DNA of 33,830 nt. It comes from an uncultured Bacteroidales bacterium (GTDB taxonomy: Bacteria > Bacteroidota > Bacteroidia > Bacteroidales > UBA932). Below are positions 1 through 33,830 of this stretch, piece after piece. The stretch is from positions 1 through 33,830 of the forward strand of contig CAJODQ010000018.1 in NCBI GenBank assembly GCA_905233345.1, written 5' to 3'. The notes beneath the pieces were generated by a model. It searched no databases, was not told where the DNA came from, and saw only the letters and a list, made by a program, of their open reading frames with translations. Position numbers and translations under genes: made by a program. Every line of letters starts with the position of its first letter. Within the stretch, counting starts at the first letter, position 1.

Positions 1-301
1 CAACCTTGGTGATGACGTACACTTCGCTTTTTGCCGCCTGCGTGTCGAGGCTCGCCGTGCCGTGCTCGCCCTTGATTATGACGCGGACGCCGCGCGGCAG
101 ACCCACGACACAGAAAAGATACTGGTAGAGGTAGTTCACCCACGCCGACTTCAAGGTCTTGCGCGTCTCGTCGTCCCAGCCCTTGACGACCGGCTTCGTC
201 AGGTGGCAGATGACATAGCCCGTCAGCCTGTCGTAGATCGCGAACTCGACGACCTTCTGCGGCTTCTCGTTCCCGCCGAACACGACATAGTGCTCATACC
301 A
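1..301 (-). other. Foreign-looking in-frame segment fused to mqnE; possible RNase H-fold (transposase-like) fragment
   Basis: The minus-strand frame of mqnE continues through this segment without a stop, but the protein no longer resembles a radical SAM enzyme. It contains [20 protein letters not shown], a helix-like stretch [20 protein letters not shown], then [19 protein letters not shown]. The order of a DD(M) pair, a hydrophobic strand ending in D-x-x-T-G, a helix, then GLP...GTAS is reminiscent of the catalytic core of Mu-like or integrase-type transposases. That is only a resemblance. No terminal inverted repeats or target duplication can be seen because the segment runs off the window. 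Confidence 0.35.
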
Positions 302-724
302 CATGTCGTCGATCTCGACGGCCGTGTAGGCCTTCACGGTGACGGGCCGCTGCGGCGTACCGTGCTCCTGCGCAAAGCCGTGCACCAATGCTATGATCTG
401 CCGGTAATAATCAAAAGATTTTTCAGGATGTACGCTGCCCACGATGTGGATCTCGGTCATGCCCGGCTCGAACTTCGCTTCGCAGTAGGGAAGGATGTCG
501 TCGAGGCCCATGCTCCAGGCGCCGGGCTGCGACGCGTCGTCGCGCCGGTAGGAGCAGAACTTGCAGCGGTGGGCACAGATGTTCGAGGGCTCGATGTGAA
601 AGTTGCGGTTGTACCAGATATGGTCGCCGTTGAGGTTTTTGCGTACAAAAGAAGACGCCGCCTGCAACTCCTGCAGGGGCGCCTCATAAAGCTCCAACAG
701 TTCTTTCCGACTCGTTCTTACCAA
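1..724 (-). CDS. mqnE: Aminofutalosine synthase MqnE, N-terminal part; downstream part aberrant, runs off window
   Basis: MqnE is the radical SAM enzyme that makes aminofutalosine in the futalosine menaquinone pathway. From 724 down to about 302 the reading frame matches the family: YNRNFHIEP, then the [4Fe-4S] motif CAHRCKFC (Cys codons at 575-577, 563-565 and 554-556), then [11 protein letters not shown] and [10 protein letters not shown]. After the Met codon at 302-304 the expected MqnE continuation is absent. The frame stays open but encodes unrelated sequence to the window edge (see the entry for 1-301). No ATG precedes the conserved start. A TTG at 722-724, overlapping the rpmH stop by 7 nt, is the most upstream plausible start; a TTG a few codons later is possible. 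It is probably co-transcribed with rpmH. Family assignment of the N-terminal part is firm; whether this is one intact gene is doubtful. Confidence 0.7.
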
Positions 725-870
725 AGGTCTTCGGAAGAGACGGTCAGTTTCTTGCGGCCGTGACGACGGCGTGCAGCAAGGACGCGACGTCCGTTGGGCG
801 TGGACATTCTTTCACGGAAACCGTGTTTGTTGCGGCGCTTGCGCTGGGAAGGTTGAAATGTACGTTTCAT
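718..870 (-). CDS. rpmH: 50S ribosomal protein L34
   Basis: A 50-residue, very basic protein beginning [20 protein letters not shown] and continuing with [20 protein letters not shown], which is the L34 signature along almost its whole length. L34 is a small protein of the large ribosomal subunit. The tail LTVSSEDLW is slightly longer than the E. coli form. The start ATG at 868-870 lies 33 nt downstream of a perfect Bacteroidota promoter (904-934). The stop codon overlaps the likely TTG start of mqnE, so the two are probably co-transcribed. It is too short for many automatic callers, but the assignment is secure. Confidence 0.96.
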
Positions 871-903
871 ATCTGTTTAATCTTGTATGCTGATTTGGGA
901 GCG

Positions 904-934
904 CAAAGATAAGGCTTTTCCTTTAATTTACAAA
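904..934 (-). promoter_or_regulatory. Bacteroidota-type promoter for rpmH
   Basis: On the minus strand TTTG (934-931) is followed by exactly 19 nt and then TATCTTTG (911-904). This matches the TTTG-N19-21-TAnnTTTG consensus of the Bacteroidota primary sigma factor. It sits directly after the rsmG stop codon, so rpmH is transcribed independently of rsmG. Confidence 0.8.
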
Positions 935-937
935 TTT

Positions 938-1555
938 TTATTGGGAGATTATCACAATCTTCTTCTCCTCGAACCAGGGATCGTCGAACCAGTTGGAAAT
1001 TGGTGCCACATAGAACTTTCCGCGGTCGAGGCGGCAGCGCCGGGCGCAGTCCGCGATCTCGGTGTCCAGGTCGCCGCCCTTGAGGTAGCAGACGGCCTTC
1101 GTGAACTTGCCTTTCACCCAGGGATAGAAGGTGGACAGGTCGGTGACGGCGCGGGACACCACGTAGTCAAATTTCCCCGGCAGGCTCTCGGCACGCGCCT
1201 GCACGCAGGTCACGTTGTCGAGCCCCAGTCCGTCGGCAACCGCCTGGGCCACTTTGACTTTCTTGCCGATGGAGTCGCAGAGCGTGAAGTGGACATCGGG
1301 GAAGAGGACGGCCAGCGGGATGCCGGGAAAGCCGCCGCCCGTGCCCAGGTCGAGCACCGTGCTGCCGGCTGGGAAATCCACCAGCTTGGCAATGGCGAGC
1401 GAGTGGAGGATGTGGTGCGTCAGCAGGTTGTCCATGTCCTTCCGCGAGATCACGTTGATGCGTTCGTTCCATTCACGATAGAGCTCCTCCATCGTGCGGA
1501 ACTGCGCCTGCTGGCGCTCGCTCAGGTTGGGGAAATACTTAGTCAGCGCTTCCAT
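938..1555 (-). CDS. rsmG: 16S rRNA (guanine-N7) methyltransferase RsmG
   Basis: A 205-residue class I SAM-dependent methyltransferase that methylates 16S rRNA at the N7 of G527. The family pattern is visible: an N-terminal helical part with NERINVISRKD, then LLTHHILHSLAI, the SAM-binding loop VLDLGTGGGFPGIPLA, and later FDYVVSRAV. The start ATG (1553-1555) gives the usual MEALTKYF... N-terminus. It lies inside the 3' end of the sigma-factor gene (17-nt overlap in another frame), suggesting translational coupling in a polA - sigma - rsmG transcript. Confidence 0.95.
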   Translation of the reverse strand: MEALTKYFPNLSERQQAQFRTMEELYREWNERINVISRKDMDNLLTHHILHSLAIAKLVDFPAGSTVLDLGTGGGFPGIPLAVLFPDVHFTLCDSIGKKVKVAQAVADGLGLDNVTCVQARAESLPGKFDYVVSRAVTDLSTFYPWVKGKFTKAVCYLKGGDLDTEIADCARRCRLDRGKFYVAPISNWFDDPWFEEKKIVIISQ

Positions 1556-2135
1556 CGGAGGGGTTTTCCACCATTTTTTCCAAGAGTTTGCGGGCCCGGT
1601 TGATGCGGGTCTTGACGGTTCCCAGGGGCAGTTCAAGCTCCTGGGCGATATCTTCGTAGGCGTAGTCCTTGATGAAGCGCAGCTCGGCGACCTGCCGGTA
1701 GCTGTCGGGCAGGTTCTGGATGCTGGCAATCAGGTCGCGCACCGCCTGGACGATGATGAAATCTTCTTCGGGCGTGCTGCCGGAGAGCACCTCGAGCGCC
1801 TCGTGTTCCGACGAGATGGGAACGGAGTTGATGGTGGCGCGGCTGCGGCGCAGGTGGTCGATGGCTTCGTTCTGGGCGATGTTGTAGAGCCAGGTGGAGA
1901 AGGCGTACTGCGGGTTGTAGCGATCGATGTTCATGAACGCCTTTTCGAAGCTGCGCTGGCAGATGTCCTCGGCATCTTCGGTCACGGAGACGTATTTCAG
2001 GATATGGGCCATGAGCGAGCTGCGGTACTTCTCCAGCAGCTGGGAGAAGGCCCCCTGGTCGCGTTTCAGCGCCAGTTCCACGAGGGCGTGGTCCTCCATC
2101 CGGACCTTAGTGGGCTTCTCTCCAGTTTTTGCCAT
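1539..2135 (-). CDS. RNA polymerase ECF-type sigma factor
   Basis: A 198-residue sigma-70 family protein with two recognisable regions. Sigma-2 is around residues 35-95 (TEDAEDICQRSFEKAF, then FSTWLYNIAQNEAIDHLRR). Sigma-4 is around residues 140-190 (LPDSYRQVAELRF, then a helix-turn-helix with EDIAQELELPLGTVKTRINR). No anti-sigma gene lies next to it, so the activating signal cannot be inferred. The ATG at 2135 overlaps the end of polA by 29 nt. A second in-frame ATG at 2099 lies 7 nt after the polA stop and starts MEDHALVELALKRD, which may be the true start. The 3' end overlaps rsmG by 17 nt. Confidence 0.93.
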   Translation of the reverse strand: MAKTGEKPTKVRMEDHALVELALKRDQGAFSQLLEKYRSSLMAHILKYVSVTEDAEDICQRSFEKAFMNIDRYNPQYAFSTWLYNIAQNEAIDHLRRSRATINSVPISSEHEALEVLSGSTPEEDFIIVQAVRDLIASIQNLPDSYRQVAELRFIKDYAYEDIAQELELPLGTVKTRINRARKLLEKMVENPSDGSAD

Positions 2136-4659
2136 AGTTACATTCGGTAAGCAAGGGGACTTTCAGCGTGCAGACGCTTTCCATCTCCTGTTTGACAAGT
2201 TCCACGATCCGGTCGCGCTCCTCAGGTACCACGTCGAACACCAGTTCGTCGTGGACCTGCAGCACCATGCGACTGCGGAGCCCTTCGGCATCGAGCCGCC
2301 GGCTGACGGCGATCATGGCCAGCTTGATGATGTCGGCCGCGCCGCCCTGGATGGGGGCGTTGATGGCGTTGCGCTCGGCCAGGCCGCGGGCGATGGCGTT
2401 CTTGCTGTTGATGTCGGGCAGGAAACGCTTGCGCCCGAAAAGGGTTTCGACATATCCCTTCTCGCGGGCCTCGGCAATGACGCGGTCCATGTAGGCCTTG
2501 ACGCCGGGATAGCTCTTGAAATATTCTTCGATGAAGTCGCGGGCCTCGGTGCGCGAGATGCCCATGCGCTGCGACAGGCCGAAGGCGGAAATGCCGTAGA
2601 TGATGCCGAAGTTCGCCACCTTGGCGTGCCGCCGTTGCTCGGCCGTGACCTGTTCGGGGGCTACATGGAAGATGCGGGCAGCTGTGGCGCGGTGCACGTC
2701 GGCGCCGTGGGCGAAACCCGCCACCAGGTGCTCGTCGCCGCTCAGGTGGGCCATCAGCCGCAGCTCAATCTGCGAGTAGTCGGCCGATACGATCCAGCCG
2801 TCCGGGTCGCTGGGCACGAAGGCCTCGCGGATCTTCATGCCGCGCTTGGTGCGGATGGGGATGTTCTGCAGGTTTGGCTTGACGCTGCTCAGGCGCCCCG
2901 TGGCGGTGAGGGCCTGGGTATAGGTGGTATGGACTTTTCCGTCGCGAGGGTCGGCAAGGGCCGGCAACGGGTCGATATAAGTCGAAAGAAGCTTCTTGAC
3001 GGCCCTGAATTCCAGGATATTGCCGATGATGGGATGGCGGTCCGCCATCTCGGTGAGGGTCTCTTCGTCGGTGGGGTAGTTGTCGCGCTGGTTCTTCTTC
3101 GCGCGGGGGTTCAGGCCGAGCTTCTCGTAGAGCACCACGCCGATCTGGCGGGGCGACGAGAGGTTGAGGGTCGGTTCGCCGGCCAGTTCGCGTGCCTCCT
3201 GCTCGATCTGCACCAGCTCTTTCGAGAGCACGCGGCTGTATTCGGCCAGCAGCTGCGGGTCGATCTTCACACCGTCGGCTTCCATGCGCGCCAGGATGCC
3301 GATCAGGGGCATCTCGATGCGGGTATAGAGCTCCCAGAGGCCCTGTTCCTGCAGCTCCTGGCGGAGGAAGGGCTCGATGCGGCCGGCGGCCACGCATTCG
3401 CGGGCGGCAGCTTTGTCTTCGAAGTCGAAAAGCATCATCTGGCCGTCCTGCGCCGCTTCGGTCAGCTCTGCGTCGAGGTAGTGGGCTGCCAGGGTGTCGA
3501 GCTTGTGGCTGCGCTCCGGATTGAGGAGGTAGTGCATGATCTCCACGTCGTAGAGCGGGCCCTGAAGGGCGGTGTGCTTGAGGCCGAAGCCGCATTTCTC
3601 CACGGCCGGGTCGGAGAGCAGGGGAGCGGCCTGGGCCAGTGGCAGGCTGCAGTAGTTGTCGCCGCAGGCCAGGATTATGGGGTCTCCCAGACGCACGGCC
3701 ACACGGCCGCTGCGGCGGGCTTCCTGCAGGAGGGTCGTGGCGGATACCGACTGGCAGCGCAGGGTCTCGCGTTTCTTTTCAGGGACCGGCGCCAGTTTCG
3801 GCACGAGACCGCGCAGGGAGTTGAATTCATAGTGGTCGAACAGCGCCGCGACCTGCTGTGCATCGGGCTGGCCGAGCTGCAGGCTCGTTTCGTCCGCGGC
3901 GATGTCCACGTCGGTCTTGATGGTGACCAGGGTCTTGCTCAGGCCGAGATGGGGGAGTGCGTCGCGGAAGGCGGCCTGGAGCTTGGGCGTGAGCTCATTG
4001 AGGTGATCCACGATGCCTTCCACGCTGCCGTACTTGGCCACGAGTTTGCGGGCGCCCACTTCTCCCACGCCGTCTACGCCTTTCACATTGTCGGCGGTAT
4101 CGCCCCAGATGGTCAGGATGTCGATGATCTGCAGGGGATCGTCGATGCCGTAGTGGGCGCAGATGGCCTCTTTCGAGACGATTTCGTTTTCACCGCCGCC
4201 CTTGCCGGGCTTGTATTGGAAAACGTGGTCGTCCACGATCTGGCCGAGATCTTTGTCGGGTGTTACCATGAAGACGTCGCAGTCCGGTGCGGCGAAGCGC
4301 CGGGCGAGGGTACCGATCACGTCGTCGGCCTCGAAGCCGGGCTTCATGAGCACCGGGATGTCGAGGGCACGCACGATTTCCGTCAGGGGTTCCAGCGCCG
4401 CCTTCACGAGTTCGGGCGTGGCGGTGCGGGTGGCCTTGTATTCCGGATAGAGTTCGTGCCGGAAGGTCTTGGCCGGGGGATCGAACATCACGGCCAGGTG
4501 CGTGGGCTGCTCCCGGGCAATGAGTTCGAGCAGGTATTTGGTGAACCCGAAGAGGATGGAAGTGTCCTCTCCCTTTGAATTGATCATGGGCCGGCGCAGG
4601 AATGCGTAGTACATCCTGAAGATCAGGGAGTGGCCGTCGATCAAGTAAAGGTTTTTCAT
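2107..4659 (-). CDS. polA: DNA polymerase I (5' nuclease and polymerase domains; proofreading site degenerate)
   Basis: An 850-residue repair and replication polymerase. The 5' nuclease domain (about 1-290) keeps its acidic motifs: LIDGHS, AVMFDPPAKTFRHELYPEYK, GFEADDVIGTL, VTPDKDLGQIV and GDTADNVKGV. The polymerase domain has motif A DYSQIELRL (627-635), motif B RRHAKVANFGIIYG (676-689) and motif C QVHDELVFDV (801-810). The middle 3'-5' exonuclease domain appears catalytically dead: the usual D-x-E strand reads RVAVRLGDPIIL (319-330) and later metal-binding residues are not evident. The start is at MKNLYLIDGHS. An in-frame ATG 18 nt upstream lies inside the promoter element at 4666-4673 and cannot be used by that transcript. 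The 3' end overlaps the sigma-factor gene. Confidence 0.97.
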   Translation of the reverse strand: MKNLYLIDGHSLIFRMYYAFLRRPMINSKGEDTSILFGFTKYLLELIAREQPTHLAVMFDPPAKTFRHELYPEYKATRTATPELVKAALEPLTEIVRALDIPVLMKPGFEADDVIGTLARRFAAPDCDVFMVTPDKDLGQIVDDHVFQYKPGKGGGENEIVSKEAICAHYGIDDPLQIIDILTIWGDTADNVKGVDGVGEVGARKLVAKYGSVEGIVDHLNELTPKLQAAFRDALPHLGLSKTLVTIKTDVDIAADETSLQLGQPDAQQVAALFDHYEFNSLRGLVPKLAPVPEKKRETLRCQSVSATTLLQEARRSGRVAVRLGDPIILACGDNYCSLPLAQAAPLLSDPAVEKCGFGLKHTALQGPLYDVEIMHYLLNPERSHKLDTLAAHYLDAELTEAAQDGQMMLFDFEDKAAARECVAAGRIEPFLRQELQEQGLWELYTRIEMPLIGILARMEADGVKIDPQLLAEYSRVLSKELVQIEQEARELAGEPTLNLSSPRQIGVVLYEKLGLNPRAKKNQRDNYPTDEETLTEMADRHPIIGNILEFRAVKKLLSTYIDPLPALADPRDGKVHTTYTQALTATGRLSSVKPNLQNIPIRTKRGMKIREAFVPSDPDGWIVSADYSQIELRLMAHLSGDEHLVAGFAHGADVHRATAARIFHVAPEQVTAEQRRHAKVANFGIIYGISAFGLSQRMGISRTEARDFIEEYFKSYPGVKAYMDRVIAEAREKGYVETLFGRKRFLPDINSKNAIARGLAERNAINAPIQGGAADIIKLAMIAVSRRLDAEGLRSRMVLQVHDELVFDVVPEERDRIVELVKQEMESVCTLKVPLLTECNYGKNWREAH

Positions 4660-4665
4660 ATCCTG

Positions 4666-4673
4666 CAAATATA
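4666..4673 (-). promoter_or_regulatory. -7 promoter element of polA
   Basis: The minus strand reads TATATTTG ending 6 nt before the polA ATG (4659), which implies a transcript with almost no 5' leader. No clear TTTG is present at the -33 position. Confidence 0.55.
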
Positions 4674-4753
4674 ACATTTTTTTTGAACGGACGGGAATAA
4701 AAAAATCTCGTTGAAAACTGGACGAAAAATTATGGTTTTTACTTTTGATTTGT

Positions 4754-4761
4754 TATATTTG
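4754..4761 (+). promoter_or_regulatory. -7 promoter element of the aminotransferase gene
   Basis: TATATTTG followed by C matches TAnnTTTG. It lies 30 nt upstream of the ATG at 4792. TATG at 4731-4734, with 19-nt spacing, is a one-mismatch -33 element. It is divergent from the polA promoter about 80 nt away. Confidence 0.6.
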
Positions 4762-4791
4762 CAAGAGAAACGAAATAAAACTATAAAAATC

Positions 4792-6000
4792 ATGGATATT
4801 ACCCCCCTTCTTTCCAACAATGCCCTGAGCATGCGTCGTTCCCAGATCCGCGACCTACTGAGCGTGGCGACCCGTCCCGAGATCATCTCCTTCGCCGGCG
4901 GCTTCCCCAACCCGGAAACCTTCCCGATGGAAGACCTGAAGAAGATCATGCAGGAAGTGCTCGACAAGGACGGTAATGCTGCGCTGCAGTACGGCAGTAC
5001 CGACGGTGTCCTGGCCTTGCGCAAGGAAATCTCCAAGCTGTACAAGCGGGAAGAAGGACTGGACATCCCGGTCGAAAACATCCTGATCACGACGGCGTCG
5101 CAGCAGGCACTCGACCTGGTGTCCCGCGTCTTCATCAATCCGGGCGACGTGGTGGTCTGCGGCCTGCCGTCCTACCTGGGCGCGCTTCAGGCCTTCTGGT
5201 CGTACCAGGGCCAGCCCTACGGCCTGCGCCACAACCTCGGCCTGGACGAAGCCTGCAACGTGCTTTGCGCTACGGGCAAGAAGCCGAAATTCCTCTATTC
5301 GATCCCGGACTTCCAGAACCCCTCCGGTGAGACCATGTCGATTGAGGAGCGGGAATACGCTGTCGAAGTGGCCCAGAAGTACGACCTGCTGATCGTCGAA
5401 GATACCCCGTACAAGAACATTCGCTTCTCGGGCGAACGGCTGCCTTCGATGTACTCGATGGCGCCCGACCGCGTGATCATGCTGGGCACCTTCTCCAAGA
5501 CTTTCGTCCCGGGCTTCCGCCTGGGCTGGGTGGTGGCGCCCACCAATATCATCGACCGCCTCATCGTGGCCAAGCAGTCGGCGGACCTCTGCACGCCGGC
5601 CTTCACGCAGCTGGTGGCGGCCAGATACCTGGCTTCCGGTATCTACGACGAGAACCTGAAGAAGACCTGTGCGCTCTACAAGCGGAAGAAAGACTTGATG
5701 ATCCAGGCGTTCGAGAAATATATGCCGACCGGCGTGAAATGGACGAACCCCGACGGCGGCCTGTTCCTCTTCCTCAAGCTGCCGAAGCAGTACGACACCC
5801 GCGAACTCTTCGACATCGCCATCAAGGAGGACGTGGCTTTCGTCATCGGCGAGGCCTTCCACTGCGACGGTTCCGGCAAGAACACCTTGCGCATGAACTT
5901 CTCCTTCGCTTCCGACGAAAAGATCGTGGAAGGTGTCAAACGCTTGGCCAACGCCATCCGCCGGCTCTATGAGAAGCACGCCAAGGAGTTTGGCATCTAG
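4792..6000 (+). CDS. PLP-dependent aminotransferase, fold type I (2-aminoadipate/aromatic transaminase-like)
   Basis: A 402-residue class I/II aminotransferase of the group related to LysN and to the C-terminal domain of MocR regulators. Visible family features are FAGGFPNPETFP near the N-terminus, LQYGSTDGVLALRK, YSIPDFQNPSGETMS (about 169-183), VEDTPY (D204, Y207) and the PLP-lysine motif GTFSKTFVPGFRLGW (K236). Transamination of an amino acid with 2-oxoglutarate is expected, but the substrate cannot be read from the sequence. The start MDITPLLSNNAL at 4792 is preferred because the frame upstream crosses the promoter. It is a single-gene unit ending 17 nt before a strong terminator. Confidence 0.93.
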   Translation: MDITPLLSNNALSMRRSQIRDLLSVATRPEIISFAGGFPNPETFPMEDLKKIMQEVLDKDGNAALQYGSTDGVLALRKEISKLYKREEGLDIPVENILITTASQQALDLVSRVFINPGDVVVCGLPSYLGALQAFWSYQGQPYGLRHNLGLDEACNVLCATGKKPKFLYSIPDFQNPSGETMSIEEREYAVEVAQKYDLLIVEDTPYKNIRFSGERLPSMYSMAPDRVIMLGTFSKTFVPGFRLGWVVAPTNIIDRLIVAKQSADLCTPAFTQLVAARYLASGIYDENLKKTCALYKRKKDLMIQAFEKYMPTGVKWTNPDGGLFLFLKLPKQYDTRELFDIAIKEDVAFVIGEAFHCDGSGKNTLRMNFSFASDEKIVEGVKRLANAIRRLYEKHAKEFGI

Positions 6001-6017
6001 GACTCCCAATGGGCATA

Positions 6018-6056
6018 CAAAAAAGCGGTTGCGCAAAACGCAACCGCTTTTTTTTT
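6018..6056. terminator. Bidirectional intrinsic terminator between aminotransferase gene and tpiA
   Basis: A perfect 10-bp stem, AGCGGTTGCG (6024-6033) with CGCAACCGCT (6039-6048), encloses a 5-nt loop. A T-run follows on the plus strand and an A-run precedes it, giving a U-tract to transcripts from either side. It serves the convergent aminotransferase gene and tpiA. Confidence 0.93.
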
Positions 6057-6071
6057 CTGGCATCAGGCGCT

Positions 6072-6827
6072 TTACCAGGCCTGGGCGATAGCGATGAAGT
6101 CGTCGGCTTTCAGGGACGCGCCGCCGATCAGGCCGCCGTCGATGTCGGGGCAGGCGAAGAGTTCCTTCGCGTTGGAAGGCTTGCAGCTGCCGCCGTAGAG
6201 GATGGTGGTGTCTTCAGCTACTTTTTCGCCGAAGTGGGCGGCGATGGTCTCGCGGATGAAGGCGTGGATTTCCTGTGCCTGCTCGCTGGTGGCGGTCACG
6301 CCGGTACCGATGGCCCAGACGGGCTCGTAGGCGATGACGACGTGTTTCATCTGCTCGGGCGTCAGATCGAAGAGGACTTCGGAAATCTGGGAGGAGACGA
6401 CGTCGAAATGGTTGCCCATGGAACGATCTTCGTGTTTCTCACCCACGCAGTAGATCACTTTCAAGCCGTTCTCGAGGGCCAGGGCGATCTTCTTGACGAG
6501 TTTGGCAGAGGTCTCGCCGTAGTACTGGCGGCGCTCGGAGTGTCCGAGGATGGTGTAGCAGCAACCAACGCTCTTGAGCATCTCGGCCGACACCTCACCG
6601 GTGAAGGCGCCCTTCGGCTGGTCGGCGCAGTTCTGGGCCGAGAGGCAGACGGGGCTGTCCTTGAGCACCTCGGCCACGGAGGCCAGGTGGGTGAACGGCG
6701 GTGCGACGACGAGGGTCACGCCCTTGGAGATCTCATTGACTTTGGCGACGATGCCTTTGGCGAGTTCAACACCTTCGGCAACGGTGGTGTTCATCTTCCA
6801 GTTGCCAGCTACGATTTTCTTTCTCAT
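6072..6827 (-). CDS. tpiA: Triosephosphate isomerase
   Basis: Interconverts dihydroxyacetone phosphate and glyceraldehyde 3-phosphate in glycolysis and gluconeogenesis. The 251-residue protein has the full family pattern: GNWKMN with Lys11, ILGHSERR with the catalytic His96, AYEPVWAIGTG with the catalytic Glu168, and phosphate-loop sequences ILYGGSCKPSNA and GGLIGGASL. Length and start (MRKKIVAGNWKMN) are standard. It is transcribed divergently from marC and terminates at the hairpin at 6018-6056. Confidence 0.98.
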   Translation of the reverse strand: MRKKIVAGNWKMNTTVAEGVELAKGIVAKVNEISKGVTLVVAPPFTHLASVAEVLKDSPVCLSAQNCADQPKGAFTGEVSAEMLKSVGCCYTILGHSERRQYYGETSAKLVKKIALALENGLKVIYCVGEKHEDRSMGNHFDVVSSQISEVLFDLTPEQMKHVVIAYEPVWAIGTGVTATSEQAQEIHAFIRETIAAHFGEKVAEDTTILYGGSCKPSNAKELFACPDIDGGLIGGASLKADDFIAIAQAW

Positions 6828-6875
6828 GGTATGTTTAATTAGTTATGATTATCGTTCGGAGTACAAGACAATCTG

Positions 6876-6883
6876 CAAATATA
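6876..6883 (-). promoter_or_regulatory. -7 promoter element of tpiA
   Basis: The minus strand reads TATATTTG followed by C, 48 nt upstream of the tpiA ATG. The -33 position has no good TTTG. It lies only 11 nt from the divergent -7 element for marC. Confidence 0.55.
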
Positions 6884-6894
6884 GAAAATTATTG

Positions 6895-6902
6895 TATTTT
6901 TG
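6895..6902 (+). promoter_or_regulatory. -7 promoter element of marC
   Basis: TATTTTTG followed by C lies 22 nt upstream of the marC ATG. TCTG at 6872-6875 is a one-mismatch -33 element at 19-nt spacing and overlaps the tpiA promoter. Confidence 0.55.
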
Positions 6903-6924
6903 CGGCACCTAAATTGACAAAGAT

Positions 6925-7500
6925 ATGAGTTTCAGCTTCAAGGAGATCATCAGCGCGTTCATCGTGCTCTTCGCCATCATCGATATCACGGGGTCGATTC
7001 CCATCATCATCGACCTGCGCAGCAAGGGCGCCAAGATCAGCCCCTTGCGCGTTTCGCTCATCTCTTTCGTCATCCTCGTGGCCTTCCTCTTTGCCGGCGA
7101 AGGCCTTCTGTCCCTCTTCGGCGTGGAGATCAACTCCTTCGCTGTCGCGGGCTCCATCGTCATCTTCATCTACGGCATGGAGATGATCTTAGGCCGCGAG
7201 ATCATCAACAACGACGGCCCGGCCTCCGCCGCCAATGCCGTCCCCATCATCTTCCCGCTCATTGCGGGTGCCGGCGTGCTGACCACGCTGATTTCAATGC
7301 GTGCAGAGTATTCGATCCAGAACATCATCGTGGCCATCGCCCTCAACATGGTAGTGGTCTTCTTCGTGCTCAAATACGTCGACTGGGTCGAGCGCGTGCT
7401 CGGCCCGACCGTCATTTACATTCTCCGCAAGATCTTCGGTATCATCCTGCTGGCGATGGCCGTGAAACTCTTCACGACCAACATCGCCACGATGATATAA
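6925..7500 (+). CDS. MarC/UPF0056 family integral membrane protein
   Basis: A 191-residue very hydrophobic protein with about six membrane-spanning stretches. The family pattern of MarC proteins is seen: an N-terminal segment AFIVLFAIIDITGSIPIII, FAGEGLLSLFGVEINSFAVAGSIVIF, a central hydrophilic connection after GMEMILGRE, then AVPIIFPLIAGAGVLTTLI. The biochemical role of the family is not established; E. coli MarC is not itself a proven drug transporter. Seventeen nucleotides separate it from prmA, and the two are likely co-transcribed. Confidence 0.85.
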   Translation: MSFSFKEIISAFIVLFAIIDITGSIPIIIDLRSKGAKISPLRVSLISFVILVAFLFAGEGLLSLFGVEINSFAVAGSIVIFIYGMEMILGREIINNDGPASAANAVPIIFPLIAGAGVLTTLISMRAEYSIQNIIVAIALNMVVVFFVLKYVDWVERVLGPTVIYILRKIFGIILLAMAVKLFTTNIATMI

Positions 7501-7518
7501 ATTTTAATCCCAGCATAT

Positions 7519-8370
7519 ATGGACTACATTGCCGTACATATCAAGATCGATCCGTTCAGTGAAGAGCGGGCGGAGATCGTCGAGGCGGAGATCGCCGATC
7601 TGGGCTTCGACAGCTTCACCGTCGAGGCGCCTTTCCTGAATGCCTACATCCCGCAGGAACAGTTCTCCGAGCCCATGCTCAAGACAATGCTCAGCGCCTT
7701 CGACTCGGCGGATTTCCGGGTGTCGCATTCGGTGGAGCTCGTGAAGGAGCAGAACTGGAACGCCGCTTGGGAAAGCAATTTCGAACCCGTCGTGGTGGGT
7801 GAGGAAGTCACGGTCAAGGCGATCTACCATAAGGACCTGCCGAAGACCCGTTACAACATCGTCATCGATCCGCAGATGAGTTTCGGCAGCGGCCATCACC
7901 AGACGACCTCGATGATCATCGAGCAGCTGCTCGAAGACCGGAAGGCCCTGCGTGGCAAGGCCGTGCTCGACATGGGTACCGGAACGGGCATCCTGGCCAT
8001 CCTGGCTGCGAAGCTGGGTGCCGCCGTGCCCGTGCATGCCGTGGATATCGATCCGCGCTGCGTGATGTCGGCCCGGGCCAACGCCCGTCGCAACCGTGTC
8101 CCGCACAAGCTCATCGTGGTGTATGGAGACGCCTCCGTGCTCATCCGCGGGCAGTACGACTGGATCCTGGCCAACATCAACCGCAACATTTTGCTGGCCG
8201 ACATGGCGACCTATGTCCGCGCGCTCAAGCCGCAGGGCGGCCGCATCCTACTGAGCGGCTTCTATACCGCCGACATTCCTATGCTGCTCGAAAAGGCCGC
8301 TTCGCTGGGCCTGCACGAAGTCTCCCGCCGTACGCGCGACGACTGGGCCCTGCTGGTTTTGGAAAAATAA
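7519..8370 (+). CDS. prmA: Ribosomal protein L11 methyltransferase
   Basis: A 283-residue SAM-dependent methyltransferase that trimethylates ribosomal protein L11. The N-terminal L11-recognition part includes EQNWNAAWESNFEPVVVGEE, and IDPQMSFGSGHHQTTSMII precedes the SAM site VLDMGTGTGILAILAA. An acidic-strand motif VHAVDIDPRC and the ILANINRNIL motif follow. Length and order match Bacteroidota PrmA. The stop lies 22 nt before tRNA-Leu. Confidence 0.95.
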   Translation: MDYIAVHIKIDPFSEERAEIVEAEIADLGFDSFTVEAPFLNAYIPQEQFSEPMLKTMLSAFDSADFRVSHSVELVKEQNWNAAWESNFEPVVVGEEVTVKAIYHKDLPKTRYNIVIDPQMSFGSGHHQTTSMIIEQLLEDRKALRGKAVLDMGTGTGILAILAAKLGAAVPVHAVDIDPRCVMSARANARRNRVPHKLIVVYGDASVLIRGQYDWILANINRNILLADMATYVRALKPQGGRILLSGFYTADIPMLLEKAASLGLHEVSRRTRDDWALLVLEK

Positions 8371-8371
8371 T

Positions 8372-8379
8372 TATCTTTG
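8372..8379 (+). promoter_or_regulatory. -7 promoter element of tRNA-Leu
   Basis: TATCTTTG followed by C immediately after the prmA stop, 13 nt before the mature tRNA 5' end. No matching -33 TTTG is present, so readthrough from prmA may contribute. Confidence 0.55.
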
Positions 8380-8392
8380 CGGTGGATTACCT

Positions 8393-8474
8393 GCGGGTGT
8401 GTTGTAATTGGTAGCCAAGCCAGACTTAGGATCTGGTGCCGAAAGGCGTATGGGTTCGAGTCCCATCATCCGCA
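8393..8474 (+). tRNA. tRNA-Leu (anticodon UAG)
   Basis: A 7-bp acceptor stem forms between GCGGGTG (8393-8399) and CATCCGC (8467-8473), with discriminator A8474. The anticodon arm is CCAGA-CTTAGGA-TCTGG, giving anticodon TAG. A T-arm GGGTTCGAGTCCC and a short variable arm are present. Leucine isotype fits the anticodon. The 3' CCA is not encoded. Confidence 0.95.
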
Positions 8475-8578
8475 CTTGTGTCTACTGGGCTCCGCCCAGA
8501 CCTGCCGCTCCGACCGGCTATTACCCCAAGCCGACCCGCTCGGTCTCCGCTAGCGGCTGATGCCGCGGGATCGCACTC
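8475..8578. other. Intergenic region with two small palindromes
   Basis: Between tRNA-Leu and the convergent outer-membrane barrel gene. CTGGGC-TCC-GCCCAG at 8485-8499 is a perfect 6-bp hairpin just after the tRNA and could help end or process its transcript, but no U-tract follows. CCGCTAGCGG also occurs near 8548-8557. No gene is seen. Confidence 0.4.
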
Positions 8579-9898
8579 TTACCACTTTATTTTGAAGAAT
8601 TCCGGAGTGACGGAGATCATGATCCACCCCCAGTGGAGGTGCGTGTTGTTCTCGTTGCTGGTCCGTTTCAGGATTTTCATCGTCTCTGTTCCTTTCATGT
8701 AGGAATAGCCTGCTTGCAGCGATACGAATTTCGTGAAATCCCACGAGAGCGAAGTCTCTATTTCGTGGCCCAGGCTCCTGCCGCATTCGGATAGTTGAAT
8801 GGCGACGCTGGTGGCCAGGTAATGGTAGGCCGCATTGATCTGAAGGGGCTTGACGGGCGCCCACTGCACACCCAGATGGGCATCCTGGAGACCCGGTGTA
8901 TTGCCGCCGTAATAGGTTGTCACATAGAAGAAATCCATGGCTCCATAGAACTGGTGGTGGGAGCCGAAGATGGGGTTGAAACCCCGCACCTCCGTTTTCC
9001 GGGCGACGCCGATCTCGCCCTCCGGCGGCACATAGAAGCGGGGATCGCCGCTCATGTGGAAATAACCGGTGTTCAGGCGCAGCTGGGAATTCATCTGCCA
9101 GGCCCCTTCCGCACTTGCCATCCAGGCATGGATCGGGAGTTCGTATTCGTTGCGGCCCATCTGCCGGTAGTAGGAAGCCTGGAAACTGAAATTTTTGGGA
9201 TGGAAGTCCACGTACAAGCCATATAGCTGCTGGTACTGGGTGATGTCATCGTCGGGCTTCGCCAGGTCCTGCATGCCCGTGTTCATGAAGAGGGCGGACA
9301 CGCCCAGCTGGGGGATGGGATCGACGTGGTACCAGAGGGTCTGCATCGTCTTGTAGGGCTGATCGCCGTCCACATAATACGAGCCGCCCTCGGCGTCGAC
9401 GTCGTTCTGGTTGTAGGCAAACAGAAAATGGAGTTTGTGTCGGCCGCGTTCCCAGCCCGCCTTGAGCGCATCGTGCTTGCTGGGAACCATCACCCAGTCA
9501 TCGGAACCGATGATGCGCTGGTCGTCATAGGCGAACTTCTGGCGGCCCAGTTTGAAGAACAGGCCGGTCTTCTCGTGCCGGAGGGAGAACCATCCTTCTT
9601 CCAGGATGATGGCGCCGCTGCCCTTGGCACCCCAGATGCCGACATGCTTGGGCGCAAACATGAACTCCAGGTTCTTGTATTGGTAGTCGAACTGGAGCAT
9701 GGTGCTGCTCATGATGAAAATGGCCATTCCGTTGTTTTTCTTGTTCGACAGGCCGCCCTTTCGCAGCTCTCCGCGTGTCCAGTGCGAAGCGTCAATCGTG
9801 AATTGGTTGTTTTTCTGAGGCGCAGTCAGGGTGTCCGGCTGTCCGGTGGCGGGCAGGACGAAGAACAGCGCCATGGCCAGGAAGAAGAACTTTTTCAT
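8579..9898 (-). CDS. Alginate-export-type outer-membrane beta-barrel protein
   Basis: A 439-residue exported protein. Residues 1-20 (MKKFFFLAMALFFVLPATGQ) form a signal peptide. The rest alternates aromatic and hydrophobic residues typical of an outer-membrane barrel. The stretch KLGRQKFAYDDQRIIGSDDW followed by a KHDALKAG turn matches the alginate-export porin family, and the C-terminus ends in an aromatic (FKIKW). The transported substrate is not indicated; in Bacteroidota such proteins are usually annotated only as porin-like. It stands alone between the his operon and tRNA-Leu, with its own -7 element. Confidence 0.8.
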   Translation of the reverse strand: MKKFFFLAMALFFVLPATGQPDTLTAPQKNNQFTIDASHWTRGELRKGGLSNKKNNGMAIFIMSSTMLQFDYQYKNLEFMFAPKHVGIWGAKGSGAIILEEGWFSLRHEKTGLFFKLGRQKFAYDDQRIIGSDDWVMVPSKHDALKAGWERGRHKLHFLFAYNQNDVDAEGGSYYVDGDQPYKTMQTLWYHVDPIPQLGVSALFMNTGMQDLAKPDDDITQYQQLYGLYVDFHPKNFSFQASYYRQMGRNEYELPIHAWMASAEGAWQMNSQLRLNTGYFHMSGDPRFYVPPEGEIGVARKTEVRGFNPIFGSHHQFYGAMDFFYVTTYYGGNTPGLQDAHLGVQWAPVKPLQINAAYHYLATSVAIQLSECGRSLGHEIETSLSWDFTKFVSLQAGYSYMKGTETMKILKRTSNENNTHLHWGWIMISVTPEFFKIKW

Positions 9899-9922
9899 GG
9901 TCGTTCCATTGGGTGTTTCCTA

Positions 9923-9930
9923 CAAATATA
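9923..9930 (-). promoter_or_regulatory. -7 promoter element of the barrel protein gene
   Basis: The minus strand reads TATATTTG, 24 nt upstream of the ATG at 9898. The -33 match is weak. It lies in the 82-nt gap after the hisIE stop. Confidence 0.55.
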
Positions 9931-9980
9931 TAAAAATATCATGAAAACACCAATTTCTCCGCGGCCAAAAGGCTGGTCAA

Positions 9981-10577
9981 CTATCTGTGACGCAAGGCCA
10001 ATTCGCTTTCGATGTCGGCCAGCGAGACGCCCATCTGCTCCATCAGCACCAGCTGGTGGTAGAACAGGTCGCCCATCTCGTAGATGAAGCGCTCCCGGTT
10101 GCCGTCCACGGCCTCGATAACTGTCTCGGCCGCCTCTTCACCGACCTTCTTGGCGATGGCCTTGACCCCCTTGATGAAGAGCTTCGTTGTATAGGACCCT
10201 TCCGGAAGATCCCGGTGCCGCTGTCGGATGATCGTCTCGAGCTCGCCCAGAAATCCTTCCGCGTCCGGCGTGTCGAAACAGCTGCGCGTGCCCCGGTGAC
10301 AGACCGGTCCGTCGGGAATGGCCGTCACGAGCAGCGTGTCGTCGTCGCAGTCCCTGTACATGTTGCAGATATGCAGGTAGTTTCCGCTGGTCTCGCCCTT
10401 GGTCCAGAGACACTGGCGCGTGCGCGACCAGAACGTGACAAGGCCCTCCGCGCAGCTCTTCTCGAAGGCTTCGCGGTTCATGTAGCCCAGCATCAGCACC
10501 TTGCCGCCGCGGGCATCCTGGATGATGGCGGGAAGCAGCCCGCCGTTCTTTTCGAGTTTGAAATCGTCAAATTGCAT
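9981..10577 (-). CDS. hisIE: Bifunctional phosphoribosyl-AMP cyclohydrolase / phosphoribosyl-ATP pyrophosphohydrolase
   Basis: Catalyses the second and third steps of histidine synthesis. Residues about 1-105 are the HisI cyclohydrolase (MLGYMNREAFEKS, TFWSRTRQCLWTKGETSGN, metal-site region GPVCHRGTRSCFD). Residues about 110-198 are the HisE pyrophosphohydrolase (PEGSYTTKLF, KKVGEEAAETVIEA, EMGDLFYH). Total length of 198 residues is normal for fused HisIE. It is the last gene of the his operon, 12 nt after hisF. Confidence 0.97.
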   Translation of the reverse strand: MQFDDFKLEKNGGLLPAIIQDARGGKVLMLGYMNREAFEKSCAEGLVTFWSRTRQCLWTKGETSGNYLHICNMYRDCDDDTLLVTAIPDGPVCHRGTRSCFDTPDAEGFLGELETIIRQRHRDLPEGSYTTKLFIKGVKAIAKKVGEEAAETVIEAVDGNRERFIYEMGDLFYHQLVLMEQMGVSLADIESELALRHR

Positions 10578-10589
10578 CGCTTCTGGAAA

Positions 10590-11360
10590 TTAAGAAAATC
10601 GAACAGGCACACCGGCCTCCCGGAGGGCTTCTTTGACCGCAGGGATGCGGAGTGTGCCATAGTGAAAAATGCTGGCGGCCAGCGCGGCGTCCGCCCGGCC
10701 GGTGGTAAGGACCTCCACGATGTCCTGCAGGCAGCCTGCGCCGCCCGAGGCGATGACCGGGATGGACAGCAGTTCGTGCAGGCGGGCGTAGAGCGGGCAG
10801 GCAAAGCCCTGCTGCGTACCGTCGTGGTCCATGGAGGTGAAGAGGATCTCGCCGGCTCCGCGCTCCTGCGCTTCTTTCGCCCAGGAGAAGAGCTCGCGGT
10901 CCGTGGCGACGCGGCCGCCGTGGGTGGTGCAGCGCCAGGTCGGGTTGGGGATATCCTCGCTCTTCCGCGCATCGATGGCCACCACCACGAACTGGCTGCC
11001 GTACTGGTCCGCGATGCGGCTGATCAGCGAAGGATCCGCCAGTGCGGCGGAGTTGAGAGAAATCTTGTCGGCCCCGGCGTCCAGCAGCCTGGCTGCGTCG
11101 TCGAGCGATGCGATGCCGCCGCCCACGGTGAAAGGGATGTCGATCTCTCGGGCAATCCGTTCCACCAGCGAAGCGAAGGTCTTGCGGCCCTCGACCGTGG
11201 CGCTGATGTCGAGGAAGACCAGTTCATCAGCGCCTTCCCGGGCGTAGAAGGCCCCCATCTCCACGGGATCGCCCACCTGGCGCAGACCTTCGAAATGGAT
11301 GCCCTTTACAACCTGTCCGTCTTGGACATCGAGGCAGGGGATGATGCGTTTTGCGACCAT
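10590..11360 (-). CDS. hisF: Imidazole glycerol phosphate synthase, cyclase subunit
   Basis: A 256-residue TIM-barrel enzyme that uses ammonia from HisH to convert PRFAR to imidazole glycerol phosphate and AICAR. It starts MVAKRIIPCLDV with the catalytic Asp; the second catalytic Asp is in VVVAIDAR. Phosphate-binding loops VGGGI and ASGGAG are present. The start codon lies inside hisA: the two genes overlap by 55 nt in different frames, far more than the 4-nt overlaps elsewhere in the operon. Confidence 0.97.
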   Translation of the reverse strand: MVAKRIIPCLDVQDGQVVKGIHFEGLRQVGDPVEMGAFYAREGADELVFLDISATVEGRKTFASLVERIAREIDIPFTVGGGIASLDDAARLLDAGADKISLNSAALADPSLISRIADQYGSQFVVVAIDARKSEDIPNPTWRCTTHGGRVATDRELFSWAKEAQERGAGEILFTSMDHDGTQQGFACPLYARLHELLSIPVIASGGAGCLQDIVEVLTTGRADAALAASIFHYGTLRIPAVKEALREAGVPVRFS

Positions 11361-12076
11361 AAGGCAATGTCTTTCAGGGTGATGTGATTTTCATAGATGG
11401 CTTTTCCCACAATGGCCTTCGGGATTCCTGCGGCGTCAAGGGCGCGGAGGTCGTCCAACGAGGAGACGCCGCCGCTGGCCGAGAGCGTCAGGTCGGGGAA
11501 ACTTTGGCGCAGAGCGGCGTAGAGCCCCACCGAGGGACCCTGCAGCATGCCGTCCCGGCCGATGTCCGTGACAATGGCTTCGCGTAGCGGCGCGCTGCGA
11601 CGGCCGGTGAAGCGGCGGAACAGGCTTTCGAGGGTCATCGCCGATTCCTCCAGCCAGCCGCGCACGGCGACCCGGCCGTTCCGCACGTCGGCGCCCAGAA
11701 TCATCCGGGCGCCGTAGCGCGCCAGCCAGCCTTCAAAACGTTCGGGCTCGAGGGCGGCTACGCTGCCGATGATGGCGTGGGTGGCACCGGCGTCGAAGAG
11801 CCGCTGCAGGTCTTCGTCTGCCGCCAGGCCGCCGCCCCATTCGAGTTCGCAGGAGACCTTGGCGGCAATGGCTTCCAGCGTGGAGAGATTGCAGGGCCGG
11901 CCCGCTTTGGCGCCGTCCAGGTCGACCAGGTGGAGGCGCGCCACACCGCAGTCGGCGAGGCATTGCGCCATGTCGACGGGGGAGGCGTCATATACCTTGA
12001 CCGCAGCGTAATCACCCCGGGTCAGGCGGACACAGCGTCCGTCGATGATATCGATGGCAGGAACGATAGCGGTCAT
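11306..12076 (-). CDS. hisA: Phosphoribosylformimino-5-aminoimidazole carboxamide ribotide isomerase
   Basis: A 256-residue TIM-barrel isomerase of histidine synthesis. It shows the catalytic AIDIIDGRCVRL near the N-terminus, EWGGGLA, VTDIGRDGMLQGPS with the second catalytic Asp, and SASGGVSSLDDL. The normal end of the family is near AIVGKAIYENHITLKDI. The frame then runs about 18 residues further (NASSPASMSKTDRL) through the first codons of hisF. Its start overlaps the hisH stop by 4 nt. Confidence 0.97.
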   Translation of the reverse strand: MTAIVPAIDIIDGRCVRLTRGDYAAVKVYDASPVDMAQCLADCGVARLHLVDLDGAKAGRPCNLSTLEAIAAKVSCELEWGGGLAADEDLQRLFDAGATHAIIGSVAALEPERFEGWLARYGARMILGADVRNGRVAVRGWLEESAMTLESLFRRFTGRRSAPLREAIVTDIGRDGMLQGPSVGLYAALRQSFPDLTLSASGGVSSLDDLRALDAAGIPKAIVGKAIYENHITLKDIALWSQNASSPASMSKTDRL

Positions 12077-12660
12077 AGGCTGAGGAAGTTTTGAAGGATC
12101 TGCTGCCCGACGGCGCCGCTTTTCTCGGGATGGAACTGCGTCCCGTAGAAATTTTCGTAGCGGAGCGCTGCACTGAACAGCGTGGAACCATGCCGGCAGG
12201 TTGCCGTCGTGTCGGGGCAGAGGGTGGGATAATAGGAGTGGACGAAGTAGACGTACGCGCCGGCGGGGATGTCTTTGAAGAGTTTCCCGTCCAGGTTGCC
12301 GAGGGCATTCCAGCCCATGTGCGGAACACGGATCTCCGGCTCGTCGGGGAAACGTTTTACATGCGCATCGAATACGCCGATGCCTTCCACGGATCCTTCC
12401 TCGGAATCGCGGCAGAGCACCTGGAGCCCGACGCAGATACCGAGCACGGGACAGCGCAGGGAGCGGATGACGGGAACGAGCCCTTTTTCGCGCAGGCTGT
12501 CCAGGGCGCGGCCCGCGTGGCCGACACCGGGCAGGATGACCCGCCCGGCCGCCCGCAGCCGCGCCGGGTCGGCGGTGATTTCATAACGGGCGCCCAGTCT
12601 TTCGAGGGCGTTGGCGACCGAGCGGATGTTGCCGGCCGCATAATCGACGATGGCGATCAT
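12073..12660 (-). CDS. hisH: Imidazole glycerol phosphate synthase, glutamine amidotransferase subunit
   Basis: A 195-residue class I glutaminase that feeds ammonia to HisF. The catalytic triad is visible: nucleophile Cys76 in LGICVGLQ and the His-x-Glu pair in TQFHPEKSG near the C-terminus. The oxyanion loop PGVGHAG (about 44-50) is present. It overlaps hisB upstream and hisA downstream by 4 nt each, which suggests coupled translation. Confidence 0.97.
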   Translation of the reverse strand: MIAIVDYAAGNIRSVANALERLGARYEITADPARLRAAGRVILPGVGHAGRALDSLREKGLVPVIRSLRCPVLGICVGLQVLCRDSEEGSVEGIGVFDAHVKRFPDEPEIRVPHMGWNALGNLDGKLFKDIPAGAYVYFVHSYYPTLCPDTTATCRHGSTLFSAALRYENFYGTQFHPEKSGAVGQQILQNFLSL

Positions 12661-13715
12661 AGGAGTCCTTTGCTGCTGGGTAGTTCGTAAGAGAAGACGT
12701 TTCGGGCAACGGCCTGCCGCAGGGAGCGGGCAAAGGCCTTGAAGATGCTCTCGGCCAGGTGGTGGTTGTTCCCGCCGCGCGCCTGGACGTAGAGGTTGGC
12801 CTGCATGGCATTGGCCAGCGACTGGAAGAAGTGGCGGAACAGTTCCGTGGGCATGTCGCCGACGTATTCGCGGGTGAAGCGTACGTCCCAGACGAGTTCG
12901 CTCCGGCCGCCGAAGTCGAGCAGGACCAGGGCGCGGCAGTCGTCCATGGGCAGCGCAAAGCCGTAGCGGCCGATGCCCCGCTTGTCGCCCAGCGCCTGGC
13001 GCAGGGCTTCTCCCAGCACGAGGGCCGTGTCTTCCACGCTGTGGTGCTCATCCACGTCCAGGTCGCCCTGGCAGCGCAGCTGGAGCGCGATGCCGCCATG
13101 GTGGACCAGTTGGTCGAGCATGTGGTCGAAGAAGCGGAGGCCCGTTTCGATGCGGGAGTCGCCGATGCCGTCCAGATCTACGCTGACGCGGATGTCGGTC
13201 TCCCGGGTCTTGCGTTCAAGGGTGACGCGGCGTGCGCTGCGGCGCACCCGCTCGACAATCTGCGCCCAGCTGAGCGGCCCCAGCTGCAAGCCTGTTGCGC
13301 CAAGGTTCTTCGCCAGCTGCATGTCGCTGTCGCGGTCGCCGATCACGAAACTTGCGCCCAGGTCGTATCTGCCGTCCAGATAGGCTGTCAGCAGGCCGGT
13401 GCGGGGCTTGCGCGTGGGCGCTTCGTCTGCGGGGAAGCTGCGGTCGATCAGGATGTCGTCGAAGACGACACCTTCTCCGCGCAGGGTCTCGAGCAGCAGG
13501 TTCTGACAGGGGAGGAAGGTTTCCTCCGGGAAAGCCGGCGTACCGAGCCCGTCCTGGTTGCTGACCATGACCAGTTCATAGCCCAGCCCGCTGAGGGCTT
13601 TCATGCCCGAGATGGCACCGGGTACGAAGGCAAATTTTTCCAGTGCGTCGATTTGTTCGTCGGCGGGTTCGGCCAGCAGGGTGCCGTCCCGGTCGATAAA
13701 TAGGGCCTTTTTCAT
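12657..13715 (-). CDS. hisB: Bifunctional histidinol-phosphatase / imidazoleglycerol-phosphate dehydratase
   Basis: A 352-residue fusion catalysing two histidine steps. Residues about 1-165 are a HAD phosphatase with FIDRDGTLL, MVSNQDG and IGDRDSDMQLA. Residues about 175-352 are the dehydratase with FFDHMLDQLVHHG, DEHHSVEDTA and NNHHLAESIFKA. In E. coli HisB the phosphatase has a zinc loop (C-x-H...C-x-C). Here the equivalent stretch reads IDRSFPADEAPTRKP and has none of those ligands, although the HAD core is intact. Four-nt overlaps join it to hisDC and hisH. Confidence 0.96.
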   Translation of the reverse strand: MKKALFIDRDGTLLAEPADEQIDALEKFAFVPGAISGMKALSGLGYELVMVSNQDGLGTPAFPEETFLPCQNLLLETLRGEGVVFDDILIDRSFPADEAPTRKPRTGLLTAYLDGRYDLGASFVIGDRDSDMQLAKNLGATGLQLGPLSWAQIVERVRRSARRVTLERKTRETDIRVSVDLDGIGDSRIETGLRFFDHMLDQLVHHGGIALQLRCQGDLDVDEHHSVEDTALVLGEALRQALGDKRGIGRYGFALPMDDCRALVLLDFGGRSELVWDVRFTREYVGDMPTELFRHFFQSLANAMQANLYVQARGGNNHHLAESIFKAFARSLRQAVARNVFSYELPSSKGLL

Positions 13716-16066
13716 GCTGTTTTGCAGGGTTTGAGGGTTTCGTATGCGGTGAGGGAGGCGAGCAGACGCCGGTTCTCTTCCGGCGTGCCGACCGTGATGC
13801 GGAGGGCGCCTTCACATTGTGCCACACGGCTGCGGTCGCGGACGATAATGCCGTCGGCGAGCAGTTTCGCGTAGACGCGCTGCGGATCGTCGAACCGCAC
13901 GAGCAGGAAATTGGCGTCGCTGGGATGGACTTTCCGCACGAAGGAGAAGGCGGCGAGGCGGCGGGCCAGCAGCTCGCGCTGTTCGCAAATCTCGGCCACG
14001 TGCCCGGCATAGCCCTCCCGCAGGGCGGCAAGTGCCAGTTCCTGGGCGGGCTGGTTGATGTTGTAGGGATACTTCACCTGGTCGAGGATACGGATGATCA
14101 AAGGGTCGGCGAAGGCCATTCCGATGCGCAGGCCGGCCATGCCGCCAGCCTTCGAGAGGGTCTGCAGGATGACCAGGCGGGGAAACTCGGCCAGGCGCGG
14201 CAGCAGGGACCCCTTGGCACTGAAGTCCGCATAGGCCTCGTCCAGGACGGTGATGCCTGGGAAGGTGCGGATGACGGCCGCCAGTTCTTCGAGCGGGAAG
14301 GCGTTGCCGGTGGGGTTGTTGGGGCTGCAGATGAACAGCAACTTGGTATCGGGTGCCGTAGCGGCGGCGATGGCATCGGCGGGCAGGGAATAATCTTCGT
14401 TCAGGGGAACGGCGATCACGGCCACGTCGTTGGTCTGCGCCGCCACGCTGTACATGCCGTAGCTGGGCGAAACGATGAGCGCACGGTCCCGGCCCGGCTC
14501 GCAGAAAACACGGTACATCAGGTCGATGGCCTCGTCGCTGCCGTTGCCCAGGAAGATATTTTCCACCGGCATGCGCTTAAGCGCCGAGACCGCTTGTTTC
14601 AGCTGTCGCTGCCGGGGATCCGGATAGCGGTTCCAGCCGGTAGGATAGGGGCTTTCATTGGCGTCGAGAAAGACTTCCGGCGTTCCGGAGCAGTCGTCCC
14701 GGGCGGTGGAATAAGGCGCCAGTGTGCGGATGTTGGAGCGCATCAGGGCGCGGAGGCGCTGACGCGTGTCCGCCGTTTCGGCTGGAGCGGGCGCCGCTTC
14801 GATACGGACCTCTACGGCACGGGCGTGGGCATCGAGCCCTTCGGCCACCGCCATCTCCCGGATGGTAGGCGCGAGGCGCTGCAAGCCTTCTTGCGAGATT
14901 TCCTGGAGGCTCATGCGGCGGAGGAAACTCTCCACGCTGACGCCGCTGCAGGCACGGGCCCAGCCGCTTGTGGGGAGGGTGTGGTTGGTGCCGGAGGCAT
15001 AGTCGCCCGCACTTTCCGGCGACCAGGGTCCGAGGAAAACGCTGCCGGCTGCGGTGATGCGGTCGGCGACGGGCCAGGGCTCTGCCAGTGCGAGAATCAG
15101 GTGCTCCGGGGCGTAGGTCTCGGCCAGTTCCACGGCCGCGTCCAACGTATCCAGGACGACCGCGCAGCTGTGCGAGAGCGCTTCGCTAGCGAACTGTCCG
15201 CGCGGCAGCAAGGCCAGCTGCCGCTCCACCTCCGCCATGACGCGCCGGGCAAAGCCTTTGGAGAGGCAGGCCAGCATCACCTGGCTGTCCGGCCCGTGTT
15301 CGGCCTGCGACAGGAGGTCGGCCGCCACGAAGGCGGGGTTGGCGTCCTCGTCAGCGATCACCATGACCTCGGAGGGGCCGGCCGGCATGTCGATGGTTAC
15401 GCTTTTTCCGCCCAGCAACTGCTTGGCGGTGGTGACATAGCGGTTGCCCGGTCCGAAGATCTTGTCGACCCGCGGCAAGGTCTCCGTGCCGTAGGCCATG
15501 GCGGCGATGGCTTGGGCACCGCCGACGCGGAAGACGCGCCGGATGCCGCAATACCACGCCGCATACAGCACTTCCGGGGCAATCTCACCCGATGCGCCCG
15601 CCGGGGAGCAGAGGATGACTTCGCGGCAGCCCGCCAGCGTGGCGGGGATGGCGAGCATCAGTACGGTGGAAAAGAGCGGCGCCGTGCCGCCGGGGATGTA
15701 GAGGCCGATGCGGCGGATGGGAACCGGACGCTGAATGCAGACCACGCCGGGCTGGGTTTCCACGCGGATCTCCCGCGGGAGCTGGGCCTGGTGAAATGCC
15801 CGGATGTTGGCCGCGGCCTGCCGGATGGCTTCTTGCACGGTGGGTTTAACCTGTCCGGCGCTGGCGCGAAGCTGTTCCGGGGTGACTTCCAGCGCAACCG
15901 CACGCCCGTCGATTTCGCGGGACAGGGCCTGCAGGGCTGCATCGCCTTCGTTCCGGACCCGCTCCAGGATGGCTTCCACGCGCGAGCGAACGACCGGGTC
16001 GTCCTGCAGCGGACGCCGGCACAGCGCGTCCCACTGGCTTTTCGGAGGATTCAGAAAAAGGTCCAT
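13712..16066 (-). CDS. hisDC: Fused histidinol dehydrogenase - histidinol-phosphate aminotransferase (HisD-HisC)
   Basis: A 784-residue single open frame that contains two complete enzymes. Residues 1 to about 424 are HisD, the NAD-dependent oxidation of histidinol to histidine: IPGGTAPLFSTVLML, KIFGPGNRYVTTAK, the zinc and catalytic residues in SQAEHGPDS (Q254, H257), APEHL (E321, H322), GDYASGTNH (D355) and GLDAHA (H414). An Ala/Pro-rich linker follows (about 424-436). Residues about 437-784 are HisC, the PLP aminotransferase: LDANESPYP, GNGSDEAIDL, CSPNNPTGN, LDEAYADF and the PLP lysine in TLSKAGGMAGLRIG (K639). Both active sites look intact. Separate hisD and hisC genes are usual; no frame break is visible at the junction (nt about 14759-14797). 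Confidence 0.95.
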   Translation of the reverse strand: MDLFLNPPKSQWDALCRRPLQDDPVVRSRVEAILERVRNEGDAALQALSREIDGRAVALEVTPEQLRASAGQVKPTVQEAIRQAAANIRAFHQAQLPREIRVETQPGVVCIQRPVPIRRIGLYIPGGTAPLFSTVLMLAIPATLAGCREVILCSPAGASGEIAPEVLYAAWYCGIRRVFRVGGAQAIAAMAYGTETLPRVDKIFGPGNRYVTTAKQLLGGKSVTIDMPAGPSEVMVIADEDANPAFVAADLLSQAEHGPDSQVMLACLSKGFARRVMAEVERQLALLPRGQFASEALSHSCAVVLDTLDAAVELAETYAPEHLILALAEPWPVADRITAAGSVFLGPWSPESAGDYASGTNHTLPTSGWARACSGVSVESFLRRMSLQEISQEGLQRLAPTIREMAVAEGLDAHARAVEVRIEAAPAPAETADTRQRLRALMRSNIRTLAPYSTARDDCSGTPEVFLDANESPYPTGWNRYPDPRQRQLKQAVSALKRMPVENIFLGNGSDEAIDLMYRVFCEPGRDRALIVSPSYGMYSVAAQTNDVAVIAVPLNEDYSLPADAIAAATAPDTKLLFICSPNNPTGNAFPLEELAAVIRTFPGITVLDEAYADFSAKGSLLPRLAEFPRLVILQTLSKAGGMAGLRIGMAFADPLIIRILDQVKYPYNINQPAQELALAALREGYAGHVAEICEQRELLARRLAAFSFVRKVHPSDANFLLVRFDDPQRVYAKLLADGIIVRDRSRVAQCEGALRITVGTPEENRRLLASLTAYETLKPCKTA

Positions 16067-16068
16067 GG

Positions 16069-16956
16069 CTACGGAATGATTTTGTCGATACCCAATACCA
16101 GGATGCCCTCGGCGCCGATGGCCTTCAGCTGGCGGATCTTCTGCCAGAGCAGGGATTCCTCAATCACAGCATGCATGGCATACCAGCCCTTCGCAGCCAG
16201 CGGCATGATGGTCGGGCTGCGCATGGCGGGCAGGATCACCACGGCTTCGTCGATGGCGCTCTCGGGCAGGTTCATGACCAGATACTTCTTCTTGCTGCTT
16301 ACCACCGCCGAGTCAATGCGAAAGAGGATTTCGTTGAGCAGTTGCTGCTTTTCATCGGTCAACGCGGGACTGGCCACCAGCACCGCTTCGGAGGGGAAGA
16401 CCCGTTCGACTTCCTTGAGCCCGTTGGAGATCAAGGTGCCGCCGGAAGAGACGATGTCGAAAATGGCATCGGCGATGCCGGCCGCCGGAGCCACCTCGAC
16501 GGAGCCGGCGATGATTTCGATGATGGCGTCCACCCGGTTGTCGGCCAGGTAGCGGCGCAGGATGTTCGGGTAGGAGGTGGCGATACGCTTGCCGGTGAAC
16601 CACGCGGGACCGTCGCAGTCTTCCGTTTTCGGCACGGCCAGGGAGATCCGGCATTCGCCGAAGCCCAGCTGGCGCACGATACGCAGCGGAGATCCTTCCG
16701 GCGTCCCGTCCGGGCTGTGCTCCGCCACTTCGTTGAGGCCGACGATGCCCAGGTCGGCCGTGCCGGCCGCCACGACCTGGGGGATGTCATCGTCGCGCAG
16801 GTAAAGTACTTCGAGGGGGAAATCCGGCGCCTGGGCGAGGAATTTCCGTTTGCTGTCGTCGATCCGGATGCCGATGTCGCGCAGCAGCGCCACACTGTCT
16901 TCGTTCAGACGGCCCTTGGCCTGGATGGCCATTCGCAAGAGGTTCATATCAGACAT
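16069..16956 (-). CDS. hisG: ATP phosphoribosyltransferase, long (HisG-L) form
   Basis: The first and committed step of histidine synthesis: condensation of ATP and PRPP. The 295-residue length is that of the self-contained long form, with a C-terminal regulatory ACT-like domain (about 220-295) and no need for HisZ. It contains AIQAKGRLNEDSVALL, YLRDDDIPQVV, DLGIVGLNEV, RIATSYPNILRRYL and the phosphate-binding DIVSSGGTLISNGL. The ATG at 16956 directly follows the U-tract of the attenuator; MNLLRM at 16947 is an alternative start. It is separated from hisDC by 2 nt. Confidence 0.97.
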   Translation of the reverse strand: MSDMNLLRMAIQAKGRLNEDSVALLRDIGIRIDDSKRKFLAQAPDFPLEVLYLRDDDIPQVVAAGTADLGIVGLNEVAEHSPDGTPEGSPLRIVRQLGFGECRISLAVPKTEDCDGPAWFTGKRIATSYPNILRRYLADNRVDAIIEIIAGSVEVAPAAGIADAIFDIVSSGGTLISNGLKEVERVFPSEAVLVASPALTDEKQQLLNEILFRIDSAVVSSKKKYLVMNLPESAIDEAVVILPAMRSPTIMPLAAKGWYAMHAVIEESLLWQKIRQLKAIGAEGILVLGIDKIIP

Positions 16957-16990
16957 AAAAAAAATGGGACCTGCGTTTTCGGCAAGTCCC
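16957..16990 (-). terminator. his attenuator: intrinsic terminator before hisG
   Basis: On the minus strand GGGACTTGC (16990-16982) pairs with GCAGGTCCC (16974-16966), a 9-bp stem with one G-U pair and a 7-nt loop. It is followed by A and then eight T (16964-16957). The T-run abuts the hisG ATG at 16956. A terminator between a promoter and the first structural gene indicates regulated readthrough. Confidence 0.9.
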
Positions 16991-17022
16991 GTATTATTGG
17001 TTATTAACTTATTGTCAATCTA

Positions 17023-17087
17023 AGAAATACGCCGGCCTACCGCATTGGGAAAATGTGGTGGGTATGGTGGTGCCAGCTGTTATTTCT
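17023..17087 (-). promoter_or_regulatory. his leader RNA hairpin enclosing the His codons (1:2 structure)
   Basis: On the minus strand AGAAATA (17087-17081) can pair with TATTTCT (17029-17023), and GCTGGC (17077-17072) with GCCGGC (17036-17031, one G-U). This gives a 13-bp helix broken by a small internal loop. The His codons lie at the top of this hairpin. CGTATT (17031-17026) can instead pair with AATACG (16995-16990), whose last base starts the terminator stem; a bulged C-G extension would take two more terminator bases. The two states are mutually exclusive, as in classical attenuators. Pairings were found by eye. Confidence 0.7.
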
Positions 17088-17099
17088 GCGAGCGATCAT
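17037..17099 (-). CDS. hisL: Histidine operon leader peptide
   Basis: A 20-codon frame starting ATG at 17099-17097 and ending TAG at 17039-17037. It contains the run WHHHTHHIFP: five histidine codons among six consecutive positions (CAC CAC CAT ACC CAC CAC, 17072-17055). The start is 5 nt downstream of a -7 promoter element, and the frame ends before the his terminator. Ribosome stalling at these codons when charged tRNA-His is scarce would open the enclosing hairpin and favour readthrough into hisG. No Shine-Dalgarno sequence is evident. Confidence 0.88.
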   Translation of the reverse strand: MIARRNNSWHHHTHHIFPMR

Positions 17100-17103
17100 G
17101 CTG

Positions 17104-17111
17104 CAAATATA
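17104..17111 (-). promoter_or_regulatory. -7 promoter element of the his operon
   Basis: The minus strand reads TATATTTG followed by C, 5 nt before the leader-peptide ATG, giving an almost leaderless leader peptide. No convincing -33 TTTG lies at 19-21 nt. It starts 27 nt after the stop of the upstream gene. Confidence 0.65.
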
Positions 17112-17137
17112 GTGGTTTTTTCTCAAGTTGTACTTTT

Positions 17138-18610
17138 TTATTTCCAATGATAGCCGCAGCGAATGGAGAACTGGTCGTACTTGGCGTCGAAGGTGAACTT
17201 GGTGTCGGGGGAGAGGAAGAAGTTGTTGAAATGGGCGCCGAGGCGGGCCATGAAGAGGGGAATGCCCAGTTCGCAGGCCGTCGCGCCCCAGAGCAGATTG
17301 CCGTAGTTGTAATTGTTGTGCGCCACGTTGCCTTCCACGGTGGTCCGGGTGATGTAGAGCACCTGGTTGAAGATGTCGTGTTGGTTGTTGACAGCAAAAT
17401 CGAGCAGGCCGCCGTACCGGCTGTTGCGAATGATGTAAAAGCAGCCTTTGAACAGGCCGTGGTGTGCCGGATCGAAAGCTCCGGCTTTTTCCAGGCTGGA
17501 CCGAATGTCATCGGCCTTCCGGAGTTCAACTCGAGTGTCGAGCCCGACGTCTGCCGGATCGTGCACCGGATCGGCGAAGCGGGCCGTCAGCGGCTCGTTT
17601 CCGTATCCCTGCCAGAAAATCACCTGGTTGTGGACCTGCGCAGATTGCACCCGGCAGAGAAAAAGCCCCGTCTGGTCGAAGAGGAAATTCTCGCCCTCGA
17701 AAGCATCTACGTCCAGATAGGGATCCGCCGCGCAGTAGTCGTAGGCGCGCAGCACGCGCAAGCGCTCTTCCGCGGGATCGGGCGCCATCCAGCGGAAACG
17801 CCGCGGATCCCGCGCGCGGAAGCTGGCACTTTTGCGGTCTTTCACCAGGAGGGGCTGCCGGCCCAGGGAATCGTAGGCCAGGTAGCGGACGCAGGTGTCC
17901 ATCTTTTCATTTCCTTCGGCGAAAAGCAGGATTTCGGGGCGGAGATAGCTGGTGTCGGTTCCGGGGAAGAAGCCGTAGCGGACGGCGGTGGAGTCGGTTC
18001 GGACGGAATCCCGCCAGTGCGTCATCGTCAGGATGGCGCCGGGCATGCCCCGGGCGAGCAGGGAGTCGGCCATGGGTCCGAACGATGCATCGGCACAGAA
18101 CGGATAGGTGTAGCGCACGCGCTCGGCCGGCTGGCCGCTCTGCCAGCGGACGATCTCCAGGGGATAATGGTGGCCTTCCTGGTCCGAATAGACAATGCTG
18201 CTGCCGTACACGCGGGGTGCGGGCTGCAGGTGCTCGACGGTGACTTCCGTGGGATAGTCGGTTTCGCTGAGCGTGACGAACTGGTAGCGGGTCCGTTTCA
18301 GCAGATGCTCTTCGCCGTCATATTCATCTTTCTGCACCAGCCGGGACCCATTGTACCGGTTGACGATAACGGCTACCGTTCCGTTCGTGTCGCTGAGTTG
18401 TTCGTGCACAATGGCTTCGCCCGAGAGGGAATCCACTTCATACGAGAAGCTCCGCGAGCGGAGCAGCTTTCCGGTGGAATCCCGGTAGTTGAACGGGCTG
18501 TACTGCCGGACCTGTTCCGGATGGCCTTCCAGCAGTTCCTGCGCACCGAGGGACCCCGCCAGACTCAGGCTGGCCAGGCACAGGCACAGGAAATACCGGT
18601 ACGTTGTCAT
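17138..18610 (-). CDS. Exported protein of unknown function
   Basis: A 490-residue protein that I do not recognise. Residues 1-23 form a signal peptide ending in LAGSLGAQ, so it is exported. Residues about 25-260 are rich in short charged beta-strand-like repeats (for example RSFSYEVDSLSGEAIVHEQL). The last 120 residues are rich in Asn, aromatic residues and Gly (NVAHNNYNYGNLLWGA) and end in CGYHWK, reminiscent of a small beta-barrel or membrane-associated end. Its ATG overlaps the stop of the preceding exported-protein gene by 4 nt, so the two form an operon and may act together. Confidence 0.75.
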   Translation of the reverse strand: MTTYRYFLCLCLASLSLAGSLGAQELLEGHPEQVRQYSPFNYRDSTGKLLRSRSFSYEVDSLSGEAIVHEQLSDTNGTVAVIVNRYNGSRLVQKDEYDGEEHLLKRTRYQFVTLSETDYPTEVTVEHLQPAPRVYGSSIVYSDQEGHHYPLEIVRWQSGQPAERVRYTYPFCADASFGPMADSLLARGMPGAILTMTHWRDSVRTDSTAVRYGFFPGTDTSYLRPEILLFAEGNEKMDTCVRYLAYDSLGRQPLLVKDRKSASFRARDPRRFRWMAPDPAEERLRVLRAYDYCAADPYLDVDAFEGENFLFDQTGLFLCRVQSAQVHNQVIFWQGYGNEPLTARFADPVHDPADVGLDTRVELRKADDIRSSLEKAGAFDPAHHGLFKGCFYIIRNSRYGGLLDFAVNNQHDIFNQVLYITRTTVEGNVAHNNYNYGNLLWGATACELGIPLFMARLGAHFNNFFLSPDTKFTFDAKYDQFSIRCGYHWK

Positions 18611-19296
18611 TCCTGTTTCTGATCGATGCGGATGAGGATTTCCCGTTCCCTGGCCTGCATGTCCTCATCCAGCTTGTCGTGGCGGACATAGCCGATGCCG
18701 CGAGCGTACCAGTTCTCCGACCATTCGTCGTGGTTGAAGAGGGAAGTTTTTTCCACCTTGTGCTCGCGGATCACCACGCAGTCGAAGGTACCGGCCGGTG
18801 TGGTGATCTTCTCATACCGGAGAACGCTGCGTTCAGTGATGTCGACGGTAGCCTTGACGCTGCCCGCCTTGACGACGGCATGCGCATCGGGAAGCGTGTC
18901 ACCGGGATTCATGTGGGCCGGCATGATGGCAGGAGTGCTCTGGGAGCTGGTCTTCGCTTTGGGAAACATGTTCTTCAGGACCGCTTCGAGGGCACGTCCC
19001 ATATCCATGTAGACGTCTCCCCGCGGGTTGATGTCCACATGCAGGTCGGCGCGCCCGCCGAGCATGGCGTGGCCGTTGGCTTTCCGCAGCAGGATGCCAT
19101 AATAGACCCGCTTTCCGTTCGGTGTGTTCTTCAGCGAATCAAAGTCCAGTTGGGTGGTCTGGGTCAACTTGCCATTGCTTACCTTGCTGCGTTCATAGTA
19201 GTAGACTCTGCCGGGTTCCGTATTGTAATAGGGCTCTTGGGCCATCGCGGAGAAGGCCGTCAGCAGAAGCGCCGCCAAAAGAAAAATCCTTTTCAT
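18607..19296 (-). CDS. Exported TapB/DUF3108-like protein
   Basis: A 229-residue protein with a clear signal peptide (MKRIFLLAALLLTAFSAMAQ). The C-terminal half shows the pattern of DUF3108-like/TapB proteins: TTPAGTFDCVVIREH, then ENWYARGIGYVRHD. The family is common in Bacteroidota as periplasmic or envelope proteins with no assigned activity. The start at 19296 is chosen because the signal peptide begins there; an ATG 99 nt upstream would cross the promoter and hide the signal peptide. It overlaps the downstream exported-protein gene by 4 nt. Confidence 0.78.
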   Translation of the reverse strand: MKRIFLLAALLLTAFSAMAQEPYYNTEPGRVYYYERSKVSNGKLTQTTQLDFDSLKNTPNGKRVYYGILLRKANGHAMLGGRADLHVDINPRGDVYMDMGRALEAVLKNMFPKAKTSSQSTPAIMPAHMNPGDTLPDAHAVVKAGSVKATVDITERSVLRYEKITTPAGTFDCVVIREHKVEKTSLFNHDEWSENWYARGIGYVRHDKLDEDMQAREREILIRIDQKQE

Positions 19297-19302
19297 CAAC
19301 TG

Positions 19303-19310
19303 CAAAGGTA
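19303..19310 (-). promoter_or_regulatory. -7 promoter element of the exported-protein operon
   Basis: The minus strand reads TACCTTTG followed by C, ending 6 nt before the ATG at 19296; again nearly leaderless. The -33 region has no clear TTTG. Confidence 0.55.
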
Positions 19311-19340
19311 GTGATTCTGCACCAATATTCGGTTTTTTAT

Positions 19341-19348
19341 TATCTTTG
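19341..19348 (+). promoter_or_regulatory. -7 promoter element of the queuosine-precursor transporter operon
   Basis: TATCTTTG followed by C, with TCTG (19316-19319) as a weak -33 candidate. It is divergent from the exported-protein operon and gives a leader of about 55-60 nt. Confidence 0.65.
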
Positions 19349-19353
19349 CCGCC

Positions 19354-19412
19354 GAGTTGCGGGGACAATCCCGCGGCAAGTGTGCTTGGTACCACTATAA
19401 AAACAAGAAAAA
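19354..19412 (+). promoter_or_regulatory. Structured 5' leader of the queuosine transporter gene (unclassified)
   Basis: After the promoter, GCGGG (19359-19363) pairs with CCCGC (19370-19374) in a compact hairpin. GGTACC and an A-rich tail precede the ATG at 19413. A queuosine-pathway gene invites a preQ1 riboswitch, but the preQ1-I loop sequence is not present, so this is listed only as an unclassified leader. Confidence 0.3.
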
Positions 19413-20129
19413 ATGACTGAAAATCCTGTATCCAGGCCCAATGGGCCTTCCTTTGTCTTTGTGGCGCTGGCGTCCACCTTCTGTGTCTGCCTGATTGCCT
19501 CCAACCTGTTCGTTCCGCGTCTGTGGCAAGTGGGAAAACTGCCCCTGCAACTGTCCGGGGCGATCATCATTTTCCCGATTTCGTACATCATCAACGACTT
19601 GATGACGGAAGTATACGGATATCGCCGGGCCATGCGTGTCATCTGGCTGGGCTTTGTGCTGAGTGCCTTTGTGGCCGTCGCCGCGCAGCTCGTGGCATGG
19701 CTGCCCGCGCCGCTTTCGCCGGAGAGCCAGCCTGTAGCCGACGCTTTCAACCAGCTCTTCGGCCTGGTGCCGCGCACCACCGCCGCTTCGCTGCTGGCCT
19801 TTGTGTTCGGCTCGTATCTGAATGCGCTGGTGATGTCGCGGATGAAGGTAGCTACTGCGGGCCGTGGCTTCGGCGGACGCGCCATCGCCTCCACGATCGT
19901 GGGTGAACTGGGCGATTCCCTGGTTTTCTACCCGCTGGCCTTCGCCGACGTGCTGCCGGCCCAGGCCATTTTCAGCATCATCCTGACGCAGGTGTGCGTC
20001 AAGACGCTCTATGAGATCGTGATCCTGCCGCTCACCACCCTCCTTTCCCGCAAACTGAAAGAGATGGAAGGCATCGACACCTACGACTACCATGTTTCCT
20101 ATAACCCGTTCAAACTGAAAAGATCATGA
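19413..20129 (+). CDS. Queuosine precursor transporter, YhhQ/QueT-type
   Basis: A 238-residue inner-membrane protein with about six hydrophobic segments. Family features are [40 protein letters not shown] and [28 protein letters not shown]1738 proteins import queuosine precursors such as preQ0, preQ1 or queuine. The neighbour queF, which overlaps its stop codon by 4 nt (ATGA), makes 7-cyano-7-deazaguanine (preQ0) a sensible substrate, but this is an inference from context. Confidence 0.9.
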
Positions 20130-20587
20130 GCAACGATAGAAAAAAAGAGGGCCTGCAGTCCCTCGGTCACAAGACGGACTATTATTTCGACTATACCCCC
20201 GATGTGCTGGAAACCTTCTCCAACAAGCACGCCGAACGCGATTACTGGGTGCGCTTCAACTGCCCGGAATTCACCACCATCTGCCCGATCACGGGTCAGC
20301 CCGACTTCGCCGAGATCCGCATCTCCTACATCCCCGACCAGCGGATGGTGGAGAGCAAGTCGCTGAAGCTCTATCTGTTCAGCTTTCGCAACCACGGCGG
20401 CTTCCACGAAGACACGGTCAACGTGATCCTGAAAGACCTCATCCGGCTGATGGATCCCAAGTACATCGAGGTGACGGGGATTTTCACGCCCCGCGGCGGC
20501 ATCTCCATCTACCCCTATGCCAATTACGGCCGTCCGGGTACAAAATACGAAGCGCTGGCGGACCAGCGCTTCGCAACCCATGAATAA
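20126..20587 (+). CDS. queF: NADPH-dependent 7-cyano-7-deazaguanine (preQ0) reductase
   Basis: A 153-residue unimodular (short) QueF that reduces the nitrile of preQ0 to the amine of preQ1 for tRNA queuosine. The catalytic Cys53 is in [12 protein letters not shown], with Asp60 nearby. The QueF motif reads [16 protein letters not shown], followed by GGFHEDTVN. Length matches the single-domain form. It is translationally coupled to the transporter upstream. The other genes of preQ0 synthesis are not in this window. Confidence 0.97.
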
Positions 20588-20614
20588 AACGCGGCTTTTC
20601 GCCGGCGCTTATTC
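20582..20614. terminator. Possible bidirectional hairpin between queF and the oxidoreductase operon
   Basis: GAATAA (20582-20587) can pair with TTATTC (20609-20614). An imperfect GC-rich inner helix around a TTTTC loop lies between convergent stop codons. The helix has bulges and only short A/T ends, so termination is likely but not certain. Confidence 0.4.
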
Positions 20615-20616
20615 GC

Positions 20617-21162
20617 TTAATTGACTTTCTCGACGGCGTTCATGCCGGCCGTGATGGCCTGCTCATTCATCGGGATGAGGTTGTGGTGGCGCGGCGGCAG
20701 GGACTTCTTGAGTCCTTTGAGGACGTTTTCCATCGTGACGATGGGCTTGATCTTCAGGAACGCGCCCAGGACCACCATGTTGTAGGCCTTGGCGTTGCCC
20801 AGCTTGGCGGCCACCTCCACGGCGTCGATGCGGTAGACCTGAATGTCCTTGCGCTCGGGATGGCGGGTGATGCCGTTGGTGTCGTAGATGAGCAGTCCGC
20901 CCGGTTTCACCTGTTTCTCGAACTTGTCCATCGACTGCTGGTTGAGGATGATGGCCGTGTCGAAGCGGCTGAGGATGGGGGAGCTGATCTTGTTGTCGCT
21001 CAGGACGACGCTGACGTTGCAGGTGCCGCCGCGCATCTCCGGGCCGTAGGAGGGGAGCCAGGAGACCTCCTGGTCCTGCATGATACCGCCGTAGGCGAGG
21101 ATCTTGCCCATTGAGAGGACGCCCTGTCCTCCGAATCCGGCTATGATGATTTCTTCTTTCAT
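20617..21162 (-). CDS. 2-oxoacid:ferredoxin oxidoreductase, gamma subunit
   Basis: A 181-residue subunit of the oxoacid oxidoreductase gamma family. It starts with the typical IIIAGFGGQGVLSMGKILAYG, then SWLPSYGPEMRGGTCNVSVV and LGAFLKIKP. With the TPP-binding beta subunit, the alpha subunit and a ferredoxin it forms a complex that oxidatively decarboxylates 2-oxoacids to acyl-CoA with ferredoxin as acceptor, or works in reverse. It is the last gene of the four-gene operon, 14 nt after the beta subunit gene. Confidence 0.93.
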   Translation of the reverse strand: MKEEIIIAGFGGQGVLSMGKILAYGGIMQDQEVSWLPSYGPEMRGGTCNVSVVLSDNKISSPILSRFDTAIILNQQSMDKFEKQVKPGGLLIYDTNGITRHPERKDIQVYRIDAVEVAAKLGNAKAYNMVVLGAFLKIKPIVTMENVLKGLKKSLPPRHHNLIPMNEQAITAGMNAVEKVN

Positions 21163-21176
21163 GTTGTCGCTGTTTT

Positions 21177-21938
21177 TTATCTGTCTTTCATGTCACCCAG
21201 CGGATAGAAGGGGAACATGTTCTCTTCCATCCATTTGTTGGCCTCCACGGGGGAGACTTTCCAGCCGGAGTTGCAGGTACCGACCACTTCCACGAAGGAA
21301 GTGCCTTTCTTCATCATGGAGTTTTCGAATGCCTTGCGGATCGCGGCTTTCGTCTTGCGGACCGCGGCCGGGTTCTGGACGCTCTGGCGCGTGACGTAGC
21401 AGGTGCCTTCGAGCTGGGCCAGGAGCTCCGTGATCTTGAGCGGATAGCCGTTGAGCTCGGCCTTGCGGCCGTAGGGCGTGGTGGCGGTCACCTGCCCGAG
21501 GAGGGTGGTGGGGGCCATCTGGCCGCCGGTCATGCCGTAGATGGCGTTGTTGATGAAGATGATGACGATGTTCTCGCCACGGTTGCAGGCGTGCATCGTC
21601 TCGGCGGTACCGATCGACGCGAGGTCGCCGTCACCCTGGTAGGTGAACACGTATTTGTCGGGGTTGAGGCGTTTGATGGCCGTGGCCAGGGCCGGTGCAC
21701 GGCCGTGGGCGGCTTCCTGCCAGTCGATGTCGAGATAGTTGTATGCGAACACCGAGCAGCCCACCGGGCTGACGCCGATGGTCTTGTCCTGGATGCCCAT
21801 CTCCTCGATGACCTGGGCCACCAGCTTGTGGACCACGCCGTGGGAGCAACCCGGACAGTAGTGCATGATGTTGTCGGTCAGGACCGATGATTTGCCGTAA
21901 ACCTTGTTTTCGGGCTTGATGATATCTTTGATGTCCAT
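21177..21938 (-). CDS. 2-oxoacid:ferredoxin oxidoreductase, TPP-binding beta subunit
   Basis: A 253-residue thiamine-pyrophosphate-binding subunit. It has the family's YCPGCSHGVVHKL and the TPP motif TYQGDGDLASIGTAETMHA followed by FINNAIYGMTGGQMAPTT. It carries out the decarboxylation chemistry of the complex. The substrate (2-oxoisovalerate versus 2-oxoglutarate) cannot be decided from the sequence; Bacteroidota homologues are annotated both ways. Nine nt separate it from the alpha subunit gene. Confidence 0.93.
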   Translation of the reverse strand: MDIKDIIKPENKVYGKSSVLTDNIMHYCPGCSHGVVHKLVAQVIEEMGIQDKTIGVSPVGCSVFAYNYLDIDWQEAAHGRAPALATAIKRLNPDKYVFTYQGDGDLASIGTAETMHACNRGENIVIIFINNAIYGMTGGQMAPTTLLGQVTATTPYGRKAELNGYPLKITELLAQLEGTCYVTRQSVQNPAAVRKTKAAIRKAFENSMMKKGTSFVEVVGTCNSGWKVSPVEANKWMEENMFPFYPLGDMKDR

Positions 21939-21947
21939 AGGTCGTCC

Positions 21948-23027
21948 TTATTTGATGAATTTGAGGAAAGCTTCGTAGATCTCGTCGGGGTTGGGAACCA
22001 CGCCGCCCTGGCGGCCGTAGAAGCCCACGGGGACGCGGCCGTTGGCCACCAGCTTCACGTCTTCGACCATCTGGCCGGCGTTGAGCTCGACCGACATGAT
22101 GGTCTTGAGCTGCGGCACGAGGGCGTCAATGGGTTTCTTCGGGAACGGGAAGAGGGTGATGGGACGCAGCAGGCCGAGTTTGATGCCGTTTTCGCGGGCC
22201 ATGTCGACCACGTTCTCGCAAATACGGGACATGCAGCCGAAAGCCACGATCAGGTGCTCGGCGTCTTCGGTCTTGTAGGTGCTGTAGCGCACTTCCTTCT
22301 CTTCGATCTCAGCGTATTTCTTCTGGAGCTTGATGTTGAAGTTCTCCATGACGACCGGGTCGAGGGCCAGCGAGGTGATGATGTTGCGCTCGCGGGTCTT
22401 GGGTTTGCCCAGCGTGGCCCAGGAGTCGCAGAGGGCGCGCACTTCGGCGTCGGTGCGGCGGGGCTTGGCGGGACGGAACTCCACTTTCTCCATCATCTGG
22501 CCGATCACGCCGTCGGCCAGGATCATGGCCGGGTTGCGGTACTTGAAGGCCAGCTCGAAGGCCAGGTCCACGAAATCATACATATCCTGCACGGAGGCCG
22601 GCGCCAGCACGATGAGCCGGTAGTCGCCGTGGCCGCCGCCCTTGGTAGCCTGGAAATAGTCGCCCTGGCTGGGCTGGATGGTACCCAGGCCCGGGCCGCC
22701 GCGCATCACGTTGACCACGAGGCAGGGGAGTTCGCTGCCGGCCAGGTAGGTAAGGCCTTCGCACATCAGGCTGATGCCCGGACTCGAGGAAGAGGTCATG
22801 ACCTTTTTGCCGGTTCCGGCGCCGCCGTAGACCATGTTGATGGAGGCGGTTTCACTTTCTGCCTGGAGCACGACCATGCCGGTGGTCTCCCAGGGCTTCT
22901 CCTTCATCAGGGTCTCCATCACTTCTGACTGGGGAGTGATCGGGTAGCCGAAGTAGCCGTCGGCGCCGCAGTTGATGGCTGCGTAGGCGATGGCTTCGTT
23001 ACCTTTCATCAATACTTTTTCTGCCAT
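21948..23027 (-). CDS. vorB: 2-oxoacid:ferredoxin oxidoreductase, alpha subunit (VorB-like)
   Basis: A 359-residue alpha subunit with the pyrimidine-binding and CoA-binding parts of the enzyme. Recognisable stretches are NEAIAYAAINCGADGYFGYP, ITPQSEVME, VMTSSSSPGISLMCEGL, NVMRGGPGLGTIQPSQGDY and the C-terminal LLRPITLFPFPKKP. Proteins of this type are usually named 3-methyl-2-oxobutanoate dehydrogenase subunit VorB. It lies 12 nt downstream of the ferredoxin gene. Confidence 0.92.
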   Translation of the reverse strand: MAEKVLMKGNEAIAYAAINCGADGYFGYPITPQSEVMETLMKEKPWETTGMVVLQAESETASINMVYGGAGTGKKVMTSSSSPGISLMCEGLTYLAGSELPCLVVNVMRGGPGLGTIQPSQGDYFQATKGGGHGDYRLIVLAPASVQDMYDFVDLAFELAFKYRNPAMILADGVIGQMMEKVEFRPAKPRRTDAEVRALCDSWATLGKPKTRERNIITSLALDPVVMENFNIKLQKKYAEIEEKEVRYSTYKTEDAEHLIVAFGCMSRICENVVDMARENGIKLGLLRPITLFPFPKKPIDALVPQLKTIMSVELNAGQMVEDVKLVANGRVPVGFYGRQGGVVPNPDEIYEAFLKFIK

Positions 23028-23039
23028 ATTGTCGGATGT

Positions 23040-23261
23040 TTAAATTTTAGCACGATAGACGGTGATGACGGAATCCGGGCAGACGGTCGCGCAGCTGGCG
23101 CAGCCGGTGCATTTGTCGGGTTCCACCATGGTTAAGAAATTGTAGCCCTTGCTGTTCACCTCGTGGGCGAGCGCGATGACGCCGAACGGGCAGTTGACCA
23201 CGCAGACGTTGCAGCCCTTGCATTTCTCCGTGTCGACGACAATGGTTCCTTTTACTGCCAT
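23040..23261 (-). CDS. 2[4Fe-4S] ferredoxin subunit of the 2-oxoacid oxidoreductase (delta)
   Basis: A 73-residue ferredoxin with two complete cluster motifs, CKGCNVCVVNCP and CTGCASCATVCP, which relay electrons from the TPP site to soluble ferredoxin. The start MAVKGTIVVDTEKC at 23261 is preferred. A longer frame beginning 102 nt upstream would cross the promoter at 23321-23328 and add a low-complexity hydrophobic stretch. It is the first gene of the operon, with a leader of about 55 nt. Confidence 0.93.
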   Translation of the reverse strand: MAVKGTIVVDTEKCKGCNVCVVNCPFGVIALAHEVNSKGYNFLTMVEPDKCTGCASCATVCPDSVITVYRAKI

Positions 23262-23320
23262 AGTGTTTTGATTTGTTATTAATTTGATAAATTTTGAACG
23301 ATTTATTCGCGTTAGTCCTG

Positions 23321-23328
23321 CAAATATA
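23321..23328 (-). promoter_or_regulatory. -7 promoter element of the 2-oxoacid oxidoreductase operon
   Basis: The minus strand reads TATATTTG followed by C, 59 nt upstream of the ferredoxin ATG. The region upstream is AT-rich without a clear TTTG at -33. Confidence 0.6.
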
Positions 23329-23363
23329 ATAAAAATTGTTAAGAATTGTAATGGAATAGTCAA

Positions 23364-23405
23364 TTTATTTCAATAGATTATTTTTTATTTCAATAGATTA
23401 TTTTT
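23364..23405. repeat. Tandem AT-rich direct repeat between two divergent promoters
   Basis: A 20-nt period occurs twice with perfect agreement over 22 positions (23364-23385 against 23384-23405); the core is TTTCAATAGATTATTTTT. It occupies the gap between the divergent oxidoreductase promoter and the btuB promoter, ending 3 nt before the btuB -7 element. It could be a regulator site or an UP-like element. Confidence 0.85.
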
Positions 23406-23407
23406 AC

Positions 23408-23415
23408 TATATTTG
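23408..23415 (+). promoter_or_regulatory. -7 promoter element of the btuB operon
   Basis: TATATTTG followed by C, placed just before the riboswitch. The direct repeats occupy the -33 region; there is no clean TTTG. Confidence 0.65.
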
Positions 23416-23418
23416 CAG

Positions 23419-23593
23419 CCGATTTCGGTGTCCGTGACTTCCGGCCGGAAGTACGGATGAAAAGGGAATCAGGTGAAAAACCTGAGCAGACACCGCTGCT
23501 GTAAGTTCCAATCATGGTTTCGGCATTCATCAGCCACTGCCCAAAGCGGGAAGGCGCCGGAACGGGGACAAGCCAGAAGACCTGCCGAATCGG
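23419..23593 (+). ncRNA. Cobalamin (B12) riboswitch
   Basis: The leader closes with P1 pairing CCGATT (23419-23424) with GAATCGG (23587-23593). Inside are the conserved core GGGAATCAGGTG with a hairpin to CCTGAGC, the ACACCGCTGCTGTAAG stretch, and the B12 box AAGCCAGAAGACCTGCC at about 23570-23586. Adenosylcobalamin binding would reduce expression of the operon that follows. The btuB ATG at 23635 is 41 nt beyond P1. No strong terminator is visible after it, so control is probably at translation initiation. Confidence 0.95.
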
Positions 23594-23634
23594 TTGTTTT
23601 TGAAGCTTTCGGGTAATAAAAGCTTCCGGAATAG

Positions 23635-25791
23635 ATGCGATTCAGACGAATTTGGATGTCATTGGTATCCCTGCTGGGATGCATTGTGCCGCTCCTCGGA
23701 CAGGACAGCCTGTCGGTGAGGGGTGCGCTCGACGATACGCTGATGCTGCGCAATTCCACCGTCACGGCCCGGAGCCGGGAGCAGAAACTCCGCGAAGGCG
23801 CCTTCGCCGTGGGTGCGCTCAACATCCGTCTGCAGGCCAGTACCTTGCAGTCGCTCACGCAGGCCATCGACAGGACCGCGGGCATCCGCATCCGGGAAGA
23901 GGGGGGCGTCGGCAGTGAATTCGACCTGTCGATCAACGGCATGTCGGGCAACTCGATCCGCTATTTCCTCGACGGGATGCCGCTCGATGCCAAGGGTACC
24001 GGCATGACGTTGGCCAACCTGCCCGTGAACATCATCGACCGGGTCGAGATCTACAAGGGCGTGATTCCGGCCAGCTTCGGCAGCGACGCGCTGGGCGGCG
24101 CCGTCAATATCATCACCAACCGCCGCAACCGCAACTACCTGGACTTCTCCTACGGCTTCGGCTCGTTCCACACCCACAAGGCCGATTTCAACGCGCAGTA
24201 TACCGGGAAAAAGACCGGCATCATCCTCAAGCCCGTCATCAGCGCCAGCTATTCGAAGAACAACTACATCATGCGCGACGTCAAGGTGCGCAATGAGGAG
24301 CATACGGCCTTTGTCATCAAGGATTTGCCGCGTTTCCACGACGACTATCTCTCGCTTTTCGGACAACTGGAAGCCGGTGTGGCGGACCGCAGCTGGGCCG
24401 ACGCCTTCTTTGTGTCCGCATCCGTGGCGATGATCGACAAGGACATCCAGACAGGTGCCACCCAGGACCATGTCATCGGCATGGCAGAGCGACATTCGCG
24501 GGCCGTCAACGTCGCGGCCCGCTATGAGAAGGCCGATTTCCTGACGGAGGGCCTGCAGCTGCTGGCGACGGTCTCACAGACCTGGGACCATTCCCAGACC
24601 ATCGATACCACCTACCGCCGCTACTATTGGGATGGTACCTATATCGACGGCTCGTACAGCGAGATCCGCGGCCGCGGGAAGACCTGGCGGCACTACCGCC
24701 GCCCGCTGACGGTGGTGCGCGCCAACCTGAACTACCGTTTCGCCGAGGGACACGACCTGGCGCTGAACTACCTGCTCAACCGGGCGGGGAACCGGCAGGA
24801 GGACGCCTGGGACACGGAGTTCGAGCCCACCAGCGACATGCTGGCCAAGCACATCATCAGCCTCTCGTACGACCAGTCGCTGCTGGGCGGACGACTGAAC
24901 AACGCGTTTTTCGTGAAAGACTTTGTCAACCATCTGAAGATCGGCCAGCGTGAACTGCCTTCGACGACCGGCGCCGACAAGGTGACAGGCTCCGACACGC
25001 AGAACTACCTGGGCGGCGGCGTGGGTTCCCGCTACCTGTTCCTGGACGAGCTGGCCGTCAAGGGCTCTTATGAGCACAGCATCCGGCTCCCGATTTCGCG
25101 CGAAGTGCTGGGCAACGGCTCGACGATCTATGCCAACGTGGCCCTGAAGCCCGAAATCAGCGAAAACTTCAACCTGGGCCTGTTCGGTACCTTCGACCTG
25201 GGCGGGGGACATACGATTTCGTACGAGGCGAACGGATTCGTGCGGCTCGTGGACAATTATATCCGGGCCACCGTGCTGGAAACGGAAAGCATGATGCAGT
25301 ATGTCAATGTGGATGCCGTCCATATCAAGGGCGTGGACGGGGAGATCCGCTACGACTGGGCCGGCAAGCTGCACATCGCAGCCAATGCCAGCTACGACGA
25401 CAGCCGCGACATGCGGAAATACACCCAGTCGGGCGACCTGTCGGTGACCTACCGGAACCGGACGCCGAACCGCCCCTGGGCTTACGCCAACACGGAAGTA
25501 TCCTACACGTTCCACCAGGTGGGCCTGCGGGACAGCCGGCTGCGCCTGTCGTGCGACTACCAGTGGGTCCACTGGTTTTATCTGACCTGGGAGGCCTTCG
25601 GCTCAGCCGGGACCAAGTCCAAAGTGCCGTCGCAGCACATCACGAACGCCTCGCTGCTGTATTCCTGGCGGGGCGGCCGCTACAATCTGTCGCTGGAATG
25701 CACCAACCTGCTCAACGCCCTGGCTTTCGACAACTATAGGCTGCAAAAGCCTGGACGCGCTTTCTTTTTGAAATTCAGACTTTTTTTATAA
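23635..25791 (+). CDS. btuB: TonB-dependent outer-membrane cobalamin receptor, BtuB-like
   Basis: A 718-residue outer-membrane receptor. The signal peptide ends near LLGQ (about residue 23). The plug domain (about 40-155) shows IDRTAGIRIREEGG, SINGMSGNSIRYFLDGMP and the VEIYKGVIPASFGSDALGGA motif. The remaining residues form the barrel and end in the aromatic-hydrophobic tail FLKFRLFL. The cobalamin assignment rests mainly on the riboswitch directly upstream and the cbiA-btuFCD genes downstream. No carboxypeptidase-like N-terminal extension of the SusC type is seen. Confidence 0.92.
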   Translation: MRFRRIWMSLVSLLGCIVPLLGQDSLSVRGALDDTLMLRNSTVTARSREQKLREGAFAVGALNIRLQASTLQSLTQAIDRTAGIRIREEGGVGSEFDLSINGMSGNSIRYFLDGMPLDAKGTGMTLANLPVNIIDRVEIYKGVIPASFGSDALGGAVNIITNRRNRNYLDFSYGFGSFHTHKADFNAQYTGKKTGIILKPVISASYSKNNYIMRDVKVRNEEHTAFVIKDLPRFHDDYLSLFGQLEAGVADRSWADAFFVSASVAMIDKDIQTGATQDHVIGMAERHSRAVNVAARYEKADFLTEGLQLLATVSQTWDHSQTIDTTYRRYYWDGTYIDGSYSEIRGRGKTWRHYRRPLTVVRANLNYRFAEGHDLALNYLLNRAGNRQEDAWDTEFEPTSDMLAKHIISLSYDQSLLGGRLNNAFFVKDFVNHLKIGQRELPSTTGADKVTGSDTQNYLGGGVGSRYLFLDELAVKGSYEHSIRLPISREVLGNGSTIYANVALKPEISENFNLGLFGTFDLGGGHTISYEANGFVRLVDNYIRATVLETESMMQYVNVDAVHIKGVDGEIRYDWAGKLHIAANASYDDSRDMRKYTQSGDLSVTYRNRTPNRPWAYANTEVSYTFHQVGLRDSRLRLSCDYQWVHWFYLTWEAFGSAGTKSKVPSQHITNASLLYSWRGGRYNLSLECTNLLNALAFDNYRLQKPGRAFFLKFRLFL

Positions 25792-25822
25792 TTTACCTCA
25801 ATTAACACATCATTTAAAAGAT

Positions 25823-27145
25823 ATGAAAGAAATGAAAAAAATGCTGGCCATCCTGACCGTTGCGATGGTCTCCATGATGATGCTGGCTATCAGCTGTGAG
25901 AAACCCGAACCGGAGCCCGAACCGGAACCGGAGCCGGTGGTGAAGGACTACAATTTCGACCTCTTCGTCTGCGCTGTCAAGCACGGTGGCATGTCGAAAA
26001 ACAAAAACGGCACGTACGTGCGCAGCGTCCCCGCGCTGACGGCTGACCAGCCGCGCGTGGAATTCACCGGCAAGGGCATCGACATTACGGAAGACTATAC
26101 GCTGGAAAGCATCACCCGGGGCAAATACTACTACCAGGTGCCGCAGCGTGCTACGGGCGGCTTCGTGAAATTCCACATCGAGCGTAACGCCGCCGGAGAG
26201 GAGCGCATCGTCGAGGATGCAGAAGTCCCTTTCAAGGACAACGTATATTCTGCCCGCAAATATACGCACGCCTGGATCGGTGACAGCACCTCGCTCGTCA
26301 TCGTGGGCACGGCCGACAAGGCCACAAAGATCATCTGGTCCAAGCTCTCCGAATCGAACCTGGCTGTCCAGTCCGAAGGCACCTTTGACATCAGCCTTCC
26401 CGAGGGCTATTCCTCGTTCTCCACAGCTGGTCTGCTGACCTACCGCAAGAGCGACAAGAAGTTGTATTACTTCTATTTGACCAAGGCGGCCGAAGGCATG
26501 GTCGATGCCGCCACTTCGGTGACGCACATCGCCGTCATCGATCCTGCGACGATGAAGGTGGAATCCGACACGGCCGTTCCGGCCGGCGTGATGGAAGAGA
26601 CGGCAGGCAGCGCCTATGGCGAACTGATGCAGAGCATGATCATGTATGACGAGGCCGACAACATGTATGTGGCCGGCATGATTACGCTGAACGATCAGGA
26701 GATGGGCATCCTTCGCCGCATCCCCGCGGGTTCCAAGACTTTCGACGCTTCCTGGAACGGCTTCCCCAATCCGGAAGGCAAGCTGCTGACCATCCAGTAT
26801 CTGGGCAATGGCCGTGCCCTCTGCTATTCGCGGGACGAGTCGCTCGGCACGAAGATTGACAGCAAGAGCCACTTCTATTCCATCATCAATCTGGCCAATG
26901 GCTCCCGTGAGCGCGTTAAGTACAACGGAACCGACCTGCAGTACTGCGGCGGACGTTTCTCGCAGCGCAGCGTGGTCGTCAACGGCAAAGCCTATATCGG
27001 TGTCGGCGGTGAAGTGGAAGGCGAGGCCGAAGCGACCTATCCGACCATCTACATCTACGACTGCAAGACCGGCACGGTGGAGAAGGGCGTGGAGCTCTCC
27101 AAGGGCTTCTGCTTCGACATCATCCGGGCCATGGATGCCCAGTAA
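25823..27145 (+). CDS. Lipoprotein partner of the cobalamin receptor, DUF4374/propeller-like
   Basis: A 440-residue lipoprotein. The lipobox LAISC places the lipidated Cys at residue 25. An acidic tether of Pro-Glu repeats follows (about 27-38), similar in charge to surface-export signals of Bacteroidota lipoproteins. The remainder is a series of beta-rich blades (for example TSLVIVGTADKATKIIW, KLYYFYLTKAAEG, NMYVAGMITL), which suggests a propeller like DUF4374 proteins. Family knowledge: Bacteroides BtuG and XusB are lipoproteins that sit on TonB receptors and capture cobalamin or siderophores. By position this protein is a good candidate for the same job. Identity with BtuG is not shown. 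Confidence 0.7.
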   Translation: MKEMKKMLAILTVAMVSMMMLAISCEKPEPEPEPEPEPVVKDYNFDLFVCAVKHGGMSKNKNGTYVRSVPALTADQPRVEFTGKGIDITEDYTLESITRGKYYYQVPQRATGGFVKFHIERNAAGEERIVEDAEVPFKDNVYSARKYTHAWIGDSTSLVIVGTADKATKIIWSKLSESNLAVQSEGTFDISLPEGYSSFSTAGLLTYRKSDKKLYYFYLTKAAEGMVDAATSVTHIAVIDPATMKVESDTAVPAGVMEETAGSAYGELMQSMIMYDEADNMYVAGMITLNDQEMGILRRIPAGSKTFDASWNGFPNPEGKLLTIQYLGNGRALCYSRDESLGTKIDSKSHFYSIINLANGSRERVKYNGTDLQYCGGRFSQRSVVVNGKAYIGVGGEVEGEAEATYPTIYIYDCKTGTVEKGVELSKGFCFDIIRAMDAQ

Positions 27146-27163
27146 CAGTCCGTCCGGAAAACA

Positions 27164-28456
27164 ATGAAACCGCAACTGCTGATCGGCGCCCTGCAATCGG
27201 GCGGTGGCAAGACCACCGTCACGATGGGCCTGCTGCGCGCCCTGCGCCGCAAAGGCCTGCAGGTGCAGCCGTTCAAGTGCGGTCCCGACTATATCGATAC
27301 CCGCTTCCATGCCGTGGCTACGGGCTGCGACTCCGTGAACTTGGATACCTGGCTGGCTTCTGACGCACATGTACACGACGTCTACGCCCGCTATGGGGCT
27401 GGGGCGGAGGCCTGCGTGGTGGAGGGCATGATGGGCCTCTTCGACGGCTACGAGCGGATGCAGGGCAGCAGTGCGGAAATCGCACAGTTGCTTGACATTC
27501 CCGTGCTGCTGGTAGTCAGCGCACGCTCCACAGCCTACACCGTGGCGGCGTTGCTCCACGGCGTGAAGACCTTCCGTCCGGGCTTGCGCCTGGCCGGTGT
27601 GGTGTTCAACCAGGTGGGCTCGCCGCGACATGCCCGGCTGCTGCAACAGGCCTGCGACGACGCTGGCCTGCGCTGCTTCGGCTTCCTGCCGAAAAGCGAA
27701 GGGCTGGAGATTCCTTCGCGGCACCTGGGCCTGACCCTTGCCGCCGAGGAGCAGATGAACGCGTGGATCGACCGCGCGGCCGACCTGGTGGAGCAGCATC
27801 TGGACCTCCGGGGCCTGCTTGAAGCGTGTTCCTGTCCTTTTGCTGCGCCTGCACCAGCAGAAGCGCCGGCGCCCGGGAACCTGCGCATCGCCGTGGCCCG
27901 CGATGCGGCCTTCAATTTTATCTACCGTGAAAACCTCGACCGGCTTTCAGCGCTGGGATCCGTATCATTTTTCAGTCCGCTGGCAGGCGATCCGTTGCCC
28001 GAGGCCGACCTGGTGTACCTGCCGGGCGGCTACCCGGAGCTCTTTGCGCGCGAACTCGCGTCGCAGGAGCGTACGATGGCGCAACTGCGCGCCTATGCCG
28101 AGGCGGGGGGACGGGTCCTGGCCGAGTGCGGTGGCATGATTTACCTTTCTTCATTAGTGTGTGTTGGAGAGGGCTCCTTCCGGATGTGCGGCGTACTGCC
28201 ATTCACCGCAACGATGGAAGGAGCCCGGCTCCAGCTGGGCTACCGCCGCCTGGTGGATGCGGCGGGACGGACGTGGCAAGGCCACGAATTCCACTATTCG
28301 CGGCTGTCGGATCCCGCGGCGCTGCCGTCGGTGGCGCAACAGTTCGATGTCCGCGGGGAGGCGGTTTCCACGCCGCTGTATCGCTACAAGAACGTGATTG
28401 CCGGATACACCCATCTGTACTGGGGAGAATCCGAATTTTTGTATCTTTGGGATTGA
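27164..28456 (+). CDS. cbiA: Cobyrinic acid a,c-diamide synthase
   Basis: A 430-residue ATP- and glutamine-dependent amidase of corrin-ring synthesis. The N-terminal ATP domain starts IGALQSGGGKTTVTMGLL with FKCGPDYIDTRFH and EGMMGLFDGYE. The C-terminal glutaminase contains YLPGGYPELFA and the nucleophile Cys in AECGGMIYLSSL, then a glutaminase His in GHEFHYSR. Length and order are standard. It sits between the lipoprotein gene and btuF, so one riboswitch would control both uptake and ring amidation. Confidence 0.95.
   Translation: MKPQLLIGALQSGGGKTTVTMGLLRALRRKGLQVQPFKCGPDYIDTRFHAVATGCDSVNLDTWLASDAHVHDVYARYGAGAEACVVEGMMGLFDGYERMQGSSAEIAQLLDIPVLLVVSARSTAYTVAALLHGVKTFRPGLRLAGVVFNQVGSPRHARLLQQACDDAGLRCFGFLPKSEGLEIPSRHLGLTLAAEEQMNAWIDRAADLVEQHLDLRGLLEACSCPFAAPAPAEAPAPGNLRIAVARDAAFNFIYRENLDRLSALGSVSFFSPLAGDPLPEADLVYLPGGYPELFARELASQERTMAQLRAYAEAGGRVLAECGGMIYLSSLVCVGEGSFRMCGVLPFTATMEGARLQLGYRRLVDAAGRTWQGHEFHYSRLSDPAALPSVAQQFDVRGEAVSTPLYRYKNVIAGYTHLYWGESEFLYLWD
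28442..28449 (+). promoter_or_regulatory. Possible internal -7 promoter element before btuF
   Basis: TATCTTTG lies within the last codons of cbiA, 8 nt before the btuF ATG (28458). There is no -33 TTTG. It would allow riboswitch-independent transcription of btuFCD if active. Confidence 0.3.
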
Positions 28457-28457
28457 T

Positions 28458-29606
28458 ATGAAGAGATTGCTTTCCCTCTGTATGCTGTCAGCCTTCATTC
28501 TGCTGGCAGTTTCTTGTAAAAATGGGGGCACGAAGACGACGGCTTCGGGCACGGATACCCCGGATCGGGCGGGCCTGATCGCCCCGCGCCATGCCGAGGG
28601 TTTCCGGGTGCGCTATACCGATGCGGGCTGCCTGGTGGATATCCAGGATCCGCAGCGTGGGGAGAAGGAATCATTCCACTTCCTGCTGGTTCCGCGCGGC
28701 ACGAAGCCCGCACAGGTACCGGCGGGCTATACGCCGCTGGAAGTTCCGGTGGAACGGGTGGTCTGCATGACCTCCCTGCAATTGTCGAATTTCATCTGCC
28801 TGGATGAACTCGACCGGGTGGCCGGTGTCACGAGCACGCGGCACCTCTTCAATCCCGACATGAAAGAACGGCTGGCCGACGGCCGTACCCGAATGATTGG
28901 CATCGAGGGGAATTTCGACAGCGAGGTGATCCTGGCCCTCGACCCGGACGTGATCCTCATTTCTCCTTTTAAACGCGGCGGCTATGAGGCGCTGCGGGGC
29001 GTGGACATCCCCCTGGTTCCGCACCTGGGCTATCAGGAGGCGACGCCCCTCGGACAGGCCGAATGGATCAAGTTCGTGGGCCTGCTTTGCGGTGAAGAAG
29101 AGAAGGCCAACCGCATCTTCGACGAAATCGAAGCACGGTACAATGCCCTGAAGGCCCTGACCGCTAATGTGGCGGAGCGCCCCGTCGTACTGAGCGGCGA
29201 GCTGCACGGCGGCAACTGGTACGTGGGCGGCGGCCGCAGTTTCCTGGCCCAGATCTTCCGCGATGCGGGCGGTGAATACTTCCTGCCGGACGACACGAAC
29301 GCCGGCGGCCTGAACCTCGATTTCGAGACGGTCTACAGCCAGACTGCCAACGCGCAGTACTGGCGTATCGTCAACAGCTACAACGGCACGTTCAGCTACG
29401 ACGCCCTCCAGGCCGAGGACGCCCGCTATGCCGATCTCAACGCCTTCAAGAACAAGGGGGTCATCTACTGCAACATGCGGGAGAAACCCTTCTACGAGAG
29501 CATGCCGGTCCAGCCCGACGTGGTCCTGGCCGACCTCATCCATATTTTCCATCCGGAACTCCTGCCGGCCGACTACCAGCCGGTCTTCTACGAACTGCTG
29601 CCATGA
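28458..29606 (+). CDS. btuF: Cobalamin ABC transporter substrate-binding lipoprotein, BtuF-like
   Basis: A 382-residue lipoprotein with lipobox LAVSC (Cys20). It has the two-lobe binding-protein features of the iron-chelate/cobalamin family: VERVVCMTSLQLSNFI, VAGVTSTRHLFNPDM, IGIEGNFDSEVILALDPDVI and YWRIVNSYNGTFSYDAL. The periplasmic protein would deliver cobalamin (or a related chelate) to BtuCD. The start at 28458 is chosen for the signal peptide MKRLLSLCMLSAFILL; the upstream in-frame ATG lies inside cbiA. It overlaps btuC by 4 nt. Confidence 0.9.
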   Translation: MKRLLSLCMLSAFILLAVSCKNGGTKTTASGTDTPDRAGLIAPRHAEGFRVRYTDAGCLVDIQDPQRGEKESFHFLLVPRGTKPAQVPAGYTPLEVPVERVVCMTSLQLSNFICLDELDRVAGVTSTRHLFNPDMKERLADGRTRMIGIEGNFDSEVILALDPDVILISPFKRGGYEALRGVDIPLVPHLGYQEATPLGQAEWIKFVGLLCGEEEKANRIFDEIEARYNALKALTANVAERPVVLSGELHGGNWYVGGGRSFLAQIFRDAGGEYFLPDDTNAGGLNLDFETVYSQTANAQYWRIVNSYNGTFSYDALQAEDARYADLNAFKNKGVIYCNMREKPFYESMPVQPDVVLADLIHIFHPELLPADYQPVFYELLP

Positions 29607-30640
29607 AACGTCCCGTTGCCGTCGGAATGATCCTGCTGGGCGTGGCCATCCTCGTCCTGTTCTTCCTGAACCTGCTGCTGGGCTCGGTTGCTGTGCCGGC
29701 GGGCCAGGTATGGAAGGTGCTCTGGGGTGGGGAAGCCGACAATGCCATCTGGCAGAACATCATCCTCAAGTCACGTTTCCCGCAGGCGCTCACGGCGCTG
29801 GTGGCAGGCGCGGGCCTGTCGGTGGCCGGTCTGCAGATGCAGACGGTCTTCCGCAACCCGCTGGCCGGCCCGTCGGTGCTGGGTGTCAGCTCGGGTGCGA
29901 GCCTGGGCGTGGCCTTCGTGGTGCTGCTTTCCGGTCGCCTGGGTGGCGTGGCCCTGAGCCGGCTCGGCTACATGGGGGAATTCGCCATGACGGTCGCGGC
30001 CATCATCGGCGCCCTGGCCATCATGCTGCTCATCGTCTGGGTGGCGCAGAAGGTGCGGGGCAACGTGACCTTGCTGATCATCGGCGTGATGATCGGCTAT
30101 GTGGCGACGGCCATCATCGGGGTGCTGAAGTTCTTCAGCGCTGAGGAGGACGTGCGGGCCTACGTGGTCTGGGGCCTGGGCAGTTTCGCCCGCGTCTCGG
30201 GCGGCCAGGTGATGACCTTCGTGGTGATCATGGCCATCCTGCTGCCGCTGTCGTTCCTGCTGGTCAAGACCCTGAACCTGCTGTTGCTGGGCGACGGCTA
30301 CGCCCGCAATCTGGGCCTGAACATCCGCCGGGCGCGCATCGCCGTCATTACGTGTGCGGGCGTGCTGGTGGCCATCGTCACCGCGTACTGCGGCCCGATC
30401 TCTTTCCTGGGCCTGGCCGTGCCGCACCTGTGCCGTGGCATCTTCCGGACCTCGGACCACCGTGTGCTCATGCCCGCCGCGCTGCTGGCCGGCGCTGCGC
30501 TGGCACTGCTGTGCAACCTCATCGCCCGCATGCCGGGCTTCGAGGGCGCCCTGCCCGTCAATTCCGTCACGGCCCTCATCGGCGCGCCGGTGGTGGCGGT
30601 CGTCTTGTTCAAACGCAGAAAGGAGGACACGGGCGAATGA
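29603..30640 (+). CDS. btuC: Cobalamin/iron-chelate ABC transporter permease, BtuC-like
   Basis: A 345-residue FecCD-family permease with about ten membrane segments. Typical stretches are SRFPQALTALVAGAGLSVAG, QTVFRNPLAGPSVLGVSSGAS, VWGLGSF, and GPISFLGLAVPHLCRGIF near the ATPase-coupling loop. The cobalamin assignment comes from the riboswitch operon. Four-nt overlaps join it to btuF and to the ATPase gene. Confidence 0.92.
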   Translation: MKRPVAVGMILLGVAILVLFFLNLLLGSVAVPAGQVWKVLWGGEADNAIWQNIILKSRFPQALTALVAGAGLSVAGLQMQTVFRNPLAGPSVLGVSSGASLGVAFVVLLSGRLGGVALSRLGYMGEFAMTVAAIIGALAIMLLIVWVAQKVRGNVTLLIIGVMIGYVATAIIGVLKFFSAEEDVRAYVVWGLGSFARVSGGQVMTFVVIMAILLPLSFLLVKTLNLLLLGDGYARNLGLNIRRARIAVITCAGVLVAIVTAYCGPISFLGLAVPHLCRGIFRTSDHRVLMPAALLAGAALALLCNLIARMPGFEGALPVNSVTALIGAPVVAVVLFKRRKEDTGE

Positions 30641-31380
30641 AACGTGAAGCCACCATCCAGCTTGTCAACCTGGCCATCGGGTATACGAACCGCCACAGTG
30701 TGAAAACCGTGGCCGAAGGGATTACCGAGACCATCTACAGTGGGGAGCTGACCTGCTTGCTGGGCGAGAATGGCGCCGGCAAGTCAACCCTGCTGCGTAC
30801 GCTCTCCGGTTTCTTGCCGCTGCTCTCGGGCGAGATTTCCATTCTGGGCAGGCCCCTCAGCGTATATAAAGAGAAAGAACTGGCCACGGTCATCGGCGTC
30901 GTCCTGACCGAACGGACCAACCTGCAGAACATGACGGTCGAAGAACTGGTCGGCATGGGCCGCAGTCCCTATACGGGTTTCTGGGGTCGGCTGTCGGCCG
31001 AAGACCGGACAAAGGTGATGGAGGCGTTGGAACTGGTCGGCATCACCGCGCTGCGTGGCCGCCTGGTGCAGACGCTGAGCGATGGCGAGCGGCAGAAGGT
31101 GATGATCGCCAAGGCGCTGGCGCAGGAGACGCCCATCATTTTCCTTGACGAGCCCACGGCCTTCCTCGACTATCCGAGCAAGGTGGAGATCCTTCGCCTG
31201 CTGGGCCGTCTCTCCCGGGATTTCGGCAAGACCATCTTCCTCTCGACGCACGACCTGGAGCTCGCCCTCCGCGTCGCCGACCGCGTCTGGCTCATGTCCC
31301 GCCAGGGCGGCGTTCAGACGGGCATGCCCGCCAACCTGATCGTCGACCCCGAAACGGGCCGGTTTCATTTCGAATCTTAG
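30637..31380 (+). CDS. btuD: Cobalamin ABC transporter ATPase, BtuD-like
   Basis: A 247-residue ATP-binding subunit. Walker A is GENGAGKST (43-51), the signature is LSDGERQKVMIAKAL, Walker B is IIFLDEPTAFLD and the H-loop is LSTHDLEL. The signature has D-G-E in place of the common G-G-Q. The ATG overlaps the btuC stop by 4 nt, which fixes the start. Its stop codon is 2 nt from the stop of the convergent cbiB gene, with no terminator hairpin between them. Confidence 0.93.
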   Translation: MKREATIQLVNLAIGYTNRHSVKTVAEGITETIYSGELTCLLGENGAGKSTLLRTLSGFLPLLSGEISILGRPLSVYKEKELATVIGVVLTERTNLQNMTVEELVGMGRSPYTGFWGRLSAEDRTKVMEALELVGITALRGRLVQTLSDGERQKVMIAKALAQETPIIFLDEPTAFLDYPSKVEILRLLGRLSRDFGKTIFLSTHDLELALRVADRVWLMSRQGGVQTGMPANLIVDPETGRFHFES

Positions 31381-31382
31381 CT

Positions 31383-32309
31383 TTAGAAACAGGAGAAGAA
31401 TCGCGCTGCTGCGGTCAACAGGACCATCACGATTTCGGCGCCGCGGTTGACACGGACGGCGCATTCCATATCTGCAGTCGTCAGGGGCCTTTCATTTTCG
31501 CCAATGTATGGCTTCCAGACTTCTTCACCGAAATAGTCATGGGGGCCACCGAAGCGGCAATCGAGAATGGCGGCCAGGGCGGCTTCCGGGTGGCCGGAGT
31601 TGGGGCTCAGGTGTTTTCGGCCGTTCTCGTGGACCCATTTTGTCTTGCTTAATTTGCCGGATACCAGCAGCATCAGGAAGGCGGTCAGCCGTGCGGGAAT
31701 CCAACCGGCTATATCATCCAGCTTGGCAGCAAAGCGCCCGAAATCCAGATAGCGTTCGTTGCGGTAGCCGATCATCGAGTCGAGTGTGTTGATCATCTTG
31801 TAGGCCACCATGCCGGGCACGCCGAGCAGCGCCAGCCAGAAGAGCGGCGCGATGACGCCGTCGTTGAGGTTCTCTGCCAGCGTTTCAAGGGCAGCAGTGC
31901 GGATCTCCTGAGCCGAGAGATTCGCCGTGTCGCGTCCCACGATGCGGGCCACCTGCGTGCGACCTTCCTCGAGCGAACGGTCCACGGCGCGGAACACTTC
32001 CCGCACTTCGCGGATGAGGGTGGTGCCGGCCAGGCAGTAAAAGATCAACACGGCTTCGACGGCGATCCGGAGCCACGGATGGATGGCTTCGCATCCGATG
32101 AGCAGGGCCATGGTAAGGCAGAAACAGCCCAGCACGAGCAGAACGGTCAACAGGGCGCCTTTCCGGCGGCGGTGACCGCCTTTGTTCCAGCGTTTTTCCC
32201 CGGCGGCGATGAGTTTACCAAAACCCACGACGGGGTGGGGCAACCAGGCGGGGTCACCGATCAGGAGGTCCAGCAGCCAGCCGGCCAGCAAAGAGAAGAC
32301 GCGGTTCAT
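31383..32309 (-). CDS. cbiB: Adenosylcobinamide-phosphate synthase
   Basis: A 308-residue membrane enzyme that joins aminopropanol phosphate to adenosylcobyric acid. It contains LIGDPAWLPHPVVGFGKLI near the N-terminus, TLAENLNDGVIAPLFWLALL, the loop MINTLDSMIGYRNERY, and GHPEAALAAIL. Four to five hydrophobic segments are visible. It overlaps the upstream decarboxylase-like gene by 4 nt and is the last gene of this operon. Confidence 0.95.
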   Translation of the reverse strand: MNRVFSLLAGWLLDLLIGDPAWLPHPVVGFGKLIAAGEKRWNKGGHRRRKGALLTVLLVLGCFCLTMALLIGCEAIHPWLRIAVEAVLIFYCLAGTTLIREVREVFRAVDRSLEEGRTQVARIVGRDTANLSAQEIRTAALETLAENLNDGVIAPLFWLALLGVPGMVAYKMINTLDSMIGYRNERYLDFGRFAAKLDDIAGWIPARLTAFLMLLVSGKLSKTKWVHENGRKHLSPNSGHPEAALAAILDCRFGGPHDYFGEEVWKPYIGENERPLTTADMECAVRVNRGAEIVMVLLTAAARFFSCF

Positions 32310-33301
32310 CGGCGTTCCTCCAGATATTGTCGGATGGCTTCTACGAGCGCGTCGTTTTCTTCGGGCGTCTGGGTGGCAATGCGGAAATGACCTTCGTCGA
32401 GCCCTTCGAAATTAGATGCATCGCGGATGAGGATGCCGTGGTTCTCGGCTAGCCAGGTCTTGAGGTCGGCGGCGCTGACTTTGTCCAGGTGGCAGAGGAA
32501 GAAATGGGTCTGTGTGGGCGCGGCGCTAAGGCCGGGGAGGGCGTTGAGGGCGTCGCGGAGGCGCTGGGTTTCAGCAAGCAACCCATCCAAGTCAATGGGT
32601 CCTGTCTCGGGGTGTTCGCACAAGTACAGGCCGGCTTCAACGGCCAGGGCGTTGACACTCCAAGGCATGCGGACGGCGCGGATCTTTTCTGTCAGGGCAG
32701 GATTCGCTGTTATGTAGCCGAGCCGCAGGCCGGGCATGGCGTAGCGTTTGGTCATCGAGTGGAGTTGGATGACGTTGGGATAGCGGACGGCTTCGGCGGC
32801 TCTGAGCAAGGGCTCTTTGGTAAAGAATCCATAGGACTGATCAATGACGAACACCGTCTCAGGATTCTCTTCGATTTCCTTTGTCAGCTCTTCTTTTGGA
32901 ATGACTCCGCCTGTCGGATTGTTCGGATTACATAGCCAGATCATCGCTCGCCGGGCGCCTCTGGGCTCGCTTTCATATAGTCGGCAGGCGTCGGCGTATT
33001 CGCTGAAGGTGGGGCCGAGGATGGTGGGGTGAGCGTCCTGGAAGGCATGGGCCGTCAGATAGATGGCTTCGGTGGCGCCGTTGGTGACGCAGACGGAGGC
33101 GGGGGAGATGCCCAGCCGTCCGGCCAGGGCTCGTTCCAAGCTGTACGGCTCCGGCTCGGGATAGTGGCCTATGGCGTCGAGCCGCTGGCGCAGATGTGCC
33201 TTCAGCGGTTCCAGGTCTACATGGCCGTAGACATTGGAACTGAAATTCGCCACCATCGGGCGGCTGAAATGAAAAGCATCGTCGCCGTGTCCGCTGATCA
33301 T
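32306..33301 (-). CDS. PLP-dependent threonine-phosphate decarboxylase-like protein (CobD/CobC family)
   Basis: A 331-residue class I/II PLP enzyme. It shows VTNGATEAIYLTAHAF, CNPNNPTGGVIP, VIDQSYGFF and the PLP-lysine motif SMTKRYAMPGLRLGY. Between cbiB and cbiP it probably makes (R)-1-amino-2-propanol phosphate from threonine phosphate for the nucleotide loop. Related histidinol-phosphate aminotransferases share the fold, but hisC is already present in the his operon. Four-nt overlaps join it to both neighbours. Confidence 0.85.
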   Translation of the reverse strand: MISGHGDDAFHFSRPMVANFSSNVYGHVDLEPLKAHLRQRLDAIGHYPEPEPYSLERALAGRLGISPASVCVTNGATEAIYLTAHAFQDAHPTILGPTFSEYADACRLYESEPRGARRAMIWLCNPNNPTGGVIPKEELTKEIEENPETVFVIDQSYGFFTKEPLLRAAEAVRYPNVIQLHSMTKRYAMPGLRLGYITANPALTEKIRAVRMPWSVNALAVEAGLYLCEHPETGPIDLDGLLAETQRLRDALNALPGLSAAPTQTHFFLCHLDKVSAADLKTWLAENHGILIRDASNFEGLDEGHFRIATQTPEENDALVEAIRQYLEERR

Positions 33302-33830
33302 CGTTTTCCGCTTATAATGTCATACAAAAGGGCTATGTCTACGTACTTCCGTACATGGTCGGCGAGCTTGTCGTATTGTTCCTCTTTGAAGGCGTGGTAG
33401 TCGAAGCTGGAAGACGCTTCCGCCAGTTTGCCGGCATGGGGCGCCAGCAGGCGGTCGATGAAGGCAGGATTGTCGAGGATGCCGTGGATGTAAGTACCCA
33501 TGCACATTCTATCCATGAGGCAGCCGTCGTCCTGTCCGTCTTCGAGCCGGTTCAGCGGCGTAAATCCGCCTTCTTCCAACGGAAGCGTTTTGCCCATGTG
33601 GATCTCGTAGCCTTCCATCGGCTCGCTGCCGTCGGCCAGCGTGAAATGCACTTGGCGGGTGACTTTTTCACCCAGCATCTCGGTAGTCATGGGAAGGAGC
33701 CCAAGCCCGGGCAGGGCTTCGATGTCGCCTTCCACGTGCTGCGGGTCGCGGATCTGCACGCCCATCATCTGGTAGCCGCCGCAGATGCCCAGCACCGTAG
33801 CGCCTTCGCGCCGGGCGCGCAGAATGGCTT
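33298..33830 (-). CDS. cbiP: Cobyric acid synthase, C-terminal part (start outside window)
   Basis: The last 177 residues of a cobyric acid synthase, the glutamine-dependent amidase that adds four amides to the corrin ring. The glutaminase domain is seen: nucleophile Cys in TVLGICGGYQMMG, GLGLLPMTTEM, EGYEIHMGKT, and the catalytic His in GTYIHGILDN. The frame continues past the window edge without a start. It is the most upstream visible gene of the cbiP - decarboxylase-like - cbiB operon. Confidence 0.93.
   Translation of the reverse strand, partial: AILRARREGATVLGICGGYQMMGVQIRDPQHVEGDIEALPGLGLLPMTTEMLGEKVTRQVHFTLADGSEPMEGYEIHMGKTLPLEEGGFTPLNRLEDGQDDGCLMDRMCMGTYIHGILDNPAFIDRLLAPHAGKLAEASSSFDYHAFKEEQYDKLADHVRKYVDIALLYDIISGKR

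Follow-up and report, generated by a model that had tools for sequence, protein, structure and literature searches.

A probable histidine-codon attenuator before hisG in a Bacteroidales genome, with counterparts in many Bacteroidota

What sets the expression of a histidine operon whose first gene is preceded by a short histidine-rich reading frame and an intrinsic terminator? The window analyzed here, a stretch of 33,830 nt, is contig C18 of a 2.32-Mb genome in 68 contigs that is 89% complete, and close relatives of its HisG come from metagenome bins labelled Bacteroidales, Rikenellaceae, Bacteroidia and Alistipes, among others. Its minus strand carries a compact his operon opened by hisG, in the order hisG-hisDC-hisB-hisH-hisA-hisF-hisIE. 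The hisG product, ATP phosphoribosyltransferase (16069–16956), matched Pfam HisG and HisG_C, and hisD (histidinol dehydrogenase) and hisC (aminotransferase) were identified by Pfam as fused into a single 784-aa frame (16066–13712). HisB (352 aa, 13715–12657) has imidazoleglycerol-phosphate dehydratase at its C-terminal side, the only part matched by Pfam; its N-terminal extension opens with MKKALFIDRDGTLL, which we take to be HAD-phosphatase-like, as in bifunctional HisB. The glutamine amidotransferase gene hisH (12073–12660, Pfam GATase) was named by context, hisA (11306–12076) and hisF (10590–11360) both matched Pfam His_biosynth and were told apart by order, and hisIE (9981–10577) matched PRA-CH and PRA-PH.

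From its sequence and that of its relatives, the element before hisG is very probably a ribosome-mediated transcription attenuator of this operon, and the switch would most likely activate the his genes only when ribosomes lack sufficient histidine. Neither the N-terminal domain of trpE nor ilvD was found in the 89% complete genome, and the host is possibly a tryptophan and branched-chain auxotroph that has retained histidine synthesis, its his operon being complete. Homoserine dehydrogenase is present in the genome; scans of the 1.6-kb stretch around the start of its frame returned no Thr-rich frame and no terminator.

Leader, hairpins and terminator of the window

The original prediction had placed a -7 promoter element, a 20-codon His-rich leader and a terminator whose T run touches the hisG ATG within 155 nt of the minus strand, and all three are present. 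The -7 element, TATATTTG (17111–17104), has the TAnnTTTG consensus, which occurs 17 times on the two strands of the window compared to 5.3 expected and can thus usefully mark promoters in this genome. A convincing -33 element was not seen. The first TTG going upstream begins just 15 bases ahead of the -7 element, less than the -33/-7 spacing of B. thetaiotaomicron, whose promoter element is centred at -7 (PMC7366714). The leader begins with an ATG 4 nt after the -7 element and runs for 20 codons, MIARRNNSWHHHTHHIFPMR, to a TAG (17099–17037), with five His in six positions (HHHTHH) in the regulatory codons CAC CAC CAT ACC CAC CAC (17072–17055). It is the sole short frame of the window with at least five His in eight codons, and one other has at least four. 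Leader peptides submitted to Pfam (three) and NCBIfam (four) belonged to no known family. The terminator, GGGACTTGC-CGAAAAC-GCAGGTCCC, consists of a hairpin (16990–16966), an A at 16965 and eight T (16964–16957) adjoining the ATG at 16956.

Two further pairings had been predicted, and each needed adjustment. The hairpin described as 13 bp and enclosing the His codons is present in the fold, with 14 pairs including one isolated pair; it joins region 1, AGAAATA.C.GCTGGC (17087–17072), to a 3′ arm, GCCGGC.G.TATTTCT (17036–17023). The alternative pairing of CGTATT (17031–17026) with AATACG also exists in the fold, but as the tip of the antiterminator and not the whole of it. We rejected it as a complete antiterminator because one base is common to it and the terminator, and in the MFE structure the two largely occur together. 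The base of the antiterminator is formed by region 2, CGGTAGGCC (17042–17034), which overlaps the leader stop codon (17039–17037) and begins one base past the 12 nt that a ribosome stalled at the last His codon would cover. Region 2 pairs with GG.A.CTTGCCG and thereby consumes the terminator 5′ arm (16990–16982), which lies inside region 3 (AATACG plus GG.A.CTTGCCG, 16995–16980).

The 155-nt region folded with z = −4.1, and 0/200 shuffles were equally stable. We then folded the window RNA up to the terminator loop, before region 4, the partner of region 3 in the terminator, exists. Without a ribosome the 1:2 hairpin formed and region 3 was essentially free. When a ribosome occupied the first, third or last His codon, CGGTAGGCC-GG-CGTATT (17042–17026) paired with AATACGGG-A-CTTGCCG (16995–16980) at −20.1 kcal/mol; with a ribosome on the UAG this pairing was impossible. 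Pairing of the whole arm in the stalled state, reached by 1/30 shuffles, is stronger evidence in the window than the 2:3 duplex on its own, which 17/100 shuffles matched. When region 4 was included, the terminator won at equilibrium even with a stalled ribosome, so that the decision must be kinetic, with kinetics or pausing assumed, as it is in other attenuators.

From a leader, a terminator and coevolving 1:2 and 2:3 pairings obtained by sequence comparison, we infer a start site, leader translation, ribosome stalling, kinetics and a histidine response as follows. Transcription would start at or near the leader ATG. With ample His-tRNA the ribosome would reach the UAG and cover region 2, so that regions 3 and 4 could pair, and the resulting terminator would halt RNA polymerase just before hisG. 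With scarce His-tRNA it would stall in HHHTHH and break the 1:2 hairpin; the exposed region 2 could then capture region 3 ahead of the synthesis of region 4, and polymerase would read on into the hisG-hisIE operon.

Recurrence of the leader before hisG

We compared hisG loci of related genomes, 352 in number once a duplicate of the window and two loci belonging to another gene had been removed. Three with upstream sequence shared with another locus and one with less than 150 nt upstream were dropped. Of the remaining 348, the family supplied 47 (all of its hits, the window among them), the order beyond it 48 and the class 65; 78 loci with the window's HisG type came from elsewhere in the phylum. 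Another 78 are named loci, which overlap the family set in some of their species, and 32 have a divergent HisG, 30 of these belonging to a single family (f18). The class and phylum sets drew on 149 of the 250 non-own matches, two of which were assigned to the order and four to the divergent type. Sampling outside the class began with 25 partly hand-picked loci, including four with divergent HisG and no leader, to which 87 further loci and 30 of the divergent type were later added. A leader was scored as a frame of 6–60 codons with at least three His in eight codons, no more than 330 nt upstream of hisG.

The original prediction had proposed a search of relatives as its check, and most of those with this HisG type do carry a His-rich frame before hisG (265 of 316 loci, the window among them, vs. 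16.0 in shuffles), mostly with a terminator (called in 236 of the 265, with 203 of these beating all 20 shuffles). Raising the threshold to at least four His in eight codons left 236 of 316 loci, compared to 0.8 in shuffles, and when 20 amino acids were compared in the first 233 loci, His was far ahead of the other 19. By group, the frame was present in 41/47 family, 39/48 order, 64/65 class, 66/78 phylum, 55/78 named and 0/32 divergent loci. Outside the class a terminator was called in 49 of the 66 leader loci, and only 25 of the 49 beat all shuffles. Isolates with a leader include Phocaeicola coprophilus (MIFTATHHHHHHHYLTNER, L141) and Carboxylicivirga linearis (L134).

The leader is not universal. 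No His-rich frame was found within 330 nt upstream of hisG in 51 of the 316 loci, among them L003 (HisG 69% identical) and L078, a close relative (71%). The first 233 loci, four divergent ones included, contained 50 misses. In 20 of these a frame of at least 100 codons, on the same strand as hisG, ends no more than about 200 nt from the gene, and in two a His frame lies further upstream (L076, L126). The loci with divergent HisG (L216, L217 and L327–L355 in family f18, together with L214 and L215) are about 31–34% identical to the window's protein. Given their lack of a leader, and its presence in most but not all outside-class loci with the window's HisG type, we rejected the description "present throughout the phylum" in favor of widespread. 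The many relatives with the element suggest that such a switch is common in the phylum Bacteroidota.

Some loci showed part of the arrangement. A terminator-like hairpin precedes hisG in L035, L046 and L048, which have no His-rich frame by the criteria used; L035 resembles a decayed leader, and L036–L042 are similar loci.

Coevolving pairings and the position of the ribosome

A segment complementary to the terminator 5′ arm sits between the His codons and the terminator. Since this segment was chosen as the best duplex, the pairing was tested in two ways that are free of that choice, with permutations that keep shared ancestry among loci in place. In the first, partners were swapped between loci. 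Native 2:3 pairs scored 18.8 vs. 14.4 for swapped pairs (sd 0.22; 0/2000 permutations; 173 loci), with like results within family, order, class and phylum; in the enlarged sets the values were 18.2 vs. 14.2 for the class and 13.8 vs. 10.9 for the phylum (0/1000 each). The 1:2 pairing gave 21.0 vs. 17.0 (sd 0.25; 0/1000; 170 loci) and also held in the enlarged class and phylum sets.

The second test was anchored on motifs, in the 74 loci where GGYRRG and CYTRCC could be found independently. The −1:+1 columns were Watson-Crick in 47 of the 74 compared to 20.5 expected, with all four pair types represented, and the core Y:R pair was present in 53 compared to 37 expected. Of five further flanking columns, three leaned in the right direction (observed value reached in 324, 681 and 214 of 5000 shuffles) and two did not (3036 and 3913), while slid controls were near expectation (lowest 538/5000). 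Tandem His codons in a leader, a terminator, a coevolving antiterminator and a competing 1:2 hairpin are thus all found by sequence comparison, which supports the classical his attenuation that the original prediction had read from the one genome.

An independent short transcript, or the upstream gene, could instead end at the terminator, the His frame being incidental and hisG expressed from elsewhere. The upstream gene indeed ends at 17138, only 26 nt before the -7 element. However, 236 of the 316 loci of this HisG type have both His frame and terminator ahead of hisG, the antiterminator pairing coevolves, and the window has no TAnnTTTG in the interval separating leader and hisG, which makes this explanation highly unlikely. 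Histidine runs can bind metal, and the peptide might accordingly be a functional small metal-binding protein cotranscribed with the his genes; yet leader peptides vary widely in length and residues apart from the His run, and what is conserved around the run are RNA pairings, leaving this an extremely improbable reading.

We also folded 236 loci in three ribosome states. The terminator 5′ arm was at least half paired upstream in 211 loci with a stalled ribosome and in 49 with a ribosome at the stop codon, two loci running in the wrong direction between these states. Without a ribosome it was at least half paired in 108 of the 236, and untranslated RNA would therefore not reliably terminate. 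This last result is what would be expected if the element responded to leader translation generally, through any stalling or slow initiation, and not to histidine specifically. Against that, the run is specifically His among the 20 residues tested, and the spacing between region 2 and the His codons varies fairly little, whereas the stop codon shifts position; a general response has only a slight chance of being correct. For the 161 of 173 loci with stalled-state arm pairing, the distance from the last His codon to the start of region 2 had quartiles of 11, 13 and 15.5 nt, and mean pairing was 0.71 for native sequences compared to 0.47 with shuffled spacers (first 173 loci).

Leader starts, known attenuators and implications

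In 165 of 236 loci a perfect TAnnTTTG is found no more than 55 nt ahead of the leader start (118/168 vs. 5.5% of shuffles in an earlier set), and an SD-like 4-mer precedes only 2 of the 236 leaders. Leader starts fall into two spacing classes: the gap from the G of TAnnTTTG to the start codon was 4–8 nt in 32 of the 165 loci, 10 nt in one and at least 13 nt in 132, with none below 4 nt. The short class (for example L002, L004, L009, L047, L064, L073, L081, L107, L183 and L213) is scattered. With an element centred at -7, a gap of 4–8 nt corresponds to a 5′ UTR of about 0–5 nt, and spacing indicates that the window leader, with its 4-nt gap, is probably leaderless or nearly so. Passages of PMC7366714 and PMC9723704 give frequencies of about 3.7% for 5′ UTRs shorter than 10 nt and 5.5% for leaderless mRNAs.

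A variant was seen in f24, a family that lies outside the class. A His-rich leader, frequently with a large number of His, is present in all 35 of its loci (for example L202, L205, L247, L252, L262, L270 and L293), and in 22 of the 23 loci with TAnnTTTG it starts 4–5 nt after the motif, mostly with GTG. A strong terminator arm was found in 0/35 by the criterion used, compared to 20 of 43 for the remaining loci outside the class. Downstream of the leader stop, the first 80 nt are C-rich and G-poor, with C minus G above 0.1 in 30 of 35 loci vs. 7 of 230 other leader loci. The composition is consistent with f24 possibly having a Rho-dependent, leaderless his leader. The fuller picture, in which the Bacteroidota his attenuator is old and widespread, a recurrent class including the window lies on leaderless mRNA, and f24 has a Rho-dependent leaderless version, is tentative, and we give it slightly less than an even chance.

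Known RNA families did not account for the element. No Rfam model matched the window leader or 20 relatives above gathering, and no T-box model was among the Rfam matches of the leader regions searched. RF00514 (His_leader) had no match at E ≤ 5 in window positions 16900–17200. A match to FopS (19.6 bits, gathering 56) is below threshold and was taken as chance. Elsewhere in the window, a cobalamin riboswitch (RF00174, 105.6 bits) lies at 23408–23603 on the plus strand.

The HisL attenuator has tandem His codons in a short leader and alternative terminator/antiterminator structures before hisG. Bacteroid-trp, for its part, is known as a leader-type element. Vitreschak et al. (2004) reportedly name Bacteroidetes/Chlorobi in their abstract. 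The enterobacterial his attenuator (HisL, RF00514), as a passage of PMC9413887 describes it, and the element found here are alike in their tandem His codons and terminator/antiterminator before hisG, but the latter differs in its TAnnTTTG promoter, its rarity of SD-like 4-mers and its apparently leaderless start in part of the lineages. The same 2022 paper adds further Firmicutes His attenuators (Bacillus cereus group, C. difficile group and Erysipelotrichales), which, in the passages that treat them, likewise have a His-rich leader and a comparatively predicted terminator/antiterminator and are also missed by RF00514; they cover six, five and six species, whereas here the leader was found in 210 of 238 family, order, class and phylum loci. 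A passage of an earlier paper (PMC2965389, 2010) knew of no leader-peptide system outside Proteobacteria and Actinobacteria before its own His leader of bacilli.

Within Bacteroidota there are hints of comparable systems. Bacteroid-trp (RF01692), which was not found in this genome, is listed in a table passage of PMC2864571 among candidate cis-regulatory motifs, with Bacteroidetes as its host group and trp as the source of its name; it differs from the present element in gene and sequence. A transcriptome study of Flavobacterium psychrophilum, a member of the same phylum, reports strong indications that leader peptides upstream of amino-acid operons act by attenuation (PMC9723704, 2021), in a passage that leaves his unnamed and holds no cross-phylum comparison or pairing covariation, and leader-like sORFs appear for B. 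thetaiotaomicron in a passage of PMC7366714. The literature searched, in which coverage of earlier comparative work is incomplete, contained no description of a Bacteroidota his attenuator. The original prediction's claim of novelty in this phylum was somewhat overstated in view of the passages of PMC9723704 and PMC2864571 and the reported mention by Vitreschak et al. (2004). In kind, the element is the known classical his attenuator; its geometry and reach are not described in the literature searched.

The attenuator adds a large phylum common in the gut to the lineages in which an amino-acid operon is apparently read out by ribosome stalling. It also provides comparative evidence that in Bacteroidota, which seldom use Shine-Dalgarno sequences, transcription and translation would be close enough for a stalled ribosome to decide termination. 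Because cultured members with the element exist, such as the P. coprophilus isolate, this coupling is directly testable, including in the apparently leaderless class.
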